DNA from: Aureliella helgolandensis | GTDB taxonomy: Bacteria > Planctomycetota > Planctomycetia > Pirellulales > Pirellulaceae | Direction of reading: 5' to 3' | Assembly (NCBI RefSeq): GCF_007752135.1 | Contig: NZ_CP036298.1 | Location: 62,001 to 126,000, forward strand | Length of the DNA: 64,000 nt | Shown: positions 1-64,000 of the stretch, one piece after another | Layout of the letters: every line of letters begins with the position of its first letter | How positions within the stretch are numbered: position 1 is the stretch's first letter | Notes under the pieces: model-generated | What the model was told of the DNA's origin: nothing | Seen by the model: the letters and a program-made list of their open reading frames with translations, nothing else | Database searches by the model: none | Position numbers and translations under genes: made by a program

Positions 1-1584
1 CTCTCGCAAGCCGGTTCGCTGAAAGGCGCGCAAGACTGCAATCAGCTGCTCCAGGTCTGAGGCGGAGAGTAGTGGGAACGCTGGCATCGACGATCCGGCT
101 TGCCCATGTCGGATTGAGCGAATGACATCGTCGTCGGTGCCCAGTCCGTTGCTGGCTGAGACGATCCGCAGCGGCTCGCTGCGAAAGTTGCGAGGCGCTG
201 GGAAGAGGTGACGCGCCGCGCGACCATTCCCGGCCCCTGACTCACCATGGCAGGTCGCACACAGCTCGGAATAGAGCGCATACCCTGGCAGGCTGAGTGC
301 CTCGGTGTCTGCTGCTATCATCTTTCTTGGTGGAGCGATGGGAGGTGGATTGGATAAGTCAGCCACCGCAGCAATGGCAGCCGCCAAGCCCGAATCGCCC
401 GGATACATGGCTTGCTTGCCGATCAAGTCACCATAGCGTCGCATCCGCGCCACTCGCTCGAAATTGGTCTCGAAGACTTGGTGGGCCAGGGTGGGCTGAC
501 CGCTGAGTGCCAGCGTGGTCGCAATGTCCGTCACGCGTTGCATCATTGGCAAGCTGGCGGAGTGCTGTCCCTGAAAATTTAGCCGAAACGCTTGGTCGGC
601 CAAATTGCGGAAATCTTCGATGCCCGCCAACTGCGTTTGAGCTAAATGGCCCAAGCTGTCTGCGTAGTTTCCAAGGTCGAGTTCCACTTCAGCCAGCTCG
701 AACAACGCCAGTGGGTCGGTGGGTTCCCCATCAAATAGTTCCCGTGCGAGAGAGGCATCTCCTCCTTGGCGACGGGCCTGCGAGAGTCGGATACTGGCTT
801 CACGATTCTGCGGAAAGTGGACTGCAAAGTACTCCAAAATCGCGCGTGCTTTGGTTGTGTCCAGGAATCGAGGCTGGGCGTAGAGTTCGGCGAGCGCAAG
901 ATACGCGAGCTCGTTGCGAGGAGACAAGCGGATCGCTTCCCGCAAGGCATCGGCTGCTCCTGCCGTTTCTCCCCTGCTGAGTAGGAGGGCAGCGTAGATG
1001 CGTAGCTGATTCGATTTGGTGCTTTGCTCCGCCGCCGCGGCGTCCTTCTGCCACCGCTTGAAGATTTTGTGGGCCGCGTCCAGATCGTTGGCGAACAATG
1101 CGCCTTGCACGACGGCGGGTGCCGCCTCGGGAAACTCTACACCAGCATCCAGTAGCCTTTCCAATTCTGCTTCTGGAGGCTGCTCGAAATCGCCTGACTG
1201 GGCTCGCAGCAATCGCTGCTCGTTAGCGACTTGCGGTGCAATGGCAAGCTCGTAACCTACCAATTCGACTAGCTGGCCAAACTCTACTTGGTGATTCAGT
1301 CGACGTTCACACTTGAGTGCTAGCAGGAAGAGGGCTGCATTGGCGTCGGATTCAAGCGAGAAGTCCTCGGAGACGATGGGGAACAGGGCCGCAGAGAGCT
1401 TCGACAGGTCACCTTTGTCATACTCTGTCTGCCAGTTTTCTAAATTGGGATCGGAGAGTTCCTGGGGCGTCTCGGTGCGCAGCGATGGCAGGCAGGTGAT
1501 GGCCGCAGCAATCCCTCCAACCACCACGAGCAGGCCCAGTCCCCAACTAAGAGTGTCTTTCAGCGATCTTCGACGAGTGTGCAT
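1..1584 (-). CDS. TPR-repeat/cytochrome c fusion protein, partial (runs off left edge)
   Basis: Open frame of 528 codons from the ATG at 1584 to the window edge with no stop, so the C-terminus is missing. Residues 14-35 form one hydrophobic segment behind an MHTRRR head, so an N-terminal anchor or uncleaved signal placing the rest outside the cytoplasm. Residues about 50-400 are alpha-helical with TPR-like spacing (for example the stretch around residues 205-235, ADALREAIRLSPRNELAYLA). A class I cytochrome c domain follows: haem motif CATCH at 442-446 and a probable distal Met ligand in SSMPAFP at about 499-504. Likely an exported electron-transfer protein with a protein-binding scaffold. It is transcribed divergently from the FG-GAP lipoprotein at 1783, which also has a haem motif, so the two may work together. 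The exact role is unknown. Confidence 0.82.
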   Translation of the reverse strand, partial: MHTRRRSLKDTLSWGLGLLVVVGGIAAAITCLPSLRTETPQELSDPNLENWQTEYDKGDLSKLSAALFPIVSEDFSLESDANAALFLLALKCERRLNHQVEFGQLVELVGYELAIAPQVANEQRLLRAQSGDFEQPPEAELERLLDAGVEFPEAAPAVVQGALFANDLDAAHKIFKRWQKDAAAAEQSTKSNQLRIYAALLLSRGETAGAADALREAIRLSPRNELAYLALAELYAQPRFLDTTKARAILEYFAVHFPQNREASIRLSQARRQGGDASLARELFDGEPTDPLALFELAEVELDLGNYADSLGHLAQTQLAGIEDFRNLADQAFRLNFQGQHSASLPMMQRVTDIATTLALSGQPTLAHQVFETNFERVARMRRYGDLIGKQAMYPGDSGLAAAIAAVADLSNPPPIAPPRKMIAADTEALSLPGYALYSELCATCHGESGAGNGRAARHLFPAPRNFRSEPLRIVSASNGLGTDDDVIRSIRHGQAGSSMPAFPLLSASDLEQLIAVLRAFQRTGLRE

Positions 1585-1782
1585 CTAGGGTCTCTAGAGA
1601 GCTGGAGAATTCGGGCGGTCCAGTGATCCGCGGATCGTCCGCAAGTGGTTTCAGGTACTATGGTATCATGCGCTGCCAGCAAGGCGGGGACACCCTGGGA
1701 AATGCTCTGGCGGTTTCTCAAAACTAGGGTTCAGCCCAATGGGTAGTCAAGGTAGCTAGGTCGACGATAATCGGAATTGGGA

Positions 1783-3411
1783 ATGATGCGTAGCATGTTG
1801 AAAGCGCGATGGGGAAGCACCAGAGGAATTCGCGCCGTCTGGGCGTGCTGCTCCAGCATCTGTCTAGCCAGCCTGTTCAGTGGTTGCCAAACCTCCGTGG
1901 AAACGCCCGCAGCCTTTGAAGAGCTGATGCTGACCCTTGAGCGTCCTACTGAGATCGCGGTTCGCGAGGGCACCGAGAGACCACCGGAAGCGATTGCGAG
2001 TTTTTGTGGAGACTGCCATGCGCTGCCTCAACCCGGTAGCTTCGAACGGGATGTGTGGTACGACGAAGTGCGGCTCGGCTTCGAAATGTATGCCCGTTCA
2101 GGACGCACCGATCTCACCCCTCCCACGATTGCGTCAGTCGTGCAGTACTACCGCCAGAGGGCGCCGCTGAGGTTGGAATTTCCCGAGCCACCGGAGGTGG
2201 ATCAGTCGTGGGCGGCGCGGTTCGAGACGACTAAGCTCGATTGGCTGGATCAGGCATACATCACCCCCGCGGTAGCTTCGGTTCAATGGTTGGAATTGAT
2301 GGCTCCTGGCGTGCAGCATTTGGTCGCCTGCGACATGCGGGATGGCAGTGTGAGTCTGGTCGATCCCAACCCAGAGAGTTCGACGCGAACGGTCTTGGCT
2401 AGACTGGGAAGTCCGTCCCGAGTTGCCATGTGCGACCTCGATGAAGACGGTTGGCAAGATCTAATCGTAGCTGACCTGGGGAGCATGAAGCCCTTTGAGC
2501 ACGGTTTTGGACAGATCGTTTGGTTGCGGCGGCAGCCTGAATCGGAGACGTTCGAGCCGCGCGCGCTTGTCCAAGGACTCGGCCGTGTTTCAGATGTAGT
2601 CGCGGGCGACTTTAACGACGATGGAGCCCTCGATATCGTAGCAGCCGAGTTTGGGCATCGGTTGTCTGGCGGTATCCGCTTGCTGACGAACACGAGTCGG
2701 GATCGCTCGCAGCCCACGTTTGCGGTCAGCGAAGTCGATCAGCGACCGGGAACCGTTCAACTGGTGCCGCAGGATTGGAACCGCGATGGCCACATGGATA
2801 TTGCTGCGGTGATTAGCCAGGAGTATGAAGCGGTTGAGTTGTTCCTCGGAGGCGAAAATCACTGGAAGCGGCAGGGCGTGTGGCAAGCTCCCGACCTCAC
2901 CTTTGGTTCGGTGGGGGCGACGCCAGCGGACCTGGATGGAGATGGCGACATGGATCTACTCTATGTCAATGGCGACACTTTCGACAACAACTATGCGAAT
3001 CCTGCGCATGGTCTGCAGTGGCTGGAGAATCAAGGCCAAGGAGAGTTCGCCTATCATCGGCTGTTGGACTTGCCAGGAGCCTATCGGGCCGTGGCCGCAG
3101 ATTTCGATGGCGACGACGACCTGGATATCGTGGCCGTTGCCAACTTGCCCCGCGGGGTCAAGCCGTTAGCGCTGCAGTCGAGCGAAACGGTTTCCATCGT
3201 GGTACTCGAACAGATTCGGCCATTGGAGTTTGCAACCCGCGTGCTGGAGCGAGGGACACCCCGCTATCCAGCACTCGAGTGCGGGGATTTCGATCAGGAC
3301 GGCCGCGTCGACTTTGCCGTCGGTGCGCAGCTTTTCGGCAGCGATGATGCGGAAAGTGCCGCGGCCAAATTGCCGCGGCTGACCGTCTGGTGGAATCGCC
3401 AGGAACGCTAA
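1783..3411 (+). CDS. FG-GAP/VCBS-repeat lipoprotein with CxxCH motif
   Basis: 542 residues from the ATG at 1783; an in-frame TTG at 1777 is a weaker alternative. The N-terminus has a basic head, a hydrophobic stretch and a lipobox LFSGC with Cys35, so a lipoprotein. A single haem-type motif CGDCH lies at residues 75-79. The C-terminal two thirds carry at least six Asp-rich calcium-loop repeats of the FG-GAP/VCBS type (DLDEDGWQDL, DFNDDGALDI, DWNRDGHMDI, DLDGDGDMDL, DFDGDDDLDI, DFDQDGRVDF), which predict a beta-propeller. Such proteins are common in planctomycetes and of mostly unknown substrate. It is divergent from the TPR-cytochrome at 1584 and its stop overlaps the stop of the next, convergent gene by 4 bases. 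A redox or binding role at the cell surface is inferred. Confidence 0.85.
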   Translation: MMRSMLKARWGSTRGIRAVWACCSSICLASLFSGCQTSVETPAAFEELMLTLERPTEIAVREGTERPPEAIASFCGDCHALPQPGSFERDVWYDEVRLGFEMYARSGRTDLTPPTIASVVQYYRQRAPLRLEFPEPPEVDQSWAARFETTKLDWLDQAYITPAVASVQWLELMAPGVQHLVACDMRDGSVSLVDPNPESSTRTVLARLGSPSRVAMCDLDEDGWQDLIVADLGSMKPFEHGFGQIVWLRRQPESETFEPRALVQGLGRVSDVVAGDFNDDGALDIVAAEFGHRLSGGIRLLTNTSRDRSQPTFAVSEVDQRPGTVQLVPQDWNRDGHMDIAAVISQEYEAVELFLGGENHWKRQGVWQAPDLTFGSVGATPADLDGDGDMDLLYVNGDTFDNNYANPAHGLQWLENQGQGEFAYHRLLDLPGAYRAVAADFDGDDDLDIVAVANLPRGVKPLALQSSETVSIVVLEQIRPLEFATRVLERGTPRYPALECGDFDQDGRVDFAVGAQLFGSDDAESAAAKLPRLTVWWNRQER

Positions 3412-3848
3412 TCTAAGACAATGTCAAAGCTTGATTCCGATTCTCCGACCGTGTGTTTGAGGCCTGAAGTGGTCTCTTTGGAGTACTGAACCGGCAACTC
3501 GTTCTTGACAGGGGAGTTGTCGATTTCGGTGGGATCGTAGGACTCCTCTTCCTCCTCCAGCGTTGAATCTGGATTGAAGTCTGGGGAGCTTTCGGAGGGC
3601 GGGGGCGGGGGCGAGTCAAATTTAAAGACTTTGATCATGTAGTCTCCCGGACGCGCACCATCGCCGTTGACATAGGTCGTCAGACTGTACTTGCCTTCCG
3701 CGTCGCTTTTCCCCGTGGCGCCCTCACCCCCCTCGCTGATCGATGTGAAGATGATCGTGGCACCGTCCACCGGCGCGCCCTTGTAGGTTACGGTGCCGGT
3801 GACTGGATAGGTTGGCGGATTGGATTCCGTGCTGCAGCCACCAAGCAT
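3408..3848 (-). CDS. Small carboxypeptidase-regulatory-like lipoprotein, 5' end disturbed
   Basis: The frame encodes LGGCSTESNPP then a transthyretin/CarboxypepD_reg-like beta-sandwich (PVTGTVTYKGAPVDGATIIF, residues about 16-35) and an acidic Ser/Pro/Glu-rich tail. This is the usual small planctomycete lipoprotein encoded directly after DUF1559 prepilin genes. The only ATG (3848) starts at MLGGC, too short for a signal peptide. The same frame upstream reads HAIVCCAALAMLGGC, a proper lipoprotein signal core, but has no ATG start. The frame upstream is instead overlapped by a prepilin head in another frame (3788..3946). The gene has therefore probably lost its own start through a deletion; it may be untranslated, or be translated by coupling to the prepilin frame. 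The product annotation is good; functionality is doubtful. Confidence 0.65.
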   Translation of the reverse strand: MLGGCSTESNPPTYPVTGTVTYKGAPVDGATIIFTSISEGGEGATGKSDAEGKYSLTTYVNGDGARPGDYMIKVFKFDSPPPPPSESSPDFNPDSTLEEEEESYDPTEIDNSPVKNELPVQYSKETTSGLKHTVGESESSFDIVLD

Positions 3849-3946
3849 CGCGAGCGCAGCACAGCAGACAATTGCATGATGGCAATCACCACCAGCAATT
3901 CCACTAAAGTAAAACCCAGATGTCTGAACGATTGCTGCTTTTTCAC
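3788..3946 (-). pseudogene. Prepilin-like (DUF1559-type) gene head, truncated
   Basis: A 52-codon frame starts at GTG 3946 with a Shine-Dalgarno-like AAGGG about 12 bases upstream and begins VKKQQSFRHLGFTLVELLVV followed by IAI. This is the type IV prepilin cleavage/methylation segment in the exact form seen in planctomycete DUF1559 proteins. Right after IAI the homology stops and the frame runs out of phase through the start of the lipoprotein gene to a TAA at 3788-3790. Normal DUF1559 proteins are several hundred residues long, so nearly all of the gene is missing. Because DUF1559 genes are normally followed by exactly the kind of lipoprotein found here, a single internal deletion joining the pilin head to the lipoprotein signal sequence explains the arrangement. 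Confidence 0.7.
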
Positions 3947-4512
3947 GATAAGTTCACCCTTGGATCAGGAAAGAAGAGATTACGAAAAGATCATAGAAGA
4001 GGGTTAAGATGCTTATGAAATCGTTATATATGGCTGCAGTGTTGCTTGAACGTCCGTTAGTGGCAACCTAAAGGCGGTTAGAGTCGTACTGGAGCTGACG
4101 GACCCACCTGAATGGCTCCTTTGCCCGAGAAGTTCCCTCTTTAATTACCGAAAGAATCTTCGGAAAACGCAGTGCCCTCTTAAGTTGCACTCCTATTGCG
4201 GTGGCTGTCGTTTGGCTAGGTAGCGAGGGTGCTTGTTGCTTTGGCAGGGGGATTCCCGCCCAACCGCTCAGCGATGTTGGCTGAAAACTTGGCGGTCGCT
4301 CAGGACCTTGGGTGCTCTACAGCTTGGGATTCGGTGATTCAAGAATAGTGCCGAGGATGAACGGCACTCGGCCAGCTCTGCGAGGGGGAGAATCTCGCCA
4401 GCACTGTCAGCTTGGCCGGCAATGCCTGACTGACGCGGGGCGCAGGGCGATTGTCCCGCATTCCTCATCGGTGGCGAACTGGAGCGGCCGCGCGGGCTCT
4501 ACGGGGTGGGCT
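3947..4512. other. Intergenic region, no gene seen
   Basis: 566 bases between the prepilin remnant and the Nudix gene. The part next to 3947 is AT-richer and probably held the promoter of the lost DUF1559 gene. I see no RNA gene, repeat or credible reading frame in the remainder. Confidence 0.5.
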
Positions 4513-5235
4513 CTATTGGGGCGGGCTGAGGAGCCCGATCAATTCACCTAAGAAGATCGCGGTAGCACCCCAGACTGCCACGCCATCGATCTCCAGCATG
4601 GGTGCTTGCCAGGCAGCGCGACCTCGAGAGAATCGACCGCTTTGGTGCAATTCTATGTTCAGGAGAGAGGCGAGTGGCAAACGCAGGACGCGGTCGACTT
4701 CCCGTTCACAAGGTGTGTAGACCAGTGGCTCACGGGCGATGGCCAGAAAAGGTTTGACGAAGTAGTTGCTGTTGTAGACGTGCAATGGTTGCAGCTCGCC
4801 AATGACCTGGCCTGGAAAACTAGCGAACCCAAGCTCCTCGCATAGCTCGCGCTGGGCCGCTTGAACGAAGTCTTCGCCCGCCTCAAGCCTTCCGCCAGGC
4901 AGGGAGACTTGTCCCGGATGGTCGGGTAGATGATTGGGGCGGACGGTGAGTGGAATCGACCAGTGGGATGCCCAGTTGGAAGCTAGCGAATCCGGGGCGG
5001 TAGGGTGCTGGGCGGTAGGGTACTGAGTGACATGTGGCCGTGCAGGCAGCGAGCTTGGTTCCAGCAGGATCATCACCGCCGCAGGTTTGGCCTTGGGGCA
5101 TGGGGGCCCAAAATGGCGTCCATAGGACAGTGAGGGACTGAATCGGGCTCGCGTTTGCTGCCGCAGCGCTAGCAAATTCGCATCCGCGAGTCGGAGTGTG
5201 AGTTGCAGTAGAAGTGCGTCGAGTCGATCGGTCAT
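4513..5235 (-). CDS. Nudix hydrolase, CoA pyrophosphatase type
   Basis: 240 residues from ATG 5235. The Nudix box is complete: G115-x5-E121-x7-R129-E-L-C-E133-E134-L-G, within GGRLEAGEDFVQAAQRELCE. Directly before it stands LTVRPNHLPDHPGQVSLPGG, the extended signature typical of the NudL/CoAse subgroup that cleaves coenzyme A to phosphopantetheine and 3',5'-ADP. The RE..EE residues bind the catalytic metals. An ill-conserved stretch at about 60-90 (HVTQYPTAQHPTAPDS) looks like an insertion. It is followed on the same strand by nothing obviously related; the HD-domain gene upstream ends 63 bases away. Substrate is inferred from the family signature only. Confidence 0.85.
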   Translation of the reverse strand: MTDRLDALLLQLTLRLADANLLALRQQTRARFSPSLSYGRHFGPPCPKAKPAAVMILLEPSSLPARPHVTQYPTAQHPTAPDSLASNWASHWSIPLTVRPNHLPDHPGQVSLPGGRLEAGEDFVQAAQRELCEELGFASFPGQVIGELQPLHVYNSNYFVKPFLAIAREPLVYTPCEREVDRVLRLPLASLLNIELHQSGRFSRGRAAWQAPMLEIDGVAVWGATAIFLGELIGLLSPPQ

Positions 5236-5298
5236 GAATCCACTGTCACGATAGAATTCCTGAGAGGGTTGGAGCCGAATCGGCCGGCTAGCTGAGCT

Positions 5299-6402
5299 TC
5301 AGCCCTGGTCATAGCTCAATTTCCGGAGGTAGTCGATGGCCATTTCGAGCTCCGTTGTTGGGACGCCCGGAACTCTTCCTCCCCGATCGCATTTGCCGAG
5401 CAGCACGAGTTCGTCATAGCTTTCGTTGTTGCGAAGCCGACGATGGGCCCGCGCACCGAGGCTTCCATCGGCGATCTTGTGAGCCAGCATGTGATGCTCG
5501 ATGAACCAAGCGGTGCGTTCGGTAATGAAGCCCTCCAAGGCCTCTAAACCAGCAGCCACATGATCTTGAGAGTCAATCCCTTTGCCCACGTCGTGCAGCA
5601 GGGCCGCCAGTAGGAACTCCTCGTCGTAGGGCAATTGATCGCATGCCAAATCGTAGACTTGCAGGCTGTGGTACAGCACGTCTCCTTCCGGATGGTACTT
5701 GGGGTGTTGTTTGACGTTTTCCAGAGGCAGCAGCAGTGCGGTGAACAGCTGGAAGGGGTCGGGGGCCTCCTCCAATCCCAGGAGCTCAGTCTCCAGTTCT
5801 AACTCGGGGTACTCTTGGTGCAGCAGTTGTTCGAGTTGAGGAAGGGTGGCTCGTTCGATCGGTCCCCCGGTGATGGAACTCTTGAACCCATGGCTGGCCA
5901 AGCTGGGAACGTAGACTGTCAGCTCGACTGGGAATGATTCACGCACGTGAATGTGCGTGTAGATTCGCTCTTCACCATCCTTCCGCACCCGCTTCCGTTC
6001 GATGTCGTAGAACAACATTTGTTCATCGAGAGGTGAAGTGACTGCATCGATACTGTCGGAGAAGACATGGATGTCGATGTCCGAGCCTTGGCGAACATGG
6101 CCGGTCAGCGTGCTGCCGATCAATTTCGGCTTAAAACGCTGCAGCAAACGCATGATTCTCAAGGCGACCAGCCGCATCTGCCGCAGGTTGTCCGAGCGGG
6201 AAGCCCCTTCATGGAGTCTGGCGAGCGACTGGATTTCGTCGCGAATTTCCGCATTGCTGGGGAGGTCGGAGGGTTTGACCCAGCCCTTGCACACCCGTTG
6301 GGCGGCTTTGTGCTTAGCTCGGTAGTACTCCGATTCTTGGCGGAAATACATCGCTCGAGCAGCTTCAAAACAAATCTGCCGTCGAAGTTTGTTAAATCTC
6401 AT
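5299..6402 (-). CDS. Nucleotidyltransferase-fold plus HD-domain protein
   Basis: 367 residues from ATG 6402. The middle shows a minimal nucleotidyltransferase signature, GSTLTGHVRQGSDIDIHVF (about 96-114), with the paired Asp residues that bind metal. The C-terminal half has an HD phosphohydrolase core: YHSL, then LLAALLHDVGKGID at about 265-278 and a downstream IEHHMLAH, supplying the His and Asp metal ligands. The combination of NTase and HD in one chain resembles tRNA nucleotidyltransferase/HD enzymes and GlnD in outline, but the length and the Arg/Lys-rich N-terminus do not match either. Family-level function (adding or removing a nucleotide from an RNA or protein) is plausible; the substrate is unknown. 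Encoded divergently from the ECF sigma factor at 6539. Confidence 0.75.
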   Translation of the reverse strand: MRFNKLRRQICFEAARAMYFRQESEYYRAKHKAAQRVCKGWVKPSDLPSNAEIRDEIQSLARLHEGASRSDNLRQMRLVALRIMRLLQRFKPKLIGSTLTGHVRQGSDIDIHVFSDSIDAVTSPLDEQMLFYDIERKRVRKDGEERIYTHIHVRESFPVELTVYVPSLASHGFKSSITGGPIERATLPQLEQLLHQEYPELELETELLGLEEAPDPFQLFTALLLPLENVKQHPKYHPEGDVLYHSLQVYDLACDQLPYDEEFLLAALLHDVGKGIDSQDHVAAGLEALEGFITERTAWFIEHHMLAHKIADGSLGARAHRRLRNNESYDELVLLGKCDRGGRVPGVPTTELEMAIDYLRKLSYDQG

Positions 6403-6538
6403 CTGAGGCGCCTAGGCCCTAGTGTGGCGCGATTGGTGGGCACGAGAATCAATGTGTTACAATGGGAGCGAAGTCGACATATCTTGTCCTGTGCCACCCC
6501 TTGTTAGACTACCGTCAAGCTTAGTTTGAGAACAGTCT

Positions 6539-7099
6539 ATGTCCGATCCGAAGTCTACGAGTCCGGACGAATTTGAGTCCTTCCGTTCGTACCTCCATAT
6601 TCTAGCAGAAACGCAACTTCATGCGCGACTCAAGAGCAAGGTGGATGCGTCCGACATTGTGCAGCAGACCATGCTGCAAGCCTATCAGGCCAGGGAGCAA
6701 TTCCGTGGTACCACCGAAGCAGAGAAAGCGGCTTGGCTGAGAACGATTTTGGGCAATGTGCTTAGTGGCTTGGCTCGTGGCTTCTCGCGGAAACGACGTG
6801 ATTTGTCCCGTGAGCAATCCATTCAAGCGGTCGAAAAATCGTCTTTGCAGCTCACGAATCTGCTCTCTGCCGACACCTCTTCCCCAAGTTCCGCCATGCA
6901 TCGGCACGAACGCGCGGATCAACTGGCCAAGGCGATGCTGCGTCTAACTGCCGAGCAACGCCAAGCCATCATGCTGAAGTATTGGCAGGGAGCCACCTTG
7001 GCAGAGATTGGTCAGCAGCTCGACAAATCCACCGAAGCGGTGGCCGGGTTGCTCTTTCGTGGCATGCAAAAACTGCGATCTGTGATCGAGAAAACGTGA
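6539..7099 (+). CDS. ECF-family RNA polymerase sigma factor
   Basis: 186 residues from ATG 6539. Region 2 is visible in HARLKSKVDASDIVQQTMLQ with the A-S-D-I-V-Q-Q motif typical of planctomycete ECF sigma factors. Region 4 contains the helix-turn-helix: LTAEQRQAIMLKYWQGATLA then EIGQQLDKSTEAVAGLLFRG. A linker of about 40 residues rich in Ser lies between. The protein redirects RNA polymerase to a small regulon. No anti-sigma gene is next to it; the following genes encode an 82-residue unknown protein and a TatD-like hydrolase. Planctomycete ECF factors of this type are often controlled by kinases rather than anti-sigma factors, but nothing in the sequence shows the partner. Confidence 0.88.
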   Translation: MSDPKSTSPDEFESFRSYLHILAETQLHARLKSKVDASDIVQQTMLQAYQAREQFRGTTEAEKAAWLRTILGNVLSGLARGFSRKRRDLSREQSIQAVEKSSLQLTNLLSADTSSPSSAMHRHERADQLAKAMLRLTAEQRQAIMLKYWQGATLAEIGQQLDKSTEAVAGLLFRGMQKLRSVIEKT

Positions 7100-7228
7100 A
7101 TCGATCTCGCGTTTGGCGGGCCTGTGCAGGCAACCCTTGTTGCCCGGCTTCCTTTGGACGACAATTGAGAGAGGTTCCTCCACCTATTTCCGTCCATCCC
7201 ACCTTCTTCATGAACATGTGAGAGCGCT

Positions 7229-7477
7229 ATGCAGAGGACCTCCAGTGACGTATTGAGCCAAGAATTCTTGCAAATTCGCGCAAAGATCTTGGAGATCGGG
7301 GCCTTTTTTGATCGTTTGGCTGAGGCGGGAGCCAGTCCTGACCAACCTCAGCCCAAGCAGCTCCTCGATCAAGGCTGCGCCATTTTGACCGACGATGAGC
7401 CTGATAAGGCGGCGCGGATCCAGCTCTTGTTCAGCCGAGAGTACGATGCCGATTGGAGGGATAAGTTCGGAATCTAA
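7229..7477 (+). CDS. Small conserved-looking protein of unknown function
   Basis: 82 residues from ATG 7229, with a purine-rich GAGAG just upstream. Predicted mainly helical (SQEFLQIRAKILEIGAFFDR), soluble and acidic, with no Cys pair, signal or membrane segment. It ends DADWRDKFGI, a compact domain-like C-terminus. The TatD-like hydrolase starts 55 bases downstream on the same strand, so the two probably form a transcription unit. I do not recognise the family. Its size and composition fit a small accessory protein of the hydrolase, which is inference from position only. Confidence 0.6.
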   Translation: MQRTSSDVLSQEFLQIRAKILEIGAFFDRLAEAGASPDQPQPKQLLDQGCAILTDDEPDKAARIQLLFSREYDADWRDKFGI

Positions 7478-7532
7478 GAATCGCTGTGCTTCACGAAATT
7501 CAACCCGACCCTACCGTAGAAGATTCAAACTC

Positions 7533-8345
7533 ATGTACTACGTCGACCCACACATCCATATGGTTTCGCGAACTACGGATGATTACGAAACCTTGGCTAA
7601 AATGGGCTGTGTCGCGGTGAGCGAACCCGCCTTTTGGGCTGGTTTCGACCGAGGGAGTGTGGATAGCTTTCGCGATTACTTTCGGCAACTGACCGAAACC
7701 GAGCCACGTCGAGCAGCCCAGTATGGCATCCAGCATTTCACGTGGCTCTGCATCAACGCTAAGGAAGCAGAGAATGTCAGTTTATCGCGCGACGTGATTG
7801 CCATGATTCCCGAGTTTCTCGATGCCCCCAATGTGATCGGGATCGGAGAAATTGGGCTCAACAAGAATACCAAGAACGAAGCCACGATCTTCCTTGAGCA
7901 TCTGGAATTGGCGATCAAGTATCAGCAACAAATTCTGATCCACACGCCTCACTTGGAAGACAAGCACCAGGGGACGCGAATGATCCTGGATATGCTGCAG
8001 GGCGACGCGCGGATCGAACCTGGCCGCGTGTTGGTAGACCATGTTGAAGAGCATACCATCGGCGCAGTACTCGACGCGGGCTTTTGGGCGGGGATGACAC
8101 TCTACCCGGTGACCAAGTGCACGCCCGCCCGAGCAGCCGACATGATCGAAAAATATGGTCCCGAACGCTTGATGGCCAATTCGGCGGGTGACTGGGGCCC
8201 GAGCAAACCAACGGCAATCCCAGACTTGGTCTTGGAACTGCGCCGCCGCGGCCACAGCGAGGCCGCGATTCGTCGGGTGGTCTACGAGAACCCGCTCAAG
8301 TTCTTCGCCCAAAGCAAGAAGTTCAATTTCTCTCCTCCAGAGTAA
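7533..8345 (+). CDS. TatD-family metal-dependent hydrolase (EboB-like)
   Basis: 270 residues from ATG 7533; the longer open frame upstream of this ATG overlaps the preceding gene and is not supported. The N-terminus MYYVDPHIHMVSRTTDDY carries the HxH metal-binding motif of amidohydrolase/TatD TIM barrels. Further metal-site candidates are GIGEIGLNK (about 105-113), ILIHTPH (about 136-142) and the His of LVDHVEEH. The phrase 'DPHIHMVSRTTDDY' resembles, from memory, the TatD-like protein of the Ebo metabolite-transport clusters rather than the DNase TatD. No other ebo genes are visible here. It likely acts in the cytoplasm on a phosphate or amide bond; substrate unknown. Confidence 0.78.
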   Translation: MYYVDPHIHMVSRTTDDYETLAKMGCVAVSEPAFWAGFDRGSVDSFRDYFRQLTETEPRRAAQYGIQHFTWLCINAKEAENVSLSRDVIAMIPEFLDAPNVIGIGEIGLNKNTKNEATIFLEHLELAIKYQQQILIHTPHLEDKHQGTRMILDMLQGDARIEPGRVLVDHVEEHTIGAVLDAGFWAGMTLYPVTKCTPARAADMIEKYGPERLMANSAGDWGPSKPTAIPDLVLELRRRGHSEAAIRRVVYENPLKFFAQSKKFNFSPPE

Positions 8346-8389
8346 GCCGTCGGAGGGACTTGTCTGAGATTGGAGTTCGTGAGCTCTAG

Positions 8390-10063
8390 CTACTCGCCTT
8401 GTTCATAGAACACGCTCATGCTCCGCACGCGTCGGATGGTGGAGAGGAGTGCTAGATTGATAAGCCCCAGACCGGAGATGAAGATGGCAATGAAGTCGAG
8501 TTTGACGACATCATCCAAGGGGACGAAGAATTCCAGCATCAAGAATCCACAGATGCAAACCGCAGTAGTGAACATTACAAATCGCTTGCGGTAGAACAGA
8601 CTGCTAGCCACGATCAGCATCGGATAGCCAATCAACAGCATCGAACGCGGGGAGGCGGCGAAAGTGACGAGCGTGGTGTAGATCGTCACATCGATGGTGA
8701 CCCAGGTCAGGCAGGCTAGGTCGCGCCACCGCGCGCGAACGACCCAGTACTGAATAATGAAGGACGTGGCTAACCAAATACACAGCAGTAAAATTCTGGC
8801 TTGAAATTGCGGTGAGGGCTCCCCCCGCCACCAATGTGAGATTGCAACGATGGCGGTGGTTCCACCAATTCCACAGGCATGCACGACCAAGAGTGGCTCG
8901 CGACGCCACCAGCTTTCGATGCGCCCCAGGAGGCTTGGCTGCGGACAATCAATGGGCTGACCCTGGAGCACCTTTTGCAGTTCACTTGCCAATTCGCTTG
9001 CCGTCGCATAGCGATGGGCCGGATCTTTCTCCAGCGTTTTTAGGCAGATATGGTCGAGCTCGGTAGTGACGCGTCGATTCAGTTTTGAGGGCTTGGGAGG
9101 ATCGCGGTCCAAGACTTGAATCAGGACATCAAAGGGCGTTGGACCGCTGAACGGTGGCTGGCCCGCGCACAGGCAGTACAGGATGGCTCCCAGCGAATAC
9201 ACGTCAGAGGCCTCCGTGGTTTGCGAGGCCCGCCCCGAGGCGTGCTCGGGGGCGATGTAGGCGGGAGTCCCCAGGATTTGACCCGTTGTCGTCAGCGCGC
9301 TGTCGCGATGGGCAAACTTAGCCAAGCCAAAGTCGATGAGGATCGGTTGCCCTGACGCATCAATGAGTACATTGGCGGGTTTGATGTCCCGGTGGTAGAC
9401 CCCAGCTCGGTGCGCGAAGTCCACCGCGGAACAAAGCTTGTGGACAATGCGCGCCGCTTCCATAGGAGCCATCGGGCCTTCCAGCACCAAATCGCTGAGG
9501 CTCTGTCCGTCAATGTACGCCATGGTGTAGAACACCAATCCACCCAACATGCCGACTTCATAGATCGGCACGATTCCGGGATGGTTGAGAGTCGCCGCAG
9601 CCTCTGCCTCGCTACGAAATCGCTGAATCTCCGCATCGCTGGCAAGCTCTCCAGAGCGAATTAATTTGAGCGCGACGATTCGTCCCAGCTGACGATGTCG
9701 AGCTCGATAAACGACTCCCATGCCACCGCGGTCGATCTCTTCTAGGATGTCGTAATCGCCAAATACCTTGGGTGGCTCGGAGCGGAGTGTGCGTGGGAGT
9801 TCCCTGGAGGTCACTTCTGCGGAAGAATGGGACGTGTCTGCGACCGAAGGGCTTTCAGTCTCGGGATGTAGCGTGCTGTCGGCGCCCCGTCGGGCGGCCT
9901 GCGAGGTTTCCAGAAACTCGTCGTGGAATTGAAAAAACTCCGTCAATTCCTGGGCAAATTGAGGGTAAGCCGCGACGACCGCATCGGTGTGGACAGGCTG
10001 ACCTTGCTCGCTCGCCGTCATGACTTCAGCAATGATCTGTTCGATCGATTTGGGTGCGTTCAT
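8390..10063 (-). CDS. Membrane-anchored serine/threonine protein kinase
   Basis: 557 residues from ATG 10063; a longer frame begins with TTG and is less likely. Residues 1-60 form the helical N-terminal segment common in planctomycete kinases (SIEQIIAEVM, then AAYPQFAQELTEFF). The Hanks-type kinase domain starts at about 103: glycine loop IDRGGMGVVYRA, catalytic Lys133 in ALKLI, the YHRDIKPANVLID catalytic loop, DFG as LIDFGLAK and the APE region as TPAYIAPEHASG. A second half of about 150 residues carries several hydrophobic helices (IGGTTAIVAI, ILLLCIWLATSFIIQY, VTIYTTLVTFAA, LLIGYPMLIVASS, FIAIFISGLGLINLALL) and replaces the usual WD40 or TPR sensor. The kinase therefore faces the cytoplasm with a membrane sensor tail. 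It is convergent with the TatD-like gene. Confidence 0.9.
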   Translation of the reverse strand: MNAPKSIEQIIAEVMTASEQGQPVHTDAVVAAYPQFAQELTEFFQFHDEFLETSQAARRGADSTLHPETESPSVADTSHSSAEVTSRELPRTLRSEPPKVFGDYDILEEIDRGGMGVVYRARHRQLGRIVALKLIRSGELASDAEIQRFRSEAEAAATLNHPGIVPIYEVGMLGGLVFYTMAYIDGQSLSDLVLEGPMAPMEAARIVHKLCSAVDFAHRAGVYHRDIKPANVLIDASGQPILIDFGLAKFAHRDSALTTTGQILGTPAYIAPEHASGRASQTTEASDVYSLGAILYCLCAGQPPFSGPTPFDVLIQVLDRDPPKPSKLNRRVTTELDHICLKTLEKDPAHRYATASELASELQKVLQGQPIDCPQPSLLGRIESWWRREPLLVVHACGIGGTTAIVAISHWWRGEPSPQFQARILLLCIWLATSFIIQYWVVRARWRDLACLTWVTIDVTIYTTLVTFAASPRSMLLIGYPMLIVASSLFYRKRFVMFTTAVCICGFLMLEFFVPLDDVVKLDFIAIFISGLGLINLALLSTIRRVRSMSVFYEQGE

Positions 10064-10219
10064 GGAGGCTATTGTACCACCAGACTTGTCCACACGATGC
10101 AAACACGCGTCGGGAAAAGATGTCCGGCAACACAGCCGGAGCCGCTCCAGCGTGGGCTGGGCACTTTTCGGGGCGGCGCCCCTTGCGGGACAAGTCGAAT
10201 TTCAAGCATTGCTCAAGGA

Positions 10220-11128
10220 CTAGCCTGTAGGACGATGCAAGCCAGTAGGACGATACAGGTTAGGATTGTCACGATCCAAGTGCCACTTGTCTCCCCGGAG
10301 CTTCCCGCGAGACGGTACTTCAGCAGGCGTGTATCCAGAAGTCGGGGTGCAGGTCGCTTCGCCGAAATAGATGCGACCGTTCAGGTTGTAGAGGTCGACA
10401 CGCAGGAAGTCGAAACCACGCGATAACTCTTCTGCCACCCGAAACATGTCTTGGTAATTCGCCGGTTTTACATATTTGGCATGCTGCTCGGAGGTAAAGT
10501 CTCCATCTTGAAAATTCCAATGGCGGTCGAAATGCGCGTAAGTCTCGTGGCGTGGCGCAGTGAGCGTGATCAGGAAGTCAAAGCCACTCGGTCCGTGGTA
10601 GGAGTAGAAAGAGTAATCCACCGGGGAATCATGCTCGTCGTCCAACAGCTCTTCGATCACAATTCTTGGGCGTATGAGCCGGTAATGGTATTCGTGCGAA
10701 CGCAGGCCGTAAGTGCGATGCATGAGTTGGTTGAAGTACTGTACGGTCGATGCAATATCGAGCTGCGATTTGTCCCACACCACTTGGTGCCATTTGGAAC
10801 CGTGGTTGGCTTTAATGATAAATCGATCGGGCAGATCTCGAAAATGTTCGGGGGTGAGCTGATCGTACACGCCCAGCAAGGGGACGAGGTACCGCTCACC
10901 GACTCGCTCCGCCACATACTCTCGGACAGCGTACTTGTCGGCTAGGCGAGCGTAGGTGGAGTGATTGCCATACAGCTTGCGAAATTGAACTTTCTCAGGG
11001 AAGGTCTGCGGCTCGGTGAAATTCCCCGACTTGCCAATTTTGCGGCGAAACCGCCGCTGCATGCACCAGCGTCTCCAATGGAATTGAAGACGACTTTCGG
11101 TGGGATGGGCGGAAATGTCTGTAGTCAT
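10220..11128 (-). CDS. TupA-like ATP-grasp protein
   Basis: 302 residues from ATG 11128 (a TTG upstream could extend it by 11 codons). The sequence follows the TupA-like ATP-grasp family: TFPEKVQFRKLYGNH, LADKYAVREYVAERVG (about 60-80), the lysine-containing FIIKANHGSKWHQVVWDK, the repeated acidic VIEELLDDEHDSPVDY, and the metal-binding end FLRVDLYNLNGRIYFGEATC. These proteins are found with glycosyltransferases in teichuronopeptide, capsule or exopolysaccharide loci and are predicted to ligate amino acids or similar groups to a polymer. The neighbouring gene on the same strand is a GT2 glycosyltransferase, which fits a surface-polymer role. The substrate cannot be read from the sequence. Confidence 0.82.
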   Translation of the reverse strand: MTTDISAHPTESRLQFHWRRWCMQRRFRRKIGKSGNFTEPQTFPEKVQFRKLYGNHSTYARLADKYAVREYVAERVGERYLVPLLGVYDQLTPEHFRDLPDRFIIKANHGSKWHQVVWDKSQLDIASTVQYFNQLMHRTYGLRSHEYHYRLIRPRIVIEELLDDEHDSPVDYSFYSYHGPSGFDFLITLTAPRHETYAHFDRHWNFQDGDFTSEQHAKYVKPANYQDMFRVAEELSRGFDFLRVDLYNLNGRIYFGEATCTPTSGYTPAEVPSRGKLRGDKWHLDRDNPNLYRPTGLHRPTG

Positions 11129-11242
11129 GGGACTCTGTCTGAGAGGTGCGGGATCGCTCAAATCTTGCTCTCGTGCGAATGGGAAGTCTTGGATTGGGAA
11201 GCCTTGGATTGGGTACCGTCACACTGCCTACAGCACGATTCT

Positions 11243-12076
11243 CTAGGGACTCAGGGAGGGTGTTGCCAATCGACCAGACGCTTGCTCCTGCGGTGCCTCG
11301 GCGAAAAGCCCCAGAGGCGTAAAGATCGGTCGGTACTGCGCCTCCGCTAGCAAGCGATTGTTGCGTTCCAAATCCTGGATGTTCAAGTTCTTTTCATGCT
11401 CCAAGTGGTAGACCATGGCAGAGAACAGAGCGTCATGCCTTCGCACCCCACTGCGCATCAGGCGGAGCGCGAACTCGGAATCCTGCCGCCAGAATCCGAG
11501 GAATTGTTCATTCCAGCCGTTGATCTGAACCACATTCTCGCGGAACACGCCTAAATTGCAGGATCGAATGCCTTCGGACGATTTATTCTCCATCGCAATG
11601 CCAGCGACGTGCAGCAACCAGTGAGGTTTGGTCAGTCCGTTGGTCGCACACAGCCACAGTTTTCGGAGGAAGCTTTCCTGACCGGTGAAATTGTCCATGG
11701 CCTGGTAACGAACCCAAGCTCGCTTGCCTTGGACGAACCAATCGGGCCGCGCCAGCCGTACATGGTCGGCGACGAAATGCGGAGAAGCAACGCAATCTCC
11801 GTCGGTGTAGATCAGGTAGTCTCCCGTCGTTTGTCGGGTGGCTAGGTTGCGCAGGTGCGATAAGCGAGGGCCTCCCTGATGCTCTTGCCAGGCATGCAGG
11901 ATCGGGAACGGGGCGCGTTCGGTGAACCCGGCGATGACCGATTCGGTGGCGTCGGTTGATCCATCGTCGGCAACGATCAATTCGTCAGGGGCACGCGTTT
12001 GGTGTAAATAGCTAGCCAGCACTTTCTGCAAGTAGCTGGGCCGGTTGAACGTGGTGACAATGACCGAGACTCTCAT
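11243..12076 (-). CDS. Family 2 glycosyltransferase
   Basis: 277 residues from ATG 12076. The GT-A fold is plain: MRVSVIVTTFNRPSYLQKVL at the N-terminus, DELIVADDGSTDATE, then YTDGDCVAS as the DxD-type nucleotide-sugar/metal site at about 90-100. The C-terminal part has the galactosyltransferase-C-like NGWNEQFLGFWRQDSEFALR with the acidic catalytic region. No membrane segment, so a cytoplasmic or peripherally bound enzyme. Encoded upstream of the TupA-like gene with a gap of about 110 bases, so likely co-transcribed. Donor and acceptor are unknown; a role in polysaccharide or glycoconjugate synthesis is inferred from both neighbours. Confidence 0.87.
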   Translation of the reverse strand: MRVSVIVTTFNRPSYLQKVLASYLHQTRAPDELIVADDGSTDATESVIAGFTERAPFPILHAWQEHQGGPRLSHLRNLATRQTTGDYLIYTDGDCVASPHFVADHVRLARPDWFVQGKRAWVRYQAMDNFTGQESFLRKLWLCATNGLTKPHWLLHVAGIAMENKSSEGIRSCNLGVFRENVVQINGWNEQFLGFWRQDSEFALRLMRSGVRRHDALFSAMVYHLEHEKNLNIQDLERNNRLLAEAQYRPIFTPLGLFAEAPQEQASGRLATPSLSP

Positions 12077-12449
12077 GATGCCCAAGACTCGCTTCGCTGG
12101 TGATCGAGTGTGGACGAATGCCGTACACCCAGAGCGAAACTAAATATCAGCCTGCCGAGTTAATGGCAAGCCGAAACGGTGCCTCTGCGGCATCCCGCAA
12201 GCACTTCGCGTTGGGTACCCAGGCTCCTCAAACACAATTCAGGGTAGGAGAAATCAGAACGTCTTGCCGACCGACAGAAGTCAGCCATTTCCATGCAGCT
12301 TGCCTGCACCCCCAAAACCGTAGAATGGGCCCCCGGCCCGTTTCCCCCAATCACCATCATCGCAATGCCATCACTACTAGTCCACTAGCCCCGCGCACAA
12401 CCTTGCTCGCACGGGTGGTCTACGCTAGACCAAGCCGTTGCCAGAGCCG
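12077..12449. other. Intergenic region, no gene seen
   Basis: 373 bases between the halogenase-like gene and the GT2 gene, both on the minus strand. Short frames here have no start signals or recognisable products. It may hold the promoter of the GT2-TupA pair. Confidence 0.4.
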
Positions 12450-13700
12450 CTATTGCATGGGGCTGGCTTGCTGCGCCTCTTCAATGGCAGGGTCCATCTG
12501 GTCAAAGATTTTCTCAGCTCCATCGTAGAAAATGCGGCCAATCAGCAAGTCGGTCAAGTTGCCGCCAAACTGTGGATTGTCGCGAATAAAACCACCAAAG
12601 CTAAACTCCTTGGTGTAGAAAGCTTCGACTAGTTTTTTGATGAGCTGCGAACCTGATTTGAAGTTCTCGCACCAATTCCCCAGCTGTTGCGCGGAGAGAT
12701 CGTTCTTGCGGAAGCCTTCAATGACAGCGTCGGCGGCTCTTTCGCCCATTACCAAGGCGAAATACACTCCCGAGGAGTAGAGGGGGTCGATGAAGCCGAA
12801 TGCGTCTCCAATCAACACCCAGCCTTGCCCGGAGTGCTGGCGGGTCGAGTAAGAGTACTCCTTGGCTACATGGATTTTGCTGACTCGCTCGGCATCCTCT
12901 AGACGACTCGCTAGCCCCGGGCAACGCGAGAGTTCTAGGTTGTAACGAGCTTCGCTATCCAGGCCGGTCTTGACCATGTAATCACTGTCACCCACGCAGC
13001 CGATGCTCGTCACATCATCGCTCAAGGGGATGAACCAGAACCAGCTATCCTTCTCCAAAGTGTGCATGACGATGGTGGCCCCTGCATTGTCGCCGTCGTC
13101 TCGCTTCGCGTTCTTGTAATAGGCCCAAATGGCAGCTTTCTGGAGGTTGGGCATGTCCTCGCGAAGGCTCAGCTTGTTGGCAATCAAGGCTTGCAGCCCC
13201 GAGCCATCCATGATGACCCGAGCGTCGATCTCGAGTGTCTGTCCCTCGGTGGTTCGAACCTTGACGCCTCGGGCGGCTTGATTTTCATCCAACAGAACAT
13301 CCAGGACGCGGGTGCGGTCGTGGCATTCTGCTCCCAGCTCCCCTGCCCTTTCGAAGAGCATTCGGTCAAATTCGGCTCGCTCTACCTGCCAGGTCGTACT
13401 CGATTCGCGGGGATCATGTTGGGTGAAATAGAAGGGAGCGGATTCCTTGCCTGACGCTCCCACAAACTGCACGCTCTTCTTCCGCGTAAATTTGCTAGCG
13501 TTCATGCGGTCGATCATGCCCAATCGCTGCAGCGGCCAGTAGCATTCGGGCATCAACGATTCTCCAATGTGGAATCGAGGCACGCTTTCGCGCTCCAGCA
13601 AGAGGGTCGAAAGGCCGGATTCCGCCACGAGACCAGCTGCCATGCAGCCTGCTGGGCCACCACCAATGACGATCACATCGTAGCTGTTTTTCATAGTCAT
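12450..13700 (-). CDS. FAD-dependent halogenase-like oxidoreductase
   Basis: 416 residues from ATG 13700; ATG 13694 is an equally good start. The Rossmann FAD-binding motif is DVIVIGGGPAGCMAAGLVAE (about 7-26). The flavin-dependent halogenase signature WxWxIP is present exactly as WFWFIPL in the middle. The second FAD motif is GWVLIGDAFGFIDPLYSSGV. An RKKSVQFVG segment lies where related enzymes carry the substrate-side loop. The family uses reduced FAD, O2 and chloride or bromide to halogenate an aromatic or activated carbon, but some relatives are geranylgeranyl-reductase-like or monooxygenases, so activity is not certain. It stands alone on the minus strand downstream of a cytochrome operon and upstream of the GT2-TupA pair; no flavin reductase or polyketide/peptide synthase is adjacent. 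Confidence 0.8.
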   Translation of the reverse strand: MTMKNSYDVIVIGGGPAGCMAAGLVAESGLSTLLLERESVPRFHIGESLMPECYWPLQRLGMIDRMNASKFTRKKSVQFVGASGKESAPFYFTQHDPRESSTTWQVERAEFDRMLFERAGELGAECHDRTRVLDVLLDENQAARGVKVRTTEGQTLEIDARVIMDGSGLQALIANKLSLREDMPNLQKAAIWAYYKNAKRDDGDNAGATIVMHTLEKDSWFWFIPLSDDVTSIGCVGDSDYMVKTGLDSEARYNLELSRCPGLASRLEDAERVSKIHVAKEYSYSTRQHSGQGWVLIGDAFGFIDPLYSSGVYFALVMGERAADAVIEGFRKNDLSAQQLGNWCENFKSGSQLIKKLVEAFYTKEFSFGGFIRDNPQFGGNLTDLLIGRIFYDGAEKIFDQMDPAIEEAQQASPMQ

Positions 13701-14137
13701 CAGACCACTTTCGAGTACTAGGGCGGGATGTTGAGGAGAGGGGGCAGTGCGCGCCACGTCATTAGGGGCAGCCGGGCTATGACGCTCGCCTCAGGCCATT
13801 ATAGCTCGCGCGGCAAGCCTCCGCAGACGTAGCGGGCGGTGAGGCCGAGCGACGGCAAGCGTCCTTTCTCGATTGCTAACATCGTCGGAAATCGAACGCG
13901 CGAGCGGGGCACATGTTCTTAGGCCATGGTTACCGTCGGGAGGCGATTCTTGCGAATGTCCCGCGCGTTGCGACGGCAGCTCTTCTCGCTCGCATGGCCT
14001 ACGCCCCTCCCTCCCGCGGGCGGGATGGCGTCACCGATTCAAGCGTTGTAGGTGCTGTAGGCACCGCAACGGGCATGGCTGCAACGACCGGTGGTGCACG
14101 CCAGCAACACCGATCCCCAAGCCTACCCAGCGGGTTC
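13701..14137. other. Intergenic region, no gene seen
   Basis: 437 bases between the end of the cco operon and the halogenase-like gene. Long plus-strand frames cross it but continue antisense into the cytochrome gene and show arginine-rich shadow composition. No repeat or RNA gene was recognised. Confidence 0.4.
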
Positions 14138-15463
14138 CTACTCAGCGGTTGCCGGCTCCGCGGCCGGAGTTTTTGCAGCTGGAGTTTCTACAGCTGGGGT
14201 GGTTGGTGCGTCTGGAGTGTCGCTGGCGGTTCGCATCGAACGCACGTAGTTGACTAGGTCCCAGATATCGTCCTCGGGAACTGCGGCTGCTGGCATGGGA
14301 GTGCCTGCGATACCACCCGCGATCCGGCGGTAAATGTCCTCGGGAGCGCTGCCACCTCGAAACAGTCCTTGACGAAAATCTCTCGGCAGAATCTTTCGCG
14401 GAGGCAAGACGCCTCGAGCGATGAATGGGACGAGTGAATCGTAGTCGGTGGGGTCGAGTCCGAGCTTGGTAGTCCAATCCTTGGCCCAGTCGTCGTAGTC
14501 CTGAGTTTGTCCGTCTCCGTAGCCCAGCTTGCCATGACACTTCGCACAAGCCGCCTTTTCGGATGCAAACAGCTCTCGCCCACGGTCGATCGACGCTTGC
14601 AGCTCGGGTGCATTTCCCGCTGCGATGGCTTGTTCCAATTCCTCGATGGTGGCCGGTACGGGAGTCCCTTCAGGCGGATCCGTGACTTCCACGATACGGT
14701 CGGGCGCTTCGAGCCAGCTATCTCCGATTTCCATGGCTAGTTCAACGATCAATTCCTTTTGCTCTTCGAAATTTTCGGCTTGAGGGTTGTAGAGGGTGTC
14801 GCCATCTTCAAAAGCGACTTCCTCGCCGGCAACCATCATGACGTAGCGTTCGAGTTCGCCCCGCCAAGAGAGATAGATGACGTAGTCCACCAAGGCGTCG
14901 ACCTGCTTTTCAATCTCTGCATCGGATTCCTCCTTGGCATCGGCCAGTTCGCGGTATGGCTTCATGCTCGTGCCATCGACGCCGTGGGCGATTACTTTGG
15001 CGAGGTCCTCGCGTGTCGGCTTGCCATTCAAGTCGGTGCTCTTGAATTTGAATTTACCGAGACGATAGTCGCGGGGGTAGGGATCGAGCAGAGCGGCGGT
15101 CGTGCCTCGTCCATTGCCAACCAGGCCATGACATGTCATGCAATAGGCGCGGTACAGTCCACCCCCCTGGTCCGTCACTGGGCCGGCAGCCAGTTGCAGC
15201 TTTTCCAGACTCAGCAAACCAGCGAAATCGCTGTCCTCTTCGGTCAAGAAATCTGGCACACGCGGCTGGTCGGGCGTTCCAAACATGTCGGTTAAAGCGA
15301 CTTGGGTTTCATCCAAGGCTTGTTGCATCGGATACCCTATCTCGAGTTCCAGGCCATGCGAATAGACCCGGTTGGGTTCGAATTCGGGAATCGTTTCCTG
15401 GCGACAGCCGAGGGACACCAGGGTAAGCAAGCAGAGAGTAGAAAGGTATATTGCGTGTTTCAT
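14138..15463 (-). CDS. Di-haem cytochrome c lipoprotein
   Basis: 441 residues from ATG 15463, which overlaps the ccoS stop (ATGA). The signal ends in a lipobox LVSLGC with Cys20, so the protein is membrane-tethered outside the inner membrane. Two class I cytochrome c modules: CMTCH at 108-112 with HGVDGTSMKPY supplying a Met ligand near 167, and CAKCH at 306-310 with GTPMPAAAVPEDDIWDLVNY supplying the second Met. An acidic spacer separates them and the last 30 residues are an Ala/Pro/Thr-rich tail. As the last gene of the cco operon it is a good candidate for electron delivery to the cbb3 oxidase, complementing the single-haem CcoP. That role is inferred from position. Confidence 0.85.
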   Translation of the reverse strand: MKHAIYLSTLCLLTLVSLGCRQETIPEFEPNRVYSHGLELEIGYPMQQALDETQVALTDMFGTPDQPRVPDFLTEEDSDFAGLLSLEKLQLAAGPVTDQGGGLYRAYCMTCHGLVGNGRGTTAALLDPYPRDYRLGKFKFKSTDLNGKPTREDLAKVIAHGVDGTSMKPYRELADAKEESDAEIEKQVDALVDYVIYLSWRGELERYVMMVAGEEVAFEDGDTLYNPQAENFEEQKELIVELAMEIGDSWLEAPDRIVEVTDPPEGTPVPATIEELEQAIAAGNAPELQASIDRGRELFASEKAACAKCHGKLGYGDGQTQDYDDWAKDWTTKLGLDPTDYDSLVPFIARGVLPPRKILPRDFRQGLFRGGSAPEDIYRRIAGGIAGTPMPAAAVPEDDIWDLVNYVRSMRTASDTPDAPTTPAVETPAAKTPAAEPATAE

Positions 15464-15624
15464 GGCTTGGAGGATGGGGTTTGAGGTTTGTCTTCTAAGA
15501 GTATGCGGACCGGCGGTGTTTCTAAGTCATCGTATTGGCCGCCACGAATGCAGTAAATGCAAGCAAACAATCCCCCCGCTCCCAGTAAGAGGGCGAGGGG
15601 TAAAGCAATGTAGATCACACTCAT
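15460..15624 (-). CDS. ccoS: CcoS-type cbb3 oxidase assembly protein
   Basis: A 54-residue gene from ATG 15624 to TGA 15460-15462: MSVIYIALPLALLLGAGGLF, then ACIYCIRGGQYDDLETPPVR and a short polar tail. One membrane helix followed by the GQYDDLETPP element is the CcoS hallmark. CcoS is needed for cofactor insertion into cbb3 oxidase. Its start overlaps the ccoI stop by four bases (ATGA) and its stop overlaps the start of the di-haem cytochrome in the same way, indicating tight translational coupling. Confidence 0.9.
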   Translation of the reverse strand: MSVIYIALPLALLLGAGGLFACIYCIRGGQYDDLETPPVRILLEDKPQTPSSKP

Positions 15625-18176
15625 GGCTCTGCCTCCACAAAGGTCTTCATGGCTAGGGTAAGAGCCAGGACACTCACCGAGCTAAGAGGCATCAAGATCG
15701 CAGCGACCAATGGGCTGATCCAGCCCAGCATGGCCAGTCCGACCGCTACGAGGTTGTAGGTCAAGGAAATTGCAAAAGTCAGGAAGATCAAGTGGGTGGT
15801 CCGCCGGGCGCCCACCAGGAGCGTCAGTAGACTGGGGAGTCGGCCCGACGCGATGAACACGGGAGCGGCTTGCAAGCTGACTTCCGCACCACCGCGAACG
15901 GCAATCCCCGTGTCGGCCGCCGCAAGTGCCGCCGCGTCGTTGGCTCCGTCGCCCACCATGGCCACGTTTTCCCCCACCGCTTGCGACTCTCGGATATAGC
16001 TTAGCTTTTGTTCAGGGGATAACCCGCCATGGCAATCGTTGGTTGCCAAGCCCAGTTGCTCTCCAATTCTACGAACAATGCTCGGATGGTCACCTGACAA
16101 AATGCCGACTTTCCATCCCAATTTTGCGAGTTGCTCAATAACACGAGACGCATCGGGACGAATGGGATCGGACAGACCTAGCACGGTTACTACTTGCCGG
16201 TCCACTGCAATCAAATTAGGACTCATTCCCTGTGCGGCATATTCCGTGGCGTGCTCAAGCATGGCTGTAGGGATGGCGATTTCGGCTCGACGGACAAAGT
16301 CGACGCTGCCGACCAGGACGCTGCTGCCATCGACTTCCCCTTGGATGCCTCCCAGCTCCGCGCCGCCCAAGTGTGCCGCGCCGCTGGTTGCGAGGTGTCT
16401 TTGTCGCGCCGCTTGGACGATCGCATTGGCTACCGGGTGCTTGCAGTGTTTCTCCAAGCTGGCTGCCATCCGCAGGCCCTCTTCTGAGCCTGCGAGGGCG
16501 GTGATGTGCTGCTTACCCTGGGTTAAGGTCCCCGTTTTATCGAGCCAGATGCGGCCCGGCTTCGCCAATCGCTGGAAGGTCTGGCCATCGCGGATCATGA
16601 TGTTTCTCCGCGCGGCACGCCCCAGTCCGACGGCAATCGCCAGCGGAGTCGCCAAGGCCAGCGCGCAGGGGCAAGCCACGATCAGCAGGGCCGTAGCGTG
16701 AGACGTGGCGAGGGCCAGGCTGGTTGGAAGCCAAAGCCCAAAGGTCACCACCGCAAGCAGTGTGATGGCGATGACAAAATAGCCCCCGATGCGATCGGCC
16801 AACATGACGATGGGGGTTCGCTGGGCTGCGGCCGTTTCTACCGACTGCATGACTTTGCCGAGTCGGCTTTCGCGGCCAATTGCCGAAACTCGCACGCGAA
16901 TCGGAGTGGTCAAGTTGATCAACCCAGCAGACACTTCCTCTCCGACACCGACCGGGACCGGTTGGCTTTCGCCGGTCAGCAGGGAGCGATCCAGCGTCGT
17001 TTGGCCGCTCACAATGTGCCCGTCGGCCGGTAAGCTGTCGCCGGCAGCCACCCGTACGATGTCGCCAGGTAGCAAGGTTTCGACGAGTACGGATTTGACT
17101 TGGTCGGAATCGGCAGACGACTCCAGTTCCGCGTGACGCGGAGTAATTCTGAGTAGCAGGTCGACTGCCCGCATGGCTCGCTGTTGTTGTCGGAACTGGA
17201 TCCAGCGGCCGATCAGCAAGAGGAACACCAGTGTCGCCAAGGAATCAAAGTAGACATGCCCCCGCCCCAGGATCGCATGCGTGATGCCCACGACTGTACC
17301 CACCGACAGACCGAGCGCGACGGGCAGGTCCATGTGAGGTGTGCGCGTTTTGAGCGATGCGAGTGCACCCACAAAAAACGTTCGTCCCGGGCCAGCCACG
17401 GAAGCGACACCGAGCGCGGTCCCCACCAAGCCCAGGAAATAACTCTGATCGAACGACCCGCCACCAAACTCACCGGCATACAGGCCGATTGCGATCCACA
17501 TCGCGTTGGCAGCGAGAAATCCTGCGATGGCAATTTGAACCAGCAGGCGACGATTTTCGTGTTGCAGGTGGTCTTGCCGACTGGGATCAAAGGGGGAGAG
17601 TTGGTAGCCGAGGCGATCGAGCAGTTGGGCGATCTGACTCAGCTTGATCGCCCCAGGATCATAGGCCAATTGTAGCGTGTGCTGATTCATCTTAATGCGC
17701 GCCGACAACAACCCGGGCGATTGAGCAGCAGCCTTTTCGATCAGCCAGGCACAGGCGCTGCAGTGCAGGCCATGCACGGCTAGCTCCGTGGTGCAAGTAC
17801 CGTCGCTGTGAGTGCGTGGTGCGCTTGGTCCCAGGAAGTCGACGGTATCGAATTGCTCGTAGCGGCCCATTTGCTCGGCAGGCAGAGCCGCTCCGCTGTG
17901 CTGTCGCGTTTGATCGCGAAGCGCGTAGAAGTCTTGCAGTCCCCAGCCGTGAATCAATTCGTAGGCGCCTCGGCAGCCGTGGCAGCAGAACACCAATTGT
18001 TCCGCTGGAAAGCTCGCAGGCAAAGCGGTTGCCTCTCCACAGTGAATGCACGGCACCACGCGATCGGTCCGGCCGGCGGCAGACGCCGCCCTGCTGGTCG
18101 CTACCTCAGGGCCAACTGGCGGCTGTTGCAGCGACGGGACCGCAGCTCTTTCCGTGTCCGAATAGGATGTGGTCAT
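15621..18176 (-). CDS. ccoI: Copper-exporting P-type ATPase of cbb3 oxidase biogenesis
   Basis: 851 residues. The N-terminus has the Cys-rich domain specific to CcoI (PCIHCGE at about 42-48 and VFCCHGCRGAYELIH at about 62-76), then a heavy-metal-associated domain with HGLHCSACAWLIEKA at about 134-148. The ATPase core shows the CPC copper-site motif in VACPCALALATP (about 500-511), the phosphorylated Asp in LDKTGTLT (about 545), HP motif KHCKHPVAN and hinge MVGDGANDAAAL (about 740). Multiple membrane helices surround these. CcoI exports Cu(I) for assembly of the CuB site of the oxidase. The start overlaps the stop of the SafE-like gene (ATGA) and the stop overlaps ccoS. Confidence 0.95.
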   Translation of the reverse strand: MTTSYSDTERAAVPSLQQPPVGPEVATSRAASAAGRTDRVVPCIHCGEATALPASFPAEQLVFCCHGCRGAYELIHGWGLQDFYALRDQTRQHSGAALPAEQMGRYEQFDTVDFLGPSAPRTHSDGTCTTELAVHGLHCSACAWLIEKAAAQSPGLLSARIKMNQHTLQLAYDPGAIKLSQIAQLLDRLGYQLSPFDPSRQDHLQHENRRLLVQIAIAGFLAANAMWIAIGLYAGEFGGGSFDQSYFLGLVGTALGVASVAGPGRTFFVGALASLKTRTPHMDLPVALGLSVGTVVGITHAILGRGHVYFDSLATLVFLLLIGRWIQFRQQQRAMRAVDLLLRITPRHAELESSADSDQVKSVLVETLLPGDIVRVAAGDSLPADGHIVSGQTTLDRSLLTGESQPVPVGVGEEVSAGLINLTTPIRVRVSAIGRESRLGKVMQSVETAAAQRTPIVMLADRIGGYFVIAITLLAVVTFGLWLPTSLALATSHATALLIVACPCALALATPLAIAVGLGRAARRNIMIRDGQTFQRLAKPGRIWLDKTGTLTQGKQHITALAGSEEGLRMAASLEKHCKHPVANAIVQAARQRHLATSGAAHLGGAELGGIQGEVDGSSVLVGSVDFVRRAEIAIPTAMLEHATEYAAQGMSPNLIAVDRQVVTVLGLSDPIRPDASRVIEQLAKLGWKVGILSGDHPSIVRRIGEQLGLATNDCHGGLSPEQKLSYIRESQAVGENVAMVGDGANDAAALAAADTGIAVRGGAEVSLQAAPVFIASGRLPSLLTLLVGARRTTHLIFLTFAISLTYNLVAVGLAMLGWISPLVAAILMPLSSVSVLALTLAMKTFVEAEP

Positions 18177-19234
18177 GGCGCCTCACTCCCCGCCGGCTGG
18201 CTGGGAGCCGGAGCCGAGGTGCGAGCGTCTGTTCGCAATGTTTTAGTTGGCGACGTTTTACTAGGCGTAGCGTCCTTCGGCGGGGCGACACAGCATGGCA
18301 GCGGTGTGTTGACAAGGACTTGCATCTCTGCAGCGACATCCAACGGCTGTTCTGAGGCCGCAAGATCTGGATCGCGTGGTGTGGGCGCAGCCAAGCGGCT
18401 GGCCGTGTGCAAATCGGTTAGGGCGTTGAGGCTAGAAAAGCCGCGTCCGGTTGCCGTGTAGCACCCGCCCATGATGAGCAAGATCGACGCTCCGGCTGGT
18501 ACCAAGCGGCGATACCGTAGGGCAAGTGTTTGTGTGCCTGCCACCAGGGCAATTAGCAGAGGGACTGTTCCCAGCCAGAAGGCGAGCATCACGATCGGTC
18601 CGGTAAGCATGCTTCCCGTGCCAGCCGCCACGAGTGCGAATAGGTACAGCCATCCGCAAGGCAAGAAAGCCGTGAGCAAGCCCGTTGCCAAACCGCGCGC
18701 GGGGAGTGGTAGGCGGAAGACAAGCGGGCGCAGACGCATCAGCAACTTTGTGATGCCAGTTGGTTGTGGGGCAAGCACCGCTTGAGGGGGAGGGGTGCTA
18801 GTGGGATTGCCTGAAATCGCTCCTAGCGGACTGGGGGAGTCAGGCCTCAAGTCGTCCGCCGCAGGCAGTTGCCCCCGCAGGCCGCCGAACAGGCGATTCA
18901 ACAGCCCCTGGCAGGCGGGACTCACCAGCGGCCACAAGCGGTAGAGCCCCATCGCGATCATTAATAAGCCGACGATCCTGGCAGCCACCAATTGGAATCC
19001 GAGCGCTTCACCACCCAAGTCGACAAGCTGTCCTAGCGAACCAGCGATCAGTCCGGCAAGTGCGTAGGTCACCATCCGGCCGAAGTGGTATAACGTCGTG
19101 GCTAGCAACATGGGAGTCCGTCCGAAGCGATCGCCCCCTCCGCTAGCCCAGATGGCGAGTGGTCCACACATGCCAACGCAATGCATGCTGCCCAGCAGGC
19201 TGGCGGTTGCGACGGCGATGACTAAGATCCACAT
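18173..19234 (-). CDS. SafE/TauE-like membrane protein of cco cluster
   Basis: 353 residues from ATG 19234. It begins with the hallmark SLLGSMHCVGMCGPLAIWAS (about 13-32), the MHCVGMCG motif of the DsbD-like/SafE membrane family often encoded with ccoGHIS and thought to handle copper. About six hydrophobic segments lie between residues 1 and 270, with a Pro/Ser-rich loop near 130-170 (SPSLGAISGNPTSTPPP region). Unusual is the long hydrophilic tail (about 275-353) with LPCCVAPPKDATPSKTSPTK, whose Cys-Cys pair could bind metal. It overlaps ccoI by four bases. Function in copper supply is inferred from family and position. Confidence 0.82.
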   Translation of the reverse strand: MWILVIAVATASLLGSMHCVGMCGPLAIWASGGGDRFGRTPMLLATTLYHFGRMVTYALAGLIAGSLGQLVDLGGEALGFQLVAARIVGLLMIAMGLYRLWPLVSPACQGLLNRLFGGLRGQLPAADDLRPDSPSPLGAISGNPTSTPPPQAVLAPQPTGITKLLMRLRPLVFRLPLPARGLATGLLTAFLPCGWLYLFALVAAGTGSMLTGPIVMLAFWLGTVPLLIALVAGTQTLALRYRRLVPAGASILLIMGGCYTATGRGFSSLNALTDLHTASRLAAPTPRDPDLAASEQPLDVAAEMQVLVNTPLPCCVAPPKDATPSKTSPTKTLRTDARTSAPAPSQPAGSEAP

Positions 19235-19266
19235 AATAGGTTCTCAATGAAGGATAACGGACGTCC

Positions 19267-19809
19267 TTATCGTACGTACAACTCACTCCGGTGGGCTGCA
19301 ATGCCGTGCTGACTCTCCATTTGCAGATCGATCTGCCAAAGTCCGACCTGGGCCAGCTTCAGGCCACCGGCGTAGTAGCCGGGTTGCGTCTCCTTCAATG
19401 CCAGCGAGTGTATTTCATTGCCCCGCGCATGGTGGTAGACCCTAGCGGTTACGTTCATGCCCTCGATGGGTACTCCATCAGCCGCCAAGACTTGGACCTG
19501 CAATTCACTGGTAGGCTCACCTTCGCGAGAGGTGACCACATCGATGTTCATTTGCCATTGGAGCGAATCGGTCAATTGCAGTGCGCGGCGGGTGATATCC
19601 CAGTTCACTGCCGACTGGTGGTAGTTTGGTACGACTGCAATGGTCGGATCGCTTAGCGATAGGTAGAGGGCTGTCATGCCAATAGCGACCTGAAGGGTCA
19701 GCATGCCGACGACAAAGGAGACCCACCAGCGGCGCGCATGGCTTTCGGCGCGGAGGAATTCCGCGCGCGAAGCAAATTGAGGGGGGAAGTTGAGGTTGGA
19801 GGGGTTCAC
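19267..19809 (-). CDS. ccoH: FixH/CcoH-family cbb3 assembly protein
   Basis: 180 residues from ATG 19809, overlapping the ccoG stop by four bases. A polar N-terminus is followed by one membrane helix (VSFVVGMLTLQVAIGMTALY, about 30-49) and a periplasmic beta-rich domain with VVPNYHQSAVNWD, a typical FixH feature, and ARVYHHARGNEIHSL near 125-140. FixH/CcoH stabilises the assembling cbb3 complex in the inner membrane. The end of the gene lies 32 bases before the SafE-like gene. Confidence 0.85.
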   Translation of the reverse strand: MNPSNLNFPPQFASRAEFLRAESHARRWWVSFVVGMLTLQVAIGMTALYLSLSDPTIAVVPNYHQSAVNWDITRRALQLTDSLQWQMNIDVVTSREGEPTSELQVQVLAADGVPIEGMNVTARVYHHARGNEIHSLALKETQPGYYAGGLKLAQVGLWQIDLQMESQHGIAAHRSELYVR

Positions 19810-21287
19810 TGTCGGGGCCCTATCAAGCTGAATTCAGTGACTCGTTGATGGTCGCTACTATCTTCGATCAAGAGTTGCATCGGAGTGCTTCCAGTACCAA
19901 ACGTCAAACTGCCCGAGAATCGCACTTGAAGCGGAACGAGCGCCGATTTGCCTGGTGCGAGCGACAGTCCCGCGTCGTCGATGATTTCCAGCTGCGCCTT
20001 CTTGGGGGATTGGACCGTCATGGTGTAGGTTTGCGGACTATTGGAGCGATTGACCAACCGCATATTAAAGGTATTGGAAATCTCTCCACGGGCGACGTTG
20101 GTGTAGGGTGCTCCCTTCCCACGCAAGACGCGCGCATCGAAGCTGCTCTTGGTCGTAATGCCGTACACCAAACTCCCGGCGACTGCCATCAGCAGAATGG
20201 GGTAGGCAACCGTTCGAGCGCGAAGGAACCGAGGACGCTTGCCACTGAGTTCGTCTTGAGAGCTAAAGCGGATCAGGCCTTGTGGCGTGCCGACCTTTTT
20301 CATTACCGAATCACAGGCATCGATGCATTGAGTGCAGTTGATACACTCCATTTGTAACCCGTCTCGAATATCGATGCCGGTTGGACAAACGACCACACAC
20401 TGATTGCAGTCGACGCAATCGCCAGCTTGATCTTCAGGGCGATGCTTCCCCTTTTTGCGAGGTTCGCCTCGATTGTAATCGTAGGCCACGATCATCGATT
20501 GGCGGTCGAGCATGACCGACTGTAGGCGACCGTAGGGGCAGGCTATAAGGCAGGTCTGCTCGCGAAAATAGTAAAAATCAAACGTCAGCAGGGCGGTGGT
20601 CGTAGCCATTACCAGGAAGGCGGCGGGATGTTCAAACGGTGAGCTGCGGATCCAGCGCGCGAGTTCCTCGGTCCCCACAAAGTACGATAGGAACGTATGC
20701 GCTAAGAGCATGTTCAGCAGCACGTAAACCAGAAAGCGACCGATCTGTCTGGCCGGAGAGAGAGGCTGTTTGGGAAGCCCTCCCTTGCCACTCGTCCCTT
20801 CAAAAATGCGGTCGATGGGACGGAATAGAAATTCCATATAGACCGTTTGCGGGCAAGCCCATCCGCACCATGCGCGACCTGCAATCGCCGTCACCAAGAC
20901 CACTCCCAGAAAGGCGGTCAGCATTGTGAGTGCTAACAGCATCGTGTCGGTGGGAAGAAACGTATGCCCCATGATGGTGAACTCACGCGCCGGTATGTTC
21001 AACTGGATGGGGGGCTTACCCATGAAGCGGAGGTGCGGAACGAGGACGAAGATGACCATCAGTACGTACGACACGACCCGGCGGTTCTTCCACCAATAGC
21101 CCTGTGACAGTCTTGGTTTTAGCCACCTGCGTTGTCCATCGCGATGCAGCGTGCTGAGGACATATTCGGGCGATTCAAGGACAGCACTGTCTCCAGCGGA
21201 CTCTGTATTGGGATCGCGATCCACGATCGGTAGAGCGCGTGGGCTGGAGTTGGGATTGTTATTGGGGGTGGTCACCAGTTTTGCCAT
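19806..21287 (-). CDS. ccoG: CcoG/FixG 4Fe-4S protein of cbb3 oxidase biogenesis
   Basis: 493 residues from ATG 21287. A long polar head precedes membrane helices (SYVLMVIFVLVPHL, TMLLALTMLTAFLGVVLVTA) and GRAWCGWACPQTVYMEFLFR, the conserved NapH-like Cys motif. Two 4Fe-4S clusters are bound by CVDCNQCVVVCPTGID and CINCTQCIDACDSVMKKVG at about 290-335. A C-terminal Ig-like domain follows a further helix (VAYPILLMAVAGSLVYG). CcoG is reported to reduce Cu(II) to Cu(I) in cbb3 assembly. It heads the G-H-SafE-I-S part of the operon, 209 bases after ccoP. Confidence 0.95.
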   Translation of the reverse strand: MAKLVTTPNNNPNSSPRALPIVDRDPNTESAGDSAVLESPEYVLSTLHRDGQRRWLKPRLSQGYWWKNRRVVSYVLMVIFVLVPHLRFMGKPPIQLNIPAREFTIMGHTFLPTDTMLLALTMLTAFLGVVLVTAIAGRAWCGWACPQTVYMEFLFRPIDRIFEGTSGKGGLPKQPLSPARQIGRFLVYVLLNMLLAHTFLSYFVGTEELARWIRSSPFEHPAAFLVMATTTALLTFDFYYFREQTCLIACPYGRLQSVMLDRQSMIVAYDYNRGEPRKKGKHRPEDQAGDCVDCNQCVVVCPTGIDIRDGLQMECINCTQCIDACDSVMKKVGTPQGLIRFSSQDELSGKRPRFLRARTVAYPILLMAVAGSLVYGITTKSSFDARVLRGKGAPYTNVARGEISNTFNMRLVNRSNSPQTYTMTVQSPKKAQLEIIDDAGLSLAPGKSALVPLQVRFSGSLTFGTGSTPMQLLIEDSSDHQRVTEFSLIGPRQ

Positions 21288-21496
21288 GTTAGCGGGAGGT
21301 TCTGCGCAATTGCAGAGGCCACGTGCCTAGGGCTTTGTCAAAGCTTGATTCGTCGAGTAGTGGAACTTGCCAAAACCCCTTTGCAACCGAGTGAGTCCTG
21401 AGGGGCTTGGCGACTCCCACTGCAGTTGCACTCCAAGTTGAAATTTGGGCAATGCCTAAGGAGTAATGCCTGAGGAGTCTTGTCCATTGAATGAAC

Positions 21497-22132
21497 TTAC
21501 GCGTCTTCGGTGGTTTCTGTAGGTGTAGCCGCTTGCTCTTCCTCGGGTTCTTCTTGAGGTTCTGGCCAGGGAGCGATCTCCCTGCCGTCGGCGCCCTTGC
21601 CGTCTAAGTTTTGGCCACGCAAAGAGGCGACGTAAGCGGATACCAGCACGACCTCATTGGGGACCAAGCGGTTGGACCAAGCGGGCATGGCTCCATTGCC
21701 AGCACCGTTGTTGACGATGCGGGCAATATCCTCGATGGTACGCACGTTCTTGTAAAACTCGTCCGTCAGGTTGGGGCCGACCTTGCCCTCGCCATCACGA
21801 CCGTGGCAGGACATGCAATTGGTTCGAAAAATTACCGCCCCAACCTTCAGCCAGCTGTCTTTATGCAGATAGTTGACGAGCGTCGCTTCGTCGGGTTTCA
21901 ACTCGCCAATTTCAGCGAACTGAAGCTGGGTGTTGGCCGCTAGGGCTGCGTCGTATTGTTCGGCAATTGTTCGGCCAGGAGCGCCGATGTGGTAATACGA
22001 GGCGTAGGCCGGACAGAAGGCGATAGTGGCGACAAATATCCACTTCCACCAACCCGGAAGTGGATTGTCATACTCCTGGATGCCATCGTAGGAGTGAGCG
22101 GTGAGTGGCGCTTCGGGAGTCTCATTTTTCAT
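21497..22132 (-). CDS. ccoP: CcoP, single-haem cytochrome c subunit of cbb3 oxidase
   Basis: 211 residues from ATG 22132, overlapping the end of ccoQ by 11 bases. The N-terminus has the CcoP signature YDGIQEYDNPLPGWWKWIF (about 15-33) and one membrane helix to about residue 48. Only one haem motif is present, CMSCH at 106-110, with a Met ligand candidate in GNGAMPAWSNRL. Classical proteobacterial CcoP has two haems; single-haem forms are known in other phyla. An acidic Glu/Pro/Thr tail ends the protein. It passes electrons to the CcoO part of the fused NO subunit. Confidence 0.93.
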   Translation of the reverse strand: MKNETPEAPLTAHSYDGIQEYDNPLPGWWKWIFVATIAFCPAYASYYHIGAPGRTIAEQYDAALAANTQLQFAEIGELKPDEATLVNYLHKDSWLKVGAVIFRTNCMSCHGRDGEGKVGPNLTDEFYKNVRTIEDIARIVNNGAGNGAMPAWSNRLVPNEVVLVSAYVASLRGQNLDGKGADGREIAPWPEPQEEPEEEQAATPTETTEDA

Positions 22133-22304
22133 AGCGTGGATCCTTCACTTCGTCGCTCAACGGGATCGATGCGAACTTGTCGGTCGCTTGGCGACTGAGC
22201 CGCAAAGCACCGTAGAAAATCACGATAAAGGTGCCAGCGAACAGCAATAATGCTGCCTCGGCGCATTTTGAGTAATCCAGGGCGCTAACGATATCTTTGA
22301 TCAT
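22122..22304 (-). CDS. ccoQ: CcoQ, small subunit of cbb3 oxidase
   Basis: 60 residues from ATG 22304: one membrane helix (ALLLFAGTFIVIFYGALRLS, about 18-37) followed by a charged tail. The size, single helix and position between ccoNO and ccoP identify it as CcoQ although sequence conservation in this family is low. CcoQ stabilises the oxidase complex. The gene overlaps ccoP by 11 bases. Confidence 0.85.
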   Translation of the reverse strand: MIKDIVSALDYSKCAEAALLLFAGTFIVIFYGALRLSRQATDKFASIPLSDEVKDPRYEK

Positions 22305-22378
22305 GTCGGTTACTAGCTTGTCATCGGATGGAGGTTACCGGATTCGTAAAGCATGCGAGTGCAGCGGCGGGTGTCGCC

Positions 22379-24718
22379 TTACTCTGCGTCAGTTTCCTGG
22401 GGTTCGCTGGTTTCTGTTTCGCCATCGGCCGTTTCCCCTTCGGCGTCGGCGACCGGAGCGGGCTCATCGGTTCGGAAGTAATCGGTACCAATGCGTTGCA
22501 GATAGGCGATCAAGGCAATGGCTTGCTTGCCTTGCACGTTGGCCGGGCCTCCCTGTTGGACAATTTCTGCCGTGATGTACTCGGCTTGCAGTTGGGCCAT
22601 TTCTACCGCATTCTCCAATTCCTCTTCGTAGGGGGCACCCAGGAAATGGGACGCTTCCACCAGTGGAGGAATTCCTTCGAACTTCAAATCATCCAGCAGC
22701 AGGTGTTCAAAGCTCGGCATGACCGAACCTGGAGCTACTAAATCTGGGGCTTCAAAGTGCGACCAGTGCCAGAAGCTACTCTGCTTGCCACCCTCTCGCG
22801 CCAAGTCGGGGCCGATACGACGGCTACCCCACTGGAAGGGATGGTCGTAGATGAATTCACCTGGCTTGCTGTACTCTCCATAACGCTTCGTTTCAGCCAC
22901 CATCGGACGGATCTGCTGGGAGTGGCAGTTGTAGCAACCCTCCGAAACATAGATCTGTCGTCCTGCTAGCTCCAGCGGCGTGTAGGGCTTAACGGTAGCA
23001 ATCGTGGGTACATTGCTGCGAATCAGGAAGGTCGGGATCAATTCGAATAGAGTTGCGACGACGACGGCCAGGGTTGTAAGCACCGTAAATTTGACGGGCA
23101 AACGCTCCCAACTGCGGTGCCAATCCATCTTGGCCCAAGTGTCGAGCTTCTTGCCTATTTCCAATACCGGAGCATCGGCCAGAACGGTCTTGGTTGCTGG
23201 CGTGTGGTCGACATAGTGGAGTGGCAGGCGCGGAGCCGAATAGACCGGGACTTCGTACTTTGCAGGGCGATTCATCCAGGTCATTACTGCGTTGATTGCT
23301 AGCATGATAATGCCCGAAATGTACAGGGCGCCACCCAGCACTCGCAGCCACCATAGTGGAACAATGGACTGCACCGTCTCGACAAAATCAGGGTTGGCAA
23401 GCTGGCCGGTTTCTTGATCGATGGCCAGCAGCATCAAGCCTTGCATGAGCCCAGCAGCGTAGATCGGGATGATGTACAGCAGGATGCCCAGCGTCCCAAC
23501 CCAGAAGTGACTCTCCATCAATTTATGACTCCACAGCTTGGTCTGATACAGCCGAGGAAGTAGCCAGTAGAGCATGCCAAAGAGGGCGAAACCATTCCAG
23601 CCCAAGGCACCAGCGTGCACGTGGGCAATGGTCCAGTCGGTGTAGTGGCTGAGCGCATTGATGCTCTTGATCGACAGCATGGGGCCTTCAAAGGTTGCCA
23701 TGCCGTAGAAGGTTAATGCCACCACGAAGAACTTCAGGATGGGGTCGGTGGCGACTTTGTGCCAAGCCCCACGCAACGTCAGCAGACCATTGATCATACC
23801 ACCCCAACTGGGCATCCACAGCATCAGGCTGAAAAGCATGCCCAGGGTGCTCGCCCACTCGGGCAAGGAGGTGAAGTGTAAGTGGTGAGGTCCCGCCCAA
23901 ATGTAGATGAAGACGAGGGACCAAAAGTGGATGATACTCAGCTTGTAGCTAAAGATCGGGCGTTCCGCCGCCTTGGGGAGGAAGTAGTACATTAACCCCA
24001 GAAACGGAGTGGTTAGGAAGAACGCAACCGCATTGTGTCCATACCACCACTGCATGAAAGCATCTTGCACTCCGGCGTAAACGGAATATCCGTGGAATAG
24101 TGAAGTGGGCACCACGAGATTGTTGAAGATGTGCAGCAAGGCGACGGTAACGATGGTGGCGATATAGAACCACAAAGCCACATACATGTGTTGTTCGCGA
24201 CGACGGATCAATGTCATCATAAAATTGCCACCGAAGACGAACAGCCAAATGATGGCCAGGGCAATGTCGATGGGCCATTCGAGTTCCGCGTATTCCCGGC
24301 TCTGAGTAATTCCCAGCGGAAAGGTAATAGCGGCAGCCACAATAATGGCTTGCCAACCCCAGAAGTGGATGCGACTCAGCACGTCGCTCCACATTCGCGC
24401 CTTGCACAATCGCTGCGTGCTGTAGTAGACGGCGGCGAAGATCCCGTTGCCTGCAAAGGCAAAAATCGCCGCATTGGTGTGCACCGGCCGCAACCGCCCA
24501 AAGGTGAACCAGGGCAATCCGTTGGTGAGCCAAGGGGCGACTAAGAAGATAGCAGCCACAAGCCCGACCAGGGTTGCCACCAAGCCCCAAAAAATCGTGG
24601 CGGTTGCAAACATGCGTACGATCTGATCGTCATACGAATAGCTCTCCATCTCGGGAGAATTGCTGTCGCCAGTCCCGGCGTGTGGGATGGCAGGCGTTTG
24701 GCTGGAAGAGTTCGACAT
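22379..24718 (-). CDS. ccoNO: Fused CcoN-CcoO cbb3-type cytochrome c oxidase subunit I/II
   Basis: 779 residues from ATG 24718 (a GTG four codons upstream is possible). Residues to about 500 are CcoN, with 12 or so helices and the haem/CuB ligands: RPVHTNAAIFAFAGNG for low-spin haem, WYGHNAVAFFLTTP, GPHHLHFTSLPEW for CuB, and TIAHVHAGALGWNGFALFGM for the two axial His. A linker then leads into the CcoO domain, anchored by VKFTVLTTLAVVVATLFELI and carrying the haem c motif CYNCH at 595-599 with GSVMPSFEHLL as Met ligand. An acidic Glu/Thr-rich tail closes the protein. CcoN and CcoO are separate genes in proteobacteria; the fusion is known in some other phyla. First gene of the operon. Confidence 0.95.
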   Translation of the reverse strand: MSNSSSQTPAIPHAGTGDSNSPEMESYSYDDQIVRMFATATIFWGLVATLVGLVAAIFLVAPWLTNGLPWFTFGRLRPVHTNAAIFAFAGNGIFAAVYYSTQRLCKARMWSDVLSRIHFWGWQAIIVAAAITFPLGITQSREYAELEWPIDIALAIIWLFVFGGNFMMTLIRRREQHMYVALWFYIATIVTVALLHIFNNLVVPTSLFHGYSVYAGVQDAFMQWWYGHNAVAFFLTTPFLGLMYYFLPKAAERPIFSYKLSIIHFWSLVFIYIWAGPHHLHFTSLPEWASTLGMLFSLMLWMPSWGGMINGLLTLRGAWHKVATDPILKFFVVALTFYGMATFEGPMLSIKSINALSHYTDWTIAHVHAGALGWNGFALFGMLYWLLPRLYQTKLWSHKLMESHFWVGTLGILLYIIPIYAAGLMQGLMLLAIDQETGQLANPDFVETVQSIVPLWWLRVLGGALYISGIIMLAINAVMTWMNRPAKYEVPVYSAPRLPLHYVDHTPATKTVLADAPVLEIGKKLDTWAKMDWHRSWERLPVKFTVLTTLAVVVATLFELIPTFLIRSNVPTIATVKPYTPLELAGRQIYVSEGCYNCHSQQIRPMVAETKRYGEYSKPGEFIYDHPFQWGSRRIGPDLAREGGKQSSFWHWSHFEAPDLVAPGSVMPSFEHLLLDDLKFEGIPPLVEASHFLGAPYEEELENAVEMAQLQAEYITAEIVQQGGPANVQGKQAIALIAYLQRIGTDYFRTDEPAPVADAEGETADGETETSEPQETDAE

Positions 24719-25302
24719 CAGCGCGGTCACTCATTCTTCAAAATAGTCTGTTGTATCGAGCGGTCGATTAGTCTGTGGGACCTAAGATGCTAAGCACCCT
24801 GTGGGCCGCTGGCGCAAGGGGGCTTCGGCATCTATCCGACCGAGCATGGCTTGGTTGTAGGGTGGTTCTCTTATCTTTGTGTAGCGTTTCAGCCGTAAAT
24901 CGCAAGAGTGCTTTTTGGGCAATCGCCATCAAAGCGCGTCGCACTGCGATCGGTCGCATCGCTCCGCCAGCGGGCAATCATTCCGCCAGCACGTTCGTTT
25001 CAGCGTGTTTACCACCGGAAACACAAGGAAATTTGGTTCGAAATCTCTTTCAGGATGCCCATGCACTCACATCGGCAAACCAGTGTCTCAATGCTGAGGA
25101 ATTGGGAGAGTGGGCCTTTTTGCCGCACTGGCGCGCTTTGTCACGCACTGAGTCGCAGTGTCGCGCTGTGTTGCGCAGTGTCGCGCTGTGAGTGAGGCTT
25201 GCCCCCCTGCTCTGTCCCATCCATAGTGTTTCAAGGCGCGTTCTCACTGGAAGGTTGCGGTGACCGGCCGGCCGCTTGAGCGTTGGTTGCGGCGGTTGGG
25301 GG
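24719..25302. other. Intergenic region upstream of cco operon
   Basis: 584 bases between the sulfatase gene end and ccoNO; the promoter of the cco operon must lie here because ccoNO is its first gene. I looked for an FNR-type TTGAT-N4-ATCAA box next to 24719 and did not find one. At 25155-25190 a 16-base unit (GCAGTGTCGCGCTGTG) occurs twice with a 20-base period. Frames in this region are arginine/serine-rich and not credible genes. Confidence 0.4.
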
Positions 25303-26853
25303 TTACTTCGCGCCCGGCAGAGTGACTCCTTCCGGTAGAAACGCAATCTTGCGATCATTGGCCACCTGCTGGCCGGGCGTGCATCTCCCCGATTGCACCT
25401 GCTGGTCGAGCAATACGAGGAGCTCAGCTGCCACTTGAGGCTTGGATTCTACAAGGTTTTCCTCCTCAGCCGGATCGTCATCGAGGTTGAACAACTGCAT
25501 GGGGGGGAGGCCTTGTTTCTTGGCCAGCGGCTCGCGGGGGGCACTCCAACCGCCACTCCCCGCCGCCAGGCAGAGCTTCCAGGGGCCTTGGCGGATTGCG
25601 AACGATCCATCGATGGAATGGCTAATCAACGCCTCGCGGCCAGAGGACTCTTGCCCTTCAAATACCGGGAGAAGGCTGAAACCATCTTCGCCCCCCAAGT
25701 CTTGTCTTGGTTGCTCGGTGAGAGCCTCGAGAGTGGAGTAAATATCCGTTAGGCAGGCCAAGGCGCGCGTCGAACGCCCTTCCTGGAGGTGTCCTGGCCA
25801 ACGAGCGATCATCGGAACGCGATGTCCTCCCTCGTAGATATCGGCTTTGTGACCACGATACCCGGCACTGGGATCGTGCCCGTGTCCTTTTAGCAAATCG
25901 AAATTTCCTTCGGGTGAGCAGCCGTTGTCGCTGGTGAAAATGACCAGCGTGTTGTCGTCCAGGCCGTGGTCCCGCAGGGCCTGCAAGAGTTGCCCCAGGT
26001 GATCGTCGACTTGCATGACAAAGTCGGCGTAGGGGTTCAACCCACTCGCATCTTTAAAGGGAGCAACTGGAACGATCGGTGTATGGGGAGCCGGCAGCGG
26101 AAGGTAGAGGAAGAACGGCTTGCCCGCCTTGGACTCCGCAGCCCGCGCAGCAACGTGGGAAATCGATTTTTCAAACAGGTGTGGTAGCACGTTGTCGATG
26201 TGGAAATCGGAGCCAATCGGCCCCTGGCGATACCAGCCATATCGATCTTGCTTCTTGGTAACTCCCTCCTCGCGATCTGGTTGTGCCGTGACCTTGCCAG
26301 TATCAACCCAGACGTAGGGGGGCATGTCTAGCGAGCCACAGTGGCCGTAATACTGATCGAAGCCGTTAACGTCAGGGCCGTTGAGTACCGGTTGCGTGAA
26401 ATCAATTTCGCCCTTCACCTTGTGCCAGTCCCAGCCCAAGTGCCACTTGCCAATCATGGCCGTATGGTACCCAGCGCCGCGCATCAAGTGCCCCAGCGTT
26501 GGTCGTTCGGGTGGAATTAAGTGTTCGCTCGTGCCGCTAAGTACTCCACGCGACAATCGCGATCGCCAATTGTAGCGCCCCGTCAGGAGGCCGTAGCGGG
26601 TTGGCGTGCATACCGAACTGGGAGTATGAGCATCGAGGAAGGTTAGGCCTTGGTCGGCCATGCGCTGAAGGTTGGGGGTTGGGATCTTGCATTCTGGATT
26701 GGTTGGAGAAACATCCCCAATTCCCAGGTCATCTGCCATCACGATAATTACGTTGGGGCGTTCGGCGTGCACCCGAACGGAGGCGACGAGGCTGACTAGC
26801 AGAAGGCAGATTCCGGCAGTCAGAGTCCGCTGAGGAAGTCGTGGGTTCGGCAT
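25303..26853 (-). CDS. Secreted sulfatase (arylsulfatase family)
   Basis: 516 residues from ATG 26853, preferred because it places a signal peptide first (TLTAGICLLLVSLVASVRVH, cleavage near ERPN at 31). Metal ligands are in VIIVMADDLGIGD (about 36-47). The formylglycine motif is C82-x-P-x-R in SSVCTPTRYGLLTGR, so it needs maturation by a sulfatase-modifying enzyme. Downstream GKWHLGWD and TLVIFTSDNGCSPEGN supply further active-site residues. Planctomycetes carry many such enzymes for sulfated polysaccharides; this one's substrate is unknown. Same strand as the following DUF3565 and DUF1501 genes but separated by 92 bases. Confidence 0.92.
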   Translation of the reverse strand: MPNPRLPQRTLTAGICLLLVSLVASVRVHAERPNVIIVMADDLGIGDVSPTNPECKIPTPNLQRMADQGLTFLDAHTPSSVCTPTRYGLLTGRYNWRSRLSRGVLSGTSEHLIPPERPTLGHLMRGAGYHTAMIGKWHLGWDWHKVKGEIDFTQPVLNGPDVNGFDQYYGHCGSLDMPPYVWVDTGKVTAQPDREEGVTKKQDRYGWYRQGPIGSDFHIDNVLPHLFEKSISHVAARAAESKAGKPFFLYLPLPAPHTPIVPVAPFKDASGLNPYADFVMQVDDHLGQLLQALRDHGLDDNTLVIFTSDNGCSPEGNFDLLKGHGHDPSAGYRGHKADIYEGGHRVPMIARWPGHLQEGRSTRALACLTDIYSTLEALTEQPRQDLGGEDGFSLLPVFEGQESSGREALISHSIDGSFAIRQGPWKLCLAAGSGGWSAPREPLAKKQGLPPMQLFNLDDDPAEEENLVESKPQVAAELLVLLDQQVQSGRCTPGQQVANDRKIAFLPEGVTLPGAK

Positions 26854-26945
26854 GAATTTACTTAGCTCGATGGCGGAGTGGGAGTCAATAATGCAGGCTG
26901 GATGCGAAGAGTCGGGCTGCATTCTATCAAACTTTACCTAGGAAT

Positions 26946-27161
26946 TCATACGCGATCCAAGTCGTCCCGCGGTGCTCCCTCATCGCATTTTTTGCAATTG
27001 AGAGGAAAGCCAAGCATGCTCTCGCGGCCAAGTGCAGTCGTGACCCACGTACGCATCGTCCATGGAGGGTCGTGTCGTACGTGTTGGACGTGGCCGCAGG
27101 CCAATCTGGCGACCCAGTCTCCCGCTTGGTCCGTATGGTATCCGGTAATGGGCTGCATCAT
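26946..27161 (-). CDS. DUF3565-family small Cys/His protein
   Basis: 71 residues from ATG 27161 with GGAG seven bases upstream. The sequence ITGYHTDQAGDWVARLACGH then QHVRHDPPWTMRTWVTT, ending LNCKKCDEG, matches what I recall of the DUF3565 family: an N-terminal GYHxDxxGxWVAxLxCGH core, a HVRHxPPWxxRxWV block and a C-terminal CKKC. The Cys/His pattern (CGH...H...CKKC) suggests a zinc site. Function is unknown. It is a genuine gene despite its size because the whole domain is present with the expected length. It lies between the sulfatase and the DUF1501 gene on the same strand. Confidence 0.85.
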   Translation of the reverse strand: MMQPITGYHTDQAGDWVARLACGHVQHVRHDPPWTMRTWVTTALGRESMLGFPLNCKKCDEGAPRDDLDRV

Positions 27162-27501
27162 CTTCAGGCTCCAATCCGCGAGAGATGGTCGAATTCTGTC
27201 TATGCGGGCAGGGTCTACGTCGAAAAGTGCAAGGATTTGTAAGCCTGATCGCCTTTCTCAGTAGAACACAATCGCTCCAGCTCTAATCTGCACCTTTATA
27301 TGCAGCATAGCTTTCGTGCAAGTCTCTATCAACCCTGCGCATTGATTCTCGCTAGGGAGGCATGGCAGCCGCCCCAATTGAGGTGCATTGTTTCTCAGTA
27401 GCAGGTCGCGAGCAATGAAACCAACTCGCGATTCGTCAAAAGCAAAGGCGGCGCTGCTGCTTGGGCGGCGTGGATTGTAAACGTGAAATTGTAAATTGCG
27501 G
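27162..27501. other. Intergenic region, no gene seen
   Basis: 340 bases between the DUF1501 gene and the DUF3565 gene. It is AT-richer than its surroundings. No frame with a plausible start or product and no recognised RNA or repeat; it may contain the DUF3565 promoter. Confidence 0.4.
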
Positions 27502-28902
27502 TTATCCGCTTACAATCTCATGCACCACGCGCCCGTGGACGTCGGTCAGGCGGAAGTCACGACCGGCGTGGCGATAGGTCAGACGTTCGTGGTCGATCCC
27601 AAGCAGATGGAGCATCGTGGCGTGCAGGTCATGCACGTGCATCTTATCGACGACCGCTTTGAATCCAAATTCATCGGTCTCGCCGTAGGTCATGCCGCCT
27701 TGGACGCCGCCGCCCGCCATCCACATTGTGAACCCATGGTGATTGTGATCGCGACCATTACCACTTTCTGAGGTGGGGGTTCTGCCAAATTCACCGCCCC
27801 ACACGATGAGCGTCTCTTCGAGCATTCCACGCTGTTTGAGGTCTTCGAGCAGAGCCGCGATCGGCTGATCAATGGCGCGGCACAGTTTCGGAACCGTCTC
27901 ATTGTGTCCACTGTGCGTATCCCACGGTTGTCCATTGCCGTAGTAGACTTGCACAAAGCGAACTCCACGCTCGACCATGCGCCGCGCCAGTAGGCAACCG
28001 TTGGCAAAATGTCCTGTGCCGTAGGAGGTGCGGGTCTGGTGGGTCTCGCGCTCCAAGTCAAACGCCTCGCTCGCTTCAAACTGCATGCGATAGGCCGTCT
28101 CCATCGCCGCGCTGCGGGCCAGAAGCTCTGAATCGTGCTGGTGCGCCTCTGCATGGTTGGCGTTGACCTGTCTTAGCAGGTCGAGCAATTCACGCTGCTT
28201 GCCATTGTCCGGCTGCGGATTGGTCAGGTGTGGCAGCATCTTCTCCGGTTCTATCGTGGAGTGATTGATGTAGGTGCCTTGGAATTGGGATGGTAGGAAG
28301 GCGCTATTCCACAGGATCGAGAAGCGAACGGGGCGACCGGGACATAAGACAACATAGCCCGGCAAATTCTGGTTCTCGCTCCCCAGGCCGTACAACATCC
28401 AAGCTCCCATGCTGGGGCGAGTCGGGACGATGGTGCCGTTGTTCATTTGCAGAAGTGCCGGACCATGATTGGGATTGTCGGCATGCATCGAGTTCAGGAC
28501 GCAAATATCGTCGATGTGGCGGCTGAGTTGCGGGAGTAGTTCGCTGACTTGCAAGCCGCTTTCGCCGTGACGCCGGAACTTGAAGGGCGAGGGGAGCAAG
28601 CCGCCCGTAGGCCGCTCGGTAAGCAAATCCGCGCCGCTCGGCTTGGTACCAGCGTACTTGGCGAGCGCGGGTTTGGGGTCAAACAGGTCTCCCTGGTAGG
28701 GACCACCATTCATGAATAGGTGAATAACTCGCTTGGCCCGGGCTGGAAAGTGTGGCGTTGCGTTGTGGAGTTCTGCAGCATTGACAAGTGATGATGAATT
28801 CGCCAGGAGGTGAGCTGCGCTCACTGCACCTATGCCACCGCTTAAACGCTGCAGCATTTGCCGGCGATCGATCCATCCATCTTGAGGCTGAAGGGGATTC
28901 AT
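27502..28902 (-). CDS. DUF1501 domain protein
   Basis: 466 residues from ATG 28902, 10 bases after the stop of the PSCyt1 gene. An N-terminal Tat-type region is visible: DRRQMLQRLSGGIGAVSAAH followed by Ala-rich sequence, so export in folded form is likely though the RR is not a perfect twin-arginine consensus. The DUF1501 core follows: RVIHLFMNGGPYQGDLFDPK, HRHADDICVLNSMHADNPNHG region, WDTHSGHNETVPKLC and LIVWGGEFGRTPTSE with GRDHNHHGFTMW. The family is related to alkaline-phosphatase-fold hydrolases and in planctomycetes is almost always encoded with a DUF1549/DUF1553 partner, as here. Biochemical role unknown. Confidence 0.92.
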   Translation of the reverse strand: MNPLQPQDGWIDRRQMLQRLSGGIGAVSAAHLLANSSSLVNAAELHNATPHFPARAKRVIHLFMNGGPYQGDLFDPKPALAKYAGTKPSGADLLTERPTGGLLPSPFKFRRHGESGLQVSELLPQLSRHIDDICVLNSMHADNPNHGPALLQMNNGTIVPTRPSMGAWMLYGLGSENQNLPGYVVLCPGRPVRFSILWNSAFLPSQFQGTYINHSTIEPEKMLPHLTNPQPDNGKQRELLDLLRQVNANHAEAHQHDSELLARSAAMETAYRMQFEASEAFDLERETHQTRTSYGTGHFANGCLLARRMVERGVRFVQVYYGNGQPWDTHSGHNETVPKLCRAIDQPIAALLEDLKQRGMLEETLIVWGGEFGRTPTSESGNGRDHNHHGFTMWMAGGGVQGGMTYGETDEFGFKAVVDKMHVHDLHATMLHLLGIDHERLTYRHAGRDFRLTDVHGRVVHEIVSG

Positions 28903-28912
28903 GCTGTTGTCC

Positions 28913-31252
28913 CTAGTCGATGTAAATGAATTCATTGGAAAGTAGCATTGCATGGCAGTAGGTTTCCCAACTGCCTTGGCTGCCCTGCGCCTCGTGAGCC
29001 TCGAAGTAGTCTAGCCCTAGCGCCAGTTCATTGGGCGTTGCAGATCGTGCAAAAAGCAGCGTATAGATGCGCTCAACTCTAGGCTCGGTTTCTGACAAGC
29101 CTTCGCGATCGAGTCTGTGCACCAGGGCCTGGGCTTGCTGAGCGAGGAGTGGGCTGTTGAGTGCAAAGAGCCCTTGCAAGGCGGTGGTCGTAGGGCTTCG
29201 CTGCGGGCTATGTTGATTTGGATCGGGAAAGTCGTGAATCATGAGAGTCGGAGAGATATCGCGACGATTCACGGTTGCATAAAGTGTCCGGCGATGGTTG
29301 TCAGGCTCTTCGAGTGCAACGGCTGGGCCACCTCGGGACAGCGTCAGTTCGCCGCTCACCTGCAGCATTGCATCACGCCATTCCTCGAACGTCAGCCGAC
29401 GCCGGTTCATCCGTGAAAGCCAGGTGTTGTCGGGATCCGCCTGGCTGCCTTGGGTCGATTGTTGCCATGCGGCTGAAAGGAGGAGTTCGCGATGCAACCA
29501 CTTGATCGACCATCCTTGGGCAATGAATCTTGCGGCCAGATCGTCTAAGAGTTGCGGGTGAGTGGGGCGGCCGCCTTGCCGTCCGAAATTGCTGGGCGTA
29601 TCGACGATGCCACGTCCAAAGTGAGCGAGCCAGACTCGGTTCACGAGGACGCGAGCCGTTAGGGAGGCGGCATCTGAGGTGATGGCCTGCGCCAGCTCGA
29701 GTCGTCCACTGCCGATTTGAAAGGCTTGTGGCTCTCGAGTCAGCACGGTCAGGAAACGTCGAGGAATCACCGGGCCGGGACGATTGGGATTGCCGCGAAT
29801 AAACGACGGAAGGTCATACGGCTCAGCGCGATACTCCAGTTGGGTTCCCTCTTGCGGGGTTTTCCCTGCGCGCACTACGTGCACGGACTCGTCGATCACC
29901 GCGTTGGCCATAGGGGTATCGTAGTGCTCGGTCGTGGATTGGATCTCTGCGATTTGATGCGTTAGCGAGTCGACTTTCTCTTGCGGAATAGGTTTGAGTT
30001 TTTTGAGCTTGGCGATCTCTGCTTCCAGCCCCTCCACCGTTGCGCGCGCAGCCTGCACTGGTGCGAATTCCTCTTCGCCAATCAGTGGCCGTTCACTCAA
30101 GCGGCAACTTGCGAAGACACCCGCCATCGCATAATAGTCGTCGGCACTGATCGGATCAAACTTATGATCGTGGCAGCGTGCGCAGGCGACCGTTAGCCCT
30201 AGGAACGTACGAGAAACGGCGTCGACGCGCTCCTCCCATTCGTCCGCCACGATGACTTTGATGATCTCGCTTGGTAGCTTGAGCTCTTTCCAATAGGTTG
30301 GGCTGAGGCCAATGAAGCCGAGTGCTGGGATGTCTTCGGGGCCCGTGCTGGGTAGTAGGTCGGTGGCCAATTGCCGATGCACGAATTCTGCGTAGGGCAT
30401 GTCGTCGCAGAACGCGTTCACAACCCAATCGCGGTAGAGGTGCGCCTGGGTGGTTTGAGGCAGCCAGCTGGCGGTGCGATCGGTGTAGCGGGCGAGGTCG
30501 AGCCACCATCGGCCCCATTTTTCGCCATACTCGGGGGAATCTAACAAGCGGTCGATCTGCTTGGAAAACGCAGCGTCGGAGCGGTCCGCTACAAAGTCTT
30601 CCACTTGTTCTGGAGTGGGGGGAAGTCCGGTCAGCGTGAAATACAAGCGACGCAGTAGCGTCCGTTTGTCGGCAGGCGATGTCGGCGCCAGGCCTCGCTC
30701 CTCCATGGCAGCCAATACAAAAGAGTCACTCCGCGTTTGGGGCCAATCCACGCGGTCGACCGGGGGAAGCTCTGGCTGGCTCAGCGGCTGGAACGACCAG
30801 AATTGGCGACCGGCTTCATAGTCGATGCCCGACGCAGTATTTTCGGCTGTGTGCGAGCCTGGCATCGCCGGCGGGAAATAGGCCCCCTGCTCGACCCAAC
30901 GCGTCAATTCCAGGATGTCTTGCTCGGCCAGCTTCCCTTGAGGGGGCATCTCGTAATCCCCCTCGTAGCGAATGGACTGAATTAGCAGACTGGCATCGCT
31001 GTCGCCTGCAACCACTGCAGCACCACTGTCTCCCCCAGCGTTTAAGGCTTGGGCCGAATCGAGTTTCAAGCTGCCGTGAACCGTTTGGGCGGAAGCCGAA
31101 TGACACTCATAACAATGCTCACTCAGTAGCGGTCGGATCTTACGCTCAAAGTATTCATAGTCGGCGGTAGTGGCTGGTGATTGTGCGGCAGCCACAGAAG
31201 CAAGGCTGAGCAAGCCGGCCAAAACGAGCGATCTTACAGATGAGCTGAGCAT
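28913..31252 (-). CDS. PSCyt1/DUF1549/DUF1553 planctomycete cytochrome
   Basis: 779 residues from ATG 31252. Signal peptide at 1-23 (SLVLAGLLSLASVAAAQSP). The planctomycete cytochrome C domain (PSCyt1) starts IRPLLSEHCYECHSAS, with haem motif CYECH at 47-51, and ends near MPPQGKLAEQDILELTRWVE. DUF1549 follows (DRVDWPQTRSDSFVLAAM, KRTLLRRLYFTLTGLPPTPE, DLARYTD, RDWVVNAFCDDMPYAEFV). A short coiled coil lies at about 395-430, then DUF1553 (VLTREPQAFQIGSGRLELAQ, RVLVNRVWLAHFGRGIVDTP, NRRRLTFEEWRDAMLQVSGE). Secreted or periplasmic, redox-linked; paired with the DUF1501 gene 10 bases downstream, probably one operon. Confidence 0.93.
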   Translation of the reverse strand: MLSSSVRSLVLAGLLSLASVAAAQSPATTADYEYFERKIRPLLSEHCYECHSASAQTVHGSLKLDSAQALNAGGDSGAAVVAGDSDASLLIQSIRYEGDYEMPPQGKLAEQDILELTRWVEQGAYFPPAMPGSHTAENTASGIDYEAGRQFWSFQPLSQPELPPVDRVDWPQTRSDSFVLAAMEERGLAPTSPADKRTLLRRLYFTLTGLPPTPEQVEDFVADRSDAAFSKQIDRLLDSPEYGEKWGRWWLDLARYTDRTASWLPQTTQAHLYRDWVVNAFCDDMPYAEFVHRQLATDLLPSTGPEDIPALGFIGLSPTYWKELKLPSEIIKVIVADEWEERVDAVSRTFLGLTVACARCHDHKFDPISADDYYAMAGVFASCRLSERPLIGEEEFAPVQAARATVEGLEAEIAKLKKLKPIPQEKVDSLTHQIAEIQSTTEHYDTPMANAVIDESVHVVRAGKTPQEGTQLEYRAEPYDLPSFIRGNPNRPGPVIPRRFLTVLTREPQAFQIGSGRLELAQAITSDAASLTARVLVNRVWLAHFGRGIVDTPSNFGRQGGRPTHPQLLDDLAARFIAQGWSIKWLHRELLLSAAWQQSTQGSQADPDNTWLSRMNRRRLTFEEWRDAMLQVSGELTLSRGGPAVALEEPDNHRRTLYATVNRRDISPTLMIHDFPDPNQHSPQRSPTTTALQGLFALNSPLLAQQAQALVHRLDREGLSETEPRVERIYTLLFARSATPNELALGLDYFEAHEAQGSQGSWETYCHAMLLSNEFIYID

Positions 31253-31606
31253 GGGCGTGGCAACTTAGGTGGGAATGCAGGTGGGAAGCTCTATTCTACA
31301 CGAAGTGCATGCGCGAGGGGCGAATAACCCTCATGGAGGGCTGTGAACTGTCGCAGCTCTCCTGCCCGGGCTGCGAGTAAGCTTGCCGGTATCTCGAGGG
31401 CAGGCATTGCAGGGCAGACGCTTAGCCAGGGGGCGCATCGAAGGCGCGCTTTCCTCGGTCTGAGTGGGGGCGGAGCTAGAATTGTGGCCTGTTCGGGGGC
31501 TTGGCTCGCTAGACTGCAGAACGCGCGGGTTCACCCTACCCCGCTTCGACGGGAAATCGCGCTGGGCGCGCATGGCGGAACAGGTTTCAAGCTGAACGCG
31601 GATCGC
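31253..31606. other. Intergenic region, no gene seen
   Basis: 354 bases upstream of the PSCyt1 gene. GC-rich, with frames on both strands that look like shadows. No tRNA, RNase P or SRP RNA core motif was found. Probably promoter and leader sequence. Confidence 0.35.
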
Positions 31607-32434
31607 TTAGGGAGCGATGCTGACTGGCTCGATGGACAGACCACCTGAGGAGCGTAGCGAGATGTTGTAGGCCATCTCCTCACGGACTTGGATCGACACC
31701 GCTTCGCCATTAGCTGCCCGAATTCCTAGGGCAGCAGCCTTCTGGGGATTGTTTGCAAACTCCCAAAACTCGCTCCACAACTGTTGTTCGAACTCAGACA
31801 TCGCACCACCGCGGGCATAGGCCTGGGGACGCATTCCAATTTCGTCCAGCGCGATCCCTTCGGTAGGAATTTGCTGCTCACTAAAGATGCGTCGGAAGAG
31901 GCACAGGGACGTTCCCCGCTCGACGTCTCCCTTTTCGATGTAGCTGTCATCGAATTTGACTACCCAATTATCGATATAGACCACGTCGCCCGGCAGTTCA
32001 AATTGTTTGGGCTTGGAAAGTGGTTCGCCCTGCGGGGAGAGTTCGACGAATTCGAGTCGTGACGAGACGGCCTGCCCCGCTTCGTTGCGTTCGATGTTGA
32101 GGACGTTGAGTCGGGCTAGGCGTTGATCGACCTTGAGGAGGTTTAGGGCGGTTTCGAGTTTTTGAATTTGGACCGCTTTTTCTTGGAGATCGACCGTCAA
32201 GACTTGGACCTCTGCAGCCTTTACGCTTAGCTCCTCATTGAGAATCTCCAGTTCGGCGGTCACTTTCTCGATTTGCTCCTCTTGGTCGCGCACGAGTTTG
32301 TCACGCTTGGTGTACTCACTGTATCCAAAGTAGCTGCCACTCCCGAGCACGCCTACCAGCACCGCAAAAAGCAGGGTGCGAATGGCTGAGTTGGCGGTCT
32401 TTACGCTTTCGCTGATCGATCCCACGGACATCAT
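31607..32434 (-). CDS. Membrane-anchored coiled-coil protein of unknown function
   Basis: 275 residues from ATG 32434 (MM; the second ATG three bases on is as good). One N-terminal helix (TLLFAVLVGVLGSGSYFGYS, about 20-39) is followed by a heptad-rich coiled coil at about 45-115 (EEQIEKVTAELEILNEELSV, then QEKAVQIQKLETALNLLKVD). The C-terminal globular part contains VVYIDNWVVKFDDSYIEKGD and a predicted mixed alpha/beta fold ending in a Ser/Gly-rich strand. Topology suggests a periplasmic domain held off the membrane by the coiled coil. I do not recognise the family with certainty; similar architecture occurs widely in planctomycetes. Divergent from the PAP2 gene. Confidence 0.75.
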   Translation of the reverse strand: MMSVGSISESVKTANSAIRTLLFAVLVGVLGSGSYFGYSEYTKRDKLVRDQEEQIEKVTAELEILNEELSVKAAEVQVLTVDLQEKAVQIQKLETALNLLKVDQRLARLNVLNIERNEAGQAVSSRLEFVELSPQGEPLSKPKQFELPGDVVYIDNWVVKFDDSYIEKGDVERGTSLCLFRRIFSEQQIPTEGIALDEIGMRPQAYARGGAMSEFEQQLWSEFWEFANNPQKAAALGIRAANGEAVSIQVREEMAYNISLRSSGGLSIEPVSIAP

Positions 32435-32648
32435 CTCCCTAGACGATTTTCATCGGTGCCGCGTCCGGCAATGGTATTGTTCAAGTCTGCTGCACGCGTT
32501 CGGTAGACGACCGGCGCCCCTTCAACGTATCGAAACGCGTTGAGGAAGAGTATGCCATTCCCCGACAGAGTCGCAAAATTTAGCGACTTCTATCGGCAGA
32601 CTGGGGCGCTCGGGAGAGGTGTTTGCAAAAGCGGGCAGCTGGCCTAAT

Positions 32649-33425
32649 ATGGCGGAAATCGGTCCATCCAGTCTCCACAATCGACTCTTGCTACCAGCGA
32701 GGCAGAAAGCGCGATCGCTAGTGACGAATCCTAAAGTCTCCCAACTCTCTGCTAGATTGCTCAGCCTGCGATTCGGTTTGCTGTTGGCCGCTGGTTTGTG
32801 CATGGCCACTGCTTGGCTCATCACGGGCCTAGATACGGAGTGGTCAGCTCACTTGCGGCAAATCCATGTTCCTGGAGACTTGCGACGCGCCATCGATCTG
32901 AGCGAGGCGTTTGCGCATGGCTTGGGAGCGGCAGCCATCTTGGGGAGTATCCTGCTGGTCTCTGTCGATCGCCGTCCAGCAGTCTGGGTAGCCGTGATGA
33001 TCACGATCTCCAGCGGATTGATGGCAAACGGCCTCAAGAGCTGTTTCGTAAGAGTCCGGCCGCATTCCCAAGAGCTGGTCCGCTTGGTGGAGGGGGCGCC
33101 GGTAGAAGCGACTGCGGCGGGGGAGGTGGCGCTGCAGCTCGATTTTTGGGATGCTAGGCAGCGAAGTTTTCCTTCGGGGCACACGGCCACCGCTTGGGGG
33201 CTGATGATCGGCCTGAGCCTTGCCTTTCCGCGCGGCACCGCATTGTTTGCGGTGCTGGCGATGTTGGCATCCCTGCAACGACTCACCAGCGGAGCGCATT
33301 TCCCAAGTGATGTGCTAGCCGGTGGGGCTATCGCTTGCCTGTGCGCGGTACTCATTCTCAGCATTCCGCGCTGTCTGAGTGCAGTTGGCCAGTCGGGTGG
33401 TTCTGAGGCCAACTCGCTCTATTGA
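32649..33425 (+). CDS. PAP2-family membrane phosphatase
   Basis: 258 residues from ATG 32649; a GTG at 32619 would add ten residues but its GGGAG sits only two bases away. The three phosphatidic-acid phosphatase signatures are present in order: KSCFVRVRP (KxxxxxxRP), SFPSGHTATAWG (PSGH) and LQRLTSGAHFPSDVLAG (R-x5-H-x3-D; the usual Ser before Arg is Gln). Several membrane helices flank them. Such enzymes remove phosphate from lipid phosphates such as undecaprenyl diphosphate or phosphatidic acid. The 3' end overlaps the convergent hflC gene by 7 bases. Confidence 0.87.
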   Translation: MAEIGPSSLHNRLLLPARQKARSLVTNPKVSQLSARLLSLRFGLLLAAGLCMATAWLITGLDTEWSAHLRQIHVPGDLRRAIDLSEAFAHGLGAAAILGSILLVSVDRRPAVWVAVMITISSGLMANGLKSCFVRVRPHSQELVRLVEGAPVEATAAGEVALQLDFWDARQRSFPSGHTATAWGLMIGLSLAFPRGTALFAVLAMLASLQRLTSGAHFPSDVLAGGAIACLCAVLILSIPRCLSAVGQSGGSEANSLY

Positions 33426-34465
33426 GCAGGGGCCGCTTCGCCAATCACTTGGAGCTGTTTCAGAAAACCGTTATCGGTCGTCAGGATCAGCTCGGTCGAC
33501 TGATCGATCGATTTCTCGTAAGCTTCCAGGGTTCTGACGAAGGTATAGAAGTCGCCTACTTCGCCAATGGCGTCGGCATAGCGTTTGATGACCTCCGCGT
33601 CGGCTCGCCCTCGCATCTCGCTTGCTTCGCGCTGTCCTTCTCCCTGAATCTTTTCGATTTCGGCGTTCGTCTTATTGAGGATCTCTTGCTTTCGCTCCTC
33701 GCCCTCTTTGATGTTGAGCGTACTGATGGCTTCACGTTCTGCGATCCAACGCTTGAAGGTCGTTTGGCGTACGGAGTCGACGAAATCGATGCGGGAGATA
33801 CCAACATCGACCAGTTCAATGCCTCGATTGTCGCCCGCTTCGGCGCCCTCTTTCGTCTCTAAACTTTCATGCGCTACTGCATTGATTTTCGCGAGGATCG
33901 CCTGCCGTCCGACGAGCCCCTTGCTCTTAGGGGCAGCCACCATCAGCTCGGCATCGGGGAGTGCCTCCTGCAGCATGGTCATCGATTCTTCGTCAAATTC
34001 GAGTTGCGCCATCTTCATTTCACGGTTGGTACTGCGCACTAAATCCTCAAGGTCATAGACGGTAATGACATCGCGAATGGCTCCGCGTGCAAACTGAGCC
34101 ACGCGATTTTCAGCGTTCTCTAAAGTTCGCATCCGTTTTACAAAGGCGATGGGGTCGCTGATTCTCCAAACTGCCCAGGGGACGATTTCGATCTTCTTGT
34201 CATCCTTGGTTGGGAGGTCGGGCAGCAGCTCCGCAGGATCGTCTCCCCAAAATTGGAGCGTGCTGGGGAATTTACGGACCGTTTCAATGAAGGGTGTTTT
34301 GAAGTACATTCCCGGTCGCGATTGAGAGCGGACCGGTTCGCCAAATCGCATGACGACGGCCAATTCGCGTTGGTCGACGATGTAGACAACGAATTGGGCG
34401 GCGAGCAGGATCAAGCCGCATACGGCAACGATCGATACGGCAAATTGAGCTATTTTTCGGGACAT
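33419..34465 (-). CDS. hflC: HflC, SPFH-domain modulator protein
   Basis: 348 residues from ATG 34465. An N-terminal helix (AQFAVSIVAVCGLILLAAQF) is followed by the SPFH/band 7 domain beginning IVDQRELAVVMRFGEPVRSQ and FKTPFIETVRKFPSTLQFWG. A long helical region with EREAISTLNIKEGEERKQEI and RGRADAEVIKRYADAIGEVG ends the domain in the HflC manner. With HflK it forms the inner-membrane complex that surrounds and restrains the FtsH protease. The gene lies 66 bases after hflK. No ftsH is within this window. Confidence 0.92.
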   Translation of the reverse strand: MSRKIAQFAVSIVAVCGLILLAAQFVVYIVDQRELAVVMRFGEPVRSQSRPGMYFKTPFIETVRKFPSTLQFWGDDPAELLPDLPTKDDKKIEIVPWAVWRISDPIAFVKRMRTLENAENRVAQFARGAIRDVITVYDLEDLVRSTNREMKMAQLEFDEESMTMLQEALPDAELMVAAPKSKGLVGRQAILAKINAVAHESLETKEGAEAGDNRGIELVDVGISRIDFVDSVRQTTFKRWIAEREAISTLNIKEGEERKQEILNKTNAEIEKIQGEGQREASEMRGRADAEVIKRYADAIGEVGDFYTFVRTLEAYEKSIDQSTELILTTDNGFLKQLQVIGEAAPAQ

Positions 34466-34531
34466 GTTCTTGGCTTTGCTGATTGGGAGTTCGAGGAAAT
34501 GCAGTGTTCCGTGGACGTGCGATTCAAACGG

Positions 34532-35527
34532 CTATGGGTTTGCCGCAGGTTGTCCAATTTGCATTAGCGGGACGAGTCCCTTGAGCTGCTCATCCAGGAT
34601 CAGCTTGCGACCAGCGGTTGCAAACACTCGCTCCATCGTTTCTAGGTACATCCGCTGCCGAGTAATTTCAGGAGCCAACTTGTAGCTCTCATACTTGGCT
34701 AGGAGTGCGGAAATCTCTCCTTGGGCTTCCGACAAGCGGCGCGAAGAATACCCTTCCGCCTCACGCACCAGTTTGTCGGCCTGTGCGCGTGCCATGGGAA
34801 GAATGCTGTTGCGTTCTCGAGTGGCCTCGTAGACCAATTGACCCTTCTCTTGAATCGATGCGTTGACCGCATCGAAAGAGGGTTTGACGGAATCGGGTGG
34901 CGTGACGCGTTGTAGCTGTAAGTTGGTGATCTCAATGCCAGCGTCATACAGGACCAAAGCATCTTTCATTTCCGACAACGCTTGCAAGGCAATCTCCTCG
35001 CGTTTTACCGTCAGCGTTTCGTCGGCTGAGTAGTCACCCACAATGCGGTGCATGGTTGACCTTGCAACCGCCAGCAGTACGCGATTGACATGTTGTTCGT
35101 TGAAGCTGAAGATGAATTTTTCAGGCTCCGTGACTCGCCAGAATACATTCCATTCCACCACGGCTGCATACAAATCGCCCGTCAAGATCAACGAGCGGTC
35201 ATCACTGCGACTCCCTTCGGAAGGGAAGTCTGTGTTGGATCGTTCGTTGTAGCCCCAGGGCAGCTTCATGCTCTTTTCGCTCATGTCGACGAGTACGCGT
35301 TGGTCGATGCCTGGGAGTTTGAAGCGCAGTCCGGGAGGCGCTGTGGTGTGGTATTTTCCGAAGCGTAGCACTACCGCTTGTTCATGCGCGTCGACCACAT
35401 AGGCGGCGCTCCAGACGACGTAGGCGATCACTACCAGCCCAAAGATGAGCAGGGCTCCGCCAGCGATCTGTTGAGGCGATTTGCCGTTCAGGTCGAAGTC
35501 AAAATTGCTAAAGTTATCGCGGGCCAT
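34532..35527 (-). CDS. hflK: HflK, SPFH-domain modulator protein
   Basis: 331 residues from ATG 35527 (MARDNFSNFDFDLN); an in-frame TTG at 35542 is an alternative. Membrane helix GGALLIFGLVVIAYVVWSAA, then the SPFH domain YVVDAHEQAVVLRFGKYHTT and GLRFKLPGIDQRVLVDMSEK. The C-terminal helix contains RARAQADKLVREAEGYSS-like sequence (here ARAQADKLVREAEGYSSRRL) and ends GLVPLMQIGQPAANP. Partner of HflC directly downstream. Shorter than enterobacterial HflK because the Gly-rich N-terminal arm is reduced. Confidence 0.92.
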   Translation of the reverse strand: MARDNFSNFDFDLNGKSPQQIAGGALLIFGLVVIAYVVWSAAYVVDAHEQAVVLRFGKYHTTAPPGLRFKLPGIDQRVLVDMSEKSMKLPWGYNERSNTDFPSEGSRSDDRSLILTGDLYAAVVEWNVFWRVTEPEKFIFSFNEQHVNRVLLAVARSTMHRIVGDYSADETLTVKREEIALQALSEMKDALVLYDAGIEITNLQLQRVTPPDSVKPSFDAVNASIQEKGQLVYEATRERNSILPMARAQADKLVREAEGYSSRRLSEAQGEISALLAKYESYKLAPEITRQRMYLETMERVFATAGRKLILDEQLKGLVPLMQIGQPAANP

Positions 35528-36140
35528 GATGTCTATTGCCAATTAAGAATTAAGTTGTCTGCCATACGGTGATGAGCAATCCCTCGAGTGCTCGAACGGA
35601 TTGCCCACTGATACGTAGGCTCATGCTGAGCCTAGTTTGGGCGCAAGCGGCGGTGGATTTTGTTCCGTGTCGCCGTTCGCACTGCGAAAGAGTGGCCCTT
35701 GAGGCGGCTTTGGCGGAGCGATGGGCGATTCGGGTTTCTACGTTTTCGAGAAAATCGACAGCCTGTTGCGCGGCGGGTTCCCGTATCAACAACCCCGAGT
35801 GAGCGAGCCACTAGCGACCGCCCGTAGACTCCGCTAGCGTCTGTCCCCAAACTGTAAGTTACCCACAGGATCCGGTACGTAAAATCGAGCAATGCAAGCG
35901 ACTTGCCGAAAGTGCCCTACTGAGAATCGACAGAATCGGTAAATCTGCTAACCGCGTGTCGGTGAATCCGCCACAGCCAATAGCCTAACATGGCCCATCG
36001 ATCTGTGGGTGGGGCAGGAAGGATAGTGGGGAACCGCAGGTCGGAGAGCCCTGGAAAGACTGGCGTGTCTGCCGGACTGGGGGAGAGATGTTAGTTGCTC
36101 AGCCACCGTGGGGGCACCGCCGGTGCTCTGCAGTGGTCGG
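35528..36140. other. Intergenic region with a repeat-family remnant
   Basis: 613 bases between lptE-like and hflK. At about 35768-35807 there is a diverged match to the right end of the 116-bp inverted-repeat family described at 40111 (GCGGCGGGTT... TCAACAACCC then GAGTGAGCGAG). Near 36105-36130 a small hairpin GCACC-GGC-GGTGC lies downstream of lptE on its strand, without a T tract. No credible gene. Confidence 0.4.
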
Positions 36141-36725
36141 TTACCAACGTATTTCCATTTGCTGCACGATTTGATCGGCAAGCCTCTCTACGGCTTTTTG
36201 TTGAGCCGTGGCCATGCTCTGGCCACCTTCCGGGACAAAATCTGCGCCCTGGATGAAGTAATACGAGAACTCACCCATCGGCACAAATCGATTTTCCATC
36301 AACGGATTTCCTTGCCGATCGAGCCAAGTGACTTCTAGTGAAATCAAGGTTTCAATGACTCGCGGTTCATCGGTACTGGCTTCGGTCACCGTGCGTTTGG
36401 TTTGAGTCGCAACGCGGCAAGTCAGCGTGCTGTCCGGATTGGCAGGTCCCACAACCTTGTAGGGCGTGTTCAATTCCACCACTTTGATGACAGCTTCGGT
36501 GAGCTGCACGCCGATGTTGTGGCGCCAGGTGTCGTTGCGAATGACTGGAATGTGGACGGTACGGATGTTGGGGTTGAAGAGTGAGCGACTACCGAGTTGA
36601 TAGCCAGCACAGCCGACCGCTGCGGTCCCAAGGCATAGCAGGGCGAGTGGAGCCAGCCCAAGCCATCGGCGTCTGGCTAGGCAGGGCAAATTCCGCGACG
36701 TACCGCTATCGTCCACCAGCTCCAT
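36141..36725 (-). CDS. lptE: LptE-like LPS-assembly lipoprotein
   Basis: 194 residues from ATG 36725, chosen because it puts a lipoprotein signal (LGLAPLALLCLGTAAVGC, Cys39) near the N-terminus. The ATG at 36845 would overlap the upstream gene by 44 bases and push the signal too far in. The body starts AGYQLGSRSLFNPNIRTVHI, then PVIRNDTWRHNIGVQLTEAV, matching the planctomycete LptE/RlpB-like family (GYRxG...F...V.V..F.N.T...G.E..LT.A). LptE pairs with LptD in the outer membrane to insert lipopolysaccharide. Third gene of recO-BamD-like-lptE. Confidence 0.8.
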   Translation of the reverse strand: MELVDDSGTSRNLPCLARRRWLGLAPLALLCLGTAAVGCAGYQLGSRSLFNPNIRTVHIPVIRNDTWRHNIGVQLTEAVIKVVELNTPYKVVGPANPDSTLTCRVATQTKRTVTEASTDEPRVIETLISLEVTWLDRQGNPLMENRFVPMGEFSYYFIQGADFVPEGGQSMATAQQKAVERLADQIVQQMEIRW

Positions 36726-36801
36726 TGTGGGGCTGGCGGTGCAGCTGGGCACCGCGGGGGCCGCAGCTGGGGAATCTAGTTCGAGATTGGGGACCTGCCA
36801 C

Positions 36802-38082
36802 TTATTCAGCACTCTGGGGCATCTCCCTCCACGGTCGCCCGTCATCGGGTGTATCGCCAAATATCCACAGCAAGGATTGAAACCGTTGAGGTGGATCGCT
36901 GGGTTCCCCTTGGATGGCATCGAGGCCCGTTTGAGCTCGCTCGGCAAAGGGCGTATCGCCATATTCCTCGAGGATGCGATTGTAATGGAATTTCGCCGAA
37001 CTATTCTCGCTCCGTTTGCGACGGTACTCGGCTTGTTCCCAAACGCGTTCGGCCATTTGGAAGCGGATTTTGGAGTACGCTTGGTTGATTTCTTGTTGGT
37101 GCTCTTCCGCCTCTTTGGGGAATTGTTTGACGATTTGCAGCACTCGTTTATGCGCATCGGTCAGAGGGACACTGCTGTAGGTAGGCCCTTGGTAGGAAGC
37201 CAGCAAGCTTTGCATCTCTAGGAATTGGGCGTTGAACTGGTGCTCGCTATCAGGATAGGTCATGCGCAGGTCTTCAAACGTCATGGCCGCTTCCTCGAAC
37301 TTCCCCTTTTCGTATTGTTCAACGGCGATGCGCATCGTCGTGTCATCACTGACTTTTCCTGTCGGGTCGTCGATGCGAATGCGCTCTAGGACGCGCATTC
37401 CGTGTCCACCGGTATCGTTCCAAGGTTTTTTGGGATCGGAGACATTGAGCACGACAAACGGCTTGTGTTGGTGTGCGTCGGACTTCAACCAGTAGTCGGC
37501 AATCTCGAATCGACGGGAACCGACATGGTCTAGATAGGGATTGCGTGGATACTCCTTGACCAATTCCGAGAAGACGAGTTCCGCTCGGTAGTAGTCTTCT
37601 GCAAAGAAGTGGCTCTCGGCTTGCATGAGCAGCGCGTCTTGTTCCAGGCCGGAACTCTGCCAATTTTTTGCAGCATCCTTGTACAGGCCGGCTGCCTTTC
37701 GGAAGGCTTCGGCGCGCGCCTCTCCCTCGAGCGTCTTGGCGGCTTCGAAAGCCGCATCGGCTTGGCCATACAAACTTTGCGCTAGATCGACATCGCGGCG
37801 TCGCTTAGCGCGCAGCCCGATTCTCTCAAAGAAGTCCGACGTGACGCCTTCGCGCTCCGCGGACACCCCTTCGGGTCGAAACGTACCGTCGCCGTAAGGC
37901 TCGCCGCCAACTCCGACCGGATTTTCAATGGAGCGTTTCGCAGCCGCGTAATCGGTTTGCGAACCTCGACTGGGGGAGAAAATACTGCAGCCATTGGTAC
38001 ACAGCGAAACCACCACTATTGAATAGGGCAGCCACATCGACCAATTGATTGCTAGCTTTCTCGGCGGGGACTTCCTTGTCAA
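36802..38082 (-). CDS. BamD-like TPR outer-membrane lipoprotein
   Basis: 426 residues from ATG 38082, overlapping the recO stop by four bases (ATGA). The signal MWLPYSIVVVSLCTNGCSIF gives a lipobox with Cys at 32. TPR-like repeats follow: ALLMQAESHFFAEDYYRAEL with VFSELVKEYPRNPYLD at about 150-185, and VEQYEKGKFEEAAMTFEDLR with MTYPDSEHQFNAQFLE at about 255-290. The YPxS and residues after each repeat resemble BamD of the outer-membrane beta-barrel assembly machinery, but the protein is almost twice the length of E. coli BamD and has a long first section. Role in envelope biogenesis is inferred from this and from lptE next door. Confidence 0.75.
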   Translation of the reverse strand: MTRKSPPRKLAINWSMWLPYSIVVVSLCTNGCSIFSPSRGSQTDYAAAKRSIENPVGVGGEPYGDGTFRPEGVSAEREGVTSDFFERIGLRAKRRRDVDLAQSLYGQADAAFEAAKTLEGEARAEAFRKAAGLYKDAAKNWQSSGLEQDALLMQAESHFFAEDYYRAELVFSELVKEYPRNPYLDHVGSRRFEIADYWLKSDAHQHKPFVVLNVSDPKKPWNDTGGHGMRVLERIRIDDPTGKVSDDTTMRIAVEQYEKGKFEEAAMTFEDLRMTYPDSEHQFNAQFLEMQSLLASYQGPTYSSVPLTDAHKRVLQIVKQFPKEAEEHQQEINQAYSKIRFQMAERVWEQAEYRRKRSENSSAKFHYNRILEEYGDTPFAERAQTGLDAIQGEPSDPPQRFQSLLWIFGDTPDDGRPWREMPQSAE

Positions 38083-38837
38083 CGCCCAAGCTCCTCTAGG
38101 TAGCTGTGCATTTGCAATCGGCGATCCAGCATGACGGTTAAATAATGCTGGACAACTCCACGCGACGCCGCGCGGTGATTGCTAGGGTAACTTTCTAATT
38201 CCATCGACTGCCAATCAGCCAGACTGAATCTTTCATACAAATCTCGGACGGAACGGGGTAAACGCAGGACGTCTCGCGCACCGATTCGGCAGGCATCACA
38301 CAGGACGCCTCCCGAAAGGGAACTGAAGGTTAGCCATTCCACGTCATCTGCCTCATTGCCGCATTGAGCGCATTTTCTCCAGCTTGGCAGTTGTCCAATC
38401 AAGCGAAACATCTGCAACTCATACCGCAGCACGATGCACCGCAGCTCGAAATTCGGTTCCTCCAGGGCAGCTAAGGTGGCAACCGCTAGATCGTAGATCT
38501 CGGGCTGCCGGTCTCCCTTGTCGGTCAGACGATCGAGCAGTTCAGCAACATAGTAACCTGCGTACAGTCGCAGCAAATTGCGCGTACCGGCTCGAAATCG
38601 CTTCTGCAGTTTTGCTTCGGTCAGGATATCGAGCACATCTCCGGACTTAGCGATGAACACTACGCGACAGACCGAAAGCAGGTCAAGGGCAGCTTCAAAG
38701 GGGCTTTTCGGGCGGCGGGCTCCCTTGGCTACCGCAGCCAGCTTGCCAAAATCCCGCGAGTACAAATTGACAATCAGGCTGGTTTCACTCCACGGGAACA
38801 CTCGCAAAATCAAGGTGTCGGTCTGTTCAGCTGGCAC
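38079..38837 (-). CDS. recO: DNA repair protein RecO
   Basis: 252 residues from ATG 38837. The N-terminal OB-fold is plain (DTLILRVFPWSETSLIVNLY, then SRDFGKLAAVAKGARRPKSP), with the conserved GKL..VAKGAR stretch at about 30-43. The C-terminal zinc element reads KCAQCGNEADDVEWLTFSSLSG in part and VLCDACR, so two CxxC pairs at about 152 and 183. RecO loads RecA with RecF and RecR during gap repair. First gene of a three-gene set with the BamD-like and LptE-like proteins. Confidence 0.93.
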   Translation of the reverse strand: MPAEQTDTLILRVFPWSETSLIVNLYSRDFGKLAAVAKGARRPKSPFEAALDLLSVCRVVFIAKSGDVLDILTEAKLQKRFRAGTRNLLRLYAGYYVAELLDRLTDKGDRQPEIYDLAVATLAALEEPNFELRCIVLRYELQMFRLIGQLPSWRKCAQCGNEADDVEWLTFSSLSGGVLCDACRIGARDVLRLPRSVRDLYERFSLADWQSMELESYPSNHRAASRGVVQHYLTVMLDRRLQMHSYLEELGR

Positions 38838-39091
38838 AAAAAAATTTCTCTACGGTGAGCTGGAAAGTGGCGAAAATCGCCAAAAATCGTTAATTTGGAT
38901 TAGCGTGGACGCCCCATTTCGCCCATCCTCTCTTCCATCTGAGGTTTATGGCACGCATAATGCTTCCTACGGCGGGGGCAGGTCTCTGGGCGCAATTGTG
39001 GCAGACACATCATTGCCGATTCTAGCAACCTGCGGTAGCTCGTCGCAAACCACTTTCTCTTCCCTGACCTCGAGTCGGAGGGGACCAGCCA

Positions 39092-39487
39092 GTGCAGTGG
39101 GAAAAACCCAAACTATTGATTGCCGATGACGACCGGGATTTTCGCGAGTCCTTGGGAGAGGTCTTCCAGCGCCGTGGATACGGTACGCATTTCGCCTCCG
39201 ATGGGCGAGAAGCGGTGGAGTTTGTGCAATCTACCGACGAATTGCATTTGGTGTTGTTGGATGTGCACATGCCGCGTCTCTCCGGCTTGGAAGCTCTCGG
39301 CCAAATAAGAAGGGTCGTCTCGACCAATCTGCCGTGCATCCTCATGAGCGCCAAGCTGGACGACTCGATCGTGGAACAGGCGCACGCCTTAGCCACCGAC
39401 ACCGTGCTCTCGAAACCGTTTACCCTCCGCGACATTACTGCCATGGTCGAGGATGTGCTCAGGCGTTCCTACGGTTGGCAGCTTTAG
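39092..39487 (+). CDS. Stand-alone response regulator receiver protein
   Basis: 131 residues from GTG 39092, which has CGGAGGGG about nine bases upstream. A single receiver domain: acidic pocket LLIADDDRDF (Asp12-14), phosphorylated Asp57 in VLLDVHMPRLSGLEAL, Ser86 and Lys108 in VLSKPFTLRDI. No output domain, so it probably acts through protein contacts (CheY/Spo0F-like). moaB starts 3 bases after its stop, so both are co-transcribed, although no functional link is known. The partner kinase is not in the window. Confidence 0.9.
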   Translation: MQWEKPKLLIADDDRDFRESLGEVFQRRGYGTHFASDGREAVEFVQSTDELHLVLLDVHMPRLSGLEALGQIRRVVSTNLPCILMSAKLDDSIVEQAHALATDTVLSKPFTLRDITAMVEDVLRRSYGWQL

Positions 39488-39489
39488 TC

Positions 39490-40011
39490 ATGTCCTATTC
39501 CCCGTCGGTTAACGAGCATCGCCAGGCAGCACCGCGAGTCTTGACCTTTGCCGTCCTCACGGTCAGCGACTCTCGGACGCTCGACACCGACCGCAGTGGG
39601 CAACTCATCGTCGATCTGCTGCAGGCAGCTGGGCACACCTTGCAAGTCAGGAGCATTGTGCCCGATGAACCCGAACGGATCCGTGGTGAGGCCGAGCGTT
39701 GGTGCCGTGAGGAGCGGATCGACGTGATCCTGTTGACCGGTGGGACTGGCATTTCACCCCGCGATCAAACACCCGAAGCGATACGCCCGTTACTAGAAGT
39801 GGAGCTCCCCGGATTTGGTGAACTCTTTCGCTGGTTGAGTTACCAGGAGATCGGTCCGGCGGCCATGCTGAGTCGCGCCTTGGCGGGGCGATGTGGTGAG
39901 ACATTGATCTTTTGCTTACCAGGTTCGACGGCCGCCGTGCGTCTGGCCTGCGAACAGTTGCTGGTGCCTGAGCTCCCGCACTTGGTCCATCACTCCCGCG
40001 CCTCCTCGTGA
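39490..40011 (+). CDS. moaB: Molybdenum cofactor biosynthesis protein MoaB
   Basis: 173 residues from ATG 39490; a longer frame starting at 39334 overlaps the response regulator and is rejected. It shows the MoCF-binding fold: LTFAVLTVSDSRTLDTDRSG (about 16-35), then VILLTGGTGISPRDQTPEAI (about 80-99), the conserved molybdopterin-binding signature, and LPGFGELFRWLSYQEIGPAA and FCLPGSTAAVRLACEQLL. MoaB/MogA proteins adenylate molybdopterin. Encoded directly after the response regulator. Confidence 0.93.
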   Translation: MSYSPSVNEHRQAAPRVLTFAVLTVSDSRTLDTDRSGQLIVDLLQAAGHTLQVRSIVPDEPERIRGEAERWCREERIDVILLTGGTGISPRDQTPEAIRPLLEVELPGFGELFRWLSYQEIGPAAMLSRALAGRCGETLIFCLPGSTAAVRLACEQLLVPELPHLVHHSRASS

Positions 40012-40110
40012 CGGTTGGTTGAGACGCGTTTTTTCAGTTGTGCTGGGCAGGCCGCGATCCCAATTGCGTTGTAGCGGTGACGGTACTTCCTTGCTGACGC
40101 TCTTGCTGAC

Positions 40111-40226
40111 CGGGCTGTTGAAATAGTAACCCGCCGCGTGAGCAAGGAAAGATAACCTCCGCTAAAAGTCAATTAAGGACGCAACCTCCGCATTAAAATT
40201 CAAATTGCGATTAAATCAACAGCCCG
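40111..40226. mobile_element. MITE-like element, copy A
   Basis: 116 bases bounded by the 11-base inverted repeat CGGGCTGTTGA / TCAACAGCCCG and flanked on both sides by TGAC (40107-40110 and 40227-40230), consistent with a 4-base target duplication. Internal sequence contains two CCTCCGC motifs. It is the reverse complement of copy B at 56094-56209, with only a handful of differences over the same length. No coding capacity. Just past its right end (about 40231-40255) there is a decayed fragment of the same family. Confidence 0.7.
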
Positions 40227-40280
40227 TGACGCTGCGGGTTGCGATTTCAACCGGTCTGCACCGGTGGGCTACAAGATCAG

Positions 40281-43200
40281 TTAGGCGAAGAGGGCTTGCA
40301 GGTCTTCCAGGGACAGCTGGCTGATCAGGCTCTTATCAGCACTGATAATGGCATCGGCCAGATCTCGCTTGGATTTTTGTAGATCGACAATCTTCTCCTC
40401 GACGGTTTCGCGGCAAATAATGCGATAGGCCATGACCGGCTTGACCTGTCCCATGCGGTGCGCGCGATCGATGGCCTGTGCCTCAACCGCTGGGTTCCAC
40501 CATGGGTCAAGGATGTAGACATAGTCCGCTGCGGTGAGATTCAAGCCGTGCCCTCCCGCTTTCAGGCTGATCAGGAATAATTGGCAGTCTGCTTGCTCCT
40601 GAAAACGCTCGACGCAGGCTTGCCGGCGAGTCGTTTTGCCGTCCAGGTATTCATACTTCCAGCCTTGGGCATCAAATTCCTTCTTCACGAGGGCTAGCAA
40701 GCTGGTGAATTGCGAAAACACGATGGCCTTGTGATTCTCTTGCAATACTTCGGTCAGATGTTCGACCAGCGTGTGGATCTTAGCGCCCTGGACCGATTTC
40801 TTCGGATGGATTAGACGCGGGTCGCATGCGGCTTGTCGCAGGCGTAGCAACGCCTCCAGGACGTGGATCTTCGAACGCTTGATACCCAGTTCCTGCACTT
40901 TAGAGCTCAGGTGTGTGCGATAGTGGTCGCGCAATTCCCCGTAGAGCTTGCGCTGTTGCGCGCTCATCTCGCAGTACAGCGTCTGTTCTGTTTTCTCGGG
41001 GAGTTCGCTTAAGACCTGCTCCTTGGTCCGCCGCAGGATAAACGGTTTGAGCGCCTTGCTCAGCAATTGCAATCGATCGCCGTTGCCCTCCCGACCTGCG
41101 GTTAGATTGCCCATTTTTCCGTGGCCCAGCATGCCGGGGTTGATGAAATCAAACAACGACCAGAGGTCCCCTAATTGATTTTCGATGGGAGTACCCGACA
41201 TCGCGATGCGGTGCTCGGCGTTCAGCAGTCGCGCCGCTTTGGTCGCCTGGGCAGCCGGATTCTTGATGGCTTGAGCCTCATCCAAAATGGCGTAGTCAAA
41301 TTCAAGGTCTCGGAGACGCGGGATATCATTCCGGAGGGTTCCATAGGTGGTGACTACCAGGTCAGCGTCGAGGATCGAATCGGCATGTTGCGCGCGGTCC
41401 AAGCCTGTGTAATCGAGGACCTTCAATTTGGGAGCGAACTTGGCTGCTTCCGAAATCCAATTGAAAACGAGACTCTTGGGAACGACCACAATGGATGGCT
41501 TGCGCGTTTCTCCCTCCTTGAGTCTGCGCTGTCGGCGAGTTAGTAACAGCGCAAGTACTTGAATGGTCTTGCCCAGTCCCATATCGTCTGCAAGGCAGCC
41601 GCCAAAACCAAATTTACGCAGGAAACCGAACCACGCGAGTCCGTCTTTTTGGTAGTCTCGCATGTCTCCTTGGAAGCTGCGTGGTTGTTTGGCAGGCTGG
41701 ATCCCCTTGAAGTCGTTGAGTTTGTTGCACCAGGTAGTAAAGCCGCGATCTCGAATTACATTCTCTTGTTCTTGCAGGAGTGCGTCGAGCAACAATCCTT
41801 GATTGCGACGATACCGCACGGAGTTTCCAGACACTTCCCCAGTGCCAGAGAGGCCCTGCAAACGCTTGAGCCACTCTTCAGGGCATAATCCCTGGGTTCC
41901 GTCTCCTAAGCGAATGTAACGATCACCGCGCTTGATCGCACTTAGCAACTCGGGCAGCGTTACCTGCACTCCATCGAAATCAATATTGGCCTCGAGATCA
42001 AACCAGTCTTGCCCACTCGTAACTTGAAGGTCAAACGAGCCGGCGCTTCGATAGCGAAGGCCATCCGCCAGTACGTCCCAGTGGTGGTCATTGAGGTCGC
42101 GCACCAACTCTCCCAGCCACTGGTGGTTGATGCGCATTTCGCTTTGTTGGTAGCCGTACGTATAATCGCGAAACGGGAACTTTTGCAGGGGAATCAATAG
42201 CTGCGATTCTGCCTCCCGATTTCGGCTCAGAATCTTGCGCTGCGATTCATCCCACAGGTGCGTGGATGTGTCGGTGAGCAGGATTTCTTGTTCACCATAC
42301 TGCATCGAAATTGTGGCTGACAACTCGAGCCCCGTGGAATGTGCTGGGGTAGCTAGCTTGAGTTTACCTCTGGGGGGGGCAGCGATTTCTTCAACAATTC
42401 CTAAGCTGGGGTCCAGGGTGAAGCTTACCGGAGAGTCGGACTGCATTAGCCTCGCCAGGAAGCCTCCTAAATTTTCGGCAGGTAGGCAGGTTTCCCCTTG
42501 CTGCTGCCAAATCTTAATCCACTCGTAATCCTCAGCGCGAAGCAAGCTAATTCGGTCTTGGAATAGGGCAATTCCAGTTGGGCAAATGGCAACGAGTTGG
42601 TCCAGATCGCAAATTGCAGCTGGCGTTTCTTCGTTGTCTTTCGCTTCTGCTTGCGGTCCAGCGACTCTCGCTTCCTGAGCTGTGGCGGCGTCTGGTGCCC
42701 TAATGAGCCGTGGCGATAGATTGACCTGCCCCTCCTCGGCGGGATGGATATGGAGATCGAGTCGCCAAGCTGGCCCAGCATCGAATGCAATTGGCCGATT
42801 CTCATGCAGGGGTCTGCGATCGGCGGCCATCCAGCCAAAACGCCCCGACGCACAGAGTGAGGTTAAGGTGTCGCGTAGTAGCTGGGGCCGAAATGCCAAG
42901 GTATTGAGTATCTGCGGGGGATTCCCATAACGGGGATCATAAGCGCCGTCAGCCTCCATGAGTGCTAGGATTCGGCGATCGGTATCGTCGCACAGGTTGC
43001 TCATCGATTGTTTGTTAGCGTCTAACCTAACAGGTGCGCCCCATTCTCCAATCGAGTTGCGGTGGGACATGTAGACTCTCAGCCTGAAGAACGGGTCAAG
43101 TTCCAGGTCTGCCAAGCAAAGGGCGTATTGCAAATGAGGCCGTTGCGTCACCGCAGCACTCGGCTGGGGTGACTCTACCGCCTGAATGGAGTTCATGAGT

Positions 43201-43781
43201 GATTTCCAAGTTAACCTAGTATTGCGGGCTTGGGGACGCGGGGTGAGCTGGTGAATTAGCTTGTTCGCGGCCAAGGTAGGGGTGTTGGACTGATTGGAAT
43301 CACCTCTTGAAGCGGAAGCCGTCCGTCCACGGCTGGGCTGGCTTGAGCGGCGGTTTGCAGGGGGACCAATCTCGAGGGTTTCGATCTCGCACCAGTCTAT
43401 ATCCAAGCTCCCCTCACCGAGCAAAGGCACCTCGAACTGTAGGTCTAGCTCACGCAGCATGGCCCATAAGTGCTTGCAATTGATGCCATCTGAGAATCTT
43501 GCACAATCGCAACTGGCCTCTAAGTATCCAGTTTCCGCAGAGCGGAAATCGATTCCGAGCTCATACGTTTCGCCATTGGAGCCGGAGGCCGTCGCCCAAG
43601 CGCCATACAGCCCCACTTGTTCGAGCGCTAAGTTTCCCGAATGGCGATACGCTTCTCCGCGTCGACGATCTCCTGGCGAGAATGCGTCATGAGTACGTTG
43701 GGCAAGTAGGCTTTCCACGCTCTTCGAATCCTGAATCAGTTGAGCTATTGACTGGGTTGGAACTGGATAGTCGCTCCGCAC
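40281..43781 (-). CDS. SWIM-domain SNF2-family helicase
   Basis: 1166 residues; the start is GTG 43781, immediately preceded by an in-frame TGA, so no earlier start exists. An N-terminal SWIM zinc finger is at about 90-110 (CDCARFSDGINCKHLW, C-x-C...C-x-H). A Ser/Thr/Arg-rich stretch follows. The SNF2 ATPase spans about 700-1166: GCLADDMGLGKTIQVLALLL (motif I), ILDEAQAIKN (motif II, DEAQ), SGTPIENQLGDLWSLFDFIN (III), and GGHGLNLTAADYVYILDPWW and AIDRAHRMGQ (V/VI). Such proteins remodel DNA-protein or RNA-polymerase complexes; the bacterial SWIM-SNF2 members have no settled role. It lies 58 bases downstream of mfd, same strand. Confidence 0.92.
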   Translation of the reverse strand: MRSDYPVPTQSIAQLIQDSKSVESLLAQRTHDAFSPGDRRRGEAYRHSGNLALEQVGLYGAWATASGSNGETYELGIDFRSAETGYLEASCDCARFSDGINCKHLWAMLRELDLQFEVPLLGEGSLDIDWCEIETLEIGPPANRRSSQPSRGRTASASRGDSNQSNTPTLAANKLIHQLTPRPQARNTRLTWKSLMNSIQAVESPQPSAAVTQRPHLQYALCLADLELDPFFRLRVYMSHRNSIGEWGAPVRLDANKQSMSNLCDDTDRRILALMEADGAYDPRYGNPPQILNTLAFRPQLLRDTLTSLCASGRFGWMAADRRPLHENRPIAFDAGPAWRLDLHIHPAEEGQVNLSPRLIRAPDAATAQEARVAGPQAEAKDNEETPAAICDLDQLVAICPTGIALFQDRISLLRAEDYEWIKIWQQQGETCLPAENLGGFLARLMQSDSPVSFTLDPSLGIVEEIAAPPRGKLKLATPAHSTGLELSATISMQYGEQEILLTDTSTHLWDESQRKILSRNREAESQLLIPLQKFPFRDYTYGYQQSEMRINHQWLGELVRDLNDHHWDVLADGLRYRSAGSFDLQVTSGQDWFDLEANIDFDGVQVTLPELLSAIKRGDRYIRLGDGTQGLCPEEWLKRLQGLSGTGEVSGNSVRYRRNQGLLLDALLQEQENVIRDRGFTTWCNKLNDFKGIQPAKQPRSFQGDMRDYQKDGLAWFGFLRKFGFGGCLADDMGLGKTIQVLALLLTRRQRRLKEGETRKPSIVVVPKSLVFNWISEAAKFAPKLKVLDYTGLDRAQHADSILDADLVVTTYGTLRNDIPRLRDLEFDYAILDEAQAIKNPAAQATKAARLLNAEHRIAMSGTPIENQLGDLWSLFDFINPGMLGHGKMGNLTAGREGNGDRLQLLSKALKPFILRRTKEQVLSELPEKTEQTLYCEMSAQQRKLYGELRDHYRTHLSSKVQELGIKRSKIHVLEALLRLRQAACDPRLIHPKKSVQGAKIHTLVEHLTEVLQENHKAIVFSQFTSLLALVKKEFDAQGWKYEYLDGKTTRRQACVERFQEQADCQLFLISLKAGGHGLNLTAADYVYILDPWWNPAVEAQAIDRAHRMGQVKPVMAYRIICRETVEEKIVDLQKSKRDLADAIISADKSLISQLSLEDLQALFA

Positions 43782-43839
43782 TCAAGACACCCAGTGCTGT
43801 CCAGGAGAGCAGCGAGGGGCCTGCGAGACGGGCATGTTG

Positions 43840-46800
43840 CTAGGCCGACCGGAGTGCTTGCCGAGCTTGAGCGATCCAGTCGATTGGCTCCCCTGCCCTG
43901 CCAGTGTCGGTGACCCAATAGGCCTTTTGCGAGTCGACGATTCTCAGTCGACGATCGTGAAGCTTGGCGAGATGCTCAATCCGCTGCCGATTGGTATAGG
44001 TCATCACGAGGTACTGCTCCTCGACTTGTAGAGACTTTACAAACCAAATCGCAGCATCGATTTTGAGTTCAGCCACTTGCAGCAGCGTCTGAACGGGTTG
44101 TGGCAGTCGCCCAAAACGGTCGTTGAGCTCGTCGCTCATTTCGTCCAAGTCTTTGATATCCGAAACGCGACTCAAGCGGCGGTAGATATCAATTCGGTGT
44201 CGCAACTCGGGGACGTAGTCGATTGGTAGGAAAGCTTGGACGGGAATGTCAATATCGACATCTACTGCTAATTTAGGAGGTTGGTGAGTTAGTTCACGGA
44301 CTGCATTGCCCAGCAACTGGCAATAGAGTTCGTAGCCCACCGCGGCGATGTGTCCACTTTGCTGAGTGCCAAGCAGATTGCCTGCCCCACGGATTTCGAG
44401 GTCGCGCATGGCGATGCCGAAGCCAGCACCGATTTGGCTGTATTCCTCAATCGCGTGGAGCCGTCGAGCCGCATCGGGGGACAAGTGCTTGTGGCGATCC
44501 ACCAGTAAATAGCAATGCGCTTGATGCTTGTAACGCCCGACACGTCCCCTCAATTGGTGCAGTTCGGCCAGTCCGTAGCGGTTGGCTTCGTCGATGAAGA
44601 TCGTGTTAGCATTCGGAATGTCGAGGCCACTTTCGATAATCGTTGTGGCTAACAGTATGTCGTACCTGTGCTCGATGAAGTCGATCATGACTTGTTCAAG
44701 CTGCCCTTCAGCCATCTGTCCGTGCCCGACCACAATACTGGCCTCGGGGACAATGCGTTTGAGCCGCGCAGCCAGTTCTTCGATGTCGTGGACTCGATTG
44801 TGCACGAAGTAGATCTGCCCACCGCGGTTGAGCTCTCGCAGGACCGCATTTCGAATGATGCTATCGTCAAACCGGACCGTGCGCGTTTCCACTGCCAAGC
44901 GGTCGGCGGGAGGTGTTTCCAGGTTGGAAATATCGCGCACGCCGACGAGAGACATGTGCAGAGTTCTTGGGATGGGGGTGGCCGAGAGTGTTAGGACATC
45001 TACATTGCTTCGCAAGTGCTTGAGACGCTCTTTAATTTCGACGCCAAAGCGTTGCTCCTCGTCGATAATGAGTAGGCCCAGGTTGTAGAATTTCAGATCC
45101 TTGGAGGCGATGCGATGGGTGCCAATGACAATATCGACTCGCCCAGAGATGATCCCACGTACCGTTTCCTTTTGCTGTCGAGCGGAAGCGAAACGGCTGA
45201 GCTTTTCGATGTCGAAGGGGAATTCTGCCAGTCGCTCTCGAAACGACTTGAAATGCTGCTCTGCTAGCACGGTGGTGGGCACCAGCACGGCAACTTGGTA
45301 GCCACTGTCGACTGCCTTAAATGCAGCGCGCATGGCGACTTCGGTTTTGCCGAACCCGACGTCGCCGCAAATTAGCCGGTCCATGGGCCGCGAGCGATGC
45401 ATGTCCCCCTTGACTGCGTCAATGGCGGTCAATTGGTCGGGTGTTTCCACGTAGGAGAAGGATGCATCAAATTGATTTTGCCAAACGCTATCGGCACCAA
45501 ACACGATGCCAGGTTGGCTGTTGCGCTGCGCCTGCAATTCGAGCAATTCGACCGCCATGTCTTGTACGGCACTCTCGGCAGCTTTCTTCTGCCGCGCCCA
45601 AGCTTGTCCGCCGATCTTCGCCAGCTTGGGTTTGCTTTTGGTGCCACCTACATAGCGCTGGACGAGTTCGATTTTGGAACTTGGGACAAAAATCCGTGTT
45701 CCCCCATCGAATTCCAAGACTAAGTGCTCAAACTTCTGTCCATGTTTTTCGAGCAGTTCCGTGCCTCGGTAGACGCCGATGCCATGCGACAGGTGCACGA
45801 TTAGATCCCCGGAGCGCAAGTCCAGGAAGCTGTCGATCGGCTTGCTTTTGGTGCGTTTGGCGGCGCGTCGAACGTGGCTGCGTCTGAGGAGTTGTCCGGC
45901 GGTCAGGACCCACATCCCATCGGGAATGATCTCAAAGCCATTTTGGAGCTGGCTGACCACAATCTCCAGTCGTCCGCTCTTGAGGGCTTGAGATTCCGAT
46001 AGAAGCTCGCCCAACCGCTGTTGCTCCCCGTCGTTCATGGCCACGACGATCACCGATCGCTGCTGGCAGTGCTCGTCGATCTCCTTGCCTAGTTTTTCCA
46101 GGTCTCCGCCGATGCGTTCGACATTGTTCAGCGGAAGGCGCCCGAGTTGTCCCAGGTAGCCCTCTGCTGCCAATTGGCAAGAATAGGACATGGTGTAGCT
46201 TGCGAGGCGTTGCCACAGGACTTGCGGCGCATCGAAGCGTTCGGGAAAGGGAACGCGACTCAAAAAAGCTTCTGCGGCCGCATTGACAGTCAAGGACTCG
46301 TGCACCATGACGATGGTGTCGCTGGGCATGTAGTCGAGCAGATTGCCATCCTGCGCGACGGAACCCTGCACGGCCAGCAGTTGCAGAGTTTCGCGGCGTT
46401 CGATACTGCGCTGGGAAATGACGTCGAAGGAGCGGAGTGATTCGACTTCATCGTCGAACAATTCCACCCGCACCGGCAGTGCCTCGTCGGGGGGGAAAAT
46501 GTCTAGGATTCCGCCTCGGGTTGCAAATTCCCCGGGTAGCTGCACCGAGCTGGTGGCGTGGTAACCTGCTTCGACGAGCCATCTTCTGAGGGCCTCCACA
46601 TCGACGCGTCGTCCCGCTTGCAGAACATGCTTGTCCCCCTCCAACGAAGCGGGGCTGGGGACGCTGTGCATGAGAGCGGGCAGAGTGGTGACCACGATTG
46701 GTGGCGAAATGCGGCCTGCTGCCCGCTTGGAGCCCGCTTCTGCATATTTGTACAGTCGGCTGAGGACGTGCAGACGCTGGGCTGTCTCTTGGTGGGCCAG

Positions 46801-47133
46801 CGATTCCAGCTCGGTTTCTTCACTCCCCGGCGGAAACACGTCGGCCTCCAGCGGTTGCAGCTCACCAACCTCGGCCGCCAACGCCTCTGCCTCCGCTAAT
46901 TGCGGTAGGATGATCAGCAGCGGACGTGGCTCCACGCACAGCCAGCTGGCAATCAGTGGAGCTAGCGCGCCGGGCCAGACCCCCTCAATGGTTCCGCGTC
47001 CCTCTTGCCGCACCGAGTCAATGTAGCTGACCACGTCGGATTGTTGGGCTAGCTGTGCGATGGCTAATGGCAACGACAGCGCTTCGCGCTGTTGCCCACG
47101 TTTCACTTTGAGGATTGCCCGACGCTCTGCCAT
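43840..47133 (-). CDS. mfd: Transcription-repair coupling factor Mfd
   Basis: 1097 residues from ATG 47133. UvrB-homology region at the N-terminus (PGSEETELESLAHQETAQRL, then EFATRGGILDIFPPDEALPV). The RNA polymerase interaction (CarD-like) domain is DLIVHLSHGIGVYRGTELLE at about 475-495. The translocase has Walker A GDVGFGKTEVAMRAAFKA, LLIIDEEQRFGVEIKERLKH, SATPIPRTLHMSLVGVRDIS and RVGRYKHQAHCYLLV. The TRCF C-terminal domain follows (PAVDVDIDIPVQAF-type sequence). It releases stalled RNA polymerase and recruits UvrA. Start of the gene is 227 bases from the Nramp-like gene upstream. Confidence 0.95.
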   Translation of the reverse strand: MAERRAILKVKRGQQREALSLPLAIAQLAQQSDVVSYIDSVRQEGRGTIEGVWPGALAPLIASWLCVEPRPLLIILPQLAEAEALAAEVGELQPLEADVFPPGSEETELESLAHQETAQRLHVLSRLYKYAEAGSKRAAGRISPPIVVTTLPALMHSVPSPASLEGDKHVLQAGRRVDVEALRRWLVEAGYHATSSVQLPGEFATRGGILDIFPPDEALPVRVELFDDEVESLRSFDVISQRSIERRETLQLLAVQGSVAQDGNLLDYMPSDTIVMVHESLTVNAAAEAFLSRVPFPERFDAPQVLWQRLASYTMSYSCQLAAEGYLGQLGRLPLNNVERIGGDLEKLGKEIDEHCQQRSVIVVAMNDGEQQRLGELLSESQALKSGRLEIVVSQLQNGFEIIPDGMWVLTAGQLLRRSHVRRAAKRTKSKPIDSFLDLRSGDLIVHLSHGIGVYRGTELLEKHGQKFEHLVLEFDGGTRIFVPSSKIELVQRYVGGTKSKPKLAKIGGQAWARQKKAAESAVQDMAVELLELQAQRNSQPGIVFGADSVWQNQFDASFSYVETPDQLTAIDAVKGDMHRSRPMDRLICGDVGFGKTEVAMRAAFKAVDSGYQVAVLVPTTVLAEQHFKSFRERLAEFPFDIEKLSRFASARQQKETVRGIISGRVDIVIGTHRIASKDLKFYNLGLLIIDEEQRFGVEIKERLKHLRSNVDVLTLSATPIPRTLHMSLVGVRDISNLETPPADRLAVETRTVRFDDSIIRNAVLRELNRGGQIYFVHNRVHDIEELAARLKRIVPEASIVVGHGQMAEGQLEQVMIDFIEHRYDILLATTIIESGLDIPNANTIFIDEANRYGLAELHQLRGRVGRYKHQAHCYLLVDRHKHLSPDAARRLHAIEEYSQIGAGFGIAMRDLEIRGAGNLLGTQQSGHIAAVGYELYCQLLGNAVRELTHQPPKLAVDVDIDIPVQAFLPIDYVPELRHRIDIYRRLSRVSDIKDLDEMSDELNDRFGRLPQPVQTLLQVAELKIDAAIWFVKSLQVEEQYLVMTYTNRQRIEHLAKLHDRRLRIVDSQKAYWVTDTGRAGEPIDWIAQARQALRSA

Positions 47134-47359
47134 ACCCAAGATACCGACTTCAGTCAGCGTCGCCGCTCGACTGAATGAAAGGATTCAAAACGGGAGTGCG
47201 GACCTTTGTCGTAGGAGGCCAGGTCCAGAAACTGCAATTGTAGGGCAGTTTTCGTCCCCTGTTCAGCCCCATCCGCAGGATGCAGGATTGGCATGCAACA
47301 CGCCAACGAAGCACCCGCCCTCAGGCAATGCTCTACTGCTTACTGCTCCATTGGGCCGT

Positions 47360-49084
47360 CTACTTAGCCGTGGCTGGTGCCTTGGATTTGAGAACAAAGC
47401 CGAGTACGACTAAGACCAGATACCCAATCGTTACGCTGATGACCAGCCAGCCCGCCTTGGGATCGGACGCTTTCTCAATTACGGCAGTCACAGCGGCGGC
47501 CAGGGCGACAATAATGGCCATCACCATCAGGATATTCCAGATTGCCATGCTGCCACCCTTCGGTTTTTCGTCTCCCATCAGATCCCGATTGTTCATCATC
47601 AGGAAGAAGGTGAAATAGGCGATCGGCAATAGCAGCGCACCGAAGCTGGAGGCCAAAATGGCTAACCACAGCTTGGCCGGGCCATCCCAAATCATGGGCC
47701 AGGCGGCGCCGGCTAAGCCTGCGATCAGGCATCCGACGACGAATCCCCAGCCACCTTGCTTGATTCCCAGCAGTTCACAAAAGGCATAGCCGTTGATCAG
47801 CATCAAAATAATGATGGTGGAGAATCCCATGCCAAAGATGCCCAGTCCAAAAACGTAATTGGCATTGTCTTCGCCCAGTAGTGGGGCCAGGGATTTCGAG
47901 AGCTGGAAAGCGTCGCGACGTACCAAGGATGTGGCAATGCGCTTTTCTTCAGGACTGAGGTTCGCCATAGCCGCCAGCTGCTCCTGCTCGCTCATGGCTT
48001 GGTAAGCCTCGCTTCCCAGGTCGTATTCTAGCCGGGCGGCCAGGATGGGCTGTACCCCCTTAAAATAGTCGCTGCTCGACATGACTGCCGGGTCTGTGCT
48101 GGCCAAGGAGTCGTCAATAACGGCATGGAAGCTCGACGCGGAAGCAATCACAACACAGCTCGTTACCAGGACATAGGGGATCGCCATGCCGGTGCTCAAA
48201 TCGAAGCGTGCTAGTCCACGGAAGGGCTTGTCCCAGCCGCGATTGAGCATTGAGTAAGGGAGTAGGAACGTCATGTTGATTCCCACCGCAGTGGCCGCCG
48301 CTGCGATCATCACGGCGCGCTGTTCCGGTACGATGCGTCCGGTCCAAAATTGCTGCAGCGATTCTGGCAAGCCCGCCACTAACCCGGCCACATCGCCCGT
48401 AGGCTGGTTGAGTTGTGAAAAGTTGGGGATGAAGCCCATCAGGATCTTTCCCCAGTCGAGCGTTCCTTCCAGGCTCAGGTAGACGACCACTCCGAAAAAG
48501 CAGATCACGATCATTCCCACCAAGGTCTTGAGGACCAAGTCAAAGATCTTGGCTCCGATCCCTTGTTTAAGATTCATCATCACGACGGTGAAGGTCGCCG
48601 CCAAGATCACGGCTGAAACCGCAAGCTTCGATCCCAGGCTGTTGCCTACCGATTTGCCCACCAAATTCTCTTGCAAGGCAGCAAAGCAGAGGCTGAATTG
48701 AGGCATGCACCAAATGATGTTGGCCATCATCGTGGCGATCAGCCAACCCCATCCGAGGACGGGATTGATATGGCGGTTGATGGCTGGAAACGGCCTTTGG
48801 CCAGTCGAAAGCGTGACGTAGCTGATGGCGCTCAGCATGACCACGCCCATGGTGATGGCCAAGAGTTGCAGCCACATCAGGCTAGTTCCGCCCAACACGC
48901 CCAGAAACAAACTGCCCGCTAGCGAGCCACCGCCGAGCGTAATTGCGCTCTGAAGCCAACCGGGACCTGACAGTCGTGTAAACACGCCGAGCACCGCCCA
49001 GCCACCACGCTTTTGTGCATCGAGTAACATTTCTCGATTGGCGGTGATCTTGGCTGATTCGTTGGGAGCCGAAGTCTCGGTCAT
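47360..49084 (-). CDS. Nramp-superfamily transporter with altered metal-site motifs
   Basis: 574 residues from ATG 49084, about eleven hydrophobic helices. The fold is recognisable from helix 1 (SGPGWLQSAITLGGGSLAGS, about 39-58) and helix 6 (VGINMTFLLPYSMLNRGW, about 267-284). Classical Nramp proteins bind Mn/Fe with a DPGN motif in helix 1 and an MPH motif in helix 6. Here those positions read GPGW (40-43) and LLPY (274-277), so the Asp, Asn, Met and His ligands are all missing. A long extra loop lies at about 300-390. It is likely a transporter of something other than Mn or Fe, such as Mg or an unrelated cation; the substrate cannot be deduced. Divergent from arfB. Confidence 0.8.
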   Translation of the reverse strand: MTETSAPNESAKITANREMLLDAQKRGGWAVLGVFTRLSGPGWLQSAITLGGGSLAGSLFLGVLGGTSLMWLQLLAITMGVVMLSAISYVTLSTGQRPFPAINRHINPVLGWGWLIATMMANIIWCMPQFSLCFAALQENLVGKSVGNSLGSKLAVSAVILAATFTVVMMNLKQGIGAKIFDLVLKTLVGMIVICFFGVVVYLSLEGTLDWGKILMGFIPNFSQLNQPTGDVAGLVAGLPESLQQFWTGRIVPEQRAVMIAAAATAVGINMTFLLPYSMLNRGWDKPFRGLARFDLSTGMAIPYVLVTSCVVIASASSFHAVIDDSLASTDPAVMSSSDYFKGVQPILAARLEYDLGSEAYQAMSEQEQLAAMANLSPEEKRIATSLVRRDAFQLSKSLAPLLGEDNANYVFGLGIFGMGFSTIIILMLINGYAFCELLGIKQGGWGFVVGCLIAGLAGAAWPMIWDGPAKLWLAILASSFGALLLPIAYFTFFLMMNNRDLMGDEKPKGGSMAIWNILMVMAIIVALAAAVTAVIEKASDPKAGWLVISVTIGYLVLVVLGFVLKSKAPATAK

Positions 49085-49423
49085 AAAATTGCGCCCTTGT
49101 GGCTACTCGTACGGCGGTGGGATAACAGGCAAATTTGAGCTACAGGCCAACAGATTAACTAAAACAATGGTTTCAGGGGACAAGCCTGCCGCTAGAATTT
49201 CGCGAATTCTTGAAGGAAAAAAGCGAACCTGGCGAAAGTCTATCGAATCCTAGGTATTCTTAAGTCGAGTCGCAACTCCCCGCTGCCCCAGCTGCTCCGA
49301 GCGATTTCCCTATTGTGTTGACGGGAAACAGCCTGTCGACGACTAGCGCCGCGAGCCGCTAGCTGACGTGGCCGCCAAATTTAGCAATCCCCCAACTATC
49401 CATCCACAACGGAGCCGTTTGAC
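49085..49423. other. Divergent promoter region, no gene seen
   Basis: 339 bases between the divergent Nramp-like and arfB genes, AT-richer than the neighbourhood. No riboswitch core (for example the yybP-ykoY manganese type) could be recognised. Confidence 0.35.
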
Positions 49424-49846
49424 GTGTCTGGTATTCAAGTCTCCGCAAACCTGGAGATTCCGGAAGAACAACTGGAATGGTCGTTCTCCCGGAGTAGCGG
49501 TCCTGGGGGGCAGAACGTCAACAAGGTAAATAGCAAAGCGACTCTGCGCTGGAGGCCTCAGCCTGGTGCGCTCGCCCCGGGTGTGTGGAAACGATTTCGG
49601 CAGAATGCCAAGCGGTTCATCTCCACCGCGGGGGAGGTCGTGATCCAGTCGCAAGAGTACCGCGATCAACCGCAGAATATTGAAGCTTGCCGTGAAAAGT
49701 TGCGCGAACTCCTGCGAGCTTCGTTGACGCCTCCCAAGCGGAGGGTTGCGACCAAGCCAACTCGGGCTTCGAAGCGGCGGCGATTGGATGAAAAGAAACA
49801 ACGCTCTGACAAAAAGAAGTCGCGTCAGAACAAAGATTTTCATTGA
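49424..49846 (+). CDS. arfB: Alternative ribosome-rescue factor ArfB (peptidyl-tRNA hydrolase)
   Basis: 140 residues from GTG 49424 with GGAG nine bases upstream. The RF1-like catalytic domain has WSFSRSSGPGGQNVNKVNSK (about 20-39), including the GGQ motif that hydrolyses peptidyl-tRNA, and FISTAGEVVIQSQEYRDQ. The C-terminus is a very basic, unstructured tail (SKRRRLDEKKQRSDKKKSRQ), which in ArfB enters the empty mRNA channel of stalled ribosomes. Length is normal for the family. The 176-bp repeat array begins 17 bases after the stop codon. Confidence 0.93.
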   Translation: MSGIQVSANLEIPEEQLEWSFSRSSGPGGQNVNKVNSKATLRWRPQPGALAPGVWKRFRQNAKRFISTAGEVVIQSQEYRDQPQNIEACREKLRELLRASLTPPKRRVATKPTRASKRRRLDEKKQRSDKKKSRQNKDFH

Positions 49847-49863
49847 AACTGGGAATTCTTAGC

Positions 49864-51178
49864 CCCAGTCAACCGCTCGGTGGGATATCCACTCCCGACC
49901 AGACCATCACTCCAACGCGATGGCGAGTCATCGCACTCCCTATGGAGTGCTGCGACTCGTCGTAGCTTTCTTGCTCGGCAACCGAGAGATTTGCCAGTGG
50001 CGGCGGACGTGGGACGATCTTGAAAAAGCCGCTATTGAACCCAGTCAGCCGCTCGGTGGGATATCCACTCCCGACCAGACCACCAGTCCAACGCGATGAC
50101 GAGCCATCGCACTCCCTATGGAGTGCTGCGACTCGTCGTAGCTTTCTTGCTCGGCAACCGAGAGATTTGCCAGTGGCGGTGGACGTGGGACGACTTTGGA
50201 AAAGCCGCTATTGAACCCAGTCAGCCGCTCGGTGGGATACCCACTCCCGACCAGACCATCACTCCAAAGCGATGACGAGTCATCGCACTCCATATGGAGT
50301 GCTGCGACTCGTCGTAGCTTTCTTGCCAGGCAACCGAGAGATTTACCAGTGGCGGCGGACGTGGGACGACCTTGGAAAAGCCGCTATTGAACCCAGTCAG
50401 CCGCTCGGTGGGATACCCACTCCCGACCAGACCATCACTCCAAAGCGATGACGAGTCATCGCACTCCCTATGGAGTGCTGCGACTCGTCGTAGCTTTCTT
50501 GCCCGGCAACCGAGAGATTTGCCAGTGGCGGCGGACGTGGGACGACTTTGGAAAAGCCGCTATTGAACCCAGTCAGCCGCTCGGTGGGATATCCACTCCC
50601 GACCAGACCACCAGTCCAACGCGATGACGAGCCATCGCACTCCCTATGGAGTGCTGCGACTCGTCGTAGCTTTCTTGCCCGGCAACCGAGAGATTTGCCA
50701 GTGGCGGCGGACGTGGGACGACCTTGGAAAAGCCGCTATTGAACCCAGTCAGCCGCTCGGTGGGATATCCACTCCCGACCAGACCATCAGTCCAAAGCGA
50801 TGACGAGTCATCGCACTCCCTATGGAGTGCTGCGACTCGTCGTAGCTTTCTTGCCCGGCAACCGAGAGATTTGCCAGTGGCGGCGGACGTGGGACGACCT
50901 TGGAAAAGCCGCTATTGAACCCAGTCAGCCGCTCGGTGGGATATCCACTCCCGACCAGACCATCAGTCCAAAGCGATGACGAGTCATCGCACTCCCTATG
51001 GAGTGCTGCGACTCGTCGTAGCTTTCTTGCCCGGCAACCGAGAGATTTGCCAGTGGCGGTGGACGTGGGACGACTTTGGAAAAGTCGCTATTGAACCCAG
51101 TCAGCTGCTCGGTGGGATATCCACTCCCGACCAGGCCACCAGTCCAACGCGATGGCGAGTCACTGCACTCCCTATGGA
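49864..51178. repeat. Tandem array of 176-bp units with hairpins (7.5 copies)
   Basis: Seven full units start at 49864, 50040, 50216, 50392, 50568, 50744 and 50920, each exactly 176 bases, then a half unit from 51096 that ends inside a hairpin loop near 51178. Internal units are nearly identical; the first and last differ most (both read GATGGCGAGT where most have GATGACGAGT). Each unit holds a long imperfect hairpin (GACGAGTC, GCACTCC, CTAT loop, GGAGTGC, GACTCGTC), a small TTGC-loop-GCAA hairpin, a GTGG/CCAC hairpin, and a 9-base stem AGTGGCGGC with GCCGCTATT. The array fills the space between the convergent arfB and hsp70 genes. 176 is not a multiple of three, so it does not encode a repeat protein. 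Confidence 0.93.
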
Positions 51179-51199
51179 CTACTTACTTCAACAAGCCGG

Positions 51200-54085
51200 C
51201 TAGCGAAGCGTTAGTCCTAGTGGGAGAGCTTCGCCCAAGATTTGTGAGGCTTCTTCGCTTTCGAGTTGGCCTCCTTCGCGAACCAGCTTCCGGTAATGCT
51301 CCGGAGAGTCACCTGACTCGAGCTGGGCCAGGACGTCGAGGCGCAGGTCGTCATCGATATCTCGGTAGCGATCGCCGACTTTGCGAGCGCACAGCATTAG
51401 CGCTAGCGGGTAGCTCGCATTGTCGACCGTGCGTTTCAGGAGTGCGCGGAGCCAGCTCTCCACCCGCTCGGTGTCGACCACGCAGTTGAGCGGTCCATAG
51501 GTCGGCAGGCGACTTCCCAATCGGCCTAGCGTCCAGAGCATGGCTGCTTGGCTCGCTTCGTATTTCCTAGCATGCAAGAGTTGGATCAACCAGTCGCCCA
51601 GTTGCGACTTGTCGGACTTGGGGAGCAATTCCAGGGAGCCGACCAGCCGCAGCAATTCTGAGAGTTCGGCTGCATTGCCACCACCCCCACCCTTGGCGCG
51701 TCGCTGCGGATCCAGCGAGTTTCGCAAGGGAGAGGCCACTTGCTGGAAAACCGTCAACTGCTGACCGGCGGTAAAACCACCGGCGATGCGGCGCCAAAGG
51801 ATTAGTGATTCGTTGCGCGAGCTGACCGCCGGGAATGCCAGTTTGCCATGTACCGCACGCCACGTCTGAGCCACCCGCCAGTCATCGGCCGCCAGTCCAT
51901 AACCGGGGCGCAAGCTATACCCGAGTGCATTGAGCCAGCGTGCCTCATGGGCGGCGCTCTGGCGGCGTCCCTCGCTGAATTCCATCAGATCGGCCCACAT
52001 GCTGCGGAGTAGGCTGGGAGGCCAAGCATCCCGCTTGCGTCCCAAGGTCTGCGTCAAGCTGGGGATCAAACGCGACGGTTTCGCAGTGGCACCCTCCCCG
52101 AATAAGCTGGCGATTTCATGATGAGCTCGTTCGGCCAACTCCTCGTCCAGGACACCAAGTTCCGTCGCCGAGCCGTCCCCCGCGGAGTGATCCGTCTGCG
52201 TGCTTCCTCGAACGTCGAACTCGAGCTTCCATCGCTGCTCGGAGTCGATGGCATGGCAATACATTTGCAGAGTACCAATTTGACTCAGTTCAACCTCGAC
52301 ATAAACCGGCAGCGTTTCTTGACGTCGTCGTCCTGACAATTCGACCACGGTACGTAACGCGGGCAAGTCCGCGAACTCCTCGTCGGTCAAGGGGACGACG
52401 TCTCCCGCACGATCTGCCAGCCGGGTACTGGAGTAGACCATCGGAAATTGGACCGGTTGGCCCACGGTCAAATCCATCGGCATCTCTGTGAGGCGAAAGC
52501 GGTCTCCTGGGCTGGCCGAACCGGGCACGACGCAGACTCCCTGACGCGGATGGAGCGATGTTTGGATGTAGTAGGAGCAAGCCAATTTGGCTTCGATCCG
52601 CACTCCATTGCCTCGCCGTACATGCCCGAAGTAGGTTGCCCCGACCGCCACGGCCCGATCCATGCGCTCTCCATCGAGCAGGCCGGGGAGCCATCCGTTA
52701 GGCAGCCCCTCCGTCTTGGAGAACCAGCTGCCTATGACTTCTACGAGTCGGTTGCGGAGTTGACTGCTGGTCATGACTCCGCCGTTGAACAAGACCCAGT
52801 CGGGTCTGGCCGCCGCCAAGTCGCTCAACTGGTTCCGCTCGTCATCGGTCCGCCCGTCGTAGCGATGGCTCCAAAGGAAAGAGGCGAGGTGTTTGGTGAT
52901 GGCGGCATCGGTCGCAAAGGGCAAGCCAAACTCTTGAAACCCAGCCTGCTGCGCCTGGGGGTGGTCCTGCAGATCGCATTGAGGAAAGAAGCCGTCCAAG
53001 ACCGTGTGACGCACTTCATCGCGTGTAATTTCTACTTGTTGTCCGCCTCCCACCAGCTTGGAACCGCTGCCTGGTAGGTGGACCGTGTAGGCGTCTTGAA
53101 CAGACTCGCTCAACAGAGTTTCTTTGGCAACCCGGCAGGCTTGCCGCAAGGCGTCCCAGCTGCGAGGTGGCAGTGTCTTGCCGGCGGTGAGCTTCGACTC
53201 CGCAGCTTTGGCCAGCGCTAAATCGATATTGTCACCACCCAAGATCAAGTGCTGGCCAACGGCGACTCGGTGGAGTGACAGTTGGCTACGGTCCTGTGCG
53301 TCCAAGGTTTCATTGGTGCTCTCAGCCGCCTTGGTGGAGGCCTCACGCACTCGGATTAGGGTGAAATCGGTCGTACCTCCCCCGATGTCACACACCAAGA
53401 TAGTTTGCCCAGGCGCTACGGTTTGTTCCCAGGTGCGGCGATGCCGATACAGCCAAGCGTAGAATGCTGCTTGGGGTTCTTCGATCGGCAAGATTCGCTC
53501 TAGCCCCGCAGCCGCTGCTGCTTCAATCGTGAGCTGCCGCGCAACTTGGTCAAAGGAGGCGGGCAGCGTCAGCACGATGTCTTGATCGGCCAGTGGGTGG
53601 GACTTGAAAGCTTGGTCCCAGGCCCAGCGGATTTGAGCCAAATAGCGTGAACTGGCTTCGACGGGGGAGAGTTTCTCGACGCCTTCATCGTTATGCCAGG
53701 GAAGGATCTGCCCCCGACGATCGACCCCGGCATGGCACAGCCAGCTCTTGGCCGAGGAGACTTGGCGTCCAGGTAATTGGAGGCCACGGTCGCGGGCCAG
53801 ACTTCCCACCACATGGGTGTCGAAGGCATCCGCCTCGCCCGCCCCTTGCAGGGCCTCGATTTCACTTGCGAGAGGTTGGTAGAGAAACGAGGGGAGCAGC
53901 TCACGGGCTTCGACCGTCCCAAAATCGACCCATTGCTGGACCGGAAAGTACTGGATTGCAGCGGTCTCCTTGGTGGCGTCGAGATAGGCCACTGCACAGT
54001 TGGTTGTGCCCAGATCTATACCGACGATATAGCGACTGAGCTCTTCTTCAAAACCATCCAATTCGACTTGGTCCGTCACTTGCAT
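51200..54085 (-). CDS. Large Hsp70-like protein with extra C-terminal domain (DUF3731-like)
   Basis: 961 residues from ATG 54085. The Hsp70 nucleotide-binding domain is intact: phosphate-1 YIVGIDLGTTNCAVAYLD (about 18-35), LPASFDQVARQLTIEAAAAA, IEEPQAAFYAWL, phosphate-2 LVCDIGGGTTDFTLIRV, and adenosine-site LFNGGVMTSSQLRNRLVEVI. The substrate domain is not DnaK-like: after about residue 620 come helical sequences with RPGYGLAADDWRVAQTWRAV and QQLTVFQQVASPLRN, which fit the DUF3731 extension known on a branch of bacterial Hsp70s. It lies downstream of a second Hsp70-like gene with 58 bases between and shares most motifs with it, a clear duplication. Client unknown. Confidence 0.9.
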   Translation of the reverse strand: MQVTDQVELDGFEEELSRYIVGIDLGTTNCAVAYLDATKETAAIQYFPVQQWVDFGTVEARELLPSFLYQPLASEIEALQGAGEADAFDTHVVGSLARDRGLQLPGRQVSSAKSWLCHAGVDRRGQILPWHNDEGVEKLSPVEASSRYLAQIRWAWDQAFKSHPLADQDIVLTLPASFDQVARQLTIEAAAAAGLERILPIEEPQAAFYAWLYRHRRTWEQTVAPGQTILVCDIGGGTTDFTLIRVREASTKAAESTNETLDAQDRSQLSLHRVAVGQHLILGGDNIDLALAKAAESKLTAGKTLPPRSWDALRQACRVAKETLLSESVQDAYTVHLPGSGSKLVGGGQQVEITRDEVRHTVLDGFFPQCDLQDHPQAQQAGFQEFGLPFATDAAITKHLASFLWSHRYDGRTDDERNQLSDLAAARPDWVLFNGGVMTSSQLRNRLVEVIGSWFSKTEGLPNGWLPGLLDGERMDRAVAVGATYFGHVRRGNGVRIEAKLACSYYIQTSLHPRQGVCVVPGSASPGDRFRLTEMPMDLTVGQPVQFPMVYSSTRLADRAGDVVPLTDEEFADLPALRTVVELSGRRRQETLPVYVEVELSQIGTLQMYCHAIDSEQRWKLEFDVRGSTQTDHSAGDGSATELGVLDEELAERAHHEIASLFGEGATAKPSRLIPSLTQTLGRKRDAWPPSLLRSMWADLMEFSEGRRQSAAHEARWLNALGYSLRPGYGLAADDWRVAQTWRAVHGKLAFPAVSSRNESLILWRRIAGGFTAGQQLTVFQQVASPLRNSLDPQRRAKGGGGGNAAELSELLRLVGSLELLPKSDKSQLGDWLIQLLHARKYEASQAAMLWTLGRLGSRLPTYGPLNCVVDTERVESWLRALLKRTVDNASYPLALMLCARKVGDRYRDIDDDLRLDVLAQLESGDSPEHYRKLVREGGQLESEEASQILGEALPLGLTLR

Positions 54086-54143
54086 CCACCTGTTCGTATC
54101 GCGCGGTTCACTAGCGTGTCTGACCGTGCTTGCTCGCCGTTGC

Positions 54144-55949
54144 TTAGTTTACCTGCGCTTCCGCACCATCTTGATCTTCACGGATGCTGAATTCCAGCTT
54201 CCAGCTCTGCTCGTCTTGAGCACTCTTGCACCACAGTTCGAAGACGCCCAGTTCTGAGATGCGGCTATGGAAACGAACCGGGATGAAGCCACCCTCAGGT
54301 GCTTCGTCTACGTCGAGGGTGAGTTCCATGGGGGAGGTCTCGACCAACTCCTCTTCATCCCATTGGCGTAGCGTGGTGCCGACCGCATCCTCTTTTCGAT
54401 TGGCCGCGGCAAAAAAGCGAAACTTGGCCTCGCGTCCGACCACCAAACCGACCTCGCGGCCGGGGACATCCTGCTCGGTTCCCTCCTCCATTCCAAAGGG
54501 GACCACGCACACCGCTTGCAATGGACGCGGCATGCCCGGAATCGCCAGTCCCGCTGTTTCGATTCCGACATAGTAACTTCGGATGGTGCCACCCCGAATT
54601 CGAACGCCGCCGCTCTCTTTCGTCCAGCCGTAGTATGCTGCACCTCGCGCCACAGCGTGGTCGAGATCCTCCGGTCCTCCGAGGTTCGTGACCGAGCTGG
54701 CTTCTGGCCGCAATGCTTCGACCGCTTCCTTCAGTCGGCCTCGCAGGGCAACGCCGCGAAAGACGCCACCGTTGAGCAGTAGGTGAAAACCACCTGTCGA
54801 ATCGGTCGCGTTGTTGGCAAGGAACTCCGAAATGTGCCGAGTGATGCCGGAGTCGGATTCGAACGGCAACCCCAGCTCTTGAAACCCGGAATGGGGCTCA
54901 CGGACAGGCCTCGAATCGGAGGCTACCAGTGGGAAGAAGCCTTCCACCAGCAACTGCTGAACCTCTTGGCGATTGAGTTCAATACTCACCGTGCCGCCGA
55001 CCAGCTTCGAACCGCGGCCGAGGACGGAGACGGTCTCTGTTTCCCTGCCATCCAACGTCAACAATGATTCCTTGGCGCGTCGGCAAGCGTGCCACAGCGA
55101 GACCGCTTGCCAAGCATTGAGCTTCGTACCCTTCTCTGCAAACTTGGCTGCAGCAAAGTGGGCTAAGGCCAAATCCATGTTGTCGCCACCGACCAGTAGG
55201 TGATTGCCCACTGCCAGCCGGCGCAACGTCAATTCGCCTCCCTCTTGTTCCACACGCACCAAGGTTAGGTCGGTCGTGCCACCGCCGACGTCGCAGACGA
55301 GCAGGCTGTCCCCTTCGGAAACCGCCTTCCGCCACCCGTCGCCCGTCTTCTCGAGCCAGTGGTAGACGGCTGCTTGGGGCTCTTCCAGTAGAATGAAGTC
55401 GTCGGGCAAGCCGGCCGCCAATGCAGCTTCCCGCGTTAGCTCCCGGGCTGACATGTCAAACGAGGCGGGGACCGTTAGGGTGACCAATTGTTCTCGCAGC
55501 GGCTCGCCGGGAAAGGCTGCTTGCCAAGCGTCGACCAAACGCTCGAGCAGGATTCGAATCGCAGCTACCGGTGAGTACTTTGTGACTTCCTGAGGACTCT
55601 CCCACGGGAGAATGGCCGCATGGCGATCGACGCCACTATGGCACAGCCAGCTCTTGGCCGCCGCAATGGTCCGCTCGGGTTGATCGGCAGACATGTTGCG
55701 CGCGTAGACTCCGCTGACCACCGGGTAGGTCGGGGCGTCTGGCAGGTTGAAAACTCCAGATTCAAGCTCTTGATCTCTGGGGACGTATAGGAAGCTCGGC
55801 AGACTCTCGAGAGATTCCGTTTGACTGGGAGCCGAAATCTGCTGGACCTTGAGTACCTTGATCTCGGGTTGCTCTGCCTCAAGACTCGCATAGGCCACGA
55901 CACAATTCGTAGTCCCAAGATCGATTCCGATCGAATATCTTCTGTTCAT
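54144..55949 (-). CDS. Hsp70-like protein, short paralogue
   Basis: 601 residues from ATG 55949. Nucleotide-binding motifs: YSIGIDLGTTNCVVAYASLE (about 5-24), VTLTVPASFDMSARELTREA, LLEEPQAAVYHWLEKTGDG, SLLVCDVGGGTTDLTLVRV and LLLNGGVFRGVALRGRLKEA. The C-terminal beta domain (EGGFIPVRFHSRISELGVFE, LWCKSAQDEQSWKLEFSIRE) ends without the lid and DUF3731-like extension of its neighbour. Many stretches are shared with the downstream 961-residue paralogue (for example AAKSWLCHSGVDRHAAILPW against SAKSWLCHAGVDRRGQILPW). It is second in the DUF2760-Hsp70-Hsp70 set. Confidence 0.9.
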   Translation of the reverse strand: MNRRYSIGIDLGTTNCVVAYASLEAEQPEIKVLKVQQISAPSQTESLESLPSFLYVPRDQELESGVFNLPDAPTYPVVSGVYARNMSADQPERTIAAAKSWLCHSGVDRHAAILPWESPQEVTKYSPVAAIRILLERLVDAWQAAFPGEPLREQLVTLTVPASFDMSARELTREAALAAGLPDDFILLEEPQAAVYHWLEKTGDGWRKAVSEGDSLLVCDVGGGTTDLTLVRVEQEGGELTLRRLAVGNHLLVGGDNMDLALAHFAAAKFAEKGTKLNAWQAVSLWHACRRAKESLLTLDGRETETVSVLGRGSKLVGGTVSIELNRQEVQQLLVEGFFPLVASDSRPVREPHSGFQELGLPFESDSGITRHISEFLANNATDSTGGFHLLLNGGVFRGVALRGRLKEAVEALRPEASSVTNLGGPEDLDHAVARGAAYYGWTKESGGVRIRGGTIRSYYVGIETAGLAIPGMPRPLQAVCVVPFGMEEGTEQDVPGREVGLVVGREAKFRFFAAANRKEDAVGTTLRQWDEEELVETSPMELTLDVDEAPEGGFIPVRFHSRISELGVFELWCKSAQDEQSWKLEFSIREDQDGAEAQVN

Positions 55950-56093
55950 AGTATTAATGTGGGGATTTCATCGGTTCGATGGATGGAAGGGGACGCCGCA
56001 TGCTGGGTGCCTCACTCGCAACTCGCTGCATGTGGATCGCGTCACTCGCGTCCCGCTGTACTTTGGATGCGTCAATCGTAACCCGCCGCGTGA

Positions 56094-56209
56094 CGGGCTG
56101 TTGATTTAATCGCAATTTGAATTTTAATGCGGAGGTGGCATCCTTAATTGGCTTGTAGCGGAGGTTATCTTTCCTTGCTCACGCGGCGGGTTACTATTTC
56201 AACAGCCCG
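56094..56209. mobile_element. MITE-like element, copy B
   Basis: 116 bases with the 11-base inverted termini CGGGCTGTTGA / TCAACAGCCCG, nearly identical in reverse complement to copy A at 40111-40226. A second partial right end (30 bases ending TTTCAACAGCCCG) follows at 56211-56240. The whole 147-base insert is bracketed by GTGA at 56090-56093 and 56241-56244. Sibling sequence without the insert is present at 56420. Confidence 0.72.
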
Positions 56210-56624
56210 TTACGCGGCGGGTTATTATTTCAACAGCCCGGTGAGCAAGGACGGATGTTGTTGCTGCAAGGCAGTTAGGAGCCCTGCCTCCGTGCTAAAA
56301 CTAAAAAACATTCTTAAATCTGCAGTTGCGTGAGGTAGGCGGTACTCGCAACCCGCCGCATGTGGTGTGTGCCACTTGCGTCCCGCTGTACTTTGGATGC
56401 GTCAATCGTAACCCGCCGCGTGAGCAAGGACGGATGTTGTTGCTGCAGGGCAGTTAGGAGCCCTGCCTCCGTGCTAAAACTAAAAAAAAGCATTCTTAAA
56501 TCTGCAAGCTGCGTAAGCCTGACTCGCAGTGCAACGGATTGTTGAATTCGCTGCATTCTCCAACCCAACGCTTAGATCGCACCCCGAATCGAGTTGCCTC
56601 AGCAACCAACCCGGCCTGGCCCAT

Positions 56625-56740
56625 CGGGCTGTTGATTCAATCGCAATTTGAATTTTGGCGCGGAGGTAGCATGCTTAATTGTCCTGTAGCGGTCACCACC
56701 TGTCCTTACTCACATAGCGGGTTGCAATATCAACATGCCG
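56625..56740. mobile_element. MITE-like element, copy C (decayed)
   Basis: 116 bases, the same length as copies A and B, beginning CGGGCTGTTGA and ending TCAACATGCCG, so the right terminus has diverged. Internal sequence matches copy B in order (TTGAATTTT, GCGGAGGT, CTTAATTG, CTGTAGCGG) with many substitutions. No flanking direct repeat is visible. An older member of the family. Confidence 0.6.
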
Positions 56741-56842
56741 GTAAGCGAGGCAGAGGAGCCTGCTGTTGGCATCGTACGTCGTTTGTTCCACTAAAGTTCA
56801 TCTGTGTGCGATTGTTGGAGGGAGCCTGTGCTTACCGCGGGC

Positions 56843-57403
56843 TCATGCGTCGACTTCGACTGGAGCGAGCACCCAGGCATCGTCTCGCTTACCATTCCAT
56901 TTCGGCACCTCACAACGGCTCGCCTTCCAGCCCCGGTGGGTGACTTCTCCGTGCGTCGCATCTGTGTTTCCGGTGACCCTAAGGCGATTCGGGGAGGCCT
57001 GTGCATCTACGCTCAGCTTCTCGCCCTCCTCGACCTCTGACAGCGGTTCGATATTGAATAAGCGATCGAGTGTTTTGCGGCAATCTCGCAGGACTTCGCG
57101 GGCGGCCGCGCCCACCTGCGCATCCTCAAATCCATCGAGTGATTCGTGCACTAAGTCGAGCAAGCGGGCTTCGCGCTGCAGCGTGCTGAGCAGCGTCAAG
57201 GCTTCGCTTCGCGCAGGGGCTGGGGGTGTCTGGGCCCGTGGAGCAGACGCCGCCTGCGATTGGGGTTTGCCGGTTTTCTCGTCCTGAGCCGATGCGGTTG
57301 CCTCAATCCGCAAACTACCGTCGAGAGCTTGTTGGACGCGGTGGGAGACCTCGCGATCAAATAAAGTGGCAAAGAACGCCTTAAAAGCAACACCTATAGC
57401 CAT
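56843..57403 (-). CDS. DUF2760-family protein
   Basis: 186 residues from ATG 57403. N-terminal amphipathic helix AIGVAFKAFFATLFDREVSH, then a low-complexity Ala/Pro stretch (about 40-65). The conserved core is ALTLLSTLQREARLLDLVHE and GFEDAQVGAAAREVLRDCRK, followed by GEVTHRGWKASRCEVPKWNG and ending DAWVLAPVEVDA. This is the DUF2760 pattern as I recall it (LLxxLQREGRLVDF, DAQVGAAxRxVH, HRGW, PAEVEV). Such genes are found next to Hsp70-like genes in several phyla, as here, suggesting a shared function. It is separated from the first hsp70 by 893 bases of repeats. Confidence 0.85.
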   Translation of the reverse strand: MAIGVAFKAFFATLFDREVSHRVQQALDGSLRIEATASAQDEKTGKPQSQAASAPRAQTPPAPARSEALTLLSTLQREARLLDLVHESLDGFEDAQVGAAAREVLRDCRKTLDRLFNIEPLSEVEEGEKLSVDAQASPNRLRVTGNTDATHGEVTHRGWKASRCEVPKWNGKRDDAWVLAPVEVDA

Positions 57404-57982
57404 CTACCCAGCCTTGACGTGTAATGGGTTTCAATTCAGTGGGAATCTTGCCGAAGCAGTTTTCCTTTATTCTAAACCGCCAACTGGAAAGCGTTAGGCC
57501 CAAGGAGCTCGATCGATCAAACGGCCCTGGAATCGCAGTCCAACCCTGGCAAGGGTACTCAAACCAACGCCCATTGCAACTTGGTGAGCTTCAAGGGTTT
57601 TCCATTGGGGGGGGCAGGCGCTGCAATTGCAGCAGTTGCCTGAGGACGATTGGGCTGCTCTCAGGACGCCAGCACTGAGCTGCAGGCCGTTCGACGCGCG
57701 GCGGCCGGTCGTTGCTTGAACGCCGCGAATTTAGTGGCCACTCTGACTCTGGTCTTTAGTCGTCGTTTGGTTAAGAATGGGCGCTGCTGGGTCGCTACGC
57801 GATCCAACATGCCTTGAGTTTGCTATTCTTGTTAGGTGCTGGATTGATTTTTTTGGGGGAACCTGGCAGCCGCCAGCGGGAATTGTCCGCGTAGCGGTTG
57901 CTTGATGCGCCAGCCTGTGGGCCGCTTGGCAACAGCCCGCGTTTTCTGATCCCTATTTTTAACTTTGCTGGAGACCTTCCAA
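57404..57982. other. Intergenic region, no gene seen
   Basis: 579 bases between the divergently transcribed DUF2760 and PQQ-propeller genes. Contains a short T-rich tract near 57845 (GATTTTTTTGGGGG) but no convincing stem before it, and frames lacking plausible products. Likely carries both promoters. Confidence 0.35.
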
Positions 57983-59329
57983 GTGTTGCGGATTTTCATG
58001 GGGCACTGTCGGCCCATCGCTCTTATCGCCTCTTGCTCCCTGCTTTCCGGTCTTTCGAACCTGGCGTTGGCGGACGATTGGCCGCAGTGGATGGGACCGC
58101 ACCGCGATGGGGTGTATCGCGAGGCGGGGATCGTGGCTGAGATTCCTGACGCAGGTTTGCCCGTCAAATGGAGGATGCCCATCGCTGCGGGGTACTCCGG
58201 CCCAGCTGTCGCCGATGGACGCGTTTTTGTTACCGACTATGTCAAGGAGTCGGGGACGAGTACTAACAACTCGGGAGGTCGCGATCTCCTGACCGGGCAA
58301 GAGCGGATCTTGTGCTTCGATGCGCAAACAGGCAAGGAGCTGTGGAAGCACGAATATTCGCGTCCCTACAACCTCTCCTACGCCGCTGGCCCTCGCGCAA
58401 CGCCGACCGTCGACGGCGAACGGGTCTATATGCTCGGCGCTGAAGGAGATCTAACCTGTTTGAAGTCGGAGTCTGGCGAGGTTGTTTGGCACAGACAGCT
58501 AGCGGAAGAGTTTAAGACGGAGTCTCCTATTTGGGGGCACGCCGCTCATCCACTCGTTCACGGTGATCACCTCTATTGTCTAGCGGGTGGCGCTGGGAGT
58601 GTCGTTGTTGCCCTAGATAAGAAAAGTGGAGCGGTGCAATGGCAAGCCTTGTCCGCTGCCGAAATTGGCTATTGTCCTCCCACGGTCCAAACGCTGGGGG
58701 GACGAGAGCAATTGGTCATCTGGCATGCCGAATCGATCAACGGACTCGATCTCAAGACGGGCGAAGTCTGGTGGACCTACGACCTTAAGCCTCGCTATGG
58801 CATGTCGATCGCCGCGCCCCAATTTAGCGGAAATACGATGTTCGCCAGCGGCATTGGTGAGATTTCTGCGGTCGTGGAATTTGATGCCACCGGTAAGCCG
58901 GCAGAGACGTTGTGGACTGGCCGGCCGAAGATCGGTGTCTATTCGGGTAACGCTACTGCATTGATTGACGGAACCAATGTCTATGGAGCAGACTGCGGGT
59001 CGGGAGAGTACATTGCCGTCGATCTACTGACCGGCAAGCGCCACTGGGAAACCTTTGCCCTGACGACTGGCGGCGAACGTCGGGCCTCCCATGGAACGGC
59101 CTTTACGGTCAAGCACGAAGACCGCTTTCTGCTGTTCACCGAAACGGGGGACCTGGTGATCGTCAAAATGTCGCCAGCTGGCTTCGATGAGCAAGGGCGG
59201 ATGCACGTCCTCGATCCCACCAATGAGTGCTTTGGTCGCGAAGTCGTGTGGAGCCATCCCGCCTTTGCTGTCCGCAGCATGTTTGCGCGCAACGACAAGG
59301 AGCTTGTCTGCATCGACTTGGCGGAATAG
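57983..59329 (+). CDS. Secreted PQQ-like beta-propeller (BamB-like) protein
   Basis: 448 residues from GTG 57983, which has GGAG nine bases before it; the ATG five codons later at 57998 is an alternative. The signal peptide (GHCRPIALIASCSLLSGLSN, cleavage about residue 32 before DDWPQWMGP) leads to a mature DDWPQWMGPHRDGVYREAGI, the common start of planctomycete PQQ-like repeat proteins. Propeller blades show the A-x-D-x-x-T-G-x-x-x-W signature repeatedly (CFDAQTGKELWKHEY, CLKSESGEVVWHRQL, ALDKKSGAVQWQAL, GLDLKTGEVWWTYDL, AVDLLTGKRHWETF). No catalytic motif; these usually bind proteins or polysaccharide. Convergent with the metallophosphoesterase. Confidence 0.88.
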   Translation: MLRIFMGHCRPIALIASCSLLSGLSNLALADDWPQWMGPHRDGVYREAGIVAEIPDAGLPVKWRMPIAAGYSGPAVADGRVFVTDYVKESGTSTNNSGGRDLLTGQERILCFDAQTGKELWKHEYSRPYNLSYAAGPRATPTVDGERVYMLGAEGDLTCLKSESGEVVWHRQLAEEFKTESPIWGHAAHPLVHGDHLYCLAGGAGSVVVALDKKSGAVQWQALSAAEIGYCPPTVQTLGGREQLVIWHAESINGLDLKTGEVWWTYDLKPRYGMSIAAPQFSGNTMFASGIGEISAVVEFDATGKPAETLWTGRPKIGVYSGNATALIDGTNVYGADCGSGEYIAVDLLTGKRHWETFALTTGGERRASHGTAFTVKHEDRFLLFTETGDLVIVKMSPAGFDEQGRMHVLDPTNECFGREVVWSHPAFAVRSMFARNDKELVCIDLAE

Positions 59330-59526
59330 TTGAGCGAGTTGCCAAGCGGCGGGAGATGTTTTCAATCGCCCGCTTGCGGAAGAGACGCGACTAGAGCGAG
59401 CGCGGGGATGACCATGCGAGTCTCCCCTGTCGCTCAATAGTTCGCCTGCTTTTCGAATCGCCAGGCCTGCGTATTTGCCATCAGTTTAAAGAATTCAAGA
59501 ACTGTATGGCACTGCAAGGCCGGGCC
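59330..59526. terminator. Possible bidirectional stem-loops between convergent genes
   Basis: The gap between the two convergent genes contains two imperfect hairpins: CAAGCGGCGGG with CCCGCTTG near 59343-59378, and GAGCGA..GGGGA with TCCCC..TCGCTC near 59396-59436. Neither is followed by a T run, so an intrinsic terminator of the classical kind is not shown. Confidence 0.3.
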
Positions 59527-61524
59527 CTATCGGTCAACTGGCACAAGCTTGGAAGTTCGGCCCAAGGTGGCTTCAGCTGCAGAATTGCTGTGATCCAAGG
59601 TGAAGGGGCCCAGTTGCTTGTCGAGATGCATGAGCAAGACGGTGTCCTCGGAAGGTGTCACTACCGTTTCAGGCGTGAAGTCTCCCGAGTAAAGAGCCGC
59701 TTTGGACAGTCGGACTTCATCGATTTTGCCTTGGAATGCGCGGGTCGGTGTGCCGCTTTGATTGGGATCGGCACCGATGAATAGTGGTAGGTCGTTGAAC
59801 CGACGCTTACCCTCGGCTGCGACATTCGCCACTTCCTTGCCGTTGATAAACAGCTTGAGGGACGAACCGTCGAATTGGCCAGCAACGTGCGTCCACTGGT
59901 CGAGGCTCAGGACATCTTTAGCTTTGGCGCTCACGTAGCGACCGCCAACGTGCAGGTCGAACTGAGGCACTCCTTCATCGCAGAAGATCGCGTATTCGGA
60001 AGACTGGGTCTTGGCGATCAATCCGCTGAAGCCGGCCAGCTGAGTTGGTTGTACCCAAGCCTCCAGCGTCATTGGGCCATCTTCCATTTTGATATCGTCG
60101 GAAGCGATGCGAACCGCCCCCTGCTCATTCTCAACTAGCAAGCAATGGGGTGTGCTGTTCGCAAAATAATCGGCGGGAACTTCACCCAACTGCAATTCAA
60201 TGGGAGCGATGACGGCAGGCAAGCGAACTCGCGCGGTTTGGCTGATGTACTCGAGTTCCATGCGGACCGCTGGAATGGCGAAATGCTCTGTATTGCCCGC
60301 TTGGCGATGCAGGCTGAACGTGACTTCACGCGTCTCCTTGGGGGCCAAGGTGAAGTGTTCATGGTCGAGCGTGGACATCCAGTAGGTGGACTTGTTGCCG
60401 GTATCAAACATCAACGTTACATCCGCCTCACGTGGGCAGGGATTGGTAAGCGTGTAGGTCACTTCGCCAGTCGACGATCCGTCGGCTTGCAGGACGGTGG
60501 CGTCGCTCTTGGCGATCGGGCGAATGGACCGCGCCTGCGCCACTTCTGCTAGAAACTCTGGCGTAAAGTCGCGTGGGTCGATGACCGCTCCGATGGGCAA
60601 TGCCGAGACGCTGATGCGATCTTGGCGAACGGTGACCATGTTTAAGTGGTGCAAATAACCTGCGTCGGGAATGTCGCCGGAAAGATTGCCGCCGGTAGTG
60701 GCCAGCGTGTAGTATTCGATGCCGTCGGTGGGACCGTCGTAGCGCATGTGGTGGATGTGCCCCGCGAAAACGGCCGAGACATTGCCAGCTGCGACCAATT
60801 TTTGATGCACGAGGTTCCAATTGCTACCCGTGTAGCCGCCGCCGATCCAGCGTGGGTGGTGTAGGAATACAAACACGTGGTCTTGGCCACTGAGCTCTTT
60901 CAGTGCTTTGTCGAGGAATTCGAGCTGTGCATCGCTCATCATTTGCAGCGCGGCCTCGCTGAATCCCTTGCGGTTGGTGGCTGCATCTCCTTCGTCAGAG
61001 AAGAGTACGATAAAGCCTGCATTTTTGTGGCTGAAGGAGTACCACAGCGGGCCGAAATGCTTTTCGTAATTCGCTTCGTGCTGTCCCGCCGGGGCTGCAC
61101 CCTGGCCCCGCCAGTAGACGTCGTGATTTCCCGCCACGGGGAACCAACGCATCTTGAGTCGATTCATGATTTCCTGATATTCCGCCATTTGCTCCAGCCA
61201 CTCCGGCTCTTGGTTGTAGCCTTGGATGAGATCTCCCACCGTCATCACCAAGTCCGGGTCGAGCAGATTGCTGTCTTCGACCGCCTGTTCCAGGACTTTG
61301 AGACCGGCAGGGACTCCACCAGTGCGGTCACCGTAAACGATGAAGTGGAATACATCCTCGGCTTTAAGCGGTGGAATTACCTGGGCGTCCGTCCGAGTCG
61401 TCATGACCGTGGATGCATGAGCATGGGAATGCTCGCCGTCAGCCCCCTCATGGGCTAGGGCCAAGCATGGTAAAAGGAAGGCGGTCAAGCCTCCGAGGAA
61501 CGCGCGCGAGAGAATGGAGGGCAT
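59527..61524 (-). CDS. Secreted metallophosphoesterase with LamG domain
   Basis: 665 residues from ATG 61524. Signal peptide (FLGGLTAFLLPCLALA, about 9-24) followed by a His-rich stretch HEGADGEHSHAHAS that may bind metal. The calcineurin-like phosphoesterase domain is complete: FIVYGDRTGG (Asp66), LVMTVGDLIQGYNQ (Asp98), VAGNHDVYWRG (Asn133-His134), FVFLHHPRWIGGGYTGSNWN and VFAGHIHHMRYDG. After a beta-sandwich linker the C-terminal 180 residues form a LamG/concanavalin-like module (KMEDGPMTLEAWVQPTQLAG, YVSAKAKDVLSLDQWTHVAG, FDGSSLKLFINGKEVANVAA). The enzyme acts outside the cytoplasm, the LamG module perhaps holding it to a polysaccharide. Substrate unknown. Confidence 0.87.
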   Translation of the reverse strand: MPSILSRAFLGGLTAFLLPCLALAHEGADGEHSHAHASTVMTTRTDAQVIPPLKAEDVFHFIVYGDRTGGVPAGLKVLEQAVEDSNLLDPDLVMTVGDLIQGYNQEPEWLEQMAEYQEIMNRLKMRWFPVAGNHDVYWRGQGAAPAGQHEANYEKHFGPLWYSFSHKNAGFIVLFSDEGDAATNRKGFSEAALQMMSDAQLEFLDKALKELSGQDHVFVFLHHPRWIGGGYTGSNWNLVHQKLVAAGNVSAVFAGHIHHMRYDGPTDGIEYYTLATTGGNLSGDIPDAGYLHHLNMVTVRQDRISVSALPIGAVIDPRDFTPEFLAEVAQARSIRPIAKSDATVLQADGSSTGEVTYTLTNPCPREADVTLMFDTGNKSTYWMSTLDHEHFTLAPKETREVTFSLHRQAGNTEHFAIPAVRMELEYISQTARVRLPAVIAPIELQLGEVPADYFANSTPHCLLVENEQGAVRIASDDIKMEDGPMTLEAWVQPTQLAGFSGLIAKTQSSEYAIFCDEGVPQFDLHVGGRYVSAKAKDVLSLDQWTHVAGQFDGSSLKLFINGKEVANVAAEGKRRFNDLPLFIGADPNQSGTPTRAFQGKIDEVRLSKAALYSGDFTPETVVTPSEDTVLLMHLDKQLGPFTLDHSNSAAEATLGRTSKLVPVDR

Positions 61525-61991
61525 GGGGGCTCTTTTCGCTGAGAGTTTAGGCGGGTTGCAAGTGTCGACTCCATCACCTTAGCCGGTTCGCTTCGCCGCT
61601 CAAGGGTAGACTGTGTTCAAATACCGTTAAACTGTCTCTAGGTCTCCCGCGCGCCTCTCCGGCCGATTGCGATTGGTCGGAAGAGAATCTGCCGCGCGAG
61701 TGAGGCAGGAGAGTTGCCACGCGCTGGCCGGATTGCCCCAGCAGTCGTGTTCCCGTTTTTCGTGCCCTGTAATTTCGTGGCTGGATTTTCTCGACCGAGC
61801 TGGCGGTCGCCATTGGCATTCCGGGGGATTCAATTTCATTCGGCCGATGGCTAGCGCCAACGGCTCACGAAATCGATAGACTGTCACGCGTCGGATTGCG
61901 ATGCATGCGTTTGACTTCACCGATGCGAACAAGGTGACAAGCCCGCAAGCCACGATCCTCACCAATATTTTCACTGCGATTTTATTTTTTG
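61525..61991. other. Divergent promoter region, no gene seen
   Basis: 467 bases between the divergent metallophosphoesterase and D-threonine-aldolase-like genes. A GTG-started minus-strand frame (61974 to 61627) begins with a signal-peptide-like sequence but continues as basic, shadow-like sequence and is not called a gene. Confidence 0.35.
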
Positions 61992-63158
61992 ATGAACCCT
62001 ATGAACGCCACATCTGATTCCAGCCAACTCGCTACCTACCAGCTGAAAGATCCCCAGAAACTTACCACGCCATGTTTGCTGGTGTACCCTGAATTGATTG
62101 CGAGTAATCTACAAGAAATGCTGCGTTTGGCTGGTGGTGCTCAGCGATTGCGACCCCATGTGAAAACGCACAAAACATCGCAGATTATACGCATGGAATT
62201 GGAGGCGGGGATTACCAAGCATAAGTGTGCTACGCTCGGTGAAGCACTCATGTTGGCACGCGCGGGGGCAGCCGATGTGCTCATCGCCTATCCTCAAGTT
62301 GGCCCATCGATGGGATTGCTGGTCGACTTGTTGCAGCGTTTTCCTGAGACCCGTTTCAGTGTGACCGTCGATGATTTGAGCAACGCGCAGCAGTTGGAAC
62401 AATGCTTTTCGGATCGCAAGGCTCAGATTGACGTCATGCTCGACATGGACTCCGGCATGCATCGTACCGGTATCGCACCGGGGCCCTTGGCTGTGGAACT
62501 GTACGCCTTCCTCAGCCAATCCGAGTCACTTCATGCAGCGGGCTTGCATGTCTACGATGGCCAAAATCATCAGCCAAGTCGTATTGAACGCGAAGCGGCG
62601 GTAGCGGCACTCATGCAGCCTGTGCTCCGCTTTGTACGCGAGTTGCTCGCTGCAGGGTATTCCGTCCCAGCACTCGTGTGCGGTGGGACTCCGACTTTCC
62701 CAGTCTTTGCGAATTTTAAGTGTGAAGATCTACCGCTTTCCATTGAGCTCTCGCCTGGAACTTGCGTGCTCTCCGACTTTAACTACGGGCGAGACTACCA
62801 GGATATGAGTGGCATTCAGAATGCTGCGGTACTCATGACGCGGGTGATTTCCAAGCCAGAGGCCGGTCGCGTCACGGTGGACCTGGGGCACAAGGCGGTC
62901 TCCCCGGATCAACCGGCCGGTCACCGCTGCCACTTCCTGTGGCCTGCCGATGTTAAGGAAGTGGGGCATAGCGAGGAGCACTTGGTGCTTGAGACCTCGC
63001 AGGCGGAGCAATTGTCCGTGGGCGACGTTCTCTACGCACTGCCCGCTCACATCTGTCCCACGGTTGCCCTGCACAGTCACCTGCAAGTCGTCCGCCAGGG
63101 AGACGTCTGCGACTCGTGGCCGGTCGATGCTCGAGATCGTGTCTACTCTGGGTTTTAG
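61992..63158 (+). CDS. D-threonine aldolase/alanine racemase-fold PLP enzyme
   Basis: 388 residues from ATG 61992 (ATG 62001 is equally possible). Fold-type III PLP enzyme: TPCLLVYPELIASNLQEMLR, then the lysine motif RPHVKTHKTSQIIRMELEAG (about 55-74), where the first Lys binds PLP in this family. Further family signatures are VMLDMDSGMHRTGIAP, GLHVYDGQNH and VCGGTPTFPVF. The C-terminal metal site is suggested by HSEEHLVLE and AHICPTVALHSHLQVV, the EEH...HxCPTV pattern of D-threonine aldolases, which need a divalent metal. It probably cleaves a D-3-hydroxy-amino acid such as D-threonine. The gene is convergent with an SDR. Confidence 0.85.
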   Translation: MNPMNATSDSSQLATYQLKDPQKLTTPCLLVYPELIASNLQEMLRLAGGAQRLRPHVKTHKTSQIIRMELEAGITKHKCATLGEALMLARAGAADVLIAYPQVGPSMGLLVDLLQRFPETRFSVTVDDLSNAQQLEQCFSDRKAQIDVMLDMDSGMHRTGIAPGPLAVELYAFLSQSESLHAAGLHVYDGQNHQPSRIEREAAVAALMQPVLRFVRELLAAGYSVPALVCGGTPTFPVFANFKCEDLPLSIELSPGTCVLSDFNYGRDYQDMSGIQNAAVLMTRVISKPEAGRVTVDLGHKAVSPDQPAGHRCHFLWPADVKEVGHSEEHLVLETSQAEQLSVGDVLYALPAHICPTVALHSHLQVVRQGDVCDSWPVDARDRVYSGF

Positions 63159-63224
63159 AGTTCACGGGGGCAGTGCGTTTTTCGTGAGTACTTGGGGGGA
63201 AGTGCGGGGAGGGCAGCTCCAACC

Positions 63225-63947
63225 CTAGTACCAGCCTTGCGTCAGGGGTTTCACGACAAGTTCAGGGACATGGACCGAATCGGGTAAAGCAATCAATCCC
63301 ACTACCAACTCGGCCACATGTTCCGGCTGCAGGATACGCGCCTTGTGCTCCTCGGAGACAGGTGCAGGCCTCTGTTCAAGAAGCGGTGTATTCACTTCCC
63401 CCGGATAGATATTGGTGACGCGTACGCCATCCTCGGCCACTTCGTTGGCAACGCAGGTTCCCAGGGCGGTCATCGCAAACTTGCTGGCCGAGTACGCGAT
63501 GCCTCCGAGCGCGATCGCACGCTTGCCGGCGATTGAGGAGATGTTGATGATGAACCCATCTTTGCGTGCTCGCATGGCGGGCAGGACTGCATGCAGGCAG
63601 TTGTAAGCGCCGGTGGCGTTGATCGCAAAAATCTGATCCCACTGCTCGGGGAGCATGTCGGCCATGCTGCGATTTTTGATGTTGATGCCGGCCGCGTTGA
63701 TCATGACGTCGATTTGTCCGAGCTGCTCGGTTGCCCAGGCAAAGAACTCATGGGTGTCCTCGCGAGAGGCGACATCGATAGTCCGGGTGAGAATACTCGT
63801 CCCGCTGGCCGTCTCCTGGAGCGCCGCGATGCGCCGGCCGCCGACCACGACTTTCGCGCCAGCGGCGTCCAACTGGCGAGCCACGGCTTGCCCCATACCC
63901 GTTCCACCACCCACAATTACTACGCGTTTTCCTGCAATCTCGGCCAT
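63225..63947 (-). CDS. Short-chain dehydrogenase/reductase
   Basis: 240 residues from ATG 63947. Classical SDR motifs: cofactor site VVIVGGGTGMGQAVARQLDA (about 9-28), NAAGIN at about 87, and the catalytic Ser-Tyr-Lys in NISSIAGKRAIALGGIAYSA followed by SKFAM. The Arg pair in VVGGRRIAAL favours NADP over NAD. The end carries PELVVKPLTQGWY. Substrate unknown. It lies convergently 66 bases from the D-threonine-aldolase-like gene; a 3-hydroxy-amino-acid pathway would make sense of the two but is not shown. Confidence 0.9.
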   Translation of the reverse strand: MAEIAGKRVVIVGGGTGMGQAVARQLDAAGAKVVVGGRRIAALQETASGTSILTRTIDVASREDTHEFFAWATEQLGQIDVMINAAGINIKNRSMADMLPEQWDQIFAINATGAYNCLHAVLPAMRARKDGFIINISSIAGKRAIALGGIAYSASKFAMTALGTCVANEVAEDGVRVTNIYPGEVNTPLLEQRPAPVSEEHKARILQPEHVAELVVGLIALPDSVHVPELVVKPLTQGWY

Positions 63948-64000
63948 CGGTCGACTCTTTTCTTTAGATGTATTACGCCTCAGACGGAGAGGGGCCTCAG

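Follow-up and report, generated by a model that had tools for sequence, protein, structure and literature searches.

A 176-bp tandem array between arfB and hsp70 in Aureliella helgolandensis: very probable REPINs with a GGA[G/C] tag, in a genome with a split RAYT gene

The gap between two convergent genes, arfB-like and hsp70, is 1353 bp long in the window (the whole stretch of Aureliella helgolandensis DNA analysed, 64,000 nt) and is filled, apart from 38 bp (17 + 21), by a tandem array. Tandem Repeats Finder scored this array at 2392 (96% matches, 0% indels), by far the highest of its 8 rows in the window. An earlier, sequence-only reading had described seven and a half units of exactly 176 bp lying between convergent arfB and hsp70, and this was borne out, with no indels. 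The features are as follows, elements being delimited as explained below.

49424..49846, forward strand: arfB-like gene, RF-1 domain (Pfam), converging on the array
49864..51178, forward strand: tandem array, period 176, 7.5 units (Tandem Repeats Finder)
49864..49939, forward strand: 5'-truncated first element, right part only, with the right REP at its end
49944..50115, forward strand: complete element (REPIN) 1; left REP 49944-49966, right REP 50093-50115 on the other strand
50120..50291, forward strand: complete element (REPIN) 2
50266..50321, no strand assigned: example of a junction palindrome (right REP, 4-bp spacer, next element's left REP), with a reverse-strand match of the same 56 bp
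50296..50467, forward strand: complete element (REPIN) 3
50472..50643, forward strand: complete element (REPIN) 4
50648..50819, forward strand: complete element (REPIN) 5
50824..50995, forward strand: complete element (REPIN) 6
51000..51171, forward strand: complete element (REPIN) 7; behind it, a short stub similar to the beginning of a left REP
51200..54085, reverse strand: HSP70/DUF3731 protein gene, converging on the array

Units 1–7 differed from the consensus by 6, 5, 6, 4, 2, 1 and 4 substitutions per 176, and the last half unit by 6/83; the suggestion that the terminal units are the most diverged thus holds for the last half unit but not for the first, which is no worse than the third. 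CRISPR is excluded, as had been argued, by units uniform at 176 bp and without unique spacers. An interrupted palindrome was indeed present in each unit, at unit positions 51–106, although it covers 56 bp rather than the ~40 bases first estimated. Folding was stronger than in shuffled sequences, both for 65-nt junction DNA (z = −6.2) and for the 176-nt unit as RNA (z = −3.9 and −4.1 for the two strands). Such a strong fold on both strands would suit an array of functional non-coding RNAs or transcription boundaries, in which each unit held a selected RNA structure or a bidirectional terminator, but an Rfam search of the unit returned no family at gathering score (best 27 bits, against 268 needed).

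What had been described as a hairpin in each unit is really a meeting of neighbours. Single-copy relatives of the unit (L011, L015, L018 and L020) start with sequence resembling GGAGTGCTGCGACTCGTCGTAGC and end with sequence resembling GCGATGACGAGTCATCGCACTCC, and since single-copy elements start and end at those REPs, the conspicuous hairpin is the junction of two abutting elements, each contributing a terminal REP hairpin. In the window the element is 172 bp long and comprises two inverted REPs, tags outward, around a linker; in each REP the tag GGA[G/C]T precedes an unbulged stem of 8 bp closed by a 2-nt TY loop. Counted by elements, the array, with its 8 right and 7 left REPs, comprises one truncated element and then 7 complete ones. 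Junctions measured 4 bp in 29/40 cases and 6 bp in 11/40. The first five bases of the genome's own ends were GGAGT in 88/147 and GGACT in 55/147; these ends carry GGA[G/C] instead of the canonical GT[AG]G tag, and the repeat is therefore classed as a variant REP and kept apart from the GTAG REPs.

The stems covaried. A gapless alignment of 69 distinct ends, taken from this genome and relatives, had 94.2% of stem cells paired and 82 two-sided changes, compared with 26.9 in shuffles. Because these 69 rows had been filtered for pairing and share ancestry (1/70 was dropped: L039, an opposite-strand shadow match), the test was redone unfiltered on exact pattern matches, where all three variable pairs form in 115/120 own matches and 28/36 others. 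Left and right stems are unlike in sequence and each covaries within itself. A palindrome with a covarying stem thus follows a conserved tetranucleotide, GGA[G/C], as in a REP.

These ends were also considered as those of a MITE derived from an IS630/Tc1-like DDE transposon, which would have inverted repeats at its termini and duplicate a TA target. The element ends are inverted repeats, and TA stands on both sides of 3/6 single own elements (L015, L018 and L020), which had given the first idea of an IS630-like MITE. That idea was dropped: in other genomes the outer bases, judged by eye, are mostly TTT...AAA, continuing the palindrome, with no target duplication seen. Moreover, stems that differ in sequence and covary each within itself suggest local hairpins rather than long terminal repeats, and the gene bracketed by REP ends (see below) is a RAYT, not a DDE transposase. 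A MITE origin is highly improbable.

The repeat is multi-copy and extragenic. The 176-bp unit gave 115 BLAST matches in its own 8.44-Mb chromosome, a figure that takes in the window array and opposite-strand palindrome matches, and many matches sit in other tandem arrays, with periods of 168–292 bp. A REP covariance model matched the genome at least 148 times (150 candidates scored), and 0/26 clustered loci overlapped an ORF predicted by a crude gene caller. Within the ~324 kb fetched around unit matches were 60 complete elements at 20 loci, 6 of them single and 14 tandem with 2–7 units, so that the unit is the inverted doublet with outward tags, as in a REPIN. Strong unit matches lay at 0.1–0.9 Mb and 5.8–7.4 Mb; between these two regions were a match at 3.54 Mb and another, weak, at 4.50 Mb.

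Elements resembled their neighbours far more than elements elsewhere: mean identity was 0.916 within loci versus 0.653 between loci, the nearest neighbour came from the same locus for 49/54 elements, and linkers differed from locus to locus. High identity within loci and low identity between them is a sequence pattern pointing to an origin of the REPIN arrays by local amplification; local unequal exchange fits this homogeneity, in keeping with the unequal crossing-over proposed earlier. Three less uniform arrays are, on the same measure, not clean local amplifications (L021 5740, mean 0.712, lengths 174–403; L020 5981, 0.710; L023 3778, 0.799). Tandem repeats are often mis-assembled, and several contigs of a draft relative (G152) end in or near REPs, but here the chromosome is one contig, the units differ by substitutions and there are many arrays with other periods; the assembly artefact for which the sequence-only reading had allowed is unsupported, and we consider it barely credible.

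Gene context was drawn from the same crude caller, which missed arfB (added by hand). Eight loci were convergent, 16 co-directional and one divergent, with one of unknown orientation; all gene pairs of the fetched stretches comprised 35 convergent, 130 co-directional and 33 divergent. The non-coding RNA or boundary array is in harmony with the convergent position of the array here and the 0/26 overlap with ORFs, and REPs are reported to lie mostly between convergent or co-directional genes (available text of PMC3733652). Against it stand the mixture of orientations, linkers that are not conserved between loci and a same-genus relative (G155) without an array at arfB–hsp70, and we regard it as unlikely. 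Selection might instead have favoured the array as a set of binding sites for gyrase or another protein, relieving supercoiling where genes converge, a role proposed for E. coli REPs, which are reported gyrase targets (PMC3733652, in part). This reading draws on the same convergent position and on a modest excess of convergent loci (8/25, versus 35/198 gene pairs); this excess, based on crude gene calls, is not significant (Fisher p = 0.11) and most loci are co-directional, making such selection equally improbable. We take the arrays to be relics of mobile repeats, any effect on transcription or supercoiling being secondary.

Among relatives, REPs occurred sporadically. The left-end pattern (≤2 mismatches) was found in 14/149 genomes of the family, own included; in 5 of the 14 it matched once only, and the reversed control likewise hit 5 genomes once each. 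The REP covariance model matched 5/15 genomes of the genus and at least 7/244 of the phylum (own included in both), the latter a lower bound because of stricter filters, and as far as such matches reflect presence the distribution across the phylum is patchy. REPs in other genomes again formed inverted doublets, some in tandem (L043, L211 and L264). In draft G152, contigs end inside or within tens of bases of REPs (L214, L215, L218, L219 and L220), as expected if arrays break short-read assemblies.

At the strictness used, no REP match was found at the best 80 hsp70 relatives listed (743 kb), the closest relative among the matches listed being 62% identical. In the stretches fetched, arfB lay beside the hsp70 match in 1/9 same-genus relatives, G155, where the gap is 38 bp long, with no repeats, in a genome (85% complete) with no REP-model match. 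This gap is too diverged to show an insertion point, and its agreement in length with the 38 bp that remain of the window gap once the array is subtracted may be coincidence.

To find a transposase partner, 14 genomes including the present one were scanned for Y1 (IS200-like) genes with Pfam PF01797, and 87 of the 115 matches were retrieved for a scan with the REP model. The only PF01797 gene in genome G310 (L227, 195 aa) had six REP-model matches around it, and NCBIfam identifies its product as a REP-associated tyrosine transposase (RAYT; 83 bits against a cut-off of 80). Against PF01797 the cognate RAYT reaches just 26 bits. Close relatives of L227 (44–55% identity) numbered two in G101, one in G016 and three in G290, the clade having the motifs NHYH (NHDH in L264) and Y[VT][HN][QE]N[PA]. 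REPs flank the RAYT-clade gene on both sides at 7/7 uninterrupted loci (L227, L253, L254, L264, L255, L265 and L272), a count in which the association at L227, the discovery locus, is therefore not independent, the matches at L272 and L265 are weak (27–31 bits) and a RAYT fragment beside L265 (L281, G290) is left out. By comparison, 0/99 other distinct Y1 loci (86 of the 87 PF01797 loci and 13 new ones, some cut by contig ends) carried REPs on each side at a distance of up to 700 bp, and 6/99 carried them on one side only (L114, L068, L084, L236, L269 and L089).

Close members of the RAYT clade (E < 1e-20) were present in 5/18 REP-bearing genomes, namely the present one (a split copy), G310, G101, G016 and G290; the search found none in the other 13/18, mostly drafts. 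Several genomes were rich in REPs and yet lacked a close RAYT (G120, G059, G154, G275 and G152), and genomes that keep REPs after RAYT loss have been described (PMC6006769, in the text available).

Other candidates for the partner were set aside. None of the seven PF01797 Y1 genes of the genome itself carries a GGA[G/C] REP. Relatives' Y1 genes L068 and L084 have GGA[G/C] REPs on one side only, with other short repeats at their own flanks (CCAGGGGCGTTGCCCCTGG; GGGGTCAGGCGTC). By eye, no transposase-like ORF was recognised at two loci with a left end only (L010 and L012), and a 1.6-kb REP bracket at G154:C25 encloses a glycosyltransferase-like ORF.

With a relative as query, exactly two matches were obtained in this genome, and they are two parts of one gene, absent among the PF01797 matches and found only in this way:

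C1:7292699-7292983: split RAYT, N part; profile 8-88, NHYH kept
C1:7294810-7295082: split RAYT, C part; profile 108-146, YVHQN kept

Between the two parts is an IS1380-family transposase gene (NCBIfam, 258 bits). Judged by eye, CCTTAAATAAG and CTTGTTTAAGG delimit the insert, and ACTAGA flanks it on either side. The N-part ORF is preceded by a REPIN array that ends ~150 bp ahead of it, ~370 bp ahead of the earliest matching residue; on the other flank, a single REPIN begins seven bases past the C-part stop codon. To judge from this arrangement, the only RAYT copy found in the genome is split by an IS1380-family insertion and lies between REPINs. A cognate RAYT flanked by the same REPs, the arrangement of a REPtron, is thus seen at the 7/7 loci above and at the split own copy. 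Right-end sequence of the IS1380-family insert also occurs just before another REPIN array (L017, ~14040–14090), and hence another copy of the IS, or what is left of one, stands beside REPINs there.

The anatomy has clear parallels, which are drawn here from the available parts of the sources cited. Pseudomonas fluorescens SBW25 has 16 tandem clusters of nearly identical REPINs (Bertels and Rainey, PMC3116915) and shares with the present case an inverted REP doublet as the mobile unit, tandem clusters and RAYT genes beside REPIN clusters; however, in SBW25 the repeated unit includes flanks and the largest cluster reported there is four REPINs and one REP, whereas the elements here abut with 4–6 bp, in up to seven complete copies, and have the tag GGA[G/C] (PMC3116915). 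E. coli-type BIMEs likewise pair a REP with an inverted one across a linker and often follow one another in tandem, and REPtrons (TnpA_REP) consist of a Y1 HUH transposase gene flanked by REPs, as here, but E. coli REPs have GTAG and a bulged stem in place of GGA[G/C], an unbulged 8-bp stem and a TY loop (PMC8266576, PMC6006769). The combination of NHYH/NHDH with Y[VT][HN][QE]N[PA] was not found in the motif table of PMC6006769, in the form available.

REPs have been reported in the planctomycete R. baltica, and Di Nocera and colleagues describe REP dimers reiterated in tandem (PMC3733652). The GTAG and CGTC super-families treated there resemble the present repeats in stem length, TY loops, tags-outside dimers and tandem reiteration, but neither tag matches GGA[G/C], although a prior listing as a variant within the GTAG/CGTC literature is possible; the CGTC super-family in particular has a CGTC-type tag and a 4–5 nt loop, where these REPs have GGA[G/C] and 2 nt (PMC3733652, in part). 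Class 3 TnpA_Y1 of Planctomycetes, Acidobacteria and Proteobacteria also places planctomycete Y1 genes beside non-canonical REP-like structures, but with a CnGA foot and NHVH and YV..EQ motifs, in contrast to the GGA[G/C] and Y[VT][HN][QE]N[PA] found here (PMC6006769, in part). Neither the GGA[G/C]-tagged family nor its RAYT was met in the open-access literature in the parts available, where an earlier listing among the R. baltica families (PMC3733652) is possible. The kind of element is already known; on this comparison it is the non-GTAG tag and the length of the arrays that are new.

The array is thus very probably a tandem run of REPINs, of BIME type, spread by a RAYT and then locally multiplied. 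The sequence-only reading had held that no family of this form was described, a view left unsupported by an anatomy that is REPIN/BIME in tandem (PMC3116915, PMC8266576 and PMC3733652, in part) and by a RAYT clade with the same REPs; the finding that it had named as removing the interest, a transposon repeat with known function, has largely come true, as a transposon repeat of known type. The RAYT, a HUH/Y1 single-strand transposase, would once have acted on single-stranded DNA, recognising tag and hairpin and dispersing the doublets, one of which would have landed in the ~38 bp then separating arfB from hsp70. Copies in head-to-tail order would then have multiplied in place through unequal recombination or replication slippage, processes that would also keep the units of an array alike and the period exact. 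With an IS1380-family insertion interrupting the only RAYT copy found, the arrays in this genome probably survive as relics that change in copy number only by recombination. Any role in transcription, or in relaxing supercoils between the convergent genes, would be a by-product and not the reason for the arrays.

A broader proposal is more doubtful but deserves statement: the GGA[G/C] REPs might form a further Planctomycetota REP class with its own RAYT clade, in which G or C at tag position 4 shifts the cleavage dinucleotide according to the guide rule, and in which, after interruption of the RAYT, the orphaned REPINs here have become arrays resembling satellite DNA, whose growth and shrinkage depend on recombination alone. 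In one system the REP tag guides the choice of cleavage site, and by that rule GGAG and GGAC tags are predicted to select different dinucleotides (PMC8266576, in part). The REP/RAYT partnership is extended to a non-GTAG tag whose guide position is naturally either G or C, offering a test of cleavage-site choice by RAYTs. One single-contig chromosome, with 14 tandem loci that can be compared, unites a mobile-repeat population, its transposase and the interruption of that transposase, and suggests a route from transposon relic to bacterial satellite DNA.

Other repeats share the chromosome. Small Y1 genes of the genome itself (L029, L030 and L031) are accompanied by other hairpins, with CCTGGGRC stems (CCTGGGGC/CCTGGGAC), some after GTAG, and these genes and their hairpins apparently constitute a second REP/RAYT pair, as far as sequence can tell. 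Unrelated tandem units, with periods of 112–477, were seen at L009 (10331–11940 and 2167–3194), L013 (2235–3461), L021 (1448–1947 and 4455–5077), L022 (6516–7843) and L023 (5103–5866); three of these arrays (L009 10331, L013 2235 and L021 1448) have in common a motif like CCCGCTGCGTMAGCAAGGA, and the unrelated arrays may be other REP-like families amplified in the same way. The window itself has short tandem repeats at 56004-56086 (30 bp) and 56181-56240 (31 bp), the first containing CGCAACCCGCTGC, like one of the unrelated arrays. Finally, ORFs that read through a REP (L227, L207, L253 and L254) encode peptides like ECGDLSPL and DKSPHS, strings that may serve as markers of spurious proteins or wrong starts in planctomycete annotations.
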